From Caballeronia sp. TF1N1 (lineage in GTDB: Bacteria; Pseudomonadota; Gammaproteobacteria; Burkholderiales; Burkholderiaceae): DNA of 64,000 nucleotides. The translations under genes were made by a program, and so were the position numbers. Under the pieces are notes generated by a model, which did not search any database, was not told the DNA's origin, and was given only the letters and a program-made list of their open reading frames with translations. Of the stretch, positions 1 through 64,000 are shown piece by piece. The DNA is taken from NCBI RefSeq assembly GCF_022878925.1, contig NZ_CP084626.1:1860001-1924000 (forward strand). The letters run 5' to 3'. Numbering within the stretch: the first letter of the stretch is position 1; every line of letters begins with the position of its first letter.

Positions 1-653
1 TGCAGCATCATGACGGTGTCGGCCACGGCGATGGCAAGCGCGCCGCCCGAACCGCCCTCGCCGATGATCGTCGTGATGATCGGCGTCTTCAACTCCGCCA
101 TGACGTAGAGATTGCGCCCGATGGCTTCCGACTGCCCGCGTTCCTCCGCGCCGATGCCGGGATACGCGCCGGGTGTATCGACGAAAGTGAAGATGGGCAG
201 ATTGAACTTCTCGGCGAGACGCATGAGGCGCTCGGCCTTGCGATACCCTTCCGGGCGCGGCATGCCGAAGTTGCGCAACGCGCGCTCCTTGGTGTCGCGG
301 CCCTTTTGATGGCCGATCACCATGCACGGCTGGCCATTGAAACGCGCAAAGCCGCCGACGATGGCGAGATCGTCCGCATAGGAACGATCGCCATGCAGTT
401 CATGGAAGTCCGTGAACAACTCGTTCACGTAGTCGAGCGTGTACGGACGCTGCGGATGCCGCGCGATTTGCGATACCTGCCACGGCGACAGATTCGCGTA
501 CAGATCTTTGGTGAGCTGCTGGCTCTTTTTCGACAGCCGCTCGATTTCTTCCGAAATATCGACAGCGGAATCGTCCTGAACGAAGCGGAGTTCTTCGATC
601 TTCGCTTCGAGTTCAGCGATCGGCTGCTCGAAATCCAGAAACGTGGTCTTCAT
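1..653 (-). CDS. accA: Acetyl-CoA carboxylase carboxyltransferase subunit alpha (partial)
   Basis: Alpha half of the cytoplasmic carboxyltransferase, which moves the carboxyl group from carboxybiotin to acetyl-CoA to make malonyl-CoA for fatty acid synthesis. The first 217 residues are present; the C-terminal third runs off the window edge, so this is not a broken gene. The start [19 protein letters not shown] and the helix region with ERLSKK are typical of AccA, followed by the crotonase-like core ([50 protein letters not shown]). The partner accD is not in the window. A promoter with a -10 inside a perfect inverted repeat lies about 70 bases upstream, so the gene probably has its own control separate from the glycosylase gene before it. 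Confidence 0.97.
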
Positions 654-721
654 GTGTTCGAGTCCTAGAACATCGGGCAGGGCGTATTTTAACCGCGTCC
701 GTCCCTGATAAATGCGCGCGG

Positions 722-751
722 GAACTATCGATTATAAATCAACGATAGTTC
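722..751 (-). promoter_or_regulatory. Candidate accA promoter with inverted repeat around the -10
   Basis: Arms GAACTATCG (722-730) and CGATAGTTC (743-751) are perfect reverse complements separated by 12 AT-rich bases. Read on the minus strand, the spacer holds a consensus TATAAT (731-736). No good -35 is visible at the right distance. The arrangement resembles a repressor operator straddling a promoter; a transcription terminator is less likely because no T run follows. A start site near 724 would give a leader of about 70 bases before accA. Confidence 0.5.
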
Positions 752-771
752 GCCGATCTTTTAGTCGGTTC

Positions 772-1836
772 TTAATGGTCCGCGGGAATCGGATTGAGAC
801 TGCGCCACATGTACCACGTTGCAACCGTGCGCCACGGCTCCCAGTTAGCAGCCACTTCGCGCGCTTCACTGCGCGTGACAGGTTCGCCGCTGAAGTAGTT
901 GACGCTGATCGCCTGAATCAGACCGAGGTCGTCGAGCGGCAAAACGTCCGGGCGCGCCAGGTTGAAGATGAGGAACATCTCCGCCGTCCACCGGCCGATA
1001 CCGCGAATCTGCGTGAGTTCGGCGATCACGGCTTCGTCGTCCATCGACGCCCAGGTATCCACGTGCAACGCGCCCGATACGAAGTGCTGCGCGAGATCGA
1101 GAATGTACTCCGTCTTGCGTTTGGACAAGCCGCACGCCTGAAGCTTCTCCGGGCCGAGCTTGATAAAACGCGCCGGCACGACATCCGGACAAGCGCCCTT
1201 CACGCGCTCCCAAATGGCTTGCGCGGCCTTCACCGAGATCTGCTGGCCAGCAACCGAACGCGCGAGCGTCGAGAAGGGATCGCCCAGATTCACGAGATGC
1301 ATCTGGCCGAACTTTGGAATGAGTTTCTTGAGGATGCGGTCGCGCTTCATCAGGTCGGCGCACGCTTTGTCCCAGTAATCGGGACGCACGACTTCGCGCG
1401 TGAGTCCGCCGATCTGCACGGGCACCTCGGCATCTGCCGTGACGACGCGCGACTTGCGCACGACTTCACCGCGCTCCTTGTCGGCGACGAGCGCTTGCGC
1501 GTTCGTGGCATCGCCGGCATGCGCGCGTCCGTTCGCCTTGACGGGCGACGCTTCCGCTTCCTCGCTACGCGCTTTTGTCACGCGCGCGGATACGCGGATC
1601 GCTTTCGTGTCCGTCTTTGCATCCGCTTTTACGTCCTCACGGCTTACGCCGTTCAGACGCGTGCCGTCGCTACGTTTGAGTGCTGCGCGCTTGACTGCCT
1701 TCTGAGCCGAAGCTCTTGCACCATCACTCTTGAGCGTGCTTGTCGTCGCTTGCTCGCCGCGCGTTCGCTTCGTCGCGGGCGATGCATTCCTGACAGACGC
1801 GGGTCGCTTGACCGGCGTCTTCCTGGCCGTTGCCAT
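772..1836 (-). CDS. alkA: AlkA-type DNA-3-methyladenine glycosylase with basic N-terminal tail
   Basis: Base-excision repair glycosylase of the HhH-GPD superfamily that removes alkylated purines from DNA. Of 354 residues, the catalytic domain occupies about 145-354: the helix-hairpin-helix is LTQIRGIGRWTAEM (near 274-287) and the catalytic aspartate is in LPLDDLGLIQ (near 302-303). Residues 1-140 are a low-complexity tail rich in Lys, Ala, Arg and Ser (KTPVKRPASVRN, AQKAVKRAALKRS), like a histone H1 tail, and not part of the enzyme fold. It may hold the enzyme on DNA. The start is the first ATG, and no internal start would remove the whole tail cleanly. It lies 118 bases upstream of accA on the same strand. 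Confidence 0.88.
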   Translation of the reverse strand: MATARKTPVKRPASVRNASPATKRTRGEQATTSTLKSDGARASAQKAVKRAALKRSDGTRLNGVSREDVKADAKTDTKAIRVSARVTKARSEEAEASPVKANGRAHAGDATNAQALVADKERGEVVRKSRVVTADAEVPVQIGGLTREVVRPDYWDKACADLMKRDRILKKLIPKFGQMHLVNLGDPFSTLARSVAGQQISVKAAQAIWERVKGACPDVVPARFIKLGPEKLQACGLSKRKTEYILDLAQHFVSGALHVDTWASMDDEAVIAELTQIRGIGRWTAEMFLIFNLARPDVLPLDDLGLIQAISVNYFSGEPVTRSEAREVAANWEPWRTVATWYMWRSLNPIPADH

Positions 1837-1883
1837 CGTGCCTCCTGCCTGGTGAGTCGATCAGAGGGTATGAAGGGCTGCGT

Positions 1884-3281
1884 TCACACGCGGCGCCATT
1901 CGGTCGACCCACCCGGTTTGTCTTCAAGCGCAATACCGGCTTCGAGCAAGTCGGCCCGAATACGGTCTGCTTCGGCATAGTTCCTTGCCTGCTTCGCGGC
2001 AACGCGTTCGGCGATCTTCGCTTCGATCTCTTGCGGCGCGAGGCCTTCGGTCGAAGCCGCGCCGCCTGCTTGTTGCAGGAAAGCGCGCGGCTCACGGCCG
2101 AGCAGACCCAGCACGCCGGCGAGACCCTTGAGCTGGCGCGCGAGAGAAGTGTCGCGTGTGCGGTTTACTTCGCTCGCGAGATCGAACAGCACCGAGACCG
2201 CCACGGGCGTGTTGAAGTCGTCGTTCATCGCAGACTGGAAACGCTGCGCGTTCGCCTCGTTCCAGTCAAGTTGCCGATTGTCCGGCTCGACATCTTTCAA
2301 CGCCGTATAGAGGCGAGTCAATGCGTTCTTGGCATCGTCGATATGCACGTCGCTGTAGTTCAGCGGCGACCGATAGTGTGCCCGTGCAATAAAGAAACGC
2401 ACCACTTCGGCATCAAATTTTTCAAGGACTTCGCGAATGGTGAAGAAGTTGCCAAGCGACTTCGACATCTTCTCGTTGTCGATCTGCACATAGCCGTTGT
2501 GCATCCAGTAGTTCACGAACGTCTGCCCGGTCGCGCCTTCACTCTGCGCGATCTCGTTCTCGTGGTGCGGGAACTGCAAGTCCTGGCCGCCGCCATGAAT
2601 GTCGAACCGGTCGCCAAGCAAGCTGCAGCCCATGGCCGAACATTCGATGTGCCAGCCCGGACGCCCGCGTCCCCACTTCGAGTCCCAGCCCGAGTCCCGC
2701 GGCTCGCCGGCCTTTGCCTGCTTCCACAACACGAAGTCGAGCGGATCTTCCTTCGCGTCGTTGGCGGCGACGCGCTCGCCCGCGCGCAAGTCTTCGATGG
2801 ACTTACCCGACAGCCTGCCGTAGTCAGCGAACTTGCGCACGGCGTAGTTCACGTCGCCGTCTTTCGCGTGATAGGCATAGCCGTTCGCCTGCAATGCATC
2901 GATCATGCCGAGCATCTGCGCAATGAAGTCGGTTGCGCGCGGCTCGAGGTCCGGACGCGCGACGCCGAGCGCATCGGCATCTTCGTGCATGGCCGCGATG
3001 AAGCGCGTGGTGAGCGCCTTGATGGGCTCGCCGTTGTCCACCGCGCGACGAATGATCTTGTCGTCGATGTCCGTGATGTTGCGCACGTACGTGACTTTAT
3101 AGCCGAGCGTGCGCAGCCAGCGCTGCACGATGTCGAACACCACCATCACGCGCGCATGGCCGATGTGACAATAGTCATACACCGTCATTCCGCAGACGTA
3201 CATGCGTACCTCGCCAGCGCGAAGCGGCGTGAAGGATTGCTTGTCACGCGCGAGCGTGTTGTAGATGCGCAGCGAATTCAT
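1884..3281 (-). CDS. cysS: Cysteinyl-tRNA synthetase
   Basis: Class I aminoacyl-tRNA synthetase that charges tRNA-Cys in the cytoplasm. The 465 residues match the usual family length. Visible are the zinc-binding [19 protein letters not shown] segment that includes the HIGH motif, the second zinc site (WHIECSAMG and [12 protein letters not shown]), and the KMSKS loop [11 protein letters not shown]. The start was set at [10 protein letters not shown] because the frame can be extended 12 codons upstream only with residues unlike the family. It is monocistronic or the last gene of its unit; the glycosylase gene follows 47 bases downstream on the same strand. Confidence 0.97.
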
Positions 3282-3876
3282 AGAGAGACAGTGCGTGAAC
3301 CCGGAACATTCGTGCATGGCATTGCATGCGGCGTGTCGATGCGGGCTTTACGGCCAAGGCGCACTCGCGAAAGCGACACGACGGTCATGCGACCAGAACG
3401 AAGACGGCCACGAGTGGCTGAAAAGGAAAGTCCAACAAGAAAGTCCAACGAGTCCGATGCCTCGCAACGCTGCTTCGATACACCGGGCAACACATGCACT
3501 TGCAGAGGATAGCTGCAAGCAGCCGGCGCGTGCGCGAAACGTACGGACCTTTTGTTAGAATGGGTCGGAGTATAACACCGGGGCCTGTGCCCATGAAGTG
3601 CCCGGCGTGCCGCGCGACGGACTTCGCGCGTGACGCTCGAACCAAGCCCGCGGCCTTTTGCGGCGGGCTTGTCGGCCAAGTTGCCGCATGCTTCGCTGAC
3701 TTGCTTCGACACCTGGTTGTCCGCTTGCCGGCCGCTTGCCGGCCGCTCATCCATCAAGCCCGGTTATGATCCCTTCGCTGCTTCATTCCTTGAATCGATT
3801 CCAAGTGACTCACGCTCGCGCGCGCATGCCTTCGCACCTCTTCTCTCTTTCCCGCAACATCGCGAGGAACACGCTC
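3282..3876. other. Intergenic region between cysS and the TPR gene
   Basis: No convincing gene is seen in these 595 bases; frames that stay open here have no family-like sequence. It must hold the divergent promoters of cysS and the TPR gene. A TTAGAAT motif near 3556-3562 on the plus strand and TATACT on the minus strand (complement of 3569-3574) are possible -10 boxes without good -35 partners. A 27-base inverted repeat (AAGCCCGC arms, 3644-3670) lies downstream with no T run. Confidence 0.5.
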
Positions 3877-4626
3877 ATGCGTGCCGGCGCGATCGCGGTC
3901 ATCGGCATGGCGGCTTCGGTCGGCATCTCGACCACGGCGTTCGCGCAGCTCGCGAAATCCACCACCGACGGCACGCCGCAAATCGACTCGACCATCGCCG
4001 GACAAGACTGGAACGCCGCGCTCAAGCAACTCGATGCGCGCATCGCCACCAATCCGACCGACGTGCAGGCGAAGTTCAAGCGCGGCACCGTGCTTGCGCG
4101 CCTGAACCGCGACGACGACGCCATCGTGGCCTTCACCGAACTCACGCAGGCGTATCCCGAACTGCCCGAGCCGTATAACAACCTCGCCGCGCTCTACGCC
4201 AAGAAAGGCCGCTACGAAGAAGCGCGCGCCGCGCTCGAAACGGCGGTCAAGGCGAACCCCGGCTACGCGCTCGCATACGACAATCTCGGCGATCTTTATC
4301 TGCGGCTCGCGAGCGAATCGTACAAACGCGCGCAATCGCTCGGCTCGACGAGTCCGCTCACGCGTCAGCGCGTGACGGCCATTCAGAACATCATCACGCC
4401 GCCGCCGGTTCGTCGCGGCGTTGCGGCGAATGGAGCCTCGGGCACGCGCGCCACGACGGCGCCGCAATCGCCATCGGGTGAATGGGCGCCCGCGCAAGGC
4501 TCGGGCAGCACCGACAGCGGCACCGGCCTGTCGACCATGCCCTCACCCGATTCGTACTCGCCGTACGGCGGCGCAACCGGGCCGTTCCCGACCGCGCCTT
4601 ACGTCGCGCCGCAGACGCAGCCTTGA
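3877..4626 (+). CDS. Exported tetratricopeptide repeat protein
   Basis: Predicted periplasmic protein of 249 residues. A signal peptide (MRAGAIAVIGMAASVG, cleavage likely after AFA at 23) is followed by about three TPR units (AALKQLDARIATNPTD, AIVAFTELTQAYPELPEPYNNLAALYAKKGRYEEA, ALETAVKANPGYALAYDNLGDLYLRLA with gaps) and a Gly/Ser/Pro-rich tail. The start was chosen because GAGGAA sits 8 bases before this ATG; in-frame ATGs at 3826 and 3766 would only lengthen the N-terminus. TPRs bind other proteins, so an envelope scaffold role is likely, but the partner is unknown. It is followed on the same strand by two cyclophilins and lpxH. Confidence 0.85.
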   Translation: MRAGAIAVIGMAASVGISTTAFAQLAKSTTDGTPQIDSTIAGQDWNAALKQLDARIATNPTDVQAKFKRGTVLARLNRDDDAIVAFTELTQAYPELPEPYNNLAALYAKKGRYEEARAALETAVKANPGYALAYDNLGDLYLRLASESYKRAQSLGSTSPLTRQRVTAIQNIITPPPVRRGVAANGASGTRATTAPQSPSGEWAPAQGSGSTDSGTGLSTMPSPDSYSPYGGATGPFPTAPYVAPQTQP

Positions 4627-4762
4627 GACACGCGACCACGGCGCGGCGTCGGACAAGGCTAATTGGCGCACTCGCGCGTGCAGGCGGTAAGCTGTCGGTC
4701 GGCCGCGATTGCGGCTGCTTATCTGCATTCGTTTGCATTCATCACCCGAGGACCGATCCTTC

Positions 4763-5350
4763 ATGAAATTGCTGATGCTGGGGCTTACCAGCGCTGCCCT
4801 GATCGCTACCGCGCCCGCCTACGCACAGGCGGCGCAATCCGCCACGGGCGCGCATCCGACCGTGCTGTTCCATACCTCGCAAGGTGACTTCAAGGTCGAG
4901 CTGTATCCGGAGAAGGCGCCGAAGACGGTCGCGAACTTCCTGGACTATGTGAAGTCCGGTCAATACTCGGGCACGATCTTTCATCGCGTGATTCCGGGTT
5001 TCATGATCCAGGGCGGCGGCTATAGCACGAGTTTCGCCGAGAAGCCCACGCGCGCGCCCATCGCGCTCGAAAGCAAGAACGGCCTGAAGAACACGACGGG
5101 CACGCTCGCCATGGCGCGCACCAGCGACCCGAATTCCGCCACGGCGCAGTTCTTCATCAATACGGTCGATAATGCAGGACTCGACTTCCCGAATCCCGAC
5201 GGCAACGGTTATGCCGTGTTCGGCAAGATCGTCTCGGGCATGGATGTCGTGAAGAAGATCGAAGCGAGCCCGACCACCACGCGCGGCCCAATGCAGGACG
5301 TGCCGCAAAAGCCGACCGTGATCGAGTCGGCTACAGTGGTCTCGCAATAA
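4763..5350 (+). CDS. ppiA: Periplasmic peptidyl-prolyl cis-trans isomerase (cyclophilin)
   Basis: Isomerises Xaa-Pro bonds during folding of exported proteins. The 195 residues start with a signal peptide ([21 protein letters not shown], cleavage about 21/22) and continue as a bacterial cyclophilin: [30 protein letters not shown] with the catalytic Arg-Phe region, TGTLAMART and [14 protein letters not shown] precedes the ATG. The next gene is a second cyclophilin without a signal peptide, so the pair serves the periplasm and the cytoplasm. Confidence 0.95.
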
Positions 5351-5422
5351 ACGCACAACCCGGCAGCGTTCGTTCGGTGAACGCCGCCCATCGTCAATCA
5401 TCAACATACCGGAGAAATCATC

Positions 5423-5914
5423 ATGGTCGAACTGCATACGAACCACGGCGTCATCAAGATCGAACTGGACGCTGAAAAGGCGCCGAAGTCGGTTGAAAAC
5501 TTCCTCAACTACGTGAAGAAGGGTCACTACGACAACACCGTGTTCCACCGTGTAATCGACGGCTTCATGATTCAGGGCGGCGGCTTCGAGCCGGGCATGA
5601 AGCAAAAGCCGACCGATGCCCCCATCGACAACGAAGCCAACAACGGCCTCACGAACGACAACGGCACGGTTGCCATGGCGCGCACGAACGACCCGCATTC
5701 GGCAACCGCGCAGTTCTTCATCAACGTGAAGGACAACGACTTCCTGAACCATTCGTCGCCGACGCCGCAGGGCTGGGGCTACACCGTGTTCGGCCGCGTG
5801 GTCGAAGGTCTCGACGTGGTGGAGAAGATCAAGAAGGTCAAGACCGGCTCGAAGGGCTTTCATCAGGACGTGCCGGTGGACGACGTCGTGATCGAAAAGG
5901 CCGTGGTGGTCTGA
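5423..5914 (+). CDS. ppiB: Cytoplasmic peptidyl-prolyl cis-trans isomerase (cyclophilin)
   Basis: Cytoplasmic partner of the preceding cyclophilin, 163 residues with no signal peptide. Conserved blocks are [57 protein letters not shown] and [23 protein letters not shown] lies before the ATG. It is 72 bases after ppiA and 11 bases before lpxH, so it is probably cotranscribed with both. It likely arose by duplication of ppiA or the reverse, since the two proteins share most motif blocks. Confidence 0.96.
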
Positions 5915-5925
5915 ACACGGCACGC

Positions 5926-6735
5926 ATGATCGACACGAAGTCTTTCAGGCAAGAGGTCGCGCAAAAAGCAGCGGGCGCAGCGCACAACGCGCGCCCGCTG
6001 TTTTTCATTTCCGACCTGCACTTGAGCGAGGCGATTCCGAAGACGGTCGCCGCGTTCGAGCATTTCATCGAAGTCACGGCGAGCGGCGCGGACTCGGTTT
6101 TCATCCTCGGCGACTTGTTCGAATTTTGGGTCGGCGACGATATCCTGGATGACGCCGTCGCCGACGAGCGCGCCCGCTTCGCGCGCCGCATGACGAAGCT
6201 TTTGCATACGCTCACCGAGCGCGGCATCGCGTTATATGTCATGCATGGCAATCGCGACTTTCTGCTCGGCAAGCGCTTCATGAAGGAAGCCGGCGCACTT
6301 CCGTTGCCCGATCCGTTCACCATGACCGCGTTCGGCACGCGCATCGTCCTCGCGCATGGCGACGCGCTCTGCACCGCCGATCCCGGTTATCAGCGCTTTC
6401 GGCGCTTTGCGCGCAATCGGTTCGCACAGCGCGCGTTTCTCGCGTTGCCGCTGAAGACGCGGCTCGGCATCGGGCAGCGCATGCGCACGAACAGCGAGGG
6501 CGCGCGCCTGCAGGGCGAATCGCCGAAATACGACGTGACGCGCAAGGCGGTGTCGGAGCTTTTCATCCGCAGCCGCACGCATACGATGATCCACGGACAT
6601 ACGCATCGTCCGGCGATGCATCGGGAAGTGGAAGGCGCGCGCTGGGTGTTGCCGGATTGGGAACTGGATATGGATGAACCGCGCGGCGGGTATCTGCGGA
6701 TCGACGAGGAAGGGATTCGCGCGCTGCCGTTGTAG
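5926..6735 (+). CDS. lpxH: UDP-2,3-diacylglucosamine diphosphatase
   Basis: Membrane-associated metallophosphoesterase of lipid A synthesis that cleaves UDP-2,3-diacylglucosamine to lipid X and UMP. All motifs of the calcineurin-like fold are present in order: FFISDLHLSE, LGDLFEFWVGDD, MHGNRDFLLG, LAHGDALC and MIHGHTHRP. The FEFWVGDD segment is characteristic of true LpxH. At 269 residues it is slightly longer than usual, with about 20 extra residues at the N-terminus; MIDTKS at 5926 is the only good start. It ends the ppiA-ppiB-lpxH unit. This matters for the second, different metallophosphoesterase at 59820. Confidence 0.96.
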   Translation: MIDTKSFRQEVAQKAAGAAHNARPLFFISDLHLSEAIPKTVAAFEHFIEVTASGADSVFILGDLFEFWVGDDILDDAVADERARFARRMTKLLHTLTERGIALYVMHGNRDFLLGKRFMKEAGALPLPDPFTMTAFGTRIVLAHGDALCTADPGYQRFRRFARNRFAQRAFLALPLKTRLGIGQRMRTNSEGARLQGESPKYDVTRKAVSELFIRSRTHTMIHGHTHRPAMHREVEGARWVLPDWELDMDEPRGGYLRIDEEGIRALPL

Positions 6736-6835
6736 TTCTGGTGCATGACTCTTGGGTTCGCCACGCAGCCGTTGCCGTGCGAGCGCGAATTTCGAACTGC
6801 ACTCACGCTCTCACGCGCCGCAACGGCACAAAAAA

Positions 6836-7621
6836 TTACCGCTGCGCGAGTTCGCTTTCCACCTTCCCTTCCATCGACGCGCACAAGCGCTTCAAGTCCA
6901 CGAGCCCCGCTCCGCCGGCACCATTGAGCGCTTCCACGCGCGCGCCCAGACGTTCGAGCGCGGCGACGATTTCATCGACACGCTGCGTTTGCGTCGATGC
7001 GTGATCGATCAAACCGTGAATGGCCAGCGACACCGGATCGTCCGCGTTCGGCGTGATGCCGTAAGCGCAAAAGCCTTCACGCGCGGTTTCCTTTGGCCGC
7101 TGCACCGCCGGCATCACGATGCGCGCCGGATTGCCCACCGCCGTGCCGCCCGCCGGAACCGGCTTCACGACGACCGCGTTCGAACCGATCTTCGCCTCCG
7201 CGCCGACCGTAAAGCCGCCGAGCACCTTCGCGCCCGCGCCGACGATCACGCCGCGCCCCAGCGTGGGATGCCGTTTCGCGCCGCGCGTGAGCGACGTACC
7301 GCCAAGCGTCACGCCCTGATAGATCGTGCAGTCGTCGCCAATCTCGGCCGTCTCGCCGATCACCACGCCCATGCCGTGATCGATGAACACGCGCCTGCCG
7401 AGCGTCGCGCCCGGATGAATCTCGATGCCAGTGAGAAAGCGCGCCATCTGCGAGACGAAACGCGCGAGCCAGCGCCACTGCGCGCGCCAGCAAGCATGCG
7501 CGAAACGATGCAGCACGATGGCATGCAGGCCGGGATAGCACGTCACGACTTCAACGGCGCTGCGAGCGGCGGGATCGCGCTCACGGATGGCGGCGATATC
7601 TTCGCGAAGTCGTTGGAACAT
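6836..7621 (-). CDS. cysE: Serine O-acetyltransferase
   Basis: Makes O-acetylserine from serine and acetyl-CoA, the first committed step of cysteine synthesis. The N-terminal helical domain (residues 1-60) leads into the left-handed beta-helix with hexapeptide repeats; active-site histidines lie in [19 protein letters not shown] and [11 protein letters not shown]. At 261 residues it has a longer C-terminal tail than short-form CysE. It is convergent with lpxH and shares a strand with trmJ upstream, 142 bases away. A cysteine synthase gene is not in the window. Confidence 0.95.
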
Positions 7622-7763
7622 GTCGTGATCTCGATGGGGTCAGGCGCGAAGCCCAAATGACCGCGCGCGCAAAGCTTATATTTTTGGCGATTGTAGAGTC
7701 ACTCGGACGGACTCTGCACGATTGTCCCCGCTGCAAGCACGGTTGCTTGCAGCCACATCGCGT

Positions 7764-8606
7764 TCAGGGTTTTTTGACGCGCGCGAGAATATGTTTGGCG
7801 ATGCCGCGCAGGATATTCACTTCCTCGCGCTCGAGTCCCGAGCGCGCGAAGAGCCGCCGCACGCGCGACATCAGCTTCTTCGGATTGGCGGGATCCAAAA
7901 ATTCCAGCGCGACGAGCGCTTCTTCGAAATGCGCGTACATGCCTTCGATCTCATCGCTCGATGCACCCGCGACATGCGCGGCCGGCTCGACGAGCGTGAG
8001 TTCGGACGCGGGCTCCTGAAACGCGACGCGCAATTCGTAGGCGAGGACCTGCACCGCCTGCGCCAGATTGAGCGAGCTATACGCCGGATTCGCCGGGATA
8101 TGGGCAAGCGCGCTGCAACGCTCGACATCCGCGTTGGACAAGCCCGTGCGCTCGTTGCCGAACACGAGCGCGATGTCGCCATGCCGCACGAGTTCGTGCG
8201 CGCGTTCGGCGAGTGCGCGTGGCGGCATCTGCGGCGGACCGTACTCGCGCATGCGCGCCGTGAGCGCGACGGACCAGCGCACGCCGACGAGCGCATCGGC
8301 GAGCGTATCGACGACATGGGCGCTCGCGAGCACGTCGTCGGCGCCGCTTGCCATCGCGATGGCTTCGGGTTCGTTCTTGACGTCGGCCACGCGCGGCGCG
8401 ACCAGCACGAGGCGCGCGAAGCCCATGGTCTTGAGCGCGCGCGCCGCCGCGCCGACATTGCCAGGATGACTCGGCTCGACGAGGATGAAACGGGTCGACG
8501 TGAAGCCGCCCGCGGGCGCGATGAATTGGTTGGTGTCCAAGGATGAATGGTGCTTTGCGTGTTGCTGAATGGTTCGTGCGCGTCGGTATTGCGTCTCGTC
8601 GCGCAT
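7764..8606 (-). CDS. trmJ: tRNA (cytidine/uridine-2'-O-)-methyltransferase, TrmJ family
   Basis: SPOUT-class methyltransferase expected to 2'-O-methylate position 32 of certain tRNAs. The SPOUT motifs are FILVEPSHPGNVGAAARALK near the start, ALVFGNERTGLSNAD in the middle and IPANPAYSSLNLAQAVQVLAYEL, which forms the trefoil knot. A C-terminal helical extension follows. The start is uncertain: ATG at 8606 is used, a TTG nearer the core (LDTNQF) is possible, and the first 35 residues look poorly conserved. It is divergent from suhB, and the two share a 252-base intergenic region. Confidence 0.92.
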   Translation of the reverse strand: MRDETQYRRARTIQQHAKHHSSLDTNQFIAPAGGFTSTRFILVEPSHPGNVGAAARALKTMGFARLVLVAPRVADVKNEPEAIAMASGADDVLASAHVVDTLADALVGVRWSVALTARMREYGPPQMPPRALAERAHELVRHGDIALVFGNERTGLSNADVERCSALAHIPANPAYSSLNLAQAVQVLAYELRVAFQEPASELTLVEPAAHVAGASSDEIEGMYAHFEEALVALEFLDPANPKKLMSRVRRLFARSGLEREEVNILRGIAKHILARVKKP

Positions 8607-8858
8607 CAATGGCGTACGGGTACACACAGTCCGCTATGTTAGCGATTGTCGGCGATGTTGGCGGCTTTTTGGTTCGCGCGCGCGGCCAAAAGGCGCGTTT
8701 CGGGTAAAATAACGCGCTTGCGTTTCGCCTCTTCAACTTTGCCTGGCGCCGCGCCCCGCTCTTATCCAATTCGTCTTTCGTCGACAAAGTCGTTGTCGCT
8801 CATTTAATTCGCCTGCTCGCGGTTCTTGCCCGTGCACGGCGGTCAAAGGATTTCGCTC

Positions 8859-9662
8859 ATGCATCCGATGCTCAATATCGCTGTCAAGGCCGCGCGCCGC
8901 GCCGGACAGATCATCAACCGCGCATCGCTGGACCTGGACCGTATCCAGATCAGCAAGAAGCAGCACAACGACTTCGTGACGGAAGTCGACAAGGCGTCCG
9001 AAGCCGCCATCATCGAGACGCTGCACACCGCTTATCCCGATCACTCCATTCTTGCCGAAGAATCCGGCAAGGACGATCGCGACTCCGAGTTCCAGTGGAT
9101 CATCGACCCGCTCGACGGCACCACGAACTTCATCCACGGTTTCCAGTATTACTGCGTGTCGATCGCGCTCGTGCACAAGGGCATCGTGACGCAGTCCGTG
9201 ATCTACGACCCGACGCGTAACGACCTCTTCACGGCATCGCGCGGCCGTGGCGCGTATCTGAACGAGCGTCGCATTCGCGTGGGCAAGCTGGATCGTCTTT
9301 CGGATGCGCTCATCGGCACGGGCTTTCCGTTCCGTGACGGCCAGGGCCTGAACGGCTATATGCGCCTTTTCAGCGAAATGACCTTGTCGTGCGCGGGCCT
9401 GCGTCGTCCGGGCGCGGCGGCGCTCGATCTCGCCAATGTCGCGGCGGGCCGTCTCGACGGCTTCTTCGAGCAAGGCATTCATCCGTGGGACGTGGCTGCT
9501 GGCAGTCTGCTCGTCACCGAGGCGGGCGGTCTCGTTGGCAACTACACGGGCGAATCGGATTTCCTGTTCCAGAACGAGATCGTCGCGGCCAATCCGAAGG
9601 TGTACGCGCAGATGATCAAGGTGCTCGATCCGCATTCGCGCACGCGGTTGACGGGAGAGTAA
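8859..9662 (+). CDS. suhB: Inositol-1-monophosphatase family protein SuhB
   Basis: Magnesium-dependent, lithium-sensitive phosphatase of the inositol monophosphatase fold; in E. coli SuhB also joins the rRNA antitermination complex. The 267 residues contain the metal-binding motifs EES ([10 protein letters not shown]), [12 protein letters not shown] and the C-terminal [15 protein letters not shown]. The start was set at [16 protein letters not shown], preceded by AAAGGA, rather than at an ATG 11 codons upstream. A TAAAAT -10 candidate lies at 8705-8710, which would leave a leader of about 140 bases. Confidence 0.95.
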
Positions 9663-9888
9663 GGGGCGTTTGGATTGGCGGGCACGCGCGAGCGGCCCGC
9701 CTAGCGTTTTCCTCGTTCTTCGATCGCCACGCTGCATCACTTCCTGCATCGAATCCGCCGCTCCGATACAGTGCAATCTTTCGCGCACGCGGCAAGGTTC
9801 AAGCGCCACAGCACGCTCCTTGGCTGTCCGTTTCCCCCGAACACACCCCGGCGCGCGCCGCACGACGCGCGCCAACTCTCGTTTTGCC

Positions 9889-11187
9889 ATGAAAAAAGGC
9901 TTCTACACAATCATTGCCGCGCAGTTCGTCTCGTCGCTGGCGGACAACGCGCTTTTGATCGCCGCGATCGCCATGCTTGCCGTCGTGCAATCGGCGCCGT
10001 GGGTCACGCCGCTGCTTCAGATCCTCTTCACGGTGTCGTACGTGGTGCTCGCGCCTTTCGTCGGTGCATTCGCCGATGCCCTGCAAAAGCGCCACGTGAT
10101 GTTCATCTCCAATGCGCTCAAAGCCGCGGGCTGCGCGCTGATGATCGCAGGCGTGCATCCGATGATTGCATACGGCGTGGTCGGCCTCGGCGCGGCCGCG
10201 TATTCGCCCGCGAAGTACGGCATCCTGACCGAACTGCTGCCGCCGCAAAAGCTCATCGCGGCGAACGCGTGGCTCGAATCGGCGACGGTCGGATCGACCA
10301 TCCTCGGCACGGTGATCGGCGGCGCGCTCGTGAGCCAAGTCGTGGCGCGCTGGGTCGAGAACGCGCACGTGCCGTTGATGCACACCGCCGCGCACGCCGC
10401 GATGTTCACGGTCATGCTGATCTACGCGTCGGCGGCTGCGATCAACGCGTTCATTCCCGATACCGGCGCGCGCTACACGAATCTGCTGAACCAGCCGACG
10501 CGCCTCGTCGGCGACTTCTCGCACAGTTTCAAGGTGCTCTGGACCGACAAGCTCGCGCAGATCGCGCTCTGGGTCACGACGCTCCTGTGGGGCGCGGCCG
10601 TTACGCTGCAACTGCTCGTGCTCAAGTGGGCCGACGCCAATCTCGGCCTTTCGCTCTCGAAAGCGGCCGTGTTGCAGGGCGTGACGGGCGTGGGCATTGC
10701 GCTGGGCGCGGCGGCGGCATCGGCATGGATCGTCTTGCGGCAGTCGCTCAAGGTTCTGCCGGTGGGCGTGCTGATCGGCGCGGTATCGGTGGCCATGGCC
10801 TTCTACAACAAGGACATGTTCCCAGCCAACGCAGGCGTGCATATCGGGCCGCTCTTCGCGCCCGCTTATATTCTGATGGCGTATCCGCTGATGATCGCTC
10901 TCGGCGGCCTCGCGGGCTTTTTCATCGTGCCGATGAACGCGATTCTTCAGCACCGGGGCGCCACGCTTTTGTCCGCGGGCGCGTCCATCGCCGTGCAGAA
11001 CTTCAATCAGAACATCGCCGTGCTAGCCATGCTCGGCTCCTACGCGCTGCTCCTCACGATCAAGGTTCCGGTGCAATGGATCATCGTGATATTCGGCGTG
11101 TTCGTCGGCGTGATGATGGCGCTCGCCATGCGCCGCCATTCGCAAAACGAACGTGATGTGGATCTCGGCGCGCTCGTCGAGGAATGA
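9889..11187 (+). CDS. lplT: Lysophospholipid transporter LplT
   Basis: Major facilitator superfamily protein of 432 residues with about 12 membrane segments, predicted to flip lysophospholipids across the inner membrane for reacylation. The start MKKGFYTIIAAQFVSSLADNAL and the block AAAYSPAKYGILTELLPPQKLIAANAWLES are typical of LplT. In enterobacteria LplT is fused or adjacent to the acyltransferase Aas; none is encoded next to it here. The start was chosen at 9889 because upstream codons encode no membrane helix and do not look like protein. No clear Shine-Dalgarno is visible. Confidence 0.93.
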   Translation: MKKGFYTIIAAQFVSSLADNALLIAAIAMLAVVQSAPWVTPLLQILFTVSYVVLAPFVGAFADALQKRHVMFISNALKAAGCALMIAGVHPMIAYGVVGLGAAAYSPAKYGILTELLPPQKLIAANAWLESATVGSTILGTVIGGALVSQVVARWVENAHVPLMHTAAHAAMFTVMLIYASAAAINAFIPDTGARYTNLLNQPTRLVGDFSHSFKVLWTDKLAQIALWVTTLLWGAAVTLQLLVLKWADANLGLSLSKAAVLQGVTGVGIALGAAAASAWIVLRQSLKVLPVGVLIGAVSVAMAFYNKDMFPANAGVHIGPLFAPAYILMAYPLMIALGGLAGFFIVPMNAILQHRGATLLSAGASIAVQNFNQNIAVLAMLGSYALLLTIKVPVQWIIVIFGVFVGVMMALAMRRHSQNERDVDLGALVEE

Positions 11188-11364
11188 AGCTTGCTACCGA
11201 GTGTATCCTGGGTTCGTACCAGGCCGCAAAGCCCAGTGGCCTGTGCAATCGGTCGCGGGCAACCGCGAAAGACCTGGTAGACAGTGCACCAGACGCGGCA
11301 CGCTGCAATGCATGCGGGTTCGCGTCGTGCGACTCTTTTCGGCACGTCAATAAGGAGCAAGGAA

Positions 11365-11733
11365 ATGGGATTGTTCACACGTTCGACGCTCGACAGCAAA
11401 ATCAATGGCGCAGCCAATGTGGGCCAGCGCGCCGTGCGCGGTGCGAGCGATGCAGTCGATTCGGCCAGCAGCCAGTTGCGCAGTTTGCTCGATGACCTCG
11501 AAAGCTCGATCCAGAGCGGCAAGGATATCGACGGCGACAAGTTGCGCCGTGACTTGCAATCGAAGCTCAAGACCGCTCGTTCGCAAATCGACGGCGCGAG
11601 TACGGCACTGACAGGCAAGCTCGGCGATGCCGCAGGCTACGCCGACGAATTCGTGCACGACAAGCCGTGGCATACGCTGGGCGCGGTGGCAGGTCTCGCG
11701 CTGCTGGTCGGATTTCTGGCCGGACGCGCATAA
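11365..11733 (+). CDS. DUF883 (ElaB/YqjD-like) membrane-anchored protein
   Basis: Small protein of 122 residues resembling YqjD/ElaB, inner-membrane proteins that bind ribosomes in stationary phase in E. coli. The N-terminal part is a long amphipathic helical region rich in Ser, Ala, Lys and Asp; the C-terminus WHTLGAVAGLALLVGFLAGRA is a single membrane helix with the usual DUF883 pattern. AAGGAG precedes the ATG at a suitable distance. A strong terminator follows, so the gene is probably a single transcription unit. The role here is inferred from the family only. Confidence 0.88.
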   Translation: MGLFTRSTLDSKINGAANVGQRAVRGASDAVDSASSQLRSLLDDLESSIQSGKDIDGDKLRRDLQSKLKTARSQIDGASTALTGKLGDAAGYADEFVHDKPWHTLGAVAGLALLVGFLAGRA

Positions 11734-11766
11734 GGATCAGCGCTTTTAGCGTTGCGTGGTTCTGAC

Positions 11767-11800
11767 GAAGGCGCCGGCGAGTCCGGCGCCTTCGTTCTTT
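11767..11800 (+). terminator. Intrinsic terminator after the DUF883 gene
   Basis: An 11-bp perfect stem, GAAGGCGCCGG / CCGGCGCCTTC, with a 5-base loop CGAGT, is followed by GTTCTTT. Confidence 0.85.
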
Positions 11801-11946
11801 CATCGGCTGCTGGAGCACGTAATCGACCCTAGCCCGTTCGGCCGACTCCTCTCGCACGTTCTCGACAGGTTAAACTCATGCCCTATCAGTTGGCGCGCGG
11901 CTGAACGCACGCTGCGCCCGGCGTCTTCGCACTTACCGCACGCAAG

Positions 11947-14649
11947 ATGGGCAATCAAACGGCAACTCCCGAACCTTCTTCCAATGCAGCGGCCGCGCTT
12001 CCGGCGGATATCGCGCAGCACACTCCCATGATGCAGCAGTACTTGCGCATCAAGTCGGAGCACCCCGGCACGCTCGTCTTTTATCGTATGGGCGACTTCT
12101 ACGAGCTCTTTTTCGACGATGCCGAAAAAGCCGCGCGCCTGCTCGACCTCACGCTCACGCAACGCGGCACGTCGAACGGCAATCCAATCCGCATGGCGGG
12201 CGTGCCGCATCACGCATGCGAGCAATATCTCGCCAAGTTGGTGAAGCTCGGCGAATCGGTGGCGATCTGCGAGCAGATCGGCGACCCGGCGACGTCGAAA
12301 GGACCGGTCGAACGCAAGGTCATGCGCGTGGTCACGCCCGGCACGCTGACCGACGCGGCGCTCCTCGCCGATAAAAGCGACGTCTATCTGCTTGCGCTCT
12401 GCCCCATGCATAACCGGCGCGGCGTGGTGGCGAGCGTCGGCCTCGCGTGGCTCAATCTCGCGAGCGGCGCGCTGCGGCTCGCGGAAGTCGCGCCCGAGCA
12501 AGTGAGCACGGCGCTCGAACGCATCCGTCCGGCGGAAACGCTTATCGCGGATACCGTCACCGACATGCGCGCTTCCTTCGGCGTGACGAATCTCACGGCG
12601 ACCACGCGCGTGCCCGCATGGCATTTCGACGTTAGCTCCGGCACCAAGCGTCTCGGCGAACAACTGGATGTAGCGAGCCTCGACGGCTTCGGCGCGCAGA
12701 CCCTCACCTGCGCGTGCGGCGCGGCGGGTGCGCTGCTCATCTACGCGGCCGCCACGCAAGGCCAGCAGTTGCGCCACGTGCGCAGCCTGAAGGTGGAAGA
12801 CGAGTCGGAGTACATCGGGCTCGATCCTTCCACGCGCCGCAATCTCGAACTCACCGAGACGTTGCGCGGCACGGAATCGCCCACACTGTTCTCGCTTCTC
12901 GATACCTGCTGCACGACCATGGGCAGCCGTCTGTTGCGTCATTGGCTGCATCATCCGCCGCGCGATACGTCGATTGCGCAGGCGCGTCAGCATGCCATCG
13001 GCGCATTGCTCGATGCGCCCGCCGCGAGCGGTCTCGACGCGTTGCGAAGCGCGTTGCGCAAGATCTCGGACATCGAACGCATCACGGGGCGTCTTGCGCT
13101 GTTGTCGGCGCGTCCGCGCGATCTGTCGAGCCTGCGCGATACCTTCGCCGCCCTGCCCGATCTGCGCGCCTTGGTGGCAGCCGTGCCCGCGCAGACGACG
13201 GCGCTCGTGCGCATTGGCGAAGCGCTCGAACCGCCGCGCGAGTGTCTCGATTTGCTCACGGCCGCCATCGCGCCCGAGCCTGCCGCGCTGATCCGGGACG
13301 GCGGCGTAATCGCGCGCGGCTACGACACGGAGCTCGACGAGTTGCGCGACATTTCGGAGAACTGCGATCAATTCCTGATCGATCTCGAAACCCGCGAACG
13401 CGCGCGTACGGGCATCACCAATTTGCGCGTCGAGTTCAACAAGGTGCATGGCTTCTATATTGAAGTCACGCGCGGACAAACTGACAAGGTGCCCGACGAC
13501 TACCGGCGCCGGCAGACGCTCAAGAACGCCGAGCGCTACATCACGCCCGAACTCAAGACTTTCGAGGACAAAGCGCTTTCGGCGCAAGAGCGGGCGCTCG
13601 CGCGCGAACGCTTGCTTTACGACGCGCTCTTGCAATATATGCTGCCATTCATTGCAGATTGTCAGCGCGTCGCGGCAGCGCTCGCCGAACTGGATCTGCT
13701 CGGCGCTTTCGCCGAACGCGCGCATGCGCTCGACTGGGTCGCGCCCGAGTTCGCCGCGGGTGCGGGCATCGATATCGAACAAGGGCGGCATCCCGTGGTC
13801 GAGGCGCAGGTCGAGCAATTCATCGCCAACGACTGTTGCCTGTCGCAAGAGCGCAAGCTCTTGCTCATTACCGGTCCGAACATGGGCGGCAAGTCCACCT
13901 TCATGCGGCAAACGGCGTTGATCGCGCTCATGGCTCACGTCGGCAGCTACGTGCCGGCGAAGCGCGCACGCTTCGGCGCGCTGGACCGCATCTTTACGCG
14001 AATCGGTGCTGCGGACGATCTCGCGGGCGGGCGCTCGACGTTCATGGTGGAGATGACCGAAGCGGCCGCCATTCTCAACGACGCGAGCGCATCCAGCCTC
14101 GTGCTGATGGATGAAATCGGGCGCGGCACGTCCACGTTCGATGGCCTCGCGCTGGCATGGGCCATCGCGCGCCATCTGCTGACGCATAACGGCTGCTACA
14201 CGCTCTTCGCCACGCACTACTTCGAGCTCACGCAACTGCCCACGGAGTTCACGCAGGCGGCCAACGTGCATCTTTCGGCCGTCGAGCACGATCATGGCAT
14301 CGTGTTCCTGCATTCGGTCAATGAAGGTCCGGCCAATCAGAGTTATGGTCTGCAAGTCGCGCAACTGGCTGGCGTGCCGTCCGCGGTGATCCGCGCGGCG
14401 CGCAAGCATCTCGCGCATCTGGAGCAGCAGTCCATCGGCCAGCCGACGCCGCAATACGATCTCTTCGCGAGCCCGGCTTACCAGTATGAAGACGAGCCGG
14501 AAGCATCGCCGGTTCAAGCGCCGACCGAGCATCCCGCACTCGACAAGCTGCGTTCACTCGATCCGAACGAGTTGCGTCCGCGCGATGCGCTCGAACTGCT
14601 GTTCGAATTGCACGACATGGCGAAGTCCGCGGCGGATGACGCGCGTTGA
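11947..14649 (+). CDS. mutS: DNA mismatch repair protein MutS
   Basis: Recognises mismatches and starts repair with MutL. The 900 residues include the N-terminal mismatch-binding domain with the Phe-x-Glu motif ([12 protein letters not shown] near 50), connector, lever and clamp domains, and a C-terminal ABC-type ATPase: Walker [14 protein letters not shown], Walker [17 protein letters not shown] and the ATHYFELT switch. The C-terminal [20 protein letters not shown] is the tetramerisation segment. The start at 11947 gives a 27-residue tail before the conserved [11 protein letters not shown]. It is isolated from mutL and overlaps the next gene by 14 bases. Confidence 0.97.
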
Positions 14650-15970
14650 GCGCCTCTCGGCGGGCGGTCTGATGCGCGCGTTCTGCGCGGCGGCACTGCT
14701 TGGTGCCGCGCTCACGCACGCCCACGCTCAAGGCGAAGACAACGGGCCGCTGACCTTCGCCGTCATTGCCGATTCTCTTTCGCGTCCCGCCGACGAAGCG
14801 CCCGTGCGGCAAATGCTCGATGCCATCGGCCGCGATCGGAATCTGGCGTTCATCGTCTATGACGGAAATCTGAAGGGACCGGCCGAAGCATGCCGCGACA
14901 GCGTGTATCAGTCGCGTCACGATCTTCTCGATGCATCGCGCACGCCGCTCATCATGCTGCTCGGCGAACACGACTGGGCCGATTGCGGCTCGGCGCGCTC
15001 AGGCGCATACGATCCGGTCGAACGGCTCGATTTCGTGCGTCAGCAATTTTTTGGCGATGCAGGCTCACTCGGACAGAACCCGCTCACGCTCGCACGCGAA
15101 AGCGATGTCGCGCGCTTTCGCTCATTCCGCGAGATCGTGCGTTGGCAAGCGAATGGCGTCGCGTTCATCGGACTCAATGCGCCGAGCCCGAACAATCACT
15201 ACCTGACGGCCGGCGGGCGCAACGGCGAGTTCGAGGATCGCGCGGTGGCGACCACGTTCTGGCTCGAACATGCGGCGGAATCGGCGCGACGTTCGGGCAT
15301 GCGCGCGCTCGTCGTGCTCATGCAGGGCGATCCGGATTTCGCACGCTATGAAAAGCGCGATCGTTTTGCATGGCTGCGCTTTTCGCGCACGAACCCGGTA
15401 CGCGACGGCTTTCTCGAACTGAAGCGCAGCCTCGTGAAAGCGGCGGAGACGTTTCGCGGACCGGTGATCGTCATTCATGGCGGCGACGCCAGCGAGCCGA
15501 ACGGCTTTCATATCGATCAGCCCTTGCACAACGACAAGGGATTGGTGGTGATGAATCTCACGCGGGTTGCGATCGCGTTGAAGAAACCGCAGACGCAGTG
15601 GCTCGAAGTTCAGAGCGATGCTTCTTGGCATCCGCCATTCCGGCTGCGCGTGCGCAACGTGAGCGATGTCCGCAAGCGCGACAGCAGCGATCAGCAAAAC
15701 GAAGCACCTGCGCAATCGAGCGGTTCGTCTGCACCACTGGGTGCGTCTTCTTATGCGGCGCCCATCGTGCCGCCAACCACGCCGCCCGCCTTGCCGCGCG
15801 ATGACCTCCCCGCTCCGTTGCCCGCGCCACCTTCCTTACCGCAGCCGCCTGCATCGGACATGCCACCGGTCTTCACGCCGCAATCCATGCCGCCATTGTT
15901 TCCATTGCCGGCATCGGGCGTACAGAACGGTGCAGCGCCTCAAGGCTCGAACGAAAGCAATCGATATTAA
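14636..15970 (+). CDS. Exported metallophosphoesterase-like protein with Pro-rich tail
   Basis: I recognise a calcineurin-like phosphoesterase relative but no named family. The 444 residues begin with a signal peptide ([19 protein letters not shown] preceded by 12 residues if the first ATG is used). The core has [31 protein letters not shown] and VIVIHGGD in the order of phosphoesterase motifs, but the usual D-x-H and GNHD motifs are degenerate, so activity is doubtful. About 80 residues at the C-terminus are Pro/Ser/Ala-rich and probably unfolded. It overlaps the end of mutS, suggesting coupled translation; ATG at 14672 is the alternative start. Confidence 0.75.
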
Positions 15971-15996
15971 AAAAGCGCAGCAAGCGCTGCGCTTTT
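15971..15996. terminator. Bidirectional terminator between the phosphoesterase gene and slyD
   Basis: AAAAGCGCAGC / GCTGCGCTTTT form an 11-bp stem with loop AAGC, placed between two convergent genes. A/T runs on both sides suit termination from either strand. Confidence 0.8.
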
Positions 15997-16018
15997 CGGA
16001 CTGCATCAAACAAGATGA

Positions 16019-16564
16019 TCAGTGCAGCGTGGGGCCCGCGTCTTTCGGCGGCTCTTCGTCATCATCTTCGTCGTCGGCCACTTGAAGGCCGTCCGCGCCA
16101 TGCGCGTGCTGATGCACGATTTCGTCTTCCGTGGCCGTGCGCACTTCCTGCACCGACAATGCGAAGCGCAGCGCCATGCCTGCGAGCGGATGATTGCCGT
16201 CGAGCACGACCTTGTCTTCGGCAACGTCGGTCACCGTATAAATGAGCGAGTCGAGTTCGTCGTCGGCGTCTTCGGGCGTGCCTTCGAACTGCATGCCCAC
16301 TTCGAGCGGTTCGGGGAAACGGCTGCGTTCCTCGATCTTCACGAGTTCAGGGTCGTACTCGCCGAATGCATCTTGCGGCTCCAGTTGAATGGACGTTTCA
16401 TAGCCGGGTTCGCGACCATCGAGCGCTTCCTCGATCTTGGGGAACGTGCCATCATAGCCGCCGTGCAGATAGACCATCGGCTCGTCGCTTTCCTCGATCA
16501 GATTGCCTTGTGCATCCGATAGCTTGTAAGCGACCAGAACGACAGTGTCTTTCGCAATTTTCAT
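16019..16564 (-). CDS. slyD: FKBP-type peptidyl-prolyl isomerase SlyD
   Basis: Folding helper with an FKBP domain, an inserted chaperone (IF) domain and a metal-rich tail. The start MKIAKDTVVLVAYKLSDAQG is preceded by a textbook GGAGGA. Core motifs are YLHGGYDGTFPKIEEALDG and DAFGEYDPELV, then the IF domain and GNHPLAGMALRFALSVQEV. The tail has HQHAHGADG and then acidic residues, a shorter histidine-rich end than in E. coli, so metal binding for hydrogenase maturation may be weak. Length is 181 residues. It is divergent from roxA with only 33 bases between starts. Confidence 0.95.
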   Translation of the reverse strand: MKIAKDTVVLVAYKLSDAQGNLIEESDEPMVYLHGGYDGTFPKIEEALDGREPGYETSIQLEPQDAFGEYDPELVKIEERSRFPEPLEVGMQFEGTPEDADDELDSLIYTVTDVAEDKVVLDGNHPLAGMALRFALSVQEVRTATEDEIVHQHAHGADGLQVADDEDDDEEPPKDAGPTLH

Positions 16565-16589
16565 TGGATCCTCCAAGATACAAGCCTCG

Positions 16590-16595
16590 ATTATA
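16590..16595 (-). promoter_or_regulatory. Probable -10 box of slyD
   Basis: A perfect TATAAT on the minus strand lies 26 bases before the slyD start. The -35 position falls inside the 5' end of roxA and is weak. Confidence 0.55.
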
Positions 16596-16597
16596 CG

Positions 16598-17845
16598 ATG
16601 CCCAAGCGGCCACCTGAAGCAACACCCATCCCCGATTCCAGCCTGCGTCCCAACATGCACAAGCCTGGCGCACCGTTACCCGACGAGCCTACGCCTCTGT
16701 TGGGCAACCGCACGCCGCGACAGTTCATGCGGCGTTACTGGCAGAAGAAGCCGCTCCTGATTCGCCAGGCGTTCCCCGGCATGAAGGCGCCGCTGTCGCG
16801 CGACGAACTCTTCGAACTCGCCGATCTCGACGACGTCGAATCGCGCCTCATCACGCATTTTCGCAATACGTGGAACATGGAGCACGGACCGTTCGCATCC
16901 GACGAACTGCCGGCCATCAAGAAGCGCGAATGGACGCTGCTCGTGCAAGGCGTGAACCTGCATGACGATCGCGCCGCCGCGTTGATGAACTGCTTTCGCT
17001 TCATCCCCGATGCGCGTCTGGACGATCTCATGATCTCCTATGCGACGGATGGCGGCGGCGTCGGCCCGCACTTCGACTCTTACGATGTGTTCCTGCTTCA
17101 AGTGCATGGCAAGCGCCGCTGGCGCTTCGGCGCACAGCGCGATCTCTCGCTAAAACCCGACATGCCGTTGAAAGTTTTACAGCACTTCGAGCCTGAGGAA
17201 GAATGGGTGCTGGAGCCGGGAGACATGCTGTATCTGCCGCCTCATATCGCGCATGACGGGATCGCCGAGGGCGAGTGCATGACTTGCTCTATCGGCTTTC
17301 GCGCGCCTTCCACGCGAGAACTCACGGCGCAGTTCCTCTATCACCTAGCCGAACGCATGGGCGATACACCGGCGAACGCAAAAGCGCAGGCGCGCTATCG
17401 CGATCCGCAACAGGAGCCGGTTACGAAACCCGCGCTTTTGCCGCAGCTTCTGCTCGACCGGGTTGGCTCGATCCTTGCGGATATCAAATGGACCGAAAAG
17501 GATATCGCAGCGTTTTTAGGCAGTTATTTGAGTGAGCCGAAAGCGAATGTCGTTTTTGATCCGCCGGAGCGTGCGCTTAATCAGCAAAAGTTTGTAGAGC
17601 GCGCGAAGAAGGCAGGTTTAACGCTCGACCGTAAGACTATTCTGCTCTATGACAAGACGTCTTATTTTGTTAATGGCGAGGCTGAAGCGTTAACTGCAAG
17701 GGCTAAAAAGTGGCTTCCCGAACTGGCCGATGCACGTTGCCTTGAAGGGAAACGCTTTGTAACACTTACAGATGATTCTTCAATGACATCGCTGCTGCAC
17801 GAATGGTATTGTGCGGGCTGGATTAAGCTGGACTCTTTGATCTGA
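16598..17845 (+). CDS. roxA: Ribosomal protein uL16 arginine hydroxylase (cupin, YcfD family)
   Basis: Fe(II)/2-oxoglutarate oxygenase of the JmjC-like cupin family that hydroxylates an arginine of ribosomal protein uL16. The metal ligands are visible as GPHFDSYDVF (H-x-D) and the later HIAHDG. The flanking RRYWQKKPLLIRQAF, KRRWRFGAQ and LEPGDMLYLPPHIAHDG blocks are family hallmarks, and the C-terminal winged-helix region follows. Length is 415 residues. The start is uncertain between 16598 and MHKPGAP at 16655. The last 350 bases have lower GC and TTA/TTT-rich codons than the rest, unlike its neighbours. Confidence 0.92.
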   Translation: MPKRPPEATPIPDSSLRPNMHKPGAPLPDEPTPLLGNRTPRQFMRRYWQKKPLLIRQAFPGMKAPLSRDELFELADLDDVESRLITHFRNTWNMEHGPFASDELPAIKKREWTLLVQGVNLHDDRAAALMNCFRFIPDARLDDLMISYATDGGGVGPHFDSYDVFLLQVHGKRRWRFGAQRDLSLKPDMPLKVLQHFEPEEEWVLEPGDMLYLPPHIAHDGIAEGECMTCSIGFRAPSTRELTAQFLYHLAERMGDTPANAKAQARYRDPQQEPVTKPALLPQLLLDRVGSILADIKWTEKDIAAFLGSYLSEPKANVVFDPPERALNQQKFVERAKKAGLTLDRKTILLYDKTSYFVNGEAEALTARAKKWLPELADARCLEGKRFVTLTDDSSMTSLLHEWYCAGWIKLDSLI

Positions 17846-17952
17846 ATTGCTTGACAGCCAATGCGCCGCCAAGTATTTGCGGAACTAATTGTTTTGCTGT
17901 CCCGCAATATGAAAATTTGTATGAGAAAGACAACGTATCGGCCCCCGATTTA

Positions 17953-17981
17953 TCGACGGTCGCGTCGAAAGTGCCTATAAT
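17953..17981 (+). promoter_or_regulatory. Candidate promoter of the Ala/Ser-rich lipoprotein gene
   Basis: A consensus TATAAT at 17976-17981 has a 4-of-6 match TCGACG at 17953-17958, 17 bases upstream. The resulting leader would be about 125 bases. A perfect TTGACA also occurs at 17851-17856, but its -10 (TATTTG) is poor. Confidence 0.5.
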
Positions 17982-18114
17982 TTCCGGCCAAGCCGTAGGA
18001 TGTCTCACAACAAAAAAATATTGTGGGGCTCCACAGCGGCCCAGGTCGGTGTTGGAGCACACATTACCGGTACTTTGCGCTGTTGCTTACCTTTAACCAT
18101 AAAAGGACGTGATC

Positions 18115-18369
18115 ATGAAGAAATCCCTCCTCGTAGCATCCCTGTTGGCTGCTGTTGCTCTTGCTGCATGCAACAAGTCTAGCGATTCGGCTGCTCCGAG
18201 CGCTGCAAGCGATACGTCGGCTGCTTCGGCACCGGCGGCTGCTGCTTCGGACGCAAACGCTGCAGCATCGAGCGCTTCGGCCGCTGCAAGCGACGCAGCT
18301 TCGGCTGCTGGCGCAGCATCGGACGCTGCCGCTTCGTCGGCTGCCCCGGCTTCGGGCGCAAGCCAGTAA
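18115..18369 (+). CDS. Small Ala/Ser-rich lipoprotein
   Basis: Predicted lipoprotein of 84 residues: signal peptide MKKSLLVASLLAAVALAAC with a lipobox ending at Cys19, then about 65 residues made almost only of Ala, Ser, Asp and a few Gly and Pro. It has no recognisable domain and may be a flexible or coiled surface or periplasmic spacer. AAAGGA precedes the ATG; a GTG two codons upstream is less likely. A good -10 upstream and a strong terminator downstream suggest a single, well-expressed transcription unit. The function is unknown. Confidence 0.85.
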   Translation: MKKSLLVASLLAAVALAACNKSSDSAAPSAASDTSAASAPAAAASDANAAASSASAAASDAASAAGAASDAAASSAAPASGASQ

Positions 18370-18416
18370 GGTTGAGTCCTTACTTAGTGCGGGCTGCTTC
18401 ATCGCAGCTTGCATGC

Positions 18417-18446
18417 AAAAAAACCGGCTTTTGGGCCGGTTTTTTT
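18417..18446 (+). terminator. Strong intrinsic terminator after the lipoprotein gene
   Basis: A7-CCGGC stem pairs with GCCGG-T7 around loop TTTTGG, a classic hairpin plus T run. The symmetric A run means it can also stop transcription coming from the opposite strand. Confidence 0.93.
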
Positions 18447-18481
18447 GTGTCTGCGTTTTTCTATGCAAGTTGCTTAGATGA

Positions 18482-19255
18482 TCAAAGCGCGAGCCAATCG
18501 AACCCTTCGGTCTGCGTTGCAACGACGACATCCACCGCCGACGCACCCACTACGCCAGCGAGCGCAGCCTGCGCCAGATGCGGCAGATTGTTTTGCTGAC
18601 TGAGATGCGCGGCAACCAGATGACGCAACTTCGAACGGTCGAGCGCCGCGAGAATCGCAGCGGCGGCGTCATTATTCAGGTGTCCGTGCGTTCCGCCGAT
18701 GCGCGCCTTCAACGAAGTCGGATAGCGGCTTCCCGCGAGCATGTCGATATCGTGATTGGACTCGAGCACGAGCGCATCGCACCCGCTCAACACGTTCAGG
18801 ATGTGCGGCGTCGACACACCCACGTCGGTTAGCACGCCGAGACGGCTTGAGCCGTCCGAAAACACGTACTGCAAGGGCTCGCGTGCGTCGTGCGGCACCG
18901 TGTAAGGCAAGAGGCTGATATCGCCGATGGCGACGCTCTCATCGCCCCACAACACGTTGAGCTGTACGTTCGCTTCGTCGGCGCCGCATGCGCGCGCCGT
19001 GCCCCAACTCATATGCAATGGGATGGACCACTTGCGCGCAAGCGTCAGCGCGCTGCCGATATGATCCGTGTGTTCATGCGTGATGACGATGGCATCGAGC
19101 TCGTCCGCGCGGCAGCCGAGCCGCGCGAGCCGGCGCTCGGCTTCCTTCGCGGAGAACCCGCAGTCGAGCAGCACGCGCGTGGTGGTCGTGCCGCTCGTCG
19201 CCTCGACGAGCAATGCATTGCCTTCGCTACCGCTGCCGAGGCTCGCAAATCTCAC
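18482..19255 (-). CDS. MBL-fold metallohydrolase (YycJ/WalJ-like)
   Basis: Metallo-beta-lactamase fold protein of 257 residues. The N-terminus MRFASLGSGSEGNALLVE and the metal motif THEHTDHIGSA match the YycJ/WalJ subgroup, with further ligands in VPHDAREP, LESNHDIDML and AAHLSQQNN. Relatives are thought to be 5'-exonucleases or DNA-processing enzymes, but the substrate is not proven. It is 27 bases downstream of bamC on the same strand, the last gene of a run that includes dapA and trpS. Confidence 0.88.
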   Translation of the reverse strand: MRFASLGSGSEGNALLVEATSGTTTTRVLLDCGFSAKEAERRLARLGCRADELDAIVITHEHTDHIGSALTLARKWSIPLHMSWGTARACGADEANVQLNVLWGDESVAIGDISLLPYTVPHDAREPLQYVFSDGSSRLGVLTDVGVSTPHILNVLSGCDALVLESNHDIDMLAGSRYPTSLKARIGGTHGHLNNDAAAAILAALDRSKLRHLVAAHLSQQNNLPHLAQAALAGVVGASAVDVVVATQTEGFDWLAL

Positions 19256-19282
19256 AATGTGTCCATGTCGATGCGCGAATAT

Positions 19283-20425
19283 TCAGTTCAACTGCGCGTG
19301 CAGCAAGGACACGATACGCTGCGCATCGGATGAATTGTCCGGCTGGCCGTTGGCGTCGACCACGGCGATCTGCGTAAGCGCATCCGCCTTCGGCTTCACG
19401 TTGACGAAGAACTGGCGTGTAGGCATGGGCGTGTTGCTCGAAAACAGCTTGCCGAAGAAACCTTCCTTCTTCAGCTCCGCCATGGAGTCCGAATAATGCA
19501 CGTAGTAGAGACCCTTCGCGCGGTCGCGATTGTCCACCGTGAAGTTGGTGCGATCGAGCGCGAGGCCCACGCGCAGCCACGCGCGATCGAACGGTTCCGC
19601 CAGATCGAGCGTCGAGCCGCCCGCGGCTGAATCGACCGCGACTTTCGCGCCCGCCGGACGCGCCTGCGTCACGAGCTTCTTGCCCTGGTCTTCGGTCAGG
19701 CCGAACTTCTGCATGATCTTCACGAGAATCGCGGCTTCGAGCGCCGGATTGCGCGGACGCGTTTCCCAGCGCGACGAAGTCTTGTCCTGACCCGTCAGCA
19801 CTTCTTCCATTGCGCTATGCGTGACGTTGATGTCGGTCGAGCCGTCCGCCGCGCGATCCACTTGCGTGCGGAACATGTCGCGCGTACCCGACGAATACGC
19901 AAAGTCGATCAGCTTGCCGACGCTCTTTCTGAACCAGTCGTCCGGAATGTTCGCGCGATTCTCGGCCCAGTCGGTCGCCATGATGCCGGTCTGCGGCGAG
20001 TCGGTCTTGAGCGTAAAGCCGTTCTCCGTCCAGAACTCCTGGAGTTGCGGCCAGACTTGGTCGGGCACACGGCCGTCGACGACGAGCCAGCGGCGGTCGC
20101 CATCGCTTTCCACGTGCATGCCGTACGGATCTTGCGCTGTCGGCACGCCGAGCGTGGTGTTGCCGGCCGGCGTGACCGAACGCGCGGCGGTGCCGCCGAG
20201 CGTGTTTTCCTTCGGCGGCGCGGCGTAACGCTGGCTGATGTCGGCGGTGGAAAGATCGGACGGCACGGCCAACGCGGGCGCGGTCTCAGCAGCCTTGTAG
20301 TTGACGCGGTCCGGCGCGAGCCAGTCGTTGAGCGTATCGCAGCCGGCAAGCGCGAAGACGGCGCTGACGCCGAGTGACAACACGCTCAGGCGTTTGGCTT
20401 GAGTAAGAAGAGCGGAACGGTTCAT
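19283..20425 (-). CDS. bamC: Outer membrane protein assembly factor BamC
   Basis: Lipoprotein of the BAM complex, which inserts beta-barrel proteins into the outer membrane. The start is MNRSALLTQAKRL with AAGGA upstream; the lipobox FALAGC ends at Cys29. The unstructured N-terminal stretch is followed by two helix-grip domains (WLVVDGRVPDQVWPQLQEFW and FDRAWLRVGLALDRTNFTV). The length of 380 is near the family norm. It follows dapA after 172 bases, the same dapA-bamC order as in E. coli and relatives, which supports the assignment. Confidence 0.94.
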   Translation of the reverse strand: MNRSALLTQAKRLSVLSLGVSAVFALAGCDTLNDWLAPDRVNYKAAETAPALAVPSDLSTADISQRYAAPPKENTLGGTAARSVTPAGNTTLGVPTAQDPYGMHVESDGDRRWLVVDGRVPDQVWPQLQEFWTENGFTLKTDSPQTGIMATDWAENRANIPDDWFRKSVGKLIDFAYSSGTRDMFRTQVDRAADGSTDINVTHSAMEEVLTGQDKTSSRWETRPRNPALEAAILVKIMQKFGLTEDQGKKLVTQARPAGAKVAVDSAAGGSTLDLAEPFDRAWLRVGLALDRTNFTVDNRDRAKGLYYVHYSDSMAELKKEGFFGKLFSSNTPMPTRQFFVNVKPKADALTQIAVVDANGQPDNSSDAQRIVSLLHAQLN

Positions 20426-20597
20426 GAGGTCCTTCTTTGCTGCTGATGACGCATTGCCTCGCGTCGTTCCCGCGTTATTCGTGCGGGCCGACGGGGCCAA
20501 TGAACGGCGGTTGATGACTGATGAAGTGGCTCATTTCGATCACTTGTGGCGGTGCTGGCGTCTCGATGATTTCGATAAGGTCGCCCGCCGCGCCCGA

Positions 20598-21503
20598 TCA
20601 GGCGAGCAGCCCGGTTTCGCGCAACGCGTCGCGCACCACGTCGTGGTAGCGCTCGTCGAGCGGCGTGAGAGGCAGACGAATGCCGCCTTCCATGCGGCCG
20701 ACCGCTTGCAGCGCCCACTTGGCCGGAATCGGATTCGCTTCGCAGAAGAGTTGCTTGTGCAGCGACAGCAAGCCGAGATGGATACGGCGTGCGGTGATGG
20801 CGTCGCCTTCGAGCGCGGCGCGGCACAACTGGCTCATGGCCTTCGGCGCGACGTTGGCCGTCACCGAGATGTTGCCGTGGCCGCCGAGCAGCATGAGCGC
20901 GATGGCGGTGGGATCGTCGCCGCTATAGATCGAGAAATGCGCCGGCGCGTGCTTGATGAGATGCGCCGCACGATCGATATTGCCGGTGGCTTCCTTCACG
21001 CCGATGATGCCCGGCACTTCGGCAAGACGCAGGATGGTCTCGTTGCTCATGTCGGCCACGGTGCGGCCCGGCACGTTGTAGAGGATCACCGGCAGGTCGA
21101 CGGCTTCCGCAATCGCGCGGAAGTGGCGGTACATGCCCTCTTGCGTCGGCTTGTTGTAATACGGAACGACTTGTAGCGTGGCATCGGCGCCGACCTTTCT
21201 GGCCTGCTTCGACAGCTCGATGGCCTCTGCCGTCGAATTGCCGCCCGCGCCCGCGATGATCGGGAAGCGCTTGGCCGTATGCTCGACGGCCGTCTGCACC
21301 ATCAGCACGTGTTCTTCCACCGACAAGGTGGCGGACTCGCCGCTCGTTCCGACTACGACCAGTCCATTCGAGCCTTCCGCGACGTGCCAGTCGATCAGCT
21401 TTCGAAACGCCGGCAAATCGAGACTACCGTCCTCGTGCATCGGTGTGACGATGGCAGGAATGCTGCCGCGGATCTGGATGCCGCCAAGTGTTCCGTTTGT
21501 CAT
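20598..21503 (-). CDS. dapA: 4-hydroxy-tetrahydrodipicolinate synthase
   Basis: Condenses pyruvate with aspartate semialdehyde in lysine and diaminopimelate synthesis, so it also feeds peptidoglycan. The 301-residue TIM barrel has the pyruvate-binding [10 protein letters not shown], the tyrosine in [11 protein letters not shown], and the Schiff-base lysine in [13 protein letters not shown]. It is 63 bases downstream of the methyltransferase gene and upstream of bamC, within a long same-strand run. Confidence 0.97.
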
Positions 21504-21566
21504 GAAACTCTATGAATTTAATCGAAAATTTAGTCGCAAAAAGCGCGATACCGCGATTGTAGCGGA

Positions 21567-22163
21567 TTAGCCGGTCAATTCGTAACGTGGCCAACCCGAG
21601 GGTGTGTTACCGGTTGTGTCTTCAATCGCGCCGGCTTTTGCGGGCTCTGGAACGAGTACAGCGCAGATTCGTTGCACGAAGGCTGGATGCGGAGCATCGA
21701 CGAAACCGTCTTCATACGCGATCACGCGCAGACGGCCGCGCACGGCTTCGAGCAACTCGCCAGGTTCGAGCAGAAACGCAGGATTGGACGGTTTACCGAC
21801 GGTTTGGTTGCCGGCCGCGAAGGTTTCGTAGATGAGCGCGCCGCCCGGCGCGAGCGCATGAATCAGATGCGTGAAAAGCGGACGATGCAGATAGCGCGTA
21901 ACGACGACCGCCCCGAACGTCCGGTCGCCAGCCAGCGGCCACGGCGCGCCTTCGAGATCGGCGCACAACGTCGCGATGTCGGGAAGCGCGGACATGGAGG
22001 CGAGCGCATCGGCGTCACGGTCGACGGCCAGTACCGCGTGCCCGCGCGCGGCGAGCCAGCGCGCGTGGCGTCCGCTTCCGGATGCGACATCGAGCACCGA
22101 AGCGCCGGGCGCAATGAGATGCGCCCAGCGCGTGACCCAACCGCTCGGCGTGCCAGCGTCCAT
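21567..22163 (-). CDS. Class I SAM-dependent methyltransferase
   Basis: Small Rossmann-fold methyltransferase of 198 residues. The S-adenosylmethionine site is VLDVASGSGRHARWLAARGHAVLAVDRD with the acidic loop end; APGGALIYETFAAGN is a motif of the post-I region. The substrate is not evident; tellurite-resistance TehB-like proteins are related. The start codon overlaps the trpS stop (TGATG), indicating coupled translation. Longer upstream reading in this frame is inside trpS and not real. Confidence 0.85.
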   Translation of the reverse strand: MDAGTPSGWVTRWAHLIAPGASVLDVASGSGRHARWLAARGHAVLAVDRDADALASMSALPDIATLCADLEGAPWPLAGDRTFGAVVVTRYLHRPLFTHLIHALAPGGALIYETFAAGNQTVGKPSNPAFLLEPGELLEAVRGRLRVIAYEDGFVDAPHPAFVQRICAVLVPEPAKAGAIEDTTGNTPSGWPRYELTG

Positions 22164-23365
22164 CAGTTGTAGGACAGGCCCATTGCCTCGCGTACGTCGC
22201 GCATGGTTTCGACGGCGAACTTGCGTGCCTTGTCGCAACCGTCCGCGACGATGGCGCGCAACAGCGAAGGATCGTCCATGTACTTCTGCGCGCGTTCGAG
22301 CATGGGCTGCTGCTCGCGCAAGATGCCTTCGATCACCGGTTGCTTGCAGTCGAGGCAACCGATTCCCGCGCTACGGCAGCCCTTTTGCACCCACTCGTGC
22401 GTGGCTTCGTCGGTATAGACCTGATGCAGTTGCCAGACCGGGCACTTGTCCGGATCGCCCGGATCGGTGCGGCGCACGCGAGCCGGATCGGTCGGCATGG
22501 TGCGCACTTTCTTCGCGATGGTCTCGGCGTCCTCACGCAAGCCGATGGTGTTGCCATACGACTTCGACATCTTCTGGCCGTCGAGACCCGGCATGCGCGA
22601 CGCTTCCGTCAACATCACTTGCGGCTCGACGAGAATCAGCTTGCGCGCGCCTTCCAGATAGCCGAACAGGCGCTCGCGATCGCTCATCGATAGGCTCTGC
22701 GATTCCTGCAGCATCGCGCGGGCTTGTTCGAGCGCTTCGTCATCGCCTTCCTGTTGATACGCCACGCGCAATTCGTGATACAGCTTCGCGCGCTTGCCGC
22801 CCAGCTTCTTCGCGGCTTCGAGCGCCTTCTCCTCGAAATCCGGTTCCTTGCCGTACAGGTAGTTGAAGCGGCGCGCGATCTCGCGCGTCATCTCCACATG
22901 CGGCACCTGATCTTCGCCGACCGGCACGAGCGAGGCGCGATACAGCAGAATGTCCGCCGCCATCAGCACCGGATAGCCGAGAAAGCCGTAAGTGGAGAGA
23001 TCTTTCTCGCGCAGCTTTTCGATCTGTTCCTTGTAGGTCGGCACGCGTTCCAGCCAGCCGAGCGGCGTGCCCATGCCGAGCAGGAGCGACAGTTCCGCAT
23101 GCTCCGGCACGCGGCTCTGAATGAAGAGCGTGGCCTGCGCCGGGTCGATACCCGACGCGAGCCAGTCGATCAGCACTTCCCAGACGTTTTTCTCGATGAC
23201 CTCGGGCGTCTCGTAGTGCGTCGTGAGCGCGTGCCAGTCGACCACGGCGAAGAAGCACGGGTATTCGGACTGTAGCCGCACCCAGTTTTTCAGCACGCCG
23301 TGATAGTGGCCGAGATGCAGCGAGCCGGTCGGCCGCATGCCGGAGAAGATACGGTCAGGGAACAT
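22163..23365 (-). CDS. trpS: Tryptophanyl-tRNA synthetase with cysteine cluster
   Basis: Class I synthetase charging tRNA-Trp. The 400 residues include the HIGH-like SLHLGHYHG near 15-23 and KMSKS in DGQKMSKSYG near 262-271. It is about 65 residues longer than the E. coli enzyme because of an insertion around 170-240. Near the C-terminus Cys308, Cys330, Cys337 and Cys340 form C-x21-C-x6-C-x2-C, very close to the pattern that binds a [4Fe-4S] cluster in some bacterial TrpRS proteins. It is 5 bases from the upstream M50 gene and overlaps the downstream methyltransferase gene. Confidence 0.96.
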   Translation of the reverse strand: MFPDRIFSGMRPTGSLHLGHYHGVLKNWVRLQSEYPCFFAVVDWHALTTHYETPEVIEKNVWEVLIDWLASGIDPAQATLFIQSRVPEHAELSLLLGMGTPLGWLERVPTYKEQIEKLREKDLSTYGFLGYPVLMAADILLYRASLVPVGEDQVPHVEMTREIARRFNYLYGKEPDFEEKALEAAKKLGGKRAKLYHELRVAYQQEGDDEALEQARAMLQESQSLSMSDRERLFGYLEGARKLILVEPQVMLTEASRMPGLDGQKMSKSYGNTIGLREDAETIAKKVRTMPTDPARVRRTDPGDPDKCPVWQLHQVYTDEATHEWVQKGCRSAGIGCLDCKQPVIEGILREQQPMLERAQKYMDDPSLLRAIVADGCDKARKFAVETMRDVREAMGLSYN

Positions 23366-23369
23366 GGTT

Positions 23370-24035
23370 TTATGGGAATAGTGAAGCGAAGGGATTCAGT
23401 ATGGCCGATACCGCCGCGTAACCGACGCCGACGAGCGGACTCAGCCAGTAGCGTGTGAGCACGCCCGTCACGACCAGCGCCATCACGATGAAGAAACCGT
23501 AAGGTTCGAGCTTCGAAAACGCGATCGACGCGCGTACCGGCAATAGCGCCATGAGCACGCGGCCGCCATCGAGCGGCGGCAGCGGAAAGAGATTGAGCAC
23601 GCCGAGCACGAGATTCACGCCGACGCCAGCGGCCGCCATGCGCGTGAAGAACGGTTCGTCGACATTGAAAGCCGCGAGCAGCACCGCGATCACGCCCCAC
23701 AGGAGCGCCTGCACGAAGTTGCTACCGGGACCCGCCGCTGCGACCCAGAGGCTGCCCCAGCGCGGATTGCGCAGATTGCCGAAGGCCACCGGCACCGGTT
23801 TCGCGTAGCCGAACATGAACGCGCCGCTCGTCACGAAATACAGCACGATGGGAATCACGATAGTGCCGATGGGATCGATATGCCGCATCGGGTTCATCGA
23901 GACACGGCCGAGCACGTAGGCCGTGTTGTCGCCGAGCAGACGCGCGGCGTAGCCATGCGCGGCCTCGTGCAGGGTGATCGCGAAGATCACCGGGAGCGCG
24001 TAGACCGCGATGGTTTGTATCAGGGAAGCATCCAT
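23370..24035 (-). CDS. Site-2 protease family (M50) membrane protein
   Basis: Membrane metalloprotease-like protein of 221 residues with about 5-6 membrane segments. The zinc motif HEAAH (H-E-x-x-H) is in the first helix pair and the third ligand region NLFPLPPLDGGRVL is in a later one. Such small M50 members (YwhC type) have unknown substrates. The start was set at MDASLIQTIAVYALP, directly before the first helix. It is followed by trpS after 4 bases. Confidence 0.9.
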   Translation of the reverse strand: MDASLIQTIAVYALPVIFAITLHEAAHGYAARLLGDNTAYVLGRVSMNPMRHIDPIGTIVIPIVLYFVTSGAFMFGYAKPVPVAFGNLRNPRWGSLWVAAAGPGSNFVQALLWGVIAVLLAAFNVDEPFFTRMAAAGVGVNLVLGVLNLFPLPPLDGGRVLMALLPVRASIAFSKLEPYGFFIVMALVVTGVLTRYWLSPLVGVGYAAVSAILNPFASLFP

Positions 24036-24140
24036 AGGGCGGTATTGTATCAAGCAGGCAGGCGAGAGCAGACGAAGGCGGCGCGATGCCAAGCGCCGCG
24101 CCGGCGGTTTGTGGAGGATTTAAGCGCGTGGACGAAAAAC

Positions 24141-24770
24141 TTATGCGGCGAGACCGAACGGTTCCAGACTACCGCGTCCCGCGCGCACGAGCACGGGTTC
24201 GCCGCCGGAAAGATCGATGACCGTCGAGGGTTCGGCCGGGCAAGCGCCTGCATCGATCACGAGTTCGATCTGCTTTTCGAGCCGTTCGCGGATCTCCTCT
24301 GCGTCGTTGAGCGGTTCCGTGTCGGGCGGCAGGATCAGCGTGGAGCCAAGCAGCGGCTGCCCCAGCGCTTCGAGCAGCGCCAGCGTGATGGCGTGATCCG
24401 GCACGCGCAGCCCGATTGTCTTGCGCGACGGATGCGACAGCCTGCGCGGCACTTCCTTGGTCGCCTGCAGCACGAACACATAAGGGCCCGGCGTCACGGA
24501 CTTGATGAGCCGGTACTGCGTGTTGTCGACCATCGCGAAATTCGACAGCTCCGAGAGATCGCGCACGAGCAGCGACAGCAACTGCTTGTCGTCGATCCCA
24601 CGAATCCGGCGCAGACGTTCGACCGCCGTCTTGTCGTCGAGATGGCAGGCGAGCGCGTAGCTCGAATCGGTCGGCAGCGCGACGATCCCGCCATCGCGAA
24701 TGATCTGCACGGCCTGATTGATGAGCCGCGGCTGCGGATTGTCGGGGTGAATCCGAAAAAATTGAGACAT
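24141..24770 (-). CDS. L-threonylcarbamoyladenylate synthase-like protein (YciO/Sua5 family)
   Basis: YrdC-fold protein of 209 residues. The nucleotide/RNA-binding YrdC features are IIRDGGIVALPTDSSYALAC near the start, KSVTPGPYVFVLQATKEVPRR and IGLRVPDH. This gene is most like YciO, a paralogue of TsaC/Sua5, so it may not be the enzyme for t6A tRNA modification itself. The start is ATG 24770. It sits between the PHP phosphatase gene and the M50 gene. Confidence 0.87.
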   Translation of the reverse strand: MSQFFRIHPDNPQPRLINQAVQIIRDGGIVALPTDSSYALACHLDDKTAVERLRRIRGIDDKQLLSLLVRDLSELSNFAMVDNTQYRLIKSVTPGPYVFVLQATKEVPRRLSHPSRKTIGLRVPDHAITLALLEALGQPLLGSTLILPPDTEPLNDAEEIRERLEKQIELVIDAGACPAEPSTVIDLSGGEPVLVRAGRGSLEPFGLAA

Positions 24771-24877
24771 ACGATGCCTTCTTGTTCGCTCGTGCCCGCA
24801 ACGCCACGCGAGCGCCCAGGCGTGCCGCGCGTACGGAAAATTCGGATGACGCAGGGAGCACGAGCCGTGCGGACGCC

Positions 24878-25720
24878 TTACAGCCAACGCTCCCAAACCG
24901 GCGTGAGATCGTCCGGCAACGGCGGCAACTGACCGAGATCGACGCGCCCTTCCCCCGCGCCGTGGAAGTCGGAACCGCGCGAGGCTTCGAAGCCGTAACG
25001 ACGCGCGACATCCGCATATTCGCGATACTGATCCGGCGTGTGGCTGCCGGTGACGACCTCGATGGCGCGGCCGCCGAGCTGGATGAATTCGTCGAAGAGC
25101 GCGGCGAATTCGAGCGGGCTGTAATCGTAACGCCCCGGATGCGCGATGATCGGCTCGCCGCCCGCGTTGCGAATCCATTTCACCGTGTCGGCGAGTTTCG
25201 CCCAGCAGTGGCCGACGTAACCCGGCTTGCCCTCGCCGAGATAGCGCGCGAACACGTCGGACGTGGTCTTGGCGTAGCCTTCTTCCACCAGGAAGCGCGC
25301 GAAATGTACGCGCGAAATCATGTCGGGGTCCTCGGCATGGCGCAGCGCGCCTTCGTGCGCGTTCGGAATACCGACTGCCGCCAACGCTTCGCCGATCGCC
25401 ACGCCGCGCGCCGCGCGGCCGTTACGCGTGGCTTCGAGCCCGCGCTGCAGTTCCGCGTTTTCCGGATCGACATTCATGCCGACGATGTGAACCGTGCGCC
25501 CCGCCCACGTCACCGAAATCTCGACGCCCGGCAAATAGCCCATGCCGAGCGCCTCGGCCGTCTCGCGCGCTTCGCGCTGGCCGCCGAGCTGATCGTGATC
25601 GGTGAGCGACCATAATCCGACGCCGCCGGCGTGCGCGCGCGCCGCGACCTGCGCAGGCGCGTACTGGCCGTCGGAGACGGTGGAATGGCAGTGCAAATCG
25701 GCGTTGATCGTCGGCTTCAT
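24878..25720 (-). CDS. PHP-domain 3',5'-nucleoside bisphosphate phosphatase
   Basis: PHP-domain phosphatase of 280 residues, related to the family that degrades 3',5'-nucleoside bisphosphates (pAp) and short 5' RNA ends. Metal-binding motifs are ADLHCHSTVSDG, SLTDHDQLGG, PGVEISV, IIAHPGRYD and GSDFHGAGEG. The start at MKPTINADLH is used; an ATG 4 codons earlier is equally possible and no Shine-Dalgarno decides between them. In E. coli and many relatives this gene neighbours yciO and trp genes, and here yciO-like and trpS genes follow. Confidence 0.9.
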   Translation of the reverse strand: MKPTINADLHCHSTVSDGQYAPAQVAARAHAGGVGLWSLTDHDQLGGQREARETAEALGMGYLPGVEISVTWAGRTVHIVGMNVDPENAELQRGLEATRNGRAARGVAIGEALAAVGIPNAHEGALRHAEDPDMISRVHFARFLVEEGYAKTTSDVFARYLGEGKPGYVGHCWAKLADTVKWIRNAGGEPIIAHPGRYDYSPLEFAALFDEFIQLGGRAIEVVTGSHTPDQYREYADVARRYGFEASRGSDFHGAGEGRVDLGQLPPLPDDLTPVWERWL

Positions 25721-25796
25721 GATTTTTAACATTTTACTGTAACGGCATGACGTGCTGGTGATGCCGTTGCGCCTGGCTGCGCGTCAGCGTGCACAT

Positions 25797-26681
25797 TCAC
25801 GCGCAGAACGCTTCGATGAGCGCGGCGACTCGCTCGGGTTGATCGTGATGAACCATATGCCCCGCTTCATCGATGATTTCCTCGCGCCAGTCGGCAAACG
25901 CCTCGAAGCGCGTCTTGAACTCGGCAATCGGCATTTTTCCGGCGAAACCCGCGAGCGTGGGCGAATCCTTCGCCTCGACGTGCAGCACGGGCGCCTGAAC
26001 ACGCTTCCAGACCGCCGACACCTCATCGAGCCGATACAACGTAGGACCACGCAGCTTGTGTGCCGGGTCGGCGAGCAAATGAAATTGCCCGTCGGCTTCC
26101 TGCCGTGACCAGTGCTGCGCAAGAAACCGCGCGCGTGCAGGCGCCAAGCGCGGATTGGTGCGGATCAGCCGATCGGCGACTTCATCGAGCGTCGCATAGC
26201 TGCGCAGTTGTGGCGGCGCGCGCAGGTCGTCGAGCCATGTAGCGATACGTCCGGGCGCCTGCGCCGGATGCGCCGCGGGCAGCCCAAAGCCTTCGAGATC
26301 GACGACGCGGCGTACCCGCTCCGGCCGCACGCCCGCATAGAGCAGCGCGAAGTTCGCGCCCATGCTGTGGCCGATCAGGTTCACTTTGCCGACGGGATCG
26401 AAATGGTCGATGAGCGCTTCGAGGTCCGCGAGATAGTCCGGAAAATAGTAATGGCCGCCGCCCTTCTCGGCCACCGGCCAGTCCGACAGCCCGAAGCCGC
26501 GTGCGTCGGGCGCGAGCACTTGCCAGTCGCCCTTGAGCGCATCGACGACGAACTGGAACGATGCCGCGACGTCCATCCAGCCGTGCAGCATGAAAAGCAT
26601 GGGCGCGTCGGGCGAGCCCCAGCGGCGCACGTGCAGACGCACGCCGCGCGCATCGACGAATTCGGAGCGCGATTCTTTCAT
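25797..26681 (-). CDS. Alpha/beta hydrolase
   Basis: Hydrolase of the alpha/beta fold with 294 residues. The oxyanion region is FMLHGWMD, the nucleophile elbow is LIGHSMGAN with Ser, an acid is likely in the VEAKDS region, and the histidine lies in DEAGHMVHHDQPE. No signal peptide is present, so it acts in the cytoplasm. The substrate cannot be told from the sequence. It lies 35 bases downstream of the DUF455 gene on the same strand. Confidence 0.87.
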   Translation of the reverse strand: MKESRSEFVDARGVRLHVRRWGSPDAPMLFMLHGWMDVAASFQFVVDALKGDWQVLAPDARGFGLSDWPVAEKGGGHYYFPDYLADLEALIDHFDPVGKVNLIGHSMGANFALLYAGVRPERVRRVVDLEGFGLPAAHPAQAPGRIATWLDDLRAPPQLRSYATLDEVADRLIRTNPRLAPARARFLAQHWSRQEADGQFHLLADPAHKLRGPTLYRLDEVSAVWKRVQAPVLHVEAKDSPTLAGFAGKMPIAEFKTRFEAFADWREEIIDEAGHMVHHDQPERVAALIEAFCA

Positions 26682-26716
26682 GGTCGGTGTCGCATTCGAA
26701 AAAGATGATCGTTCGA

Positions 26717-27562
26717 TTATAGCGACGGGTTCTCGTCCAGCCCGGCGAGCGCGCGCAGCTCGGCCTCGTCGAAGCCCGCGTCGCGACGCGCCTCGAAGTT
26801 GAACGGGCCACGCAATTTCGGCGCGTGATACTGCTTCGCAAGACGCTCGTAAGTGGGATGCGGATCGAGACTCGCCGCGTCGCAGAGAAAACGGAACCAG
26901 TGGTTGCCGATCAGCACATGACCGATCTCATCGCGCAGGATTACATCGAGAATCGCTGCCGACGCTTCGTCGCCCGCCTGCGCGAGACGCTTGCGAATGG
27001 GCGGCGAGGCATCGAGACCGCGCGCTTCGAGCGTGCGCGGCACGAGCGCCATGCGCGCCAGCACGTCGGCGCGGGTGCGCTCGGCCATTTCCCACAAGCC
27101 GTCGTGAGCGGGAAAATCGCCGTAGACGTGGCCGAATTGCGCCAGACGCGCGGTTAGCAGCGAGAAGTGATGCGCCTCCTCCGCCGCGACCTTCAGCCAG
27201 TCGATGTAGAACGCCGTGGGCATCGAAGGAAAGCGCCACACGGCATCGAGCGCCAGATTGATCGCGTTGAATTCGATGTGCGCAAGCGCGTGCAGCAGCA
27301 CCGCGCGCCCCGCGTCGGATTGCATGCTGCGGCGCTTGAGCGATGACGGCTCGACGAGTTCCGGCGCCTCGGGACGGCCGGGCAAGTGGTCCGGTTCGTC
27401 GAGCGCGACTTCCGGGTCGATGCGCGCCGCACGGCACAGCACGCGCTCGTACAGCGTGCGGGCGTCGCGCGCTTTCGTCACCGGATCGCGCTCGCGGAGA
27501 ATGGCGAGCGCCGCGCGGCGCATGCAGGCATCGTCGGTGAAGGAAGTCGGAACGTTTTGCAT
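26717..27562 (-). CDS. DUF455 ferritin-like protein
   Basis: 281-residue helical protein of the DUF455 family, which has a ferritin-like four-helix core. Candidate di-iron ligands lie in LAHIEFNAINLALD, AAEEAHHFSLL and ILRDEIGHVLIGN. The family is sometimes described as tRNA-hydroxylase-like, but the activity is unproven. It is upstream of the hydrolase gene and divergent from the gamma-carbonic anhydrase gene, with a 244-base region between them. Confidence 0.88.
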   Translation of the reverse strand: MQNVPTSFTDDACMRRAALAILRERDPVTKARDARTLYERVLCRAARIDPEVALDEPDHLPGRPEAPELVEPSSLKRRSMQSDAGRAVLLHALAHIEFNAINLALDAVWRFPSMPTAFYIDWLKVAAEEAHHFSLLTARLAQFGHVYGDFPAHDGLWEMAERTRADVLARMALVPRTLEARGLDASPPIRKRLAQAGDEASAAILDVILRDEIGHVLIGNHWFRFLCDAASLDPHPTYERLAKQYHAPKLRGPFNFEARRDAGFDEAELRALAGLDENPSL

Positions 27563-27633
27563 GATGCTCGGTTAAGCGAAAGACGCCAGGAAGCGAATGC
27601 GGCCGGCGCGAAGGACGTTTCGGCGCAACCGGC

Positions 27634-27639
27634 TAAAAT
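27634..27639 (+). promoter_or_regulatory. Candidate -10 box of the gamma-carbonic anhydrase gene
   Basis: GCTAAAATGG contains TAAAAT, a common -10 form in this organism group; it lies about 170 bases before the GTG start of the gene. No clear -35 was seen. Confidence 0.35.
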
Positions 27640-27806
27640 GGTAATCCCGGCGCACGCACGACACGCCGAAAGCAATAATCCGCGCGGTCAACCAATTGGA
27701 CAAGGCGCGGAACGACATACGACAAAGGCGCGCATTGTAGCCCTCGCGCGGCCCGACGCGGCAACGAGCGCATCCCACCCTTCGAAGACAACGCCCAGGA
27801 GACACA

Positions 27807-28331
27807 GTGGCCATCTACAAACTCGGCGACGACGCCCCCACCATCCACGAAAGCGTCTTTCTCGCGGATACCGCGACGATCATCGGTCAGGTGACGCTCG
27901 AGGAAAATGCCAGCGTGTGGTTCGGCGCGACGCTGCGCGGCGACAACGAACCGATCGTCGTCGGTCACGGCAGCAACGTGCAGGAAGGCGCGGTGCTGCA
28001 CGCGGACCCGGGCTTTCCTCTGACGATCGAAAACGACGTGACCGTCGGACATCAGGCCATGCTGCACGGCTGCACCGTAAAGGAAGGCTCGCTGATCGGA
28101 ATTCAGGCGGTGGTCTTGAATGGTGCGGTAATCGGCCGCAACTGTCTGGTTGGCGCGGGCGCCATCGTCACCGAAGGCAAGGTTTTTCCGGACAACACGC
28201 TGATTCTCGGCGCACCCGCCAAAGCGGTGCGGGAAATCGGCGAAGCGGATATCGCCCGCATGCGCGGAGCCACGGCGAGCTACGCGGACCGGCGCGAATT
28301 CTACAAGGCGCAGCTCGTGCGCATCGGTTGA
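27807..28331 (+). CDS. Gamma-carbonic anhydrase family protein
   Basis: Left-handed beta-helix protein of 174 residues related to gamma-class carbonic anhydrases (YrdA/CaiE type). Hexapeptide repeats run through most of the chain. Three metal-ligand histidines are seen in VLHADPG, TVGHQAMLHGCT. The catalytic glutamate loop of the Cam type is absent, as in most YrdA proteins, so activity is uncertain. The start is GTG, with AGGAG six bases before it. Neighbour hslO follows after 57 bases. Confidence 0.9.
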   Translation: MAIYKLGDDAPTIHESVFLADTATIIGQVTLEENASVWFGATLRGDNEPIVVGHGSNVQEGAVLHADPGFPLTIENDVTVGHQAMLHGCTVKEGSLIGIQAVVLNGAVIGRNCLVGAGAIVTEGKVFPDNTLILGAPAKAVREIGEADIARMRGATASYADRREFYKAQLVRIG

Positions 28332-28388
28332 GCGGCTCATCCGCTTATCGAAGACGGCGCGTCTCGTCTCATCACCCAAGGAAGAGTT

Positions 28389-29342
28389 GTGAACGACCAG
28401 TTGCAAAAATTCATGTTCAATGCGGCGCCCGTGCGCGGCGAGATCGTCTCGCTGCGCAATACGTGGCAAGAAGTGCTCGCGCGCCGTTCGTATCCGCAAG
28501 CGGTGCGCAATGTGCTCGGCGAGATGATGGCCGCGTGCGCGCTTCTGTCGGCGAACCTCAAGTTCGACGGCACGCTCATCATGCAGATATATGGCGACGG
28601 CCCCGTGAAAATGCTGGTCGTGCAGTGCAATTCGAATCTGTCGCTGCGCGCCACGGCCAAGCTTTCCGATGACGCGAACGAACAGCAGCTCGACGGCGAC
28701 ATGTCGCTTGCCGATTTGCTCAACCGCAATGGCCAGGGGCGCTGCGTCATCACGCTCGACCCGAACGACAAGAGGCCGGGACAGCAGCCGTATCAGGGCA
28801 TCGTGCCGTTGTCGGGCGAGCACGGGCCGCTTACGTCGATGTCGGAAGTGCTCGAACACTACATGCATCACTCCGAGCAGCTGGACACGCGCATCTGGCT
28901 CGCGGCCAACACCGACCGCGCCGTCGGCGTGCTGCTGCAGAAGCTCCCGGGCGATGGCGGGATCGTGCCGCATCCGGGCGAACACGACGCCGATACTTGG
29001 CAGCGCGTGTGTCATCTCGGCAGCACGCTTTCCGCCGAGGAATTGCTGAAGGAAGAACCCGAGACGGTGTTCCGGCGACTTTTCTGGCAAGAGAACGTGC
29101 AGCACTTCGAGCCTGCGCCCGCGCGCTTCCAGTGCAGCTGCTCGCGCGAAAAGGTCGGCGGCATGCTGAAGATGCTCGGCCGCGAAGAGGTGGACAGCGT
29201 CATCAAGGAGCGCGGCAGCGTCGAGGTTCACTGCGAGTTCTGCAATCAACGCTACGAGTTCGACCCGGTGGACGTTGCGCAACTTTTTGTCGCAAAAGAG
29301 CTCTCACAAGGGGTGAGCCCGGCGCCCGGTCAGCGGCACTGA
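28389..29342 (+). CDS. hslO: Redox-regulated chaperone Hsp33
   Basis: Holdase switched on by oxidative stress plus heat. The 317 residues contain the N-terminal folded domain and the C-terminal zinc-binding redox switch: CSC (FQCSCSREKV) and, about 30 residues later, CEFC (VHCEFCNQRY). Oxidation of these four cysteines releases zinc and activates the chaperone. The start is GTG with AAGGAAGAG before it. It probably shares a transcript with the upstream carbonic anhydrase gene. Confidence 0.96.
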   Translation: MNDQLQKFMFNAAPVRGEIVSLRNTWQEVLARRSYPQAVRNVLGEMMAACALLSANLKFDGTLIMQIYGDGPVKMLVVQCNSNLSLRATAKLSDDANEQQLDGDMSLADLLNRNGQGRCVITLDPNDKRPGQQPYQGIVPLSGEHGPLTSMSEVLEHYMHHSEQLDTRIWLAANTDRAVGVLLQKLPGDGGIVPHPGEHDADTWQRVCHLGSTLSAEELLKEEPETVFRRLFWQENVQHFEPAPARFQCSCSREKVGGMLKMLGREEVDSVIKERGSVEVHCEFCNQRYEFDPVDVAQLFVAKELSQGVSPAPGQRH

Positions 29343-29486
29343 GCCTTGCGGCGCCTGGGTTTGCGCGGGATTGGCGAGGGCATCTGCCGATCCGGCGCGG
29401 CTTTTGCATCGGTTGATGCATCAAGCTTGCCGCACGGTATGATTTTCACCCCGCAGAACTCAGTACCGGCCCGCTGGAGGTCGCAA

Positions 29487-29843
29487 ATGAAAACCGCAAC
29501 GCTCAACTGGAAACTTTCGTCGTGCCTCTTGGGCTTGGCGCTCGTCGCTGGCTGCACGATGGACCCGCCCGGCCCTTCGCCAATCTACAGCCGCTTGCCC
29601 AACACGCCGCTGCCCCCGCAAGAGACGCTCACGCCCGAGCAGCAGATGGCGCGCTATAACGCCATCGACAAACAGGCGCTGAACGAATCGCAGAAGGCTG
29701 CGAGCATAGGCAACGACGCCAAGATGATGTCCAATTACTACACGCCCCCCGTCACGGTCTACGGCGGCTATTCCAGCGGCGGCTGGGGTGGCGGTCCTTA
29801 CTGGGGCTCGGGTATAGGCATCGGCACCGGCTATTCCTGGTAA
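29487..29843 (+). CDS. Small lipoprotein with Gly-rich tail
   Basis: Predicted lipoprotein of 118 residues. The signal peptide ends with the lipobox LVAGC (Cys23). After it a Pro-rich segment (MDPPGPSPIYSRLPNTP) and a helix region lead to a Gly/Tyr/Ser/Trp tail (GGYSSGGWGGGPYWG). No family is recognised. GGAGG precedes the ATG. A strong hairpin terminator lies 32 bases downstream and ends the unit. Confidence 0.82.
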   Translation: MKTATLNWKLSSCLLGLALVAGCTMDPPGPSPIYSRLPNTPLPPQETLTPEQQMARYNAIDKQALNESQKAASIGNDAKMMSNYYTPPVTVYGGYSSGGWGGGPYWGSGIGIGTGYSW

Positions 29844-29874
29844 CGGCGAATCCCGCGCAAACCAGGCGCACATG

Positions 29875-29912
29875 AAAAATGGCGCGGTCGAAATATCGAC
29901 TGCGCCATTTTT
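29875..29912. terminator. Bidirectional terminator between the lipoprotein gene and ftsB
   Basis: AAAAATGGCGC pairs with GCGCCATTTTT (11 bp), then a G-U pair and GTCGA/TCGAC with loop AATA. The stem is about 17 bp with T runs on both strands and serves two convergent genes. Confidence 0.92.
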
Positions 29913-29940
29913 TATTTTGCCGAGAAAAACGAAAAGCCGC

Positions 29941-30405
29941 TCAGTTAGCCGCGCCCTGCTTCTTCTTCGCTTCGGCGGCCTTTTCCTTCTGCATTTTCTT
30001 GTCCGCGTCGCGCATTTCCTGCTTCGAGCGCGAAACCGGATTCGGCACCACGCGCAACGGCGCCGCCGAGACTTGCCCGCGCGTCGAACCGTTCATGCCG
30101 GGCACGTTCGCCGAGTTGACAGGCGCGTTGGAGTTCGGCGCGACGAATTGCACGAACACCTCGCTGTCCTTCACCATGCCCATCTCATAGCGCGCGCGCT
30201 CTTCGACAGCCGCGGTGCCGCTTTGCAGATCCTGCACTTCACCCTGAACGCGCTCGTTGCGCAGCTTCAGATTCGTGTTCTTGTCGCTTTGCTGCGCGAG
30301 CTGCTGCTGCAATTCATGCACGCGAAGCCAGCCGCCGTGTCCCCACCACAACGGGTATTGGATCAGCGCCAGTAACAAGACCAGAACGACAGTTACGAGC
30401 CGCAT
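29941..30405 (-). CDS. ftsB: Cell division protein FtsB
   Basis: Small divisome protein that forms the FtsQ-FtsB-FtsL complex at the inner membrane. A short N-terminal membrane helix ([16 protein letters not shown]) is followed by a periplasmic leucine-zipper-like coiled coil ([20 protein letters not shown]) and the [16 protein letters not shown] motif. At 154 residues it is about 50 longer than E. coli FtsB, with a Lys/Glu/Ala-rich tail. It follows eno by 108 bases, the usual eno-ftsB order. Confidence 0.93.
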
Positions 30406-30513
30406 TCGAGTAGCCGAAATAAGCGCCGCCCGGCAACCTCTATTGACGTCGAGGCCGTGGGCGGCGGGCTGAAAATAAGACTAACGTTCTTATCGACTAA
30501 AGCGGCAAAAGCT

Positions 30514-34866
<4,353 letters not shown>

Positions 34867-34929
34867 TCATGCGCCGCACCGCGCGATACGTGCATGCGCG
34901 CGGACGATGTCCGGCGAACGGCGCCTCGT

Positions 34930-37569
34930 TCAGCGATTCATCCAGTAGCGCAAGTGAGTGTGCCGGAAGCGTTCGAGCACGATCTCTTGCCCGAAGTCGA
35001 TCCGCGCCGCGCCGTCTTCATCGCTTCGCGACAGCGCGATCTCGCGCAACTGATAGCGCGCATAAACGGTCGGGTTCGGATGATGAAAACGGTTGAGATA
35101 GCCCATCTGAAATATCGCGGCGAGCGGCTTCACGGAGTCGAGAAACGGTTCGGTCGATGACGTGCGGCTGCCGTGATGCGGCGCGATCAGCACGTCCGCG
35201 TGCAACGCCGCGCGATCTCGCGCGATGAGCGTGCGTTCGTCGCCTGCCTCGATATCGGCGGTGAAAAGCGCGCTGCGGCCTTCCGCGTTCGTCACCTTCA
35301 TCACGCAACCTTGATGATTCGGCTTGCCGGTAAGCGGCCCGGCATCCGGCCAGAGCATGCTGAAGTCCACGCCGTCCCACGTCCAGTGCTGACCTGCCGC
35401 GCAGCGCAGCCTCTCGGCGCCGCGCGCGCGTGCAAGCGACCACAGCAGGTCGCTTGCGGGCAGCGACGCGAGCAGTTGCTCGACCGCGATGCCTTGCAGC
35501 ACTGCGGGCGCGCCGCCTGCGTGGTCCGAATCGGAGTGACTGATGACGAGCGTATCGAGCGAGCGGATGCCCGCCGCGAGCAGATACGGCGCGACGATAC
35601 GTTCGCCCGCGTGCGTCGATTCGGGGCCGGGACCGGCATCGAAAACGAGCGTATGACGACGGGTTTCGACGACGAGCGACGAGCCTTGCCCGATGTCGAG
35701 CGCGGTCACGCGAAACTCGCCATACGGCGTCACGTGATTCGCGGATGCGAGAAGCGGCAGCCACGTGAGCGGCGCGGCAAAGCGCAACGGCCAGCCGCGC
35801 GGCGCGAGCGCCCACGCGACGCCCACGCATGCGGCGGCGAGCGCAAAGGCGCCGGGTTGCGGCAAGTGCCAGAGCGGTGAATTCGTCGTGGCCGCGAGGC
35901 GGGCGAGCGCATCGATCATGATGCTCAACGATGCGTGCGCGAAATGGAGCGCGGGGGCGTCCAACGGCGCGGGAAGGATCAGTCCCGCGAGCGTCGCGGG
36001 CGTCACGAGCACGCTGACCCAGGGAATCGCGAACAAGTTGGCCAACGGGCCGATGAGCGGTATCTGCGAGAACCAGTAGATGGTCAGAGGCGCGAGCGCG
36101 AGTGTCACGGCGTATTGCACGCGCAGGCTCGACAAGGCGTGACGACGTCCATTCGATGCGGCACGGCGGCAAGTTCCGGTGAGCTTTTGGAAAGCACCGG
36201 GGCTTGGGTTGATCACGCGTCGCGCCTGTTCGAGCGGCGTGGTATGTGCCGGGGACGCGATCGGCACGCGAGCGCTGTCGTTACTCTCGTCACGCACGAG
36301 CGCGGCGGGCTGGCCGCGCGCCGCTTTCGAGCTCGTCCTTAAATTCGCTTGCTGCCGGCCAGCGTCGGGATCCGGCGGCTCCCGCGCCTCCATCTCCCGC
36401 GCGATCGTCTCTGCATCTTCCACCACCCTCACCGCTTGCCGCCCCACCGACGCGATGCCATGCAGAATCGCCGCGACCGCGCCGAACGAAAGCCAAAATC
36501 CGGGTGACGTCACGGCCCACGGATCGGCAAGCAGCACGAACGCGAGCGCCCAGCAGAACACCAGCGAAGAAGCCGGCCTTCGTCCGCCGATAAATCCGAT
36601 GCCGAACACGACCAGCATCCACAGCACGCGTTGCGCGGGCACGTTGAAACCGGCGAGCGCCGCATAGCAGGACGCGAAGATTGCCGCGCCCAAGGCCGCG
36701 ATTTTCGGCGCGGATACCCACAGCGGCGCCGCCATGCCACGCAGCCGCATGCGCTTCCATGCGACGCCGCACAACAACGCCGCGAGCCCCGCCACGAAGC
36801 CGATATGCAGCCCCGAAATCGCAACGAGATGGCTCGTGCCGGTCGCGCGCATGATGGCCCAGTCGCTATCGCTTACCGATGACTGCGCGCCCACCGCCAA
36901 CGCCACGATGATCCCCCGATGGGGCGCATCCGCGAGCACGGTCTCGATGCGTCCGCGCAAACGCGCACGCATGCGCTCTATCGCGAGCAGCGGCCCGCGC
37001 GCATCGACACGCAAACGCCGTGGCGCCCGCACGTTCGACACCGCGCCCGTTGCGCGAATATTGCGTTCGAGCAAAGCGACTTCGCTGTCGCGCAGCCCGA
37101 AGTTCGCGTTGCCGTGCGCACGCTTCAAACGCGCGTAAAGCGTCCAGCGCTGACCCGGCACGAGCGTCGGCGGCGCGTTGGCGTGGCCTCGCTCGGCGGG
37201 CATCCACAGCAATCTGACGATGCGCGGAAAGTCTCGCAACCCCGCGCCATTCGATTCGACTTCGAACAGAAACCGCACGCCGTCCGTCTGAGCCTCGGGC
37301 AGACCGCGCACGAAGCCGGTCAACGCGATATCGCGTTGTTCGTAAGCAACCGGCAGATGCGCCTTCAGTCGCACGTCGGCGCGCAACGCGGCATAGGCGA
37401 AACCGAATGCGAACGCGGCCAGGACGAATGCCACACGCCGGCGGGCCCCACTCGCACCGATGCCGCAAAGGCACAGCGAAGCGCAGAACCACGCCAACCA
37501 CGACGGCAATTGCGCCTGCTGTTGTAACCACCAGACGCCCGCCGCGAAACCGAGCAATATCGCGCGCAC
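34930..37569 (-). CDS. comEC: DNA uptake channel protein ComEC/Rec2
   Basis: Inner-membrane protein that carries single-stranded DNA into the cytoplasm during transformation. 879 residues with three parts: N-terminal ComEC domain with an OB-like region, a central multi-helix Competence domain (about 220-600), and a C-terminal metallo-beta-lactamase domain (DIGQGSSLVVETRRHTLVFD, SHSDSDHAGG, APHHGSRTSS). A hydrophilic insert of roughly 100 residues (about 36125-36460) splits two membrane helices and is unusual. The start is GTG. It follows tatD by 86 bases on the same strand. Confidence 0.93.
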   Translation of the reverse strand: MRAILLGFAAGVWWLQQQAQLPSWLAWFCASLCLCGIGASGARRRVAFVLAAFAFGFAYAALRADVRLKAHLPVAYEQRDIALTGFVRGLPEAQTDGVRFLFEVESNGAGLRDFPRIVRLLWMPAERGHANAPPTLVPGQRWTLYARLKRAHGNANFGLRDSEVALLERNIRATGAVSNVRAPRRLRVDARGPLLAIERMRARLRGRIETVLADAPHRGIIVALAVGAQSSVSDSDWAIMRATGTSHLVAISGLHIGFVAGLAALLCGVAWKRMRLRGMAAPLWVSAPKIAALGAAIFASCYAALAGFNVPAQRVLWMLVVFGIGFIGGRRPASSLVFCWALAFVLLADPWAVTSPGFWLSFGAVAAILHGIASVGRQAVRVVEDAETIAREMEAREPPDPDAGRQQANLRTSSKAARGQPAALVRDESNDSARVPIASPAHTTPLEQARRVINPSPGAFQKLTGTCRRAASNGRRHALSSLRVQYAVTLALAPLTIYWFSQIPLIGPLANLFAIPWVSVLVTPATLAGLILPAPLDAPALHFAHASLSIMIDALARLAATTNSPLWHLPQPGAFALAAACVGVAWALAPRGWPLRFAAPLTWLPLLASANHVTPYGEFRVTALDIGQGSSLVVETRRHTLVFDAGPGPESTHAGERIVAPYLLAAGIRSLDTLVISHSDSDHAGGAPAVLQGIAVEQLLASLPASDLLWSLARARGAERLRCAAGQHWTWDGVDFSMLWPDAGPLTGKPNHQGCVMKVTNAEGRSALFTADIEAGDERTLIARDRAALHADVLIAPHHGSRTSSTEPFLDSVKPLAAIFQMGYLNRFHHPNPTVYARYQLREIALSRSDEDGAARIDFGQEIVLERFRHTHLRYWMNR

Positions 37570-37655
37570 CTATCCTCACCCACACGTTCGATCAAAGCGA
37601 ACGCATCCGCATCGGAAAACCGAGTCATCCGAAGCAATGCGAAACCTGCGAACGA

Positions 37656-38444
37656 TTATGCAGAGGCAAGCGCGAGCCGGGGCAATGCGCGATGCGCGTT
37701 AGCCGTTGTGCCGATGGCAAGCGCGTTTTCATCGATGCCGCGCAACTCGGCCAGCACCTTCGCGATACCCGGAACCTGGTCCGGCGAATTGCGCCCCTTG
37801 TAGCGCCAGGAAGGCGCGATATCGGGCGAATCGGTTTCGAGAACGATGGCTTCGAGCGGCAAGTCGCTGGCCAGACGGCGGATCTGTCGCGCGCGCTCGA
37901 ACGTCAGATTGCCGCCGAAACCGAGATGCATGCCTTGCGCGATGAACGCCTCGGCCTGCTGAAAACTGCCGTTGAACGCATGCGCGATTCCGCATCGGAC
38001 GGCATGCACGCGCAAGCCCTTCAGCACCTTGTCCTGCGACTTGCGTACATGGCAGATCACCGCGAGATCGAACTCGCGCGCGAGCTTGAGTTGCTCGTTG
38101 TAGAAGAACTGCTGGCGCGCGTCGTCGAGCGTGGGCACGAAGTAATCCAGCCCGATTTCGCCGATGCCGACGAACAACGGATCGTCGAGACTCGCCTCGA
38201 TCTTCTTGCGCAGAACGCGCAGATCGTCCTCCCGCGCGCCCGGCGTGAAAAGCGGATGGATGCCGAGCGCGTACGCCCCGCCCGCGATGCCATGCGCCAG
38301 ATCGCGCACGGTGTCGAAGTTGCCGCGATCCACACCCGGAATCACGATGCGCGACACGCCCGCGCCGAGCGCGGCATCCGCGACGGCGGCGCGGTCCGCG
38401 TCGAACTCCGAGGCATCGAGATGGCAGTGCGTATCGATCCACAT
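37656..38444 (-). CDS. tatD: TatD family metal-dependent hydrolase
   Basis: TIM-barrel deoxyribonuclease/amidohydrolase relative, 262 residues. Metal motifs: WIDTHCHLDASEF, GIGEIGLDYF, VICHVRKSQ and LETDSPDIAP. TatD proteins act on DNA in repair or cell-death processes; the exact substrate of this copy is unknown. The start was set at MWIDTHCHLD. It lies 23 bases after lolD and upstream of comEC, all on one strand, so it may be cotranscribed with both. Confidence 0.9.
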   Translation of the reverse strand: MWIDTHCHLDASEFDADRAAVADAALGAGVSRIVIPGVDRGNFDTVRDLAHGIAGGAYALGIHPLFTPGAREDDLRVLRKKIEASLDDPLFVGIGEIGLDYFVPTLDDARQQFFYNEQLKLAREFDLAVICHVRKSQDKVLKGLRVHAVRCGIAHAFNGSFQQAEAFIAQGMHLGFGGNLTFERARQIRRLASDLPLEAIVLETDSPDIAPSWRYKGRNSPDQVPGIAKVLAELRGIDENALAIGTTANAHRALPRLALASA

Positions 38445-38467
38445 GGCGTCCTCCGCGGCGCGCGTGA

Positions 38468-39178
38468 TTACACCGGCACGGACGGCTCTTCGTGCAGCAC
38501 GCCGTCGCGCAGGCGCATGATGCGGTCGCATCGCGCGGCCAGATCGGGGTCGTGCGTGACGATCACGAAGCTCGTCGAAAGCGTCTGCGACAGTTCCAGC
38601 ATCAGATTGAAGACCGTGTCGGCGGTGCCGCCGTCGAGATTGCCGGTCGGTTCATCGGCGAGCACGCACGCCGGATGCGTGACGAGCGCCCGCGCAATGG
38701 CCACGCGCTGGCGCTCGCCGCCCGACAGTTCGCCCGGCCGATGCTTCGCGCGATGCCCGATGCCCACGCGCTCCAGCATAACCATCGCTTCGCGGCGCGC
38801 CTCGTCTTCCGGCATGCGGCGAATGCGCAGCGGCATCGCCACGTTATCGAGCGCGGTGAATTCCGGCAGCAGATGATGGAACTGATACACGAAGCCAAGC
38901 GCGCGATTGCGCAACTCGTTGCGCTCCTTTTCCTTCAACTGCGTGAACGGCTTGCCGAGCAGCGAAACCTTGCCCGCGCTCGGTTCGTCGAGGCCGCCGA
39001 GCACATGCAGCAAGGTGCTCTTGCCCGATCCCGACGCGCCCACGATGGCGAGCTTCTCGCCGCGCCGCACTTCCAGTTGCGCGTTGTCGAGCACCTGCAC
39101 GTTGAAGCCGCCCTGCACGAAAGTCTTCGAGATGGAAGACGCGTGCAACACGATATCGTTCTGGTTCAAGTCACTCAT
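38468..39178 (-). CDS. lolD: Lipoprotein-releasing ABC transporter ATPase LolD
   Basis: ATPase of the complex that pulls outer membrane lipoproteins from the inner membrane for handover to LolA. 236 residues with Walker A ([13 protein letters not shown]), ABC signature [15 protein letters not shown] and Walker [15 protein letters not shown]; the MacB/LolD-type organisation is clear. It overlaps the end of the permease gene by 8 bases. Confidence 0.95.
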
Positions 39179-40424
39179 AGCGCAGCGCCTCCGCCGGACG
39201 AACCTTGGAACCGCGCCAGCTCGGATACAGCGTAGCCAGCGACGACAACAGGAACGCGATGACGCCGATCTTCATGACATCGCCCGGGACGAGTTCGGAC
39301 GGCAGTTCGCTGATGAAATAAACCGAAGGCGGCAGAAACTGCACGTTGAAGAGATGCTCGATCATCGGCACGAGCCACGGAATGCTCCATGCGACGAGAC
39401 AGCCGAACGTCACGCCGAGCGCCGTACCGATGAAGCCGATCGTCACGCCCTGCACCACGAAGATCTTCATGATCGATCCTGGCTGCGCGCCGAGCGTGCG
39501 CAGGATGGCGATATCGGCTTGCTTGTCGGTGACGGTCATCACGAGCGACGAGACAAGATTGAACGCCGCCACCGCGATGATCAGCGTGAGGATGATGAAC
39601 ATCATCCGCTTTTCGATCTGCACGGCGGAGAACCACGTCTTGTTCTGCTGCGTCCAGTCGCGAATATACAAGTCGCCCGAGAGCGTGTGCGCGAGTTGCC
39701 GCGCGACTTCGGGCGCGCGCTGCATGTCCTTCAGCCGCAGCCGCACGCCGGTTGGCGCAGGCAGGCGGAATAGCGCCTCGGCATCGCGAATGGAGATGAG
39801 CGCGAGCGTCGAATCGTATTCGTAGTGGCCCGACTCGAAGATGCCGACCACCGTGAATTGCTTGAGTCGAGGCATCATGCCGGCCGGCGTGATCGTGCCT
39901 TCGGGCGCGACGAGCGTGATCTTGTCGCCGGTCATCACGCCGAGATTGGTCGCGAGATCGCGTCCGAGCACGATGCCGAATTCGCCCGGCCTCAAGTCCG
40001 CGAGCGCGCCCGAGCGCATTTCCTTGCCGATGTCCGACACTTCCGGTTCCAGCGATGGCTCCACGCCACGCAGCGCCACGCCGCTCACCGCGCCTTGACG
40101 CGTAAGCAGCGCCTGGGCTTCGACATAGGGCGCCGCGCCAAGCACTTCCGGATTGCGGCGCGCTTCCTGCGCGGTCACTTGCCAGTTGGGCATGGAACCG
40201 GTCGGCGAGAAGATCTCCACGTGCGCGAGCACGGAGAGCATGCGGTCGCGCACCTCTTTCTGGAAGCCGTTCATGACCGAGAGCACGACGATCAGCGCGG
40301 CGACACCGAGCGCGATGCCCGCCATCGACACGAGCGCGATGAAGGAGATGAAGCCGTTGCCTGTGGTGCGTTTGCTGGCGCGCGTGTAGCGCCAGCCTAT
40401 CTGCCATTCATACGGGAGTTTCAA
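39171..40424 (-). CDS. lolC: Lipoprotein-releasing ABC transporter permease (LolC/LolE family)
   Basis: Membrane component of the Lol export machine. 417 residues with four membrane helices: one at the N-terminus ([26 protein letters not shown]) and three near the end, separated by a large periplasmic domain. The C-terminal [15 protein letters not shown] is the FtsX/MacB family end. Only one permease gene is seen next to lolD, so either it works as a homodimer or a second copy lies elsewhere. It starts the lolC-lolD-tatD-comEC run and is divergent from the RpfE-type gene. Confidence 0.93.
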
Positions 40425-40672
40425 GCGAATCCTTTCTTCTACGGTTGCTGCATTGCCGTCGTTGCTTGCGGCTTCGGTTTTGCGCTTCTCTCTTGATTAC
40501 GCACATGCGCGACTAGCGGATGCAGCGCGACGCGAGCGCGAAATTGGCGAAAGTTTGCCATATTAGGACAATTCAAAGGCGCGGCGCAGGTCCGATCGAT
40601 GTCCGGCGACGAAGAAATCGCTTCTTCCAGCGCGATGGCGAGCACCGATGCCGCGTGCGCCTTTGCCCTACA

Positions 40673-41761
40673 ATGCCGACCATCATGCCCGTTTCCGACC
40701 TCCATCTTCTGCTCCCCTTCGCGCTGCCTGCCGCAGCAGACGCCGCCACCGCGCTACACGGGCTGCAAAGCGCGGCGCTCGACAAACTCCTCGCGCGCGC
40801 GACGCTGGAAGAACGGGTGATCGGCGAAGACTTTCAGCGCACGCTGCCGCACGAGCGCTGGATTGCGCAACGTTTCGATGCCGCCGCGCCAAACTCCGAC
40901 GAAGCGCCGCTCGCACCCTACATGCTCCTCGCCGATGGCGGCACGCCCGGCGATGCGCTCTGGGCGTGTATCGAGCCGGTTCATGTGCGTATCGCGCACG
41001 ACCATCTCGTGCTCATCGATCCGGCCACGCTCGGCGTGCGCACGGAAGAAGCCCGCACGCTCTTCGATACGGCGCGGCCCGTGATCGAAGACCTCGGCAT
41101 CACGCTGCAAGCGCCCACGCCGTTGCGCTGGTATGTGTCGGGCGGCGCGCTGGGCGCGCTCGCGGGCGCGTCGCCGTTGCGCGCGACGGGACGCAACATC
41201 GAAATCTGGTTGCCGCACGAAGCCCGCACGGGCGAACGTTCGCGCGCTTGGATGAAGTTGCAGAACGAAATCCAGATGGCGTGGTTCGAACATCCGGTCA
41301 ACGAAGAACGCGAGTCGCGCGGCCTGCCTGCGATCAACTCCATCTGGCTGCACGGACAAGGCACGCTGCGTCCGGTCAAGAGCCCGTTCGCCCGCATCAT
41401 GTCCGACGCCGCCGCCACGCGCGGTCTCGCGCTCGCCTCGAACATCGCGCCCGAAGCGCCAGCCGACTCTTTCGCCGCGCTCGCCAACGGGCGAGAAGCG
41501 CAAGAAGGCACGACGCTCGTCGAACTCGATCCGTTCTCGGCGCCGTTCATCGAACAGGACTGGGCGCGCTGGAACGACTCGTTGCAGGCGCTCGAAACCG
41601 CGTGGTTCGCGCCCGCGCTCGACGCGCTCGCGAACGGCACGCTCAAGAAACTCGGTATCACGCTCTGCGGCGATACAGGCTCGGTGACGCTCGGCGTCAC
41701 GCGCTCGGACTTGCGCAAGTTCTGGCGACGCCGGCCGATCGCAGCGCTTTTCATCGAATAG
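40673..41761 (+). CDS. RpfE-type conserved protein next to recJ
   Basis: Uncharacterised protein of 362 residues, sometimes annotated as a phosphoglycerate-mutase-like or RpfE-type regulatory protein. The motif INSIWLHGQGTL, repeated Arg/Ala-rich helices and the tail TRSDLRKFWRRRPIAALF are conserved in the group, as I recall it. In Xanthomonas an rpfE gene lies next to recJ, the same pairing as here, which supports the assignment. The activity is unknown. The start is ATG 40673, with ATG 40685 as alternative; neither has a clear Shine-Dalgarno. recJ starts 13 bases after it ends. Confidence 0.8.
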   Translation: MPTIMPVSDLHLLLPFALPAAADAATALHGLQSAALDKLLARATLEERVIGEDFQRTLPHERWIAQRFDAAAPNSDEAPLAPYMLLADGGTPGDALWACIEPVHVRIAHDHLVLIDPATLGVRTEEARTLFDTARPVIEDLGITLQAPTPLRWYVSGGALGALAGASPLRATGRNIEIWLPHEARTGERSRAWMKLQNEIQMAWFEHPVNEERESRGLPAINSIWLHGQGTLRPVKSPFARIMSDAAATRGLALASNIAPEAPADSFAALANGREAQEGTTLVELDPFSAPFIEQDWARWNDSLQALETAWFAPALDALANGTLKKLGITLCGDTGSVTLGVTRSDLRKFWRRRPIAALFIE

Positions 41762-41773
41762 GTCACTGACAGC

Positions 41774-43477
41774 ATGACGCGTATCGTTACCCGCGCCGCC
41801 TCCCCCGCCGATGCCGAAGCCCTCGCGCGCCACGGCCTGCACCCCGTCATCGCGAGGCTGTATGCGTCGCGCGGCGTCACATCGCCCGACGAAATCGAAA
41901 CCGAGTTCAAGCGCCTGCACGCGCCCGTCGGCCTGAAGGGTTGCGATGCCGCCGCCGTCGTTCTCGCCGATGCGCTCGCAGCGAACAAGCGCATGCTCGT
42001 CGTCGCCGATTACGACTGCGACGGCGCGACCGCCTGCGCCGTCGCCGTGCGCGGGCTGCGCATGTTCGGCGCGGACATCGATTATCTGGTTCCGAACCGC
42101 TTCGAATATGGCTACGGGCTCACGCCGGAGATCGTCGAACTGGCGGCGCGTTCGCCACGCGGCGTACCCGATCTTCTGATCACGGTCGATAACGGCATTG
42201 CCAGCGTGGATGGCGTCGCGGCCGCCAATGCGCTCGGCATGGAAGTCGTCGTCACCGACCATCACTTGCCCGGCGACGAGTTGCCCGCCGCGCGCGCGAT
42301 CGTCAATCCGAATCAGCCGGGCTGCGCGTTTCCGAGCAAATGCATCGCGGGCGTGGGCGTGATGTTCTACGTGCTGCTCGCGCTGCGCGCCGAACTGCGG
42401 CGTCGCGACACCTATGGCGATGGCCGCCCCGAACCGCGTCTCGACGGCCTGCTCGATCTGGTCGCGCTCGGCACCGTCGCGGATGTCGTGAAGCTCGACG
42501 CCAACAATCGCATTCTCGTCGCGCAGGGTTTGAAGCGGATTCGCTCGGGCCGCATGCAGCCGGGCATCGCCGCGCTTTTCCGGGCCGCGAGCCGCGATGC
42601 GCGCACCGCTTCCGGCTTCGATCTGGGCTTCGCGCTCGGACCGCGTCTGAACGCGGCGGGACGGCTGTCGGACATGTCGCTCGGCATCGAATGCCTGACG
42701 ACCGACGATATCGGCCGCGCGTGGGAACTCGCGCAACAACTCGACGGCATGAACCGCGAGCGCCGCGAGATCGAAGCGGGCATGCAGCAGCAGGCGCTCG
42801 CCGAATTGCAGACGCTCGACCCCGGCGAGCGCGCCACGCTCACGCTCTACGACGCGAGCTGGCATCAGGGCGTGATCGGCATCGTCGCGGGGCGGCTGAA
42901 GGAGCGGTTTCATCGGCCGTCTTTCACCTTCGCGCACGCCGACGACAGCGGCGTGCTCTGCAAAGGCTCCGGCCGCTCGATTCCGGGCTTTCATCTGCGC
43001 GACGCCGTCGATCTCATTTCGAAGCGCGAACCCGGTCTCATCCACAAATTCGGCGGTCACGCAATGGCGGCGGGCCTCACGCTCGCCACCGCCGACATTC
43101 CGCGCTTCACGGCCGCGTTCGAGGCCATCGGACGCGAATGGCTGACGGCCGACGCGCTTTCACGCACCATCGAAACCGATGGCGAACTGGAGGACGCGTA
43201 TTTCACGCCGCAATTCGTCGAATTGATCGACGCAGCCGTGTGGGGACAAGGCTTTCCGGCGCCCACGTTTTCCGGCGAGTTCGAGGTCGCGTCGCAGGCG
43301 CTCGTCAAGGACAAGCATCTGAAGCTGCAACTTCTGCGCGGGCGCCAGCGCTTCAACGCGATCTGGTTCAACCATGTCGACCCGCTCCCGGCGCGCGCGA
43401 CGGTCGCTTACCGGCTCGTCAGCGATTCATGGAACGGCGTGGCGCGCGTGCAGCTGATCGTCGAACACGCGGGCTGA
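41774..43477 (+). CDS. recJ: Single-stranded-DNA-specific exonuclease RecJ
   Basis: 5'-to-3' exonuclease for recombination and mismatch repair. 567 residues with DHH domain motifs [13 protein letters not shown] and [13 protein letters not shown], the middle GLGLRINAAGR-type segment [14 protein letters not shown], and DHHA1 [11 protein letters not shown], followed by an OB-fold. It fits beside mutS function, though the two genes are 27 kb apart. ATG 41774, no strong Shine-Dalgarno. Confidence 0.96.
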
Positions 43478-43526
43478 AAACCCGCCGGAACGGCCCGCTC
43501 GAAGCGGGAAAACCCGGTCGATCGGC

Positions 43527-43532
43527 TATAAT
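43527..43532 (+). promoter_or_regulatory. Probable -10 box of prfB
   Basis: GGCTATAATTG contains a perfect TATAAT 30 bases before the prfB start. It may give prfB-lysS transcription independent of recJ. The -35 region is poor. Confidence 0.5.
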
Positions 43533-43562
43533 TGCACCTTTTTACGAAGCCGAAGATCGACA

Positions 43563-44667
43563 ATGGAAGCGGAACGTCTCAACGCGATCGAAAGCCTTCT
43601 GGCCGACCTGCGCCGTCGCGCGGGCGAGCTACGGGGGTATCTTTGACTACGACGCCAAGTCAGCGCGTCTAGCCGAAGTCAACAAAGAACTCGAAGACCC
43701 GAACGTCTGGAACGACTCGAAGAACGCGCAAGCGCTCGGTCGTGAGAAGAAGCTGCTGGACGGCGTGGTGTCGAAACTCACCGCGCTTGACAACGACCTG
43801 CGCGACGCCAGCGATCTCTTCGAGATGGCGCACGAGGAAGGCGACGAAGAAACGCTCGTCGCCTGCGAAACCGACGCGGAAGCACTGCGAGTGCGCGTCG
43901 AAGACACGGAATTTCGCCGGATGTTCTCGAACCCGGCCGACCCGAACAATTGCTTCATCGACATCCAAGCGGGCGCGGGCGGCACCGAGGCGTGCGACTG
44001 GGCGTCCATGCTGCTGCGCCAGTATCTTCGCTATTGCGAACGCAAGGGCTTCAAGACCGAAGTGCTCGAGGAATCCGAAGGCGACGTCGCCGGCATCAAG
44101 AGCGCGACCATCAAGGTGGAAGGCGAATACGCCTACGGCTATCTGCGTACCGAGACGGGCATTCACCGCCTCGTGCGCAAGTCGCCGTTCGACTCGTCGG
44201 GCGGGCGGCATACGTCGTTCTCGTCGGTGTTCGTGTATCCGGAAATCGACGATTCGATCGAGATCGAAATCAATCCCGCCGATATCCGCACGGACACGTA
44301 TCGCGCTTCGGGCGCGGGTGGCCAGCACATCAACAAGACCGACTCCGCGGTGCGTCTCACGCACGCGCCGACCGGCATCGTCGTGCAGTGCCAGAACGAC
44401 CGCTCGCAGCACCGCAACCGCGCGGAAGCCATGCAGATGCTGAAGGCGCGTCTCTACGAATTCGAGATGCGCAAGCGCCAGGCCGAACAGGACAAGCTCG
44501 AATCGAGCAAGACCGATGTGGGCTGGGGCCATCAGATCCGCTCCTATGTGCTCGACCAGAGCCGCGTGAAGGACCTGCGCACCAGCGTGGAAATGAGCAA
44601 CACGCGCGCCGTGCTCGACGGCGACCTCGACGACTTCATCAGCGCGAGCCTGAAACAGGGCGTTTGA
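43563..44667 (+). CDS. prfB: Peptide chain release factor 2 (programmed +1 frameshift)
   Basis: Recognises UGA and UAA stop codons and releases the finished protein. Translation runs from ATG 43563 to CTT 43641-43643, meets TGA at 43644-43646, and shifts +1 to continue from GAC 43645 to the stop at 44667, giving about 367 residues. Key motifs: [14 protein letters not shown] around the codon-recognition region, and [16 protein letters not shown] with the GGQ tripeptide that triggers hydrolysis. The frameshift is autoregulatory: low RF2 gives more shifting. Joined with lysS downstream, as in many bacteria. It is not a pseudogene. Confidence 0.97.
43631..43647 (+). promoter_or_regulatory. Programmed +1 frameshift site of prfB
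   Basis: The sequence has a GGGGG Shine-Dalgarno-like stretch (43633-43637), then TAT, the slippery CTT and the in-frame TGA followed by C. It matches the E. coli prfB site except for one base at its 5' end. Confidence 0.97.
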
Positions 44668-44756
44668 GTTTCGCGGCGCGGATCCCGGCTTTCGGTATCC
44701 GCGCTTTCGTTTGCCCCTCGCCGCGCCGCATCCCACCGTATCGAAAGCTACACATC

Positions 44757-46283
44757 ATGACCGAACCGACTCAAGCGGGCGCCGCGCCCGAACTGGAAGA
44801 AAACCAGATCATCGGCGAGCGTCGCGACAAATTGCGCGCGCTGCGCGAGCAAGGCGTCGCTTATCCGAACGACTTCCGTCCGACGCATCAGGCCGCCGCG
44901 CTGCAAGGCGAATTCGCCAATACCGACAAGGAAGCACTCGAAGCCAATCCCCTGCCCGTGGCGCTTGCCGGCCGCATGATGCTCAAGCGCGTGATGGGCA
45001 AGGCCAGCTTCGCGACGGTCCAGGACGGCAGCGGCCAGATCCAGTTCTTCATCACGCCCGCCGACGTCGGCGCCGAGACTTACGACGCCTTCAAGAAGTG
45101 GGACCTGGGCGATATCGTCGCCGCGCGCGGCGTCCTGTTTCGCACGAACAAGGGCGAACTGTCGGTGCGCTGCACGGAACTGCGCCTGCTTTCGAAGGCG
45201 CTGCGTCCGCTGCCCGACAAGTTTCACGGTCTCGCCGATCAGGAAATGCGCTATCGCCAGCGTTATGTCGATCTGATCGTCACGCCGGAGTCGCGCAAGA
45301 CCTTCATGGCGCGGACCAAGGCGGTCACGTCCATTCGCAATTTCATGGCGCAGGCGAGCTTCATGGAAGTCGAAACGCCAATGCTGCATCCCATTCCGGG
45401 CGGCGCGGCCGCCAAGCCTTTCGTTACGCACCACAACGCGCTCGACATGCAGATGTTCCTGCGCATCGCGCCGGAGCTGTATTTGAAGCGGCTGATCGTC
45501 GGCGGCTTCGAGCGTGTGTTCGAGATCAATCGTAATTTCCGGAACGAAGGCGTGTCGCCGCGACACAACCCGGAATTCACGATGATGGAGTTCTACGCCG
45601 CATACACGGATTATCACTGGCTCATGGACTTCGTCGAGCAACTGATCCGCCAGGCGGCAATCGACTCGCTCGGCACCGCGAGCATCACGTATCAGGGCCG
45701 CGAACTCGATTTTTCGAAGCCGTTTCATCGGCTGACGATCAATCAGGCTATTCAAAAATACGCGCCGCAATACACCGACGCGCAACTCGGCGACGCCGCG
45801 TTCCTGCGCACGGAATTAAAAAAGTTCGGCGTGGATACGACGCAACCGGCGTTTTTGAATGCGGGCATTGGCGCATTGCAATTGGCGCTTTTCGAAGAGA
45901 CGGCCGAATCGCAATTGTGGGAGCCGACATATATCGTCGATTATCCAATCGAAGTGTCGCCGCTCGCGCGTGAGTCGGACAGCGTGGCGGGCATTACGGA
46001 GCGCTTCGAGTTGTTCATCACGGGCCGCGAGATCGCCAACGGCTTTTCCGAATTGAACGATCCGGAAGATCAGGCCGCGCGCTTTCAGAAGCAAGTCGAT
46101 CAGAAAGACGCTGGCGACGAAGAAGCCATGTTTTTCGATGCCGACTATATTCGCGCGCTCGAATACGGCATGCCGCCGACAGGCGGCTGCGGAATCGGCA
46201 TCGACCGGCTGGTGATGTTGCTGACCGACAGCCCGAGCATCCGCGACGTAATTTTGTTCCCGCATCTGCGTCGCGAGGACTGA
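44757..46283 (+). CDS. lysS: Lysyl-tRNA synthetase (class II)
   Basis: Charges tRNA-Lys. 508 residues: an N-terminal OB-fold anticodon domain ([25 protein letters not shown]) and a class II catalytic core with motif 2 [20 protein letters not shown] and motif 3 [14 protein letters not shown]. The last 500 bases are slightly AT-richer than the rest. It lies 89 bases after prfB and converges with the transporter gene; a hairpin separates them. Confidence 0.97.
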
Positions 46284-46291
46284 GCTGAGTG

Positions 46292-46313
46292 GCGCTGACA
46301 GTGATGTCAGCGC
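46292..46313. terminator. Hairpin between lysS and the convergent transporter gene
   Basis: GCGCTGACA and TGTCAGCGC form a perfect 9-bp stem with loop GTGA, placed in the 52 bases between two convergent genes. The T run is weak, so termination is likely but not certain. Confidence 0.6.
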
Positions 46314-46335
46314 TGTCTTGCAGCATCGCTTCTGA

Positions 46336-47928
46336 TCAATGCCCCATCAACACGGCGGCAATCTGCGCGAACAGAATTTTCAGAATGGTCATCGACGGGA
46401 AAATCATGGCATAGCCGATATCCGGTTTATCGGTTGGCGTCACGCGATTGGCAAACGCGAGAATGGCGGGATTTCCCGTAGCGCCGCTGAGAACGCCAAT
46501 GGTGGTATCGAACGGCAGCTTGAAAATAACCAAGCAGAAAAACGCCGTCACGAGCACTAACGCAATTAGAATCACCGCGCCGTAAAGCAGGAGCGAAACA
46601 CCCGTCGCTCCTACTTCCGCAAAGAATTTAGGTCCGGAAGCAATCCCGACTTGTGCCAGAAAAATGGTCAACCCGAAGTTCCGCAGAACCAGATTCGCCG
46701 ACAATGGCACGCTCCAGATAAATGGCCCCGAGCGACGAATCTTCCCAAGATAAAGCGCGGTCAAAAGCAGCGCCGCAAGCCCGAGCGTCAGTTTTCCCAC
46801 GCCGGGCACGGGAATCGGAATCATGCCGATGAGCAGGCCAATCGCGGCGCCAACGCCAATTGAGATGAAGCTGAGTTCGGCCGTCCCTTTGATCGAGTCG
46901 CCGAACAGTTTGCGAACCGCTTTGGCATGCGTCCGATTCACCAGCAACCCGACCCTGTCTCCGGATTCCAGAATCAGATCGACGTGAGGCAACATGTCGG
47001 CGTCGCCTCTGCGCACATGAGCAATCGAGCAGACGACGCCATCGGGAAATCGAATGTCCCCAATGCGCTGCCCGGTCATGACCCGGCTCGATACGAACAC
47101 GCGCAGGTAATCCAGATCTTCCCGATGCCGCGTGATCCTGCCCGGTTGAACCTCGCCGATGAGTGTGGCCGCCTCCTCCAGCGCGGCCGGCTCCAATGCC
47201 GTTGCCAGCAGGACATCGCCGGTTTGCAGAACGAAATCCGCGGTCGGCAGCCGGTTGCGATGCGCGCGGCGAACGGCGGCAATGGTCACGCCATCCGGCA
47301 ACTCCGCATGAAGTTCGACTGCGCTGAGACCGACGAGCGCGGGATTTTGCAGGGCGATCTCCGCCGTCTCGATGTTGCTTTCGGGCGGCGCCTCGATCTT
47401 CACTTTGAGCAACGCGCCGAGGGCGTAGATCATCAGTATCGGACCGGCGACGCCGAATGGATAAGTCACGCTGTAGCCCACGGCGGCGCCATCGCTATGC
47501 AAGGTTGAGATCACGGCTTGCAACGTCGCCGTACTGGTTCCCGAGCCCGCGAACAAGCCGAGCGTTTCGTCGAGCCTCAGACCGAACGCCGGCACCAGCG
47601 AAAGCGACACGAAACCCGCCGCGACGACGCCAAGCGCCGCTGCCGCGTTGGCCCGCAATCCTTCCGCGCTCGTCAATCCCTTGAAGAAATGCGCGCCGTA
47701 CTGAATGCCGATGCCGTACAGAAACAGCAACAAGCCGAGCGTGCCGAGCAGCGCGGGCGGCAAGGCTTTCGGCGCGAATCCGCCGATTGCCAAGCCGACG
47801 AAAAGCACGGCCCCCGATCCGAGCGAGACGCCTTTGAGGCTGATCTCGCCAATCACATAGCCGAGCGCGATCGTGAGGAACAATGTGAAGAGCGGCTGAG
47901 CTTCGAGCAGCGTCCTGATTGCGTTCAT
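46336..47928 (-). CDS. AspT/SucE-type antiporter with two TrkA-C domains
   Basis: Membrane transporter of 530 residues. Two blocks of about five membrane helices flank a soluble middle with two RCK_C/TrkA-C domains (LPDGVTIAAVRRAHRN and MTGQRIGDIRFPDGVVCS regions). The helix block GLFAGSGTSTATLQAV and its counterpart GVLSGATGNPAILAFA show the internal repeat of the aspartate:alanine exchanger family, which includes the succinate exporter SucE1. The substrate here is inferred only. It lies 67 bases downstream of ackA on the same strand. Confidence 0.88.
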   Translation of the reverse strand: MNAIRTLLEAQPLFTLFLTIALGYVIGEISLKGVSLGSGAVLFVGLAIGGFAPKALPPALLGTLGLLLFLYGIGIQYGAHFFKGLTSAEGLRANAAAALGVVAAGFVSLSLVPAFGLRLDETLGLFAGSGTSTATLQAVISTLHSDGAAVGYSVTYPFGVAGPILMIYALGALLKVKIEAPPESNIETAEIALQNPALVGLSAVELHAELPDGVTIAAVRRAHRNRLPTADFVLQTGDVLLATALEPAALEEAATLIGEVQPGRITRHREDLDYLRVFVSSRVMTGQRIGDIRFPDGVVCSIAHVRRGDADMLPHVDLILESGDRVGLLVNRTHAKAVRKLFGDSIKGTAELSFISIGVGAAIGLLIGMIPIPVPGVGKLTLGLAALLLTALYLGKIRRSGPFIWSVPLSANLVLRNFGLTIFLAQVGIASGPKFFAEVGATGVSLLLYGAVILIALVLVTAFFCLVIFKLPFDTTIGVLSGATGNPAILAFANRVTPTDKPDIGYAMIFPSMTILKILFAQIAAVLMGH

Positions 47929-47995
47929 AACGTCCTCTTGTCGATGTCAGCCGCGCCACGCATCGTCTTTCCGCTGGCAATGCGCCCGCCGACGT

Positions 47996-49174
47996 TCAAC
48001 TTCCCAGCAGCCTTAACGCGTGACGGGCAATCATCAATTCTTCGTTCGTCGGGATGACACAGACATCGACTGCGCTCGTCGAATCGTCGATGCGCCGTTC
48101 GTGGCGTGCATTGGCCGCGTCGTCGAGCGATACGCCGAGCCATGCCGCCGCGCGCCCCACGCGCTCGCGCACGGGCGCCGCACGTTCGCCGATGCCGCCG
48201 GTGAACACGAGCGCATCGAGCCCGCCGAGCGCGGCCGCAAGCGAGCCGAGTTCGCGCGAGATTCGATAGCAAAACAGATCGACCGCTTCGGCGGCAGCGG
48301 GGGCATCGCTCGCGAGCAGCGTGCGCATATCGCTGGAAATACCCGACACGCCGAGCAGACCGGAGCGCTTGTAGAGCAGCGTCTCGATGGCATGGGCGTC
48401 CATGTGCGCTTCCTGCATCATCCACAGCAGCACGCCAGGATCGATGCTCCCGCAGCGCGTGCCCATGACGAGCCCTTCGACGGCCGTGAAGCCCATCGTA
48501 TTGGCGACGCTCTTGCCTCGATCGAGCGCCGTCATGCTCGCGCCGTTGCCAAGATGAAGCACCACGCTCTTGCCATTGGCGGCCTTCGCGCTGTATTGCG
48601 GCAGAACGCTCGCGATGTACTCGTACGACAGCCCGTGAAACCCGTAGCGCCGCACGCCGCGTTGCGTGATCTCGGGCGGCAGCGCGAAGCGCGTTGCCGC
48701 TGCGGGCTGCGTATGGTGGAAGGCCGTATCGAAACATGCGATTTGTGGCACCTGCGGATTGCGCGCTCGTATCGCGCGGATCGCTGCGAGGTTATGCGGC
48801 TGATGAAGCGGTGCGAGCGGAACGAGCGCTTCCAGTTGCGCGAGCACGTCCGTATCGACGCGCACCGGCGCTGCAAATCGTTCACCGCCATGCACCACAC
48901 GATGACCCACGGCAAGCAGTTTCGCGCCGGAAGAGCGTTCACGCAGCCAGTTCAGCAAGAACGTGATCGCATTGTCGTGCCCGAGTTGTTCGCCTTCGGG
49001 CCAATGCTTTTCGTCGATGAGTTCGCCGTTCGGCCGCCTGGCCTCGAAGTACGGCTTGCCGTAGATCTCTTCGAGCTTGCCGCCGGCGACAGGATCGAGG
49101 CTGCCTTCCATCTCGACGTATGCATGAAACTTGATGCTGGACGACCCCGCGTTGATGACCAGAACGACGTCCAT
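47996..49174 (-). CDS. ackA: Acetate kinase
   Basis: Makes acetate and ATP from acetyl phosphate, and can run in reverse. 392 residues of the ASKHA fold: VLVINAGSSSIKFHAY near the start, AVGHRVVHGG, CFDTAFHHT, HLGNGASMTALDRGKSVANTMGFT and FTGGIGERAAPVRE. GAGGGA precedes the ATG. pta lies upstream with 8 bases between them, so the two are cotranslated or coupled. Confidence 0.97.
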   Translation of the reverse strand: MDVVLVINAGSSSIKFHAYVEMEGSLDPVAGGKLEEIYGKPYFEARRPNGELIDEKHWPEGEQLGHDNAITFLLNWLRERSSGAKLLAVGHRVVHGGERFAAPVRVDTDVLAQLEALVPLAPLHQPHNLAAIRAIRARNPQVPQIACFDTAFHHTQPAAATRFALPPEITQRGVRRYGFHGLSYEYIASVLPQYSAKAANGKSVVLHLGNGASMTALDRGKSVANTMGFTAVEGLVMGTRCGSIDPGVLLWMMQEAHMDAHAIETLLYKRSGLLGVSGISSDMRTLLASDAPAAAEAVDLFCYRISRELGSLAAALGGLDALVFTGGIGERAAPVRERVGRAAAWLGVSLDDAANARHERRIDDSTSAVDVCVIPTNEELMIARHALRLLGS

Positions 49175-49182
49175 ACATCCCT

Positions 49183-50121
49183 CTAGACGATCGCGGCTGA
49201 AGGATTCTCGCGCCGCGCGAGTGCCACGAGCGAGGCCACCGCGCATGATGCGAGCCGCGTCATGATCGAATCCGCACGGCTCGTCAGGATGATCGGCACC
49301 TTCGCGCCCAGCACGATGCCCGCTGCATCCGCGCCGGCGAGAAACGACAGGCTTTTTGCCAGCAGGTTTCCGGATTCGAGGTCCGGCACGACGAGCACGT
49401 TCGCGCGCCCCGCCACCGGTGATTCGATCCCCTTGATCCTTGCGGCTTCCTCGCTGATTGCGTTGTCGAGCGCGAGCGGGCCGTCGAGAATGCCGCCCGT
49501 GATCTGTTGTCGATCGGCCATCTTGCAGAGCGCGGCGGCATCTAGCGTCGAGGGCACCTTCGAATTCACGGTTTCCATCGCGGAAAGAATCGCTACCCGC
49601 GTCTCGGCAATGCGCAATGCGTGAGCGAGATCGATGGCGTTCTGCACGATGTCGCGCTTCTGGTCGAGCGTCGGTGAGATGTTGACGGCGGCGTCGGTGA
49701 TGATCAGGGCGTTTTCGCGGCCGGGAACATCCATCACGAAACAGTGGCTCACGCGCCGCCCGGTGCGCAAGCCGTTACGCGTGACCACCGCGCCCATCAG
49801 TTCGTCGGTGTGCAGCGAGCCTTTCATCAGCGCTTCCGCGCGCCCTTCATGCACGAGCTGCACCGCGACTTCCGCCGCCGCGTGGCTGTGCGGAACGTCG
49901 ACGATGGGTAGATCGCCGAGATCGAGATTGCACTCGCTGGCGACCGCTTCGAGTTTGCTGCGCGAGGCCACGAGAATCGGCGCGACGAGCCCGAGCCGCG
50001 CCGCTTCGATGATGGAAGACAGAGAGTCGTGGTCGCATGGATGAGCGACCGCGGTCGGCAGCGGCGGCAAAGTGCTGGCGAAAGCGAGCAGCCGCTCGTA
50101 TTTTTCGCGTTTGAATTCCAT
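49183..50121 (-). CDS. pta: Phosphate acetyltransferase, short PTA_PTB-domain form
   Basis: Converts acetyl-CoA and phosphate to acetyl phosphate, feeding ackA. 312 residues correspond to the catalytic PTA_PTB domain only, without the N-terminal P-loop domain of long Pta. Motifs: LMKGSLHTDELMGAVV, GRRVSHCFVMDVPGR, ITDAAVNISPTLDQK and ALDNAISEEAARIKGI. GAGGG sits before the start; an in-frame upstream extension looks non-coding. A phosphotransbutyrylase role is possible, since that family shares the domain. Confidence 0.9.
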   Translation of the reverse strand: MEFKREKYERLLAFASTLPPLPTAVAHPCDHDSLSSIIEAARLGLVAPILVASRSKLEAVASECNLDLGDLPIVDVPHSHAAAEVAVQLVHEGRAEALMKGSLHTDELMGAVVTRNGLRTGRRVSHCFVMDVPGRENALIITDAAVNISPTLDQKRDIVQNAIDLAHALRIAETRVAILSAMETVNSKVPSTLDAAALCKMADRQQITGGILDGPLALDNAISEEAARIKGIESPVAGRANVLVVPDLESGNLLAKSLSFLAGADAAGIVLGAKVPIILTSRADSIMTRLASCAVASLVALARRENPSAAIV

Positions 50122-50916
50122 TTCAAGCCCTCGATTGGCGTGAACTGCTGGCGCTTGGCGATGCACGATGAGTCGAGCACCGGCATCGATGCGCGTCGTG
50201 TGACTGCTTCGCGCCGCTGCCACGTTCGATCGTGCTGCCGCTTCTCACCGTGCCGGATCGTGGCCACGGAGCGTCTCTCTGTGCGGGTCTCGTAATCGAC
50301 GGGAGGCATCGATCCTCGCGTCTGCCTTCGCGCGGCTGGGTCAGCATACGCTGCGCGAATTCGCCGGAACACACTCGGTTAGAGAACGGCCGACGCGCAT
50401 CTCTGAAACGATCAGCATGGCGAATAAACGCGAAACGGCATCGACGATTGGTTATGTCGATGGGGCTTCTTGCGTCGTTATGTTGCGAGCGATTTAGCGT
50501 TTTGCCGGGCGGTTACGGCAATGGCATTCCACGCGTTACGCGAAGACTTTCTCTTTGTGTGATGCGCAACGCGGGAACAAGAGACCGTTCAAGAAGTGGC
50601 GGCGCCTACGCGCGAGGAGCGCCCCGCTGACGATCAGCTTATTTCCAGCCGTTTTTGCCCGAGGCATCATCTTTTTGTAACTACTGGTAAAGGTCGAGCG
50701 GGTCTTGGTCGCGTCAAATCGCCTTCGGATAGGGCAGATCACGTTTGGCATTATTTGTGCTTTCCACTTTGTGCCTAGCGGTCGAGCATTTGTTACAACC
50801 GCTTAAGCACAAAATCCGGGTTTCCCCGAGAATCGTATTGCACAGAAGGCATCGGCAGTATGCCGCTTATAGTCAGCGCATCTGCGCTTCCAAAGCCTCG
50901 GTACGGAGGTCCAAAA
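50122..50916. other. 795-base intergenic region upstream of pta and the glycine-zipper gene
   Basis: No supported gene. The part from 50650 on is AT-richer than its surroundings and holds a long inverted repeat (50768-50813). It must contain divergent promoters for pta and for the glycine-zipper gene. Candidate small frames, such as one starting at 50417 (about 26 codons), have no supporting features. No FNR/Anr-like box was seen. Confidence 0.5.
50768..50813. repeat. Long imperfect inverted repeat upstream of the glycine-zipper gene
   Basis: TTTGTGC-CT-AGCGGT pairs with ACCGCT-TAA-GCACAAA, giving stems of 6 and 7 bp with a small internal loop and a 15-base apical loop. There is no T run on either strand, so it resembles an operator or structured leader more than a terminator. 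Confidence 0.5.
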
Positions 50917-51666
50917 ATGGATAACGGGAACAGTAAATTTACGCCGGCCACTTCGCCCTCGACAGGCAATGGTCAACCGCCACAACGGCGTCTGCATCCG
51001 CTCATCGCCACGGCGGCGGGCGCGGTGATCGTCGCGAGTCTCGTGGCCACGGCTGCGATGACGGGAATCTTCCCGCGCGCATCGAGCAATTCGGCGGATA
51101 CGGCGCAGACGCAGGCGGCAGCCGTCGCGCAGCAGCAACCCAGCGCTGCGCAACAAGCCGCACAGCAGCAAGCGGCGCAACAAGCACAACAGCAGGCAGC
51201 GCAGCAACAAGCCGCTCAACAGCAAGCCGCGGAACAAGCCGCGCAGCAACGGGCGGCCCAGCAGCAAGCTCAGCAACAGCCGCCTGTTCAGCAACCGTCG
51301 TATGCACAACAGCCTCCCGCGCATCCGGCTTATTGCTCGACCTGCGGGACGGTTGAAGCGATCTCCGCCGTTCGTCAGGAAGGACACGGTACCGGCATCG
51401 GTGCGGTGGGCGGCGCGGTGGCGGGTGGCGTTGTCGGCAACCAGTTCGGCCGTGGTGGCGGACGTACCGCAATGACGCTCCTGGGCGCGCTTGGCGGCGG
51501 TCTGGCAGGCAATTCGGTCGAGAAACACGTTCGCAGCGAGACGGACTATTCGGTGCGCGTGCGGATGGAAAACGGCAAGACGCGCTACTTCACGTATAAG
51601 CAGCAACCGCCGTTCGGCGAAGGTCAACGCGTACGTGTGCAGAACGGCACGTTAGTGGCGGGTTGA
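50917..51666 (+). CDS. Glycine-zipper 2TM-domain envelope protein with Gln/Ala linker
   Basis: Envelope protein of 249 residues. An N-terminal membrane helix (HPLIATAAGAVIVASLVATAA) anchors it, followed by a long Gln/Ala-repeat linker, a CSTCG pair of cysteines, and a glycine-zipper domain (GTGIGAVGGAVAGGVVGNQFG and GALGGGLAGNSVEK) with a short beta tail VRMENGKTRYFTYKQ. It resembles SlyB/Pcp-type glycine-zipper proteins but has no lipobox. GGAGGT lies seven bases before the ATG. A strong bidirectional terminator follows. Confidence 0.86.
   Translation: MDNGNSKFTPATSPSTGNGQPPQRRLHPLIATAAGAVIVASLVATAAMTGIFPRASSNSADTAQTQAAAVAQQQPSAAQQAAQQQAAQQAQQQAAQQQAAQQQAAEQAAQQRAAQQQAQQQPPVQQPSYAQQPPAHPAYCSTCGTVEAISAVRQEGHGTGIGAVGGAVAGGVVGNQFGRGGGRTAMTLLGALGGGLAGNSVEKHVRSETDYSVRVRMENGKTRYFTYKQQPPFGEGQRVRVQNGTLVAG
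51130..51300 (+). repeat. Gln/Ala-coding low-complexity repeat
   Basis: Roughly 170 bases of repeated CAR and GCN codons encode runs such as QQAAQQQAAQQ within the glycine-zipper gene. Such tracts can change length between strains. Confidence 0.75.
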
Positions 51667-51752
51667 GCCGTCCGCGAACACCTGCACTAGTCGCGTCGAC
51701 TCGCGACAATATCCGCGCGCGCTGTTTGTCCTTGGACACTGTCGGTAAGCAA

Positions 51753-51783
51753 AAAGGCGGCGATCTTTCAAATCGCCGCCTTT
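51753..51783. terminator. Bidirectional terminator between the glycine-zipper gene and pssA
   Basis: AAAGGCGGCGAT and ATCGCCGCCTTT form a perfect 12-bp stem with loop CTTTCAA, flanked by A and T runs on both sides, between two convergent genes. Confidence 0.93.
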
Positions 51784-51812
51784 GCTTTTTCTCACGATGA
51801 CAGTGATGCCCC

Positions 51813-52679
51813 TCAACCATCCCGCTGCGAGCTACGCGCCGGGTTCGGCCGCCCGCGTATCGCCATATAGCCCCACCAGACGTAGCCCGAAAAGCCGTAC
51901 AGAACGAAGAGGCAAAACAGCATGACCGGCGGATCGGACGACACCAACACGAACGCCACCACGACGAGCAACACGCCCGCGAATGGCACGCGATACCGCA
52001 CATCCAGCGCCTTGCCGCTGTAGAACGGCGCGTTCGATACCATCGTCACGCCCGCATAGACGGTGAGTGCAAAAGCCACCCACGGCAGCCACACGAGCTT
52101 GAGCGGCACGCGGTTATCGGTCGCGAGCCACACGAAGCCCGCGATCAACGCAGCCGCGGCCGGACTCGGCAAGCCCTGGAAATAGCGCTTGTCGACCACG
52201 CCCACGTTCGTATTGAAGCGCGCAAGCCGCAACGCCGCGCCGGAGCAATACACGAAGGCCGCGAGCCAGCCCCAACGGCCGAGATCCTTCAAAACCCATT
52301 CATACATGACGAGCGCCGGCGCGACCCCGAACGACACCATGTCCGAAAGACTGTCGAACTGCTCGCCGAACGCGCTCTGCGTGTGCGTCATGCGCGCGAC
52401 GCGTCCGTCCATGCCATCGAGCACCATCGCGACGAAAATAGCGATGGCCGCGATCTCGAAGCGAACGTTCATCGCCTGGACGACAGCGAAGAAGCCGCAA
52501 AAGAGCGCCGCCGTGGTGAACGCGTTAGGCAGGAGATAAATGCCGCGTTTGCGCAGGAACTGCTGCCGCTTGGCGCGCCGCGTTTCCACGGCGCCGACGT
52601 CCTGCGCGGCCTTGTTGCGCCGGAAGGCACGCGGAGTCGCGCCGTTCATACGGTTACGGCGCGGTTTGAATGCCGCCAT
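51813..52679 (-). CDS. pssA: CDP-diacylglycerol-serine O-phosphatidyltransferase
   Basis: Integral membrane enzyme making phosphatidylserine. 288 residues with about 8 membrane helices. The CDP-alcohol phosphotransferase signature is present as DGMDGRVARMT...GEQFDSLSDMVSFG (D-G-x-x-D-x-x-x-D pattern with its gap). The basic N-terminus of about 45 residues (RRNKAAQ, RRAKRQQFLRKRG) is cytoplasmic. psd ends 14 bases before its start, so substrate and product enzymes sit together. Confidence 0.95.
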   Translation of the reverse strand: MAAFKPRRNRMNGATPRAFRRNKAAQDVGAVETRRAKRQQFLRKRGIYLLPNAFTTAALFCGFFAVVQAMNVRFEIAAIAIFVAMVLDGMDGRVARMTHTQSAFGEQFDSLSDMVSFGVAPALVMYEWVLKDLGRWGWLAAFVYCSGAALRLARFNTNVGVVDKRYFQGLPSPAAAALIAGFVWLATDNRVPLKLVWLPWVAFALTVYAGVTMVSNAPFYSGKALDVRYRVPFAGVLLVVVAFVLVSSDPPVMLFCLFVLYGFSGYVWWGYMAIRGRPNPARSSQRDG

Positions 52680-52693
52680 CGAAACCCCCGGCG

Positions 52694-53338
52694 TTATTCC
52701 GCGAACTCGGCGAGGATCGTCGACGATGCGGACACTTTCTCGCCAATCGAGACACGCGGACGGCTACCAATCGGCAGATACACGTCGACGCGCGAACCGA
52801 AACGAATGAAGCCATAGCGCTGACCGCGCGTGAGCGGCTCGCCCACATGCACGTAGCAGAGAATACGTCGTGCGATGAGGCCCGCGATCTGCACCGACGT
52901 CACGGTATGACCGCTCGCCGTCTGCAAGACGATGGCATTGCGCTCGTTCTCCGTCGATGCCTTCTCGACCGCCGCATTCAGATACGCGCCCGGGAAGTAC
53001 TGAACCTTGCTGATGGCGCCATCGACCGGCGAACGCTGCGAATGCACGTTGAAAACGTTCATGAACACGCTAATCTTGAGCGCCTCACGGCCCGCATACG
53101 GATCATGCGCAGTTTCGACCGCGACAATGCGCCCGTCGGCCGGACACAGCACGGCGTTGGCCTGCGCGGGAATGGGACGCGGCGGATCGCGAAAAAACTG
53201 GACGACGAAGATCACGATCAGCCAGAAAATCCAGGCGAAGCCGAAGCCGCCGAGCGCCTGCACGAGAATCGCAACGACGGCCGCGATGGCGATGAACGGC
53301 CAGCCTTCGCGGGCAATGATCGGATGAGGATAGTTCAT
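52694..53338 (-). CDS. psd: Phosphatidylserine decarboxylase
   Basis: Converts phosphatidylserine to phosphatidylethanolamine. 214 residues, short archaeal/Rhizobium-type form with an N-terminal double hydrophobic segment ([19 protein letters not shown]). The pyruvoyl precursor cleaves within [10 protein letters not shown] (Gly-Ser). Other blocks: [30 protein letters not shown]. The start [12 protein letters not shown] was chosen over a start 13 codons upstream. It heads the psd-pssA pair, separated from ilvC by a terminator. Confidence 0.94.
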
Positions 53339-53375
53339 GAACGAGTTTGATGTTTTATTAAAACCGTAGGATAGC

Positions 53376-53410
53376 AAAAGCCGCCCGGAGCACAGGGCAT
53401 CCGGACGGCT
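53376..53410 (-). terminator. Candidate terminator between ilvC and psd
   Basis: On the minus strand, AGCCG-T-CCGG and CCGG-G-CGGCT form a stem with a 12-base loop, followed by a TTTT run. If active it separates the ilv unit from psd-pssA. Confidence 0.65.
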
Positions 53411-53551
53411 TTAGTTTCAGCAAGAAACGTGCTGCAAACATCGATCTCCACGCATGCGAAGAAAATGGCGCAAGCAGCAGGCCCCTTGGAAACGCGGTCT
53501 ATCTCCACGCAAACGGAGAAGGGGCAAGTTACGAACCCCTCGAAGCGAGAC

Positions 53552-55121
<1,570 letters not shown>

Positions 55122-55228
55122 GTCTTTTCCCGAGGTTTATCCAGTTGGCGTCTGCTTCGAAAAACCCGTGCGCGGCGCTCGTCCTTTGTGAAGACGGGTG
55201 CGCCCGGGCCTCGCGAGTCAAAGCCGCG

Positions 55229-56992
55229 TTATAGATCTTCCGAGCCGAGCAGCATTTCCGTGATGCCCTTGCCTGCTTGCACCATGGGAAATACGTTTTC
55301 GGTGGGATCGGTCTGGAAGTCGAGAAATACGGTGCGATCTTTCAGGCGCAGCGCTTCCTTCAGCGCCGGCTCGACGTCCGCGGTCTTTTCGACGCGAATG
55401 CCGACATGCCCATACGCTTCGGCGAGCTTCACGAAGTCAGGCAGCGCGTCCATGTAGGAACTGGAATAGCGCTTCTTGTATTCGATCTGCTGCCACTGGC
55501 GCACCATGCCGAGATAGCGGTTGTTGAGCGAGATGATCTTGACGGGCGTGTTGTATTGCTTGCACGTCGAGAGCTCCTGAATGCACATCTGGATGGAGCC
55601 TTCGCCCGTGATGCAGACCACTTCCTCGTCGGGAAAGGCCATCTTCACGCCCATGGCTGCCGGCAAGCCGAAGCCCATGGTGCCGAGACCGCCCGAGTTG
55701 ATCCAGCGGCGCGGCTTGTTGAACGGATAGAACTGCGCGGCCCACATCTGATGCTGGCCGACATCCGAACAGACGAAGGCGTTGCCGTCGGTCAATTCAT
55801 GCAGCTTCTGGACGACATATTGCGGCTTGATGATCTCGCTTTTGCGGTCGTAAGCGAGGCAGTCTTTCGAGCGCCAGCCTTCGATCTGGTCCCACCAAGA
55901 CTTGAGCGCCTGCGTGTCCGGGCCGTGTTCCGCCGTCTGCAACTGCTCGATCAACTCCTTCAGCACTTCCTTCACGTCGCCGACGATGGGAATGTCCACC
56001 TTCACGCGCTTGGAAATGGACGAAGGATCGATGTCGATGTGGATGATCTTGCGCGGCGACGATGCGAAGTGCGCCGGGTCGCCGATCACGCGGTCGTCGA
56101 AGCGCGCGCCAATGGCGATCAGCACGTCGCAGTTCTGCATGGCCATGTTGGCTTCGTACGTGCCATGCATGCCGAGCATGCCGAGGAATTTCTTGTCGCT
56201 CGCGCGGTAACCGCCCAGACCCATCAGCGTGTTGGTGACCGGATAACCCAGCAAATCGGCGAATTGGTTCAGCTCGCGCGATGCATCCGCGAGAATGATG
56301 CCGCCGCCGGTATAGATGTACGGGCGCTTGGCCGAAAGCAGCAGTTGCACCGCCTTGCGGATCTGGCCGGAGTGGCCCTTCGTCACCGGGTTATACGAAC
56401 GCAGCGACACGCTCTTCAGCGGTTCGTACTTGCACGGCGCCTTCGACACGTCCTTCGGAATGTCGATCAGCACCGGACCGGGGCGACCCGTGCGAGCAAT
56501 GTAGAACGCTTTCTTGACGGTGGCGGCGAGATCGCGCACGTCCTTCACGAGGAAGTTGTGCTTGACGCAGGGCCGCGTGATGCCGACGGTGTCGCACTCC
56601 TGGAACGCGTCGAGGCCGATGGCCGCAGTCGGAACCTGCCCGCTGATGATGACGAGCGGAATGGAATCCATATAGGCCGTGGCAATACCCGTCACCGCAT
56701 TGGTGACGCCGGGGCCGGAAGTCACGAGGCACACGCCCACGTTGCCGGTCGAGCGCGCATAGGCGTCGGCGGCGTGTACGGCGGCCTGTTCGTGGCGCAC
56801 GAGAATGTGCTGGATCTGGTCCTGCTTGTACAGCTCGTCGTAGATGTAGAGTACCGAGCCGCCGGGATAGCCCCAAATGAACTCGACCTTCTCGTCAGCG
56901 AGCGCGCGCATGAGCACGGTGCCGCCGATGGAGTCAGCTTCGTGAGGGGGAGTCGTATCCGACGTGGAGAATTCCGCGCTGGGCATGTTCAT
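55229..56992 (-). CDS. ilvB: Acetolactate synthase large subunit
   Basis: Thiamine-diphosphate enzyme condensing pyruvate with pyruvate or 2-oxobutyrate. 587 residues. The cofactor-activating glutamate is in VRHEQAAVHAADAYAR; the thiamine/metal motif is GEGSIQMCIQELSTCKQY...NN, where the usual GDGS is GEGS, which I believe is normal for this group. FAD-binding and the central domain are intact. AAAGGTGA precedes ATGs at 56992 and 56986. A good sigma70 promoter lies about 150 bases upstream. Confidence 0.97.
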   Translation of the reverse strand: MNMPSAEFSTSDTTPPHEADSIGGTVLMRALADEKVEFIWGYPGGSVLYIYDELYKQDQIQHILVRHEQAAVHAADAYARSTGNVGVCLVTSGPGVTNAVTGIATAYMDSIPLVIISGQVPTAAIGLDAFQECDTVGITRPCVKHNFLVKDVRDLAATVKKAFYIARTGRPGPVLIDIPKDVSKAPCKYEPLKSVSLRSYNPVTKGHSGQIRKAVQLLLSAKRPYIYTGGGIILADASRELNQFADLLGYPVTNTLMGLGGYRASDKKFLGMLGMHGTYEANMAMQNCDVLIAIGARFDDRVIGDPAHFASSPRKIIHIDIDPSSISKRVKVDIPIVGDVKEVLKELIEQLQTAEHGPDTQALKSWWDQIEGWRSKDCLAYDRKSEIIKPQYVVQKLHELTDGNAFVCSDVGQHQMWAAQFYPFNKPRRWINSGGLGTMGFGLPAAMGVKMAFPDEEVVCITGEGSIQMCIQELSTCKQYNTPVKIISLNNRYLGMVRQWQQIEYKKRYSSSYMDALPDFVKLAEAYGHVGIRVEKTADVEPALKEALRLKDRTVFLDFQTDPTENVFPMVQAGKGITEMLLGSEDL

Positions 56993-57117
56993 TCATCACC
57001 TTTCGAATTTTCGGCAAAAAATTGATCGGGTGCTCTCTGCCGGGCTTGTGGCTCGGGTTCAAGCGGCGCGTCTTGAATTGACTGGCGTGCTTCTTGGGCT
57101 CGCCTCAAAGCAGACAT
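56989..57117 (-). CDS. Candidate 42-codon leader ORF overlapping the ilvB start
   Basis: A minus-strand frame starts at ATG 57117 within the ilvB leader and ends with TGA at 56989-56991, overlapping the ilvB ATG as ATGA. It encodes 42 residues rich in Gln, Glu, Ala and Arg but with few Leu, Ile or Val, so it is not a classic branched-chain attenuator peptide. There is only a weak Shine-Dalgarno (AAGTGA). It may be accidental. Confidence 0.25.
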   Translation of the reverse strand: MSALRRAQEARQSIQDAPLEPEPQARQRAPDQFFAENSKGDE

Positions 57118-57380
57118 TTCACTTTATGATGCGAGTCGGAAAATGTAGCCCGACGCGCGCAACGGGTCAAGAAAAAAGTTTCGGAAATCTCCGATCCGAC
57201 GCGTTTCGGAAAAAGCTCAGATTTAGCACAACGTTTGACGCTTGGAGCAGCGAGTACGTAAATCGGGCAACAAATCGTCCCAAATCCTCCCGGCGTGGCG
57301 AAAATTTGCTAGCATCCGCAGGTTTTCCTAGAACCCACGATCCCTTTCGACGCAAATTCGTTGCGCCGGGCTCCCAACGG
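56993..57380. other. Divergent intergenic region between ilvB and the ECF sigma gene
   Basis: 388 bases with the ilvB promoter and leader on the minus strand. The plus-strand half, which should hold the sigma gene promoter, has no clear -35/-10 consensus. Frames extending upstream of the sigma start do not look like protein. Confidence 0.5.
57142..57170 (-). promoter_or_regulatory. Probable sigma70 promoter of ilvB
   Basis: On the minus strand TTGACC (57165-57170) and TACATT (57142-57147) are 17 bases apart. The start site would be near 57135, giving a leader of about 140 bases before ilvB. Confidence 0.7.
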
Positions 57381-57944
57381 ATGGCATCAGACAAGGAACT
57401 TGCCGATTTCCTGGCGGGCGTCGAACGACGCGCGTTCAAACAGACCGTGTACACCGTCCGCGACGACGACGCGGCGCTGGACATCGTGCAGGACGCCATG
57501 ATCAAACTGGCGGAAAAATACGGTGACAAGCCGCCTTCCGAGCTTCCGCTGCTTTTCCAGCGTATCCTCCAGAATGCGACGCACGACTATTTCCGTCGCC
57601 AGAAGGTGCGGAACACGTGGGTCAGCCTCTTTTCGTCCTTCGGAAACGCGGACGACGACGAGTTCGACCCGCTCGAATCCTTCGAATCGCAAGACGGCGC
57701 ACTCGGCAGCGAGAGCAGCGAGAACAAACTGGAACGCGAACAGGTACTCAACCTGATCGACGCGGAAATCCAGAAATTGCCGGCACGTCAACGAGAAGCC
57801 TTTCTCATGCGTTACTGGGAAGATATGGATGTCGCAGAGACGGCCGCCGCCATGGGCTGCTCCGAGGGCAGCGTCAAAACGCATTGTTCACGCGCCACGC
57901 ACGCCCTCGCGCACGCCCTGAAAGCCAAAGGGATCACGCTATGA
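57381..57944 (+). CDS. ECF-type RNA polymerase sigma factor
   Basis: 187-residue sigma-70 family protein of the ECF group. Region 2 includes FKQTVYTVRDDDAALDIVQDAMIKLAEKYGD; region 4 includes KLPARQREAFLMRYWEDMDVAETAAAMGCSEGSVKTHCSRA with its helix-turn-helix. An acidic Ser-rich linker joins them. The start MASDKELADFLAG was chosen because upstream codons do not look coding. It overlaps the DUF3619 gene by 4 bases (ATGA), a common setup for sigma and anti-sigma pairs. Confidence 0.92.
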   Translation: MASDKELADFLAGVERRAFKQTVYTVRDDDAALDIVQDAMIKLAEKYGDKPPSELPLLFQRILQNATHDYFRRQKVRNTWVSLFSSFGNADDDEFDPLESFESQDGALGSESSENKLEREQVLNLIDAEIQKLPARQREAFLMRYWEDMDVAETAAAMGCSEGSVKTHCSRATHALAHALKAKGITL

Positions 57945-58399
57945 GTTCCGTTCTTGATTCAAAGGAAAACGAGTTCGCGCTGAAGGTAGTTCGCGCGCTG
58001 GACGAAAGTACATCGACTATTCCGGCCGCCGCGGTCGATCGGCTCGCCGAGGCGCGCCGGGCTGCTATCGCGCGCAAAAAGCCGGAGAAGGTCGCCATGA
58101 CCGCGCCCGCGTTCACGCCGGCTTTGGCCGGAGCAGGCGCGAGCCTCTCGGCGGGCGGCGCGGGGCACGACGGCTCCGAGACGCGAGGGCCGAAGGGCCT
58201 GTTCGCGCGGCTCGGCGGCTTCGGCCTCGTGTGGCCGGTGTGCGCGCTGGCTATCGGTCTGGCTGGCATCGCTTACTGGGAAGATCAGGAGCGCCGTGCC
58301 GAACTCGCCGACATCGACGCGGCCATGCTCTCCGACAGCTTGCCGCTCGACGCCTATCTCGACCACGGCTTCAACGCATATTTGACGCGTAATCACTGA
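57941..58399 (+). CDS. DUF3619 single-pass membrane protein, candidate anti-sigma factor
   Basis: 152 residues: a cytoplasmic N-terminal region of about 90 residues (helical first 45, then a Gly/Ala linker), one membrane helix near 92-113 (GFGLVWPVCALAIGLAGIAYW), and about 39 residues in the periplasm. This layout, coupled to an ECF sigma gene, is what an anti-sigma factor would look like, but the family has no proven function and no ZAS zinc motif is visible. Confidence 0.85.
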   Translation: MSSVLDSKENEFALKVVRALDESTSTIPAAAVDRLAEARRAAIARKKPEKVAMTAPAFTPALAGAGASLSAGGAGHDGSETRGPKGLFARLGGFGLVWPVCALAIGLAGIAYWEDQERRAELADIDAAMLSDSLPLDAYLDHGFNAYLTRNH

Positions 58400-58451
58400 C
58401 GCGTATTGTCGAATCTTTCAACTGACATCAGACCTGGCGGGGAGTTTTCGG

Positions 58452-59219
58452 GTGAGTTACAAGCGCGGTCTCGCGATTGTCTTTAGTTGCGCGATTGCGA
58501 GTCTGGTCGCATTCGCCGCGACTTATCCGCGCTTTTACCCAGCCACCGCCGCCTTGCTCTCGACCGCCGCCGCGCCCAACGGCGCAAGTTCGGGCGCCGA
58601 TTCCGGCCTTTCGCTGTCGGCGCTCTCTTCCGGCAGTCCGCTCTCGTGGAATCGTCTCACCGAAGCGCAGCACGTCGCGCTCGCGCCGTTCTCCACGCAA
58701 TGGGATTCCTTCAGCGAAGAGCGCAAGCAAAAGTGGCTGAAGATCGCATCGCGCTATCACCGCATGTCGCCCGAGGCGCAAAAGCGTCTGCATCAGCGCA
58801 TGGAGGAATGGACGCGCATGACGCCGGACCAGCGCAAAGTCGCGCGCGAGAACTATCAGGTTTCAAAGTCCGTCGCGCCGGAGAATCGCGAAAAGGCGTG
58901 GGATGCTTACCAGAAGCTTTCCGAAGAGCAGAAGAAAAAGCTCGCCGCCACCGAGCGCACGCGCCGTCCCACGGTCGTTAGCGCGCCGCCGACCGGCAAG
59001 AGCGAAGTGAAGGACATCAACCGGCTCGTGGCCGCGCGCGAGCAAGGCCACGGCGCGGGACATGCCGAAGGCGGCTCCGGTGCGCCGGCTGCATCGCCTT
59101 CTTCCACCTCAACCGCCTCGCCCGCCACGCCCGCGATTCCCAACGCCGCGAGCGTCGTGCCGGCAACGCCGATTCCCGTCTCCCCGCAGCAAGCGCCTTC
59201 CATGTACAACGGCTCATGA
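58452..59219 (+). CDS. DUF3106 protein with LTxxQ-like repeats
   Basis: 255-residue predicted periplasmic protein: an N-terminal signal or anchor (GLAIVFSCAIASLVAFAATYP), then a helical region of repeated W/L/F-x-E/Q motifs (LTEAQHVALAPFSTQWDSF, EERKQKWLKIASRYHRMS, LSEEQKKKLAATERTR) and a Pro/Ala/Ser tail. The repeats recall LTxxQ domains of CpxP/Spy-like periplasmic proteins, but the match is loose. It starts at GTG with GGGGAG before it, and overlaps the RDD gene by 4 bases. Confidence 0.84.
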   Translation: MSYKRGLAIVFSCAIASLVAFAATYPRFYPATAALLSTAAAPNGASSGADSGLSLSALSSGSPLSWNRLTEAQHVALAPFSTQWDSFSEERKQKWLKIASRYHRMSPEAQKRLHQRMEEWTRMTPDQRKVARENYQVSKSVAPENREKAWDAYQKLSEEQKKKLAATERTRRPTVVSAPPTGKSEVKDINRLVAAREQGHGAGHAEGGSGAPAASPSSTSTASPATPAIPNAASVVPATPIPVSPQQAPSMYNGS

Positions 59220-59740
59220 GCGCGTCCGCTTCCACCACCACGCCTCTCTCGCCGCTTTACGCGCCCACGCTGCGCCGCCGGCTCGCGACGATGGTCTACG
59301 AAGGCGTCATTCTGTTCGGCGTGGTGTTCATCTCCGGATATTTGTTCAGCACGCTCACCCAGCAGAAAAACGGCCTTACGCATCACAACTGGCTGATGAC
59401 GTGGATCGGTCTCGTGCTCGCCGCGTATTTCGTGTGGTTCTGGACGCACGGCGGCCAGACGCTGCCAATGAAAACCTGGCGCCTCAAATTGGTCGACGCC
59501 CACGGTGAGCCCGTCACGCCTGGCCGGGCGCTCGCGCGCTATGCGCTCGCGTGGCTGTGGTTCCTGCCGCCGCTCGCGCTGCATCCGCTGCTCGGGCTCG
59601 CCGTGCCGCAGACGCTCGCCGTGTTCGCGGCCTGGATCGCGCTGTGGGCGGCCGCCGTCCGGCTCGATCCGGCGCGGCAGTTTCTGCACGATCGCCTGGC
59701 TGGCACGCGCATCATCACGGCGCCGGCTCCCTACAAGTAA
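59216..59740 (+). CDS. RDD family membrane protein
   Basis: 174-residue membrane protein with about four hydrophobic segments. The family pattern is seen as LRRRLATMVYEGVILFGVVF (the R-D-D position is changed to R-x-x-x-E here), GQTLPMKTWRLKLVDAHGEPVTPGRALARY and the tail LHDRLAGTRIITAP. RDD proteins have no settled function; some are thought to move ions or small molecules. ATG overlaps the DUF3106 stop. Confidence 0.87.
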   Translation: MSASASTTTPLSPLYAPTLRRRLATMVYEGVILFGVVFISGYLFSTLTQQKNGLTHHNWLMTWIGLVLAAYFVWFWTHGGQTLPMKTWRLKLVDAHGEPVTPGRALARYALAWLWFLPPLALHPLLGLAVPQTLAVFAAWIALWAAAVRLDPARQFLHDRLAGTRIITAPAPYK

Positions 59741-59756
59741 TAAGAACTTCTCGTGA

Positions 59757-59774
59757 CTGTCACGGCTCGGTCAC
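59757..59774 (+). promoter_or_regulatory. Candidate PhoB box upstream of the PlcP-like gene
   Basis: CTGTCAC-GGCT-CGGTCAC is a direct repeat of two 7-base half-sites with an 11-base period, as in PhoB boxes (CTGTCAY, 4 bases, CTGTCAY). Thirteen of 14 half-site positions match. The spacer is not AT-rich as in E. coli. It ends 45 bases before the start codon of the phosphoesterase gene at 59820; no clear -10 is seen at the expected distance. Confidence 0.55.
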
Positions 59775-59819
59775 GGCCGCATGGCGCAATGCGCATATCG
59801 AAACCCGATACGCGAGCCC

Positions 59820-60746
59820 ATGACCTTCCACTCGACCGTCACGCAGGCAATCGAAGCGTCTTCCGCTTATCGTTTTCGGAGCGCCGACCTGCGCGGCGCG
59901 ACGCATGAAACCGCCCTGCCGCTGCCGGCGAACCCGGGCGTCGACGACGACAGCGAATCCTCCAGTGCGCCTCAACGCTATCGCGCGATCTGGCTGTCGG
60001 ACATCCATTTGGGCTCTGGCGGCTGCCAGGCGCCCTATCTGCTCGATTTTCTGCGCCACAACGAGTCGGAGTATCTGTATCTCGTCGGCGACATCATCGA
60101 TGGCTGGCAACTGAAGAAAGGCTGGTTCTGGCCGCAGGCGCACAACGACGTCATTCAGAAAATCTTGCGCAAGGCGCGCAAGGGCACGCAAGTCGTCTAT
60201 ATCCCCGGCAATCACGACGAAGCCGCGCGCCAGTACTGCGATCTCGCGTTCGGCGACATCCACGTGCGCGGCGAAGCCTTCCATACGACGCTCGCGGGCA
60301 AGCGTCTTTGGATCGTGCACGGCGATCTCTTCGACGGCGTGATCCAGCACGCGAAATGGCTCGCCTATCTCGGCGACACCGCCTACACGATGATCCTGCT
60401 GCTCAACCGCTGGTTCAATCGCGTGCGCACGAAGCTCGGCTTCGACTACTGGTCGCTCTCGCAGTATCTCAAGCATCAGGTCAAAAACGCGGTCAACTTC
60501 ATTTCGCAGTTCGAACGGGTCATGACCGACGAAGCTCGCCGCCGCGGCTGCGATGGCGTGGTGTGCGGGCATATCCACAAGGCCGAGATACGCGATATCG
60601 ACGGCATTCTCTATTGCAACGACGGCGACTGGGTGGAGAGCCTCTCCGCGCTCGTCGAGACCCAAGACGGCGAACTGAAGATCGTCTACTGGACCGTCAT
60701 GCACTCCCCGGAAGCGCAACCGAACCGCGTGCGCGCCACCGTCTGA
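59820..60746 (+). CDS. PlcP-like metallophosphoesterase (candidate phospholipase C)
   Basis: 308-residue calcineurin-like enzyme. Order of motifs: WLSDIHLGSGGCQ, LVGDIIDGWQLKKGWFWPQ, YIPGNHDEAARQY, WIVHGDLFD, and VVCGHIHKAEIRD, with FDYWSLSQYLKHQVKNAVNFI between. Such proteins are often called UDP-2,3-diacylglucosamine diphosphatase, but the window has a true lpxH at 5926 with a different WVGDD motif. The GCQ, KNAVNFI and NDGDWVES features fit the PlcP group that makes diacylglycerol from phospholipids under phosphate limitation. That function is inferred. Confidence 0.82.
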   Translation: MTFHSTVTQAIEASSAYRFRSADLRGATHETALPLPANPGVDDDSESSSAPQRYRAIWLSDIHLGSGGCQAPYLLDFLRHNESEYLYLVGDIIDGWQLKKGWFWPQAHNDVIQKILRKARKGTQVVYIPGNHDEAARQYCDLAFGDIHVRGEAFHTTLAGKRLWIVHGDLFDGVIQHAKWLAYLGDTAYTMILLLNRWFNRVRTKLGFDYWSLSQYLKHQVKNAVNFISQFERVMTDEARRRGCDGVVCGHIHKAEIRDIDGILYCNDGDWVESLSALVETQDGELKIVYWTVMHSPEAQPNRVRATV

Positions 60747-60774
60747 ACCGCATCCTCACCCGAGCCGAAATCCG

Positions 60775-61806
60775 ATGAAAATCATGATCGTCACCGATGC
60801 ATGGGAGCCGCAGGTCAATGGCGTCGTGCGCACGCTTACGCAGACGAGCCGCGAACTCACGGGCCTCGGGCATCGCGTGGAATTGCTCACGCCGCTCGAG
60901 TTCAGAACCATTCCGTGTCCGACTTATCCCGAGATTCGCCTATCATTGATGCCGGGCCGGCACGTGGCGAAGCGTATCGACGAATTCGCGCCGGACGCGC
61001 TGCATATCGCGACCGAAGGCCCGCTCGGCATGTCGGCGCGTGCCTATGCGCTGCGTCACAAACTGCCGTTCACGACCGCTTATCACACGCGTTTTCCCGA
61101 GTACGTGAAAGCGCGCTTCGGTATTCCGCTCGCCATGACTTATCGGTTTCTGCACTGGTTTCATCGGCATTCGCAGGCGGTGATGGCGCCTACTCCGGTC
61201 GTCAAGCACGACCTGGAACAGTACGGCTTCACCAACGTCGTGCTGTGGACGCGTGGCGTCGATCTGGACATCTTTCATCCGATGGACTCGAAGGTGCTCA
61301 ACACCGCGCGGCCCATCTTTCTGTACGTCGGGCGCGTGGCCGTGGAAAAGAACGTGGAAGCGTTTCTGAAGCTCGATCTGCCCGGCTCGAAGTGGGTCGC
61401 GGGCGAAGGACCGGCGCTCGCGGAACTGAAGTCGCGCTATACGAACGTCAACTATCTCGGCGTGCTCTCGCAGACGGAACTGGCGAAGGTCTACGCGGCC
61501 GCCGATGTCTTCGTGTTCCCGAGCCGCACCGATACCTTCGGCCTCGTGCTGCTCGAAGCGATGGCCTGCGGCACACCGGTCGCCGCGTATCCGGTCACCG
61601 GTCCAATCGATGTACTAGGTGAACACGGTCCCGGCGCGCTCCATGAAGATCTGCACGAAGCCTGTCTGCAAGCGCTCAAGATCGAACGCGCCGATGCCCG
61701 CGCGTGGGCCGAGCGCTTCTCGTGGCGCGCGGCCTCCGAGCAGTTCGCCTCGCATTTGCGCCAGGTCGAACCGCGCGCGCCGAGCACCGACCGGGCGGCC
61801 GCATGA
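60775..61806 (+). CDS. GT4-family glycosyltransferase (Agt-like, diacylglycerol glycosylation likely)
   Basis: GT-B fold glycosyltransferase of 343 residues. N-terminal acceptor domain starts with MKIMIVTDAWEPQVNGVVRT, which has the GVVR loop; the C-terminal donor domain has FLYVGRVAVEKNVEAFL and the motif SRTDTFGLVLLEAMACGTPV with the catalytic Glu pair. No signal peptide or transmembrane helix is seen, so it would be a peripheral membrane enzyme. It starts 28 bases after the PlcP-like gene and overlaps dgkA, suggesting a shared role in glycolipid synthesis. Sugar donor and acceptor are not determined. Confidence 0.85.
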   Translation: MKIMIVTDAWEPQVNGVVRTLTQTSRELTGLGHRVELLTPLEFRTIPCPTYPEIRLSLMPGRHVAKRIDEFAPDALHIATEGPLGMSARAYALRHKLPFTTAYHTRFPEYVKARFGIPLAMTYRFLHWFHRHSQAVMAPTPVVKHDLEQYGFTNVVLWTRGVDLDIFHPMDSKVLNTARPIFLYVGRVAVEKNVEAFLKLDLPGSKWVAGEGPALAELKSRYTNVNYLGVLSQTELAKVYAAADVFVFPSRTDTFGLVLLEAMACGTPVAAYPVTGPIDVLGEHGPGALHEDLHEACLQALKIERADARAWAERFSWRAASEQFASHLRQVEPRAPSTDRAAA

Positions 61807-62345
61807 CGCGAAAGAGGCTCGCCGAGCAACGCGCCGAAGCTCACGCCCGTGCGGCGCCTCGTCCGCTCGAGTCCAAGCGCGATGGCGACGTCGAAGCCAA
61901 TGAGGAAAACGAACCGCTAGGTCCCGACGATCCGCTCGCGCCGCTGCCCTTCAACCCGTATAAGGGTAATCGCGGCTTCACGCGCGCCTGGCACGCGATG
62001 AAGAACTCGCTCAACGGTTTTCGCGTCGCCATTCGCGAGGAAAGCGCGTTTCGTCAGGAACTCACGCTCGCCGCGATTCTTCTGCCATGCAGTCTTTTCG
62101 TGCCGGTGGCGCCCGTCGAGCGCGCGGCGCTGATCGCATCCGTGCTGCTCGTGCTGATCGTCGAATTGCTCAATTCGAGCGTGGAAGCGGCTATCGACCG
62201 CATCTCGCTCGAACGTCACGAACTCTCGAAGCGCGCGAAGGATTTCGGCAGCGCGGCCGTGATGGTCGCGCTCGGCGTTTGCCTCATTACGTGGGCGTTG
62301 ATTCTCTGGCCGGTCGTGTCGAATTGGCTCGCTCGTATCCCATAA
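61803..62345 (+). CDS. dgkA: Diacylglycerol kinase
   Basis: Small integral membrane kinase that turns diacylglycerol into phosphatidic acid. 180 residues: a hydrophilic N-terminal extension of about 55 residues not in the E. coli protein, then three membrane helices. The active-site block is VELLNSSVEAAIDRISLERHELSKRAKDFGSAAV. ATG overlaps the stop of the glycosyltransferase gene by 4 bases, so they are coupled. Confidence 0.92.
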   Translation: MTRKRLAEQRAEAHARAAPRPLESKRDGDVEANEENEPLGPDDPLAPLPFNPYKGNRGFTRAWHAMKNSLNGFRVAIREESAFRQELTLAAILLPCSLFVPVAPVERAALIASVLLVLIVELLNSSVEAAIDRISLERHELSKRAKDFGSAAVMVALGVCLITWALILWPVVSNWLARIP

Positions 62346-62394
62346 AAGATGAATGTCACCTGAAACGCAGCACTGTCGCGCCGAACGACCGGTT

Positions 62395-62400
62395 TATAAT
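62395..62400 (+). promoter_or_regulatory. Probable -10 box of the TetR gene
   Basis: A perfect TATAAT lies 91 bases before the TetR start codon. The -35 region is weak. Confidence 0.4.
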
Positions 62401-62491
62401 CGTCCGACATTCTCAAAAATAGCAACGGAAACCGGTCGCGCGAACGTTTTGGAGTTTCGAGCGCCGCCACCGGAAGCCAAGGTCGGACGAC

Positions 62492-63232
62492 ATGGAAGCC
62501 AAACCTCCCCGCCGTACCCGCGAACGGATTCTCGAGCTGTCGCTGAAGTTGTTCAACGATATCGGCGAGCCGAACGTCACTACCACGACGATCGCCGAGG
62601 AAATGGAAATTAGTCCAGGTAATCTGTACTACCATTTCCGGAACAAAGACGACATCATCAACAGCATCTTCGCGCAATTCGAGCAGCAGATTCAGAAGCG
62701 CCTGAAGTTCCCGGACGATCATCGTCCGACCATAGATGAAATGTGGTCGTACTTACAGTACATGGCCGATTTCCTGTGGGCGTATCGCTTTCTCTATCGC
62801 GATCTGAACGATCTGCTCGCGCGCAATCGCACGCTCGAAACGCACTTCAAGCAGATCATCACGCACAAGGTGCGCTTTGCCAGCCAGCTATGCGAAGCGC
62901 TCGTCGCCGATCAGGAAATGGTCGCGACGCCCGCGGAGATCGAGGTCATCGCGACCAATATGGGCGTGATCTCGACCTACTGGCTTTCGTATCAGTACGT
63001 GATGAACCCGCGCAAGTACAACGATCAGGAAGCGATCCGCACGGAGTTGCACCAGGCGAGTCTGCATATCATTTCGATCATGGCGCCGTATCTTCGCGGA
63101 CGATCGCGCCAGCTCTTCGACGACCTCGTGTCCGGTAAACTGCCGAAGCGCCAGTACGCCGACTTCCTGCCGCCGCGCGAGGAAGCGCCGCCGGGTGCGC
63201 CGAAGAACGTAACACCGAAGGATTCCCGATAA
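62492..63232 (+). CDS. TetR family transcriptional regulator
   Basis: 246-residue regulator. The N-terminal helix-turn-helix is RRTRERILELSLKLFNDIGEPNVTTTTIAEEMEISPGNLYYHFRNKDDI (the family pattern, shown here with its natural gaps), and the C-terminal helical ligand domain has no known partner. Its target is not evident; the following LOG and SDR genes or the preceding lipid genes are candidates. Its stop codon overlaps the start of the LOG gene by one base. Confidence 0.92.
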   Translation: MEAKPPRRTRERILELSLKLFNDIGEPNVTTTTIAEEMEISPGNLYYHFRNKDDIINSIFAQFEQQIQKRLKFPDDHRPTIDEMWSYLQYMADFLWAYRFLYRDLNDLLARNRTLETHFKQIITHKVRFASQLCEALVADQEMVATPAEIEVIATNMGVISTYWLSYQYVMNPRKYNDQEAIRTELHQASLHIISIMAPYLRGRSRQLFDDLVSGKLPKRQYADFLPPREEAPPGAPKNVTPKDSR

Positions 63233-63816
63233 TGAAGGCTGTTTGTGTCTATTGCGGCTCCGCGAGCGGAGCCCGCCCTGTATATGCCGAAGCGGCCAAG
63301 GCGTTCGGCCGCGCGCTCGTCGAGGCCAACCTTTCGCTCGTGTATGGCGGCGGCCGCGTCGGTTTGATGGGCCTGATCGCCGATGAAGTGCTCGCCGCCG
63401 GCGGACGCGCAATCGGCGTCATTCCAGAGTTGCTGCTTGCGAAGGAAGTGGGCCATACGGACCTCACGGAACTGATCGTCGTGCCCGACATGCACGAGCG
63501 CAAGAAGCGCATGGCCGATCTCGCGGACGCGTTCGTCGCGATGCCCGGTGGTGTCGGCACTTTCGAGGAATTTTTCGAAGTGTTCACGTGGGCGCAGCTT
63601 GGTTATCATCAGAAGCCTGTTGGCCTGCTGGACGTGAACGGCTATTACGACCCGCTCATGGCCATGTTGCGCCATACCGTCGACGAAGGCTTCATGCGCG
63701 AGCAGTATCTAGAGCTCATACAGATTGCGCGCGAGCCCGGCGAGATGATCACGAAGCTGCAGCACTACACGCCGCGCACGCTCGACAAGTGGAACGAAAA
63801 GCGCGACGCGGTTTGA
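63232..63816 (+). CDS. LOG family protein (cytokinin riboside 5'-monophosphate phosphoribohydrolase type)
   Basis: 194-residue Rossmann-like protein of the LOG/TIGR00730 family. The binding motif is LVYGGGRVGLMGLIAD and the catalytic motif is PGGVGTFEEFFEVFTW (PGGxGTxxE). Members hydrolyse nucleoside monophosphates to free bases and ribose 5-phosphate, although bacterial roles are mostly unclear. It overlaps the preceding TetR stop (TAATG) and sits 22 bases before the SDR gene. Confidence 0.92.
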   Translation: MKAVCVYCGSASGARPVYAEAAKAFGRALVEANLSLVYGGGRVGLMGLIADEVLAAGGRAIGVIPELLLAKEVGHTDLTELIVVPDMHERKKRMADLADAFVAMPGGVGTFEEFFEVFTWAQLGYHQKPVGLLDVNGYYDPLMAMLRHTVDEGFMREQYLELIQIAREPGEMITKLQHYTPRTLDKWNEKRDAV

Positions 63817-63838
63817 TCCATCCCTAACGGTCGACACG

Positions 63839-64000
63839 ATGTCCAAAGTCATCCTGATTACGGGCGCGAGCCGCGGCATCGGCCGCTCGGCAGCGCTGCT
63901 CGCGGGCGCGCGCGGCTGGTCGGTCGGCGTGAACTATGCGAATAACGCCAGTGCCGCCGATGAAACCGTCGCCGCGGTGCAAGCCGCTGGCGGCAAGGCG
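63839..64000 (+). CDS. Short-chain dehydrogenase/reductase (partial)
   Basis: Start of a Rossmann-fold oxidoreductase that runs off the window. The first 54 residues contain MSKVILITGASRGIGRSAAL, where TGASRGIG is the SDR nucleotide-binding motif. Substrate cannot be inferred from this piece. Confidence 0.9.
   Translation, partial: MSKVILITGASRGIGRSAALLAGARGWSVGVNYANNASAADETVAAVQAAGGKA

Follow-up and report, generated by a model that had tools for sequence, protein, structure and literature searches.

The window analysed here, a stretch of 64,000 nucleotides on contig NZ_CP084626.1 of the Burkholderia-related soil bacterium Caballeronia sp. TF1N1, carries three genes, plcP, agt and dgkA, which probably form a PhoB-controlled operon for membrane lipid remodelling in phosphate shortage. 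Because the first two products are of the PlcP and Agt1-like types by sequence identity and phylogeny, and because a Pho-box-like core is conserved upstream, this gene set is a betaproteobacterial PlcP-Agt lipid-remodelling operon of a kind already known; its unusual part is dgkA. The computation establishes the families of the enzymes, the conserved gene order and the conserved repeat.

An earlier note on this DNA had proposed a three-gene cassette whose last two genes overlap by 4 bases and whose role is lipid remodelling under phosphate starvation. The open reading frames lie where that note had placed them (Table 1), all three products exceed the Pfam cut-offs of their families, and the stop codon of agt and the start codon of dgkA do share 4 bases (ATGA, 61803-61806). 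The remodelling interpretation is strengthened by the phylogeny of PlcP, the grouping of the glycosyltransferase with Agt1, the Pho-box-like site and the recurrent linkage of dgkA to plcP. An Rfam scan of positions 59000-63900 gave no match above threshold.

Table 1. Positions in the window of the operon features and of the separate lpxH gene.
Feature	Position	Strand	Remarks
Pho-box-like direct repeat CTGTCACGGCTCGGTCAC	59757..59774	+	45 nt upstream of the plcP start codon
plcP, calcineurin-like phosphoesterase superfamily, predicted intracellular phospholipase C	59820..60746	+	308 aa
agt, GT4 family, Agt1 type, predicted diacylglycerol glycosyltransferase	60775..61806	+	343 aa
dgkA, prokaryotic diacylglycerol kinase with N-terminal extension	61803..62345	+	180 aa
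lpxH proper, outside the operon	5926..6735	+	FEFWVGDD and GNRDF motifs; in the LpxH group of the tree

The kinase gene and its linkage to plcP

The dgkA product matches PF01219 (DAGK_prokar) with 111.5 bits against a cut-off of 22.3, over profile positions 2-102 of 102 and starting from residue 68, and it is the sole match to this family in the host genome. Among 120 genomes sampled from the host order, 50 carry both dgkA and plcP; the two genes lie less than 4 kb apart in 12 of these, spread over seven families, and are unlinked in the remaining 38 (four partial dgkA rows of the genomes G375, G370 and G361, none of which has plcP, were omitted from the linkage table). Three of the 12 linked genomes encode an Agt2-type enzyme in place of the Agt1 type, and two of these three have a second dgkA elsewhere. 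Of the named loci, which are the best 80 of 586 by score and therefore mostly close relatives, 67 have dgkA downstream of agt and in the same orientation. A single origin of the plcP-linked kinases is unsupported: linked copies fall at several places in a DgkA tree comprising 13 linked copies, that of the window and 18 of 19 fetched unlinked copies, many more of which exist.

Since linkage recurs in seven families and with two types of glycosyltransferase, it suggests a recurrent unit at the diacylglycerol branch point, where the lipid is either glycosylated or re-phosphorylated. A further proposal seems to us evenly poised, namely that in betaproteobacteria a Pho-controlled diacylglycerol kinase is a third dedicated component of lipid remodelling, recruited to the plcP cluster several times independently together with an Agt1- or Agt2-type enzyme, and that it acts as a valve at this branch point, setting the extent of conversion and speeding the return to phospholipids when phosphate returns. 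It is possible, if rather doubtful, that PlcP and Agt alone remodel lipids and that dgkA encodes a housekeeping kinase, acting on diacylglycerol released when periplasmic glucans or LPS are modified, which merely shares the operon. As the only DAGK_prokar gene of the genome it must cover any housekeeping need, most genomes with both genes keep it apart from plcP, and the P. aeruginosa plcP-agt1 pair has no dgkA beside it; against this stand the breadth of the linkage across families and glycosyltransferase types, the two genomes that have a second dgkA besides the linked copy and the scatter of linked copies in the tree. In the accessible part of the literature on dgkA, plcP and phosphate, dgkA appears just within a list of lipid genes. 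No plcP-agt-dgkA operon is named in the literature searched, a collection that is partly accessible and omits most subscription papers, which does not imply that the arrangement is unpublished.

The glycosyltransferase and the phosphoesterase

Both PlcP and the GT4 enzyme are settled as to family, since each shares at least 50% identity with characterised enzymes. The GT4 product exceeds the Pfam cut-offs for Glyco_transf_4 (86.4 bits) and Glycos_transf_1 (75.9 bits), and is 50.8% identical to Agt1 of P. aeruginosa and 30.5% identical to Agt2. In a quick tree without bootstrap, from which rows outside 250-479 aa were dropped, it belongs to a group of 25 rows that includes Agt1 (SH-aLRT 99). 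The best further GT4 match in the host genome reaches 35% over residues 166-334 only. A phmmer search against solved structures returned only general glycosyltransferase enzymes for this protein, and no match for PlcP.

The order of plcP and the GT4 gene is far beyond chance, because a strong GT4 homologue (E<=1e-60) is present in 33 of the 120 sampled genomes, each of these also encodes plcP (E<=1e-40), and in 30 of them no more than 175 nt separate the two matches. The genes are likewise adjacent in every one of the 80 named loci (best 80 of 586). The same pair in the same order is found in P. aeruginosa as PA3219-PA3218, in which agt2 (PA0842) lies elsewhere in the genome. A product other than monoglucosyl-diacylglycerol, arising from a different sugar such as glucuronic acid or from a different acceptor such as a phospholipid, is unlikely for this glycosyltransferase. 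The donor does vary among GT4 enzymes, the Agt of A. tumefaciens and SAR11 yields both MGDG and GADG according to the part of the source available (PMC4796936), and the top-scoring NCBIfam match is N-acetylglucosaminyl phosphatidylglycerol synthase, at 92.8 bits for a cut-off of 480; the window enzyme nevertheless sides with Agt1, away from Agt2, and UDP-glucose is given as the sole donor for Agt1 in the accessible text of PMC8528852.

The plcP product matches PF00149 (Metallophos) above the Pfam cut-off with 42.0 bits, and its motifs SDIH, GDIIDG, GNHDE, HGD and GHIH align with those of reference PlcPs, so that the metal-site motifs are kept. It is 52.9% identical to PlcP of P. aeruginosa and 50.0% identical to that of S. 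meliloti, the founding PlcP; these two are only 46.6% identical to each other, below the identity of either to the window protein. We take the S. meliloti copy to be plcP from its sinI/sinR neighbourhood and from its 46.6% identity to PA3219.

LpxH, the lipid A enzyme, shares with PlcP the metallophosphoesterase superfamily and the general fold family; it has GNRDF where PlcP has GNHDE, and it forms a separate clade. All 9 LpxHs examined carry GNRDF and GHTH, whereas GNHD occurs in all 81 PlcP-like sequences and GNHDE with GHIH in 71 of them. A phylogeny including PlcP and LpxH references, which the earlier note had suggested, favours PlcP: the maximum-likelihood tree, which 57 of the 90 collected sequences entered, separates the 9 LpxHs from 48 others, the window PlcP among them, with a support of 100/100, the bootstrap being not fully settled. 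The same note had recognised a true lpxH at 5926, and this gene, 40.6% identical to E. coli LpxH, indeed bears the FEFWVGDD signature and clusters with the LpxHs; with a separate lpxH proper available, lipid A synthesis does not depend on plcP. A role for plcP as an additional LpxH in lipid A synthesis is most improbable. It would agree with the label UDP-2,3-diacylglucosamine diphosphatase, which homologues bear in 24 of the 31 plasmid records that contain one (the other 7 are without annotation), but it is rejected: beyond the common superfamily, the protein's matches to the curated NCBIfam LpxH models are weak (35.5 and 32.1 bits) and far under the cut-offs of 134 and 190, its motif is GNHDE, its identity to E. 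coli LpxH is 25% across 120 residues, the tree splits the two groups and the window also contains lpxH proper.

The premise that plcP adjoins a GT4 gene in alphaproteobacteria, S. meliloti included, holds in part. Sphingomonas and Roseomonas have this arrangement; in the S. meliloti record examined, plcP has as neighbours genes for an AHL synthase, a LuxR regulator and an MFS transporter, and the features shown include neither a GT4 gene nor dgkA. Nor is the pathway confined to alphaproteobacteria, for which it had been described, as the available text of PMC8528852 reports it for P. aeruginosa, where mutants and assays of the enzymes established it. According to the accessible parts of PMC4796936 and PMC9239053, plcP adjoins an agt-type GT4 gene in marine isolates, SAR11 and Methylosinus, as it does in the window. 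The text seen of PMC4796936 contains neither 'diacylglycerol kinase' nor 'kinase', unlike the window operon with its dgkA, and 'Betaproteobacteria' and 'Burkholderia' have 0 occurrences in the main texts of both papers as far as these were available.

The Pho-box-like repeat

The repeat CTGTCACGGCTCGGTCAC matches CTGTCATNNNNCTGTCAT at 11 of 14 defined positions. Its first base is exactly 59757, the start coordinate chosen in the earlier note, whose text contains no mention of a repeat. The pattern by itself does not reach genome-wide significance, as it is not rare: its strict form has 3 matches in the genome versus 2 for the reversed control, and with up to 3 mismatches it has 247 versus 137. 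The case for a Pho box therefore rests on conservation. The core GTCAY-N6-GTCAY is present upstream of plcP in 55 of the 80 named loci (best 80 of 586) as compared with 8 of 2325 control windows, and it also occurs 64 nt upstream of the pstS start in the host genome. Within the host genus the best site upstream of plcP scores at least 11 in 22 of 23 loci, the exception (L025) missing the second half-site. Outside the genus just 8 of 35 loci exceed shuffles at p<0.05, and the strict core is absent upstream of plcP from the named loci of Ralstonia (0/2), Pandoraea (0/2), Polynucleobacter (0/4) and Thiobacillus (0/4). Pho boxes are described upstream of plcP-agt1 in P. aeruginosa (PMC8528852) and for plcP clusters in marine isolates, SAR11 and Methylosinus (PMC4796936, PMC9239053), in the portions of these papers that were accessible. 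A scan of 59100-62600 gave no sigma-70 site (shuffles mean 0.7), which counts against the operon model; terminator-like sites in this interval number 5 versus 2.2 and are given no weight here.

Predicted pathway and its significance

When phosphate falls, PhoB would bind the repeat, which starts at 59757, and plcP, agt and dgkA would be transcribed together; the motif, the conservation, the spacing and the overlap of 4 bases lead us to expect this. PlcP, judging from its characterised relatives, would cut membrane phospholipids such as PE or PG into a phospho-headgroup and diacylglycerol, to which the Agt1-type enzyme, again by relatedness, would add a sugar to form a phosphorus-free glycolipid; our guess for this sugar is glucose from UDP-glucose. 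The recurrent linkage suggests that DgkA would return unglycosylated diacylglycerol to phosphatidic acid, a step that may limit diacylglycerol build-up and supply phospholipid synthesis once phosphate returns. Re-phosphorylation of diacylglycerol costs phosphate, which sits oddly with starvation. It also counts against the model that P. xenovorans in low phosphate is stated, in the part of PMC7814305 available and with data not shown there, to replace PE by ornithine lipids and not by glycolipids.

A swap of phospholipid for glycolipid is thus predicted in Caballeronia, Paraburkholderia, Burkholderia, Trinickia and Cupriavidus and, on weaker regulatory evidence, in Pandoraea, Ralstonia and Polynucleobacter. 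The predicted glycolipids would come on top of ornithine lipids, which are known from some members of this group. In the plasmid records examined, annotated plcP homologues carry the label of a lipid A enzyme, which hides the pathway. The plcP-agt-dgkA arrangement recurs in relatives, and its kinase could recycle the intermediate shared by the two other enzymes; the recurrent linkage of dgkA makes testable a neglected question, that of diacylglycerol control in cells cutting their own membrane lipids.

The PlcP-type gene and its setting

The window corresponds to positions 1860001-1924000 of contig 1 in a genome of 7.07 Mb, and the three open reading frames lie, overlap included, where the earlier note had placed them; the separate gene that it had called the true lpxH is confirmed by its signature, its sequence identity and its tree position.

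Features of the plcP-agt-dgkA operon and of lpxH (window coordinates)
Feature	Position	Remarks
Pho-box-like repeat CTGTCACGGCTCGGTCAC	59757-59774	45 nt upstream of the plcP start codon; first base opens the interval of the earlier note
plcP (metallophosphoesterase)	59820-60746	ORF
agt (GT4)	60775-61806	ORF
dgkA	61803-62345	ORF; 4-base overlap with the GT4 ORF
lpxH proper, separate gene	5926-6735	FEFWVGDD signature; 40.6% identity to E. coli LpxH; placed among LpxHs in the tree

The reference PlcP proteins used for comparison were taken from a protein search of plasmid records. The S. meliloti gene has an acyl-homoserine-lactone synthase and a LuxR regulator close by, and from this neighbourhood we take the locus to be the sinI/sinR-plcP region; in P. 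aeruginosa, plcP is followed by a GT4 gene and then by an adenylate/guanylate cyclase, presumably PA3219-PA3218-cyaB. These identities are supported by the 46.6% identity computed between the two references, since 46% is printed for PA3219 and S. meliloti PlcP in a passage of PMC8528852. The window protein shares 52.9% identity with the P. aeruginosa reference and 50.0% with that of S. meliloti. An assignment to LpxH was rejected: the product scores 35.5 and 32.1 bits against NCBIfam LpxH models with cut-offs of 134 and 190, and is just 25% identical to E. coli LpxH, over 120 residues. It carries GNHDE and GHIH, whereas all nine LpxHs examined carry GNRDF and GHTH; 81 of 81 PlcP-like sequences contain GNHD, extended to GNHDE and accompanied by GHIH in 71; GHIH is missing from three of the most distant ones. 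The phylogeny that the note had proposed as a check on its PlcP-like first gene places that gene outside the LpxH group: in a maximum-likelihood tree of 57 of 90 proteins, with a bootstrap just short of convergence and some long branches flagged, the nine LpxHs are separated from the remaining 48 at 100/100, and the betaproteobacterial PlcPs, including that of the window, form a group of 20 rows (100/97).

The best-scoring named relatives of the window's plcP belong to Caballeronia species. In two loci (L042 and L043, genomes G013 and G002), approximately 3.7 and 1.5 kb of other DNA separates an RDD gene from plcP; the three genes are still together, which marks the left edge of the operon. 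Elsewhere plcP is fragmented, reflecting either loss or sequencing error: G018 (L044), whose genome of 3.9 Mb belongs to the same genus and also has broken RDD and TetR genes, carries it in three pieces, and G015 (L045) in two. Some database records also call for comment. An S. meliloti record of 3.7 Mb that bears the title pSymB (L086, CP090106.1) carries the acyl-homoserine-lactone synthase/LuxR/plcP region, which we assume to be chromosomal, and may be mislabelled. Three P. aeruginosa plasmid records (L087, matches H18-H20) contain the plcP-agt1 segment, chromosomal in the published strain, and a plcP-agt pair occurs in a metagenome-assembled record (L276) titled Klebsiella pneumoniae, probably wrongly. 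On a Mitsuaria sp. 7 plasmid (L088), a plcP gene without GT4 adjoins polyphosphate kinase and Ppx/GppA phosphatase genes and is preceded by a strong Pho-like site.

An Agt1-type glycosyltransferase in an operon of a known kind

The GT4 glycosyltransferase that the note had recognized beside plcP shares 50.8% identity with P. aeruginosa Agt1 and 30.5% with Agt2, the latter reference being recognized from its position beside plcR. A quick GT4 tree of 40 rows places it with Agt1 within one group of 25 rows (SH-aLRT 99), outside which lie five Agt2-type rows that group together (99) and other GT4s of this genome. The product of Agt1 is MGDG and the sole donor accepted is UDP-glucose, according to a passage of PMC8528852. 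The gene adjoins plcP in all 80 named loci, the best-scoring 80 of 586. In an even sample of 120 genomes of the order (completeness at least 90%), plcP (E<=1e-40) was found in 58 and a strong GT4 homologue (E<=1e-60) in 33, all 33 with plcP; the two matches lie at most 175 nt apart in 30, on the same strand in 29 and divergent in one. The three exceptions have them on different contigs (G404) or far apart on one contig (G059, G405).

The operon belongs to the known PlcP-Agt kind, since this pathway is established in P. aeruginosa, Phaeobacter, SAR11 and Methylosinus (passages of PMC8528852, PMC4796936, PMC9239053); S. meliloti PlcP is described in part of a review (PMC3972451). What differs here is a form bearing dgkA and a predicted Pho box. 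In the literature searched, with most subscription papers outside its scope, we found no report of the operon in its group. For Burkholderia sensu lato, passages of PMC7814305 report that 21 of 43 genomes have predicted Pho boxes upstream of olsB, and state, as 'data not shown', that P. xenovorans replaces PE by ornithine lipids in low phosphate; those passages mention no glycolipid for this experiment.

A putative Pho box upstream of plcP

The repeat CTGTCACGGCTCGGTCAC matches the Pho consensus CTGTCATNNNNCTGTCAT, as given in a passage of PMC8528852, at 11 of 14 defined positions. Among 23 loci of the genus, the window's included, 22 have a best upstream site scoring at least 11; the exception (L025) has lost its second half-site. 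Over 26 loci including the window, mean information reaches 1.57 bits in the 20 box-region columns versus 1.11 and 1.21 in the flanks, with one row (L061) in shifted register and part of a flank likewise well conserved. Searched in a 350-nt stretch around and upstream of the aligned plcP core, GTCAY-N6-GTCAY occurs in 55 of the best 80 named loci, which are related and so do not represent 55 independent events, versus 8 of 2325 control windows drawn from these loci. It is found in 45 of the 46 Burkholderia, Paraburkholderia, Caballeronia and Trinickia loci among these and in five of seven Cupriavidus, and is absent upstream of plcP from those of Ralstonia (0/2), Pandoraea (0/2), Polynucleobacter (0/4) and Thiobacillus (0/4). 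Of 35 loci beyond the genus, 8 have a best site that exceeds shuffled sequence at p<0.05 (combined p 9e-8, from non-independent rows), none of them among the five of family f18; the plcP references give p=0.045 (P. aeruginosa), 0.11 (S. meliloti), 0.005 (Mitsuaria) and 0.97 (Roseomonas). In this genome, pstS carries GTCACGGTACTGTCAC 64 nt upstream of its start and the OlsB-family gene an array of imperfect half-sites; the Pho pattern by itself is not rare. A sigma-70 scan returned no site in 59100-62600. Judged by its sequence and distribution, the site is Pho-box-like, a putative Pho box conserved in the genus.

A diacylglycerol kinase, apparently recurrent

The third gene, read as dgkA in the earlier note, is the sole PF01219 match in the genome. 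The domain starts at residue 68, hence an N-terminal extension of approximately 60 residues, whose length seems variable among relatives. A same-strand dgkA follows in 67 of the best 80 named loci, and of the 13 others four have fewer than 900 bases remaining after plcP. It is downstream in all named loci of Caballeronia (8), Paraburkholderia (22), Burkholderia (14), Trinickia (2), Pandoraea (2), Cupriavidus (7) and Ralstonia (2), in two of four of Polynucleobacter and in several MAGs, including one Rhodocyclaceae.

Among the 120 sampled genomes, 50 possess both plcP and dgkA, at most 4 kb apart in 12, the window genome counted; by a rough estimate, chance would produce such proximity in 0.2-0.3% of genomes of about 4 Mb. 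Eight of the 12 (families f1, f91, f106, f110) have plcP-agt-dgkA on one strand and one (f87) has dgkA on the opposite strand. The other three (f15, f21) lack an Agt1-type GT4 and combine dgkA and plcP with an Agt2-type enzyme (49-51% identity to P. aeruginosa Agt2) and a further GT4; a second dgkA lies elsewhere in two of them. Their loci (L165, L166 and L167, of G412, G417 and G378) constitute a separate remodelling cluster of plcP, a GT4 forming its own clade, dgkA and the Agt2-type gene, the last two abutting or sharing one base in L166 and L167. Linked copies occupy several places in a DgkA tree of 32 rows, with six label changes, of which starred branches require at least three, and the linkage thus looks recurrent.

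This recurrence argues for a functional tie between dgkA and PlcP-made diacylglycerol, short of proof. We favour DgkA as a valve, which would limit diacylglycerol and permit a quick return to phospholipids. The kinase could instead be a housekeeping enzyme that happens to be placed in the operon: plcP and dgkA lie apart in 38 of the 50 genomes having both, although linked copies in several parts of the tree speak against it. Re-phosphorylating diacylglycerol would also spend phosphate. The lipid-remodelling reading of the earlier note appears essentially right, considerably strengthened by the predicted Pho box, phylogeny and synteny. PlcP, Agt and DgkA each fit unremarkably into a known family; what deserves specialist attention is that a diacylglycerol kinase has been added repeatedly.
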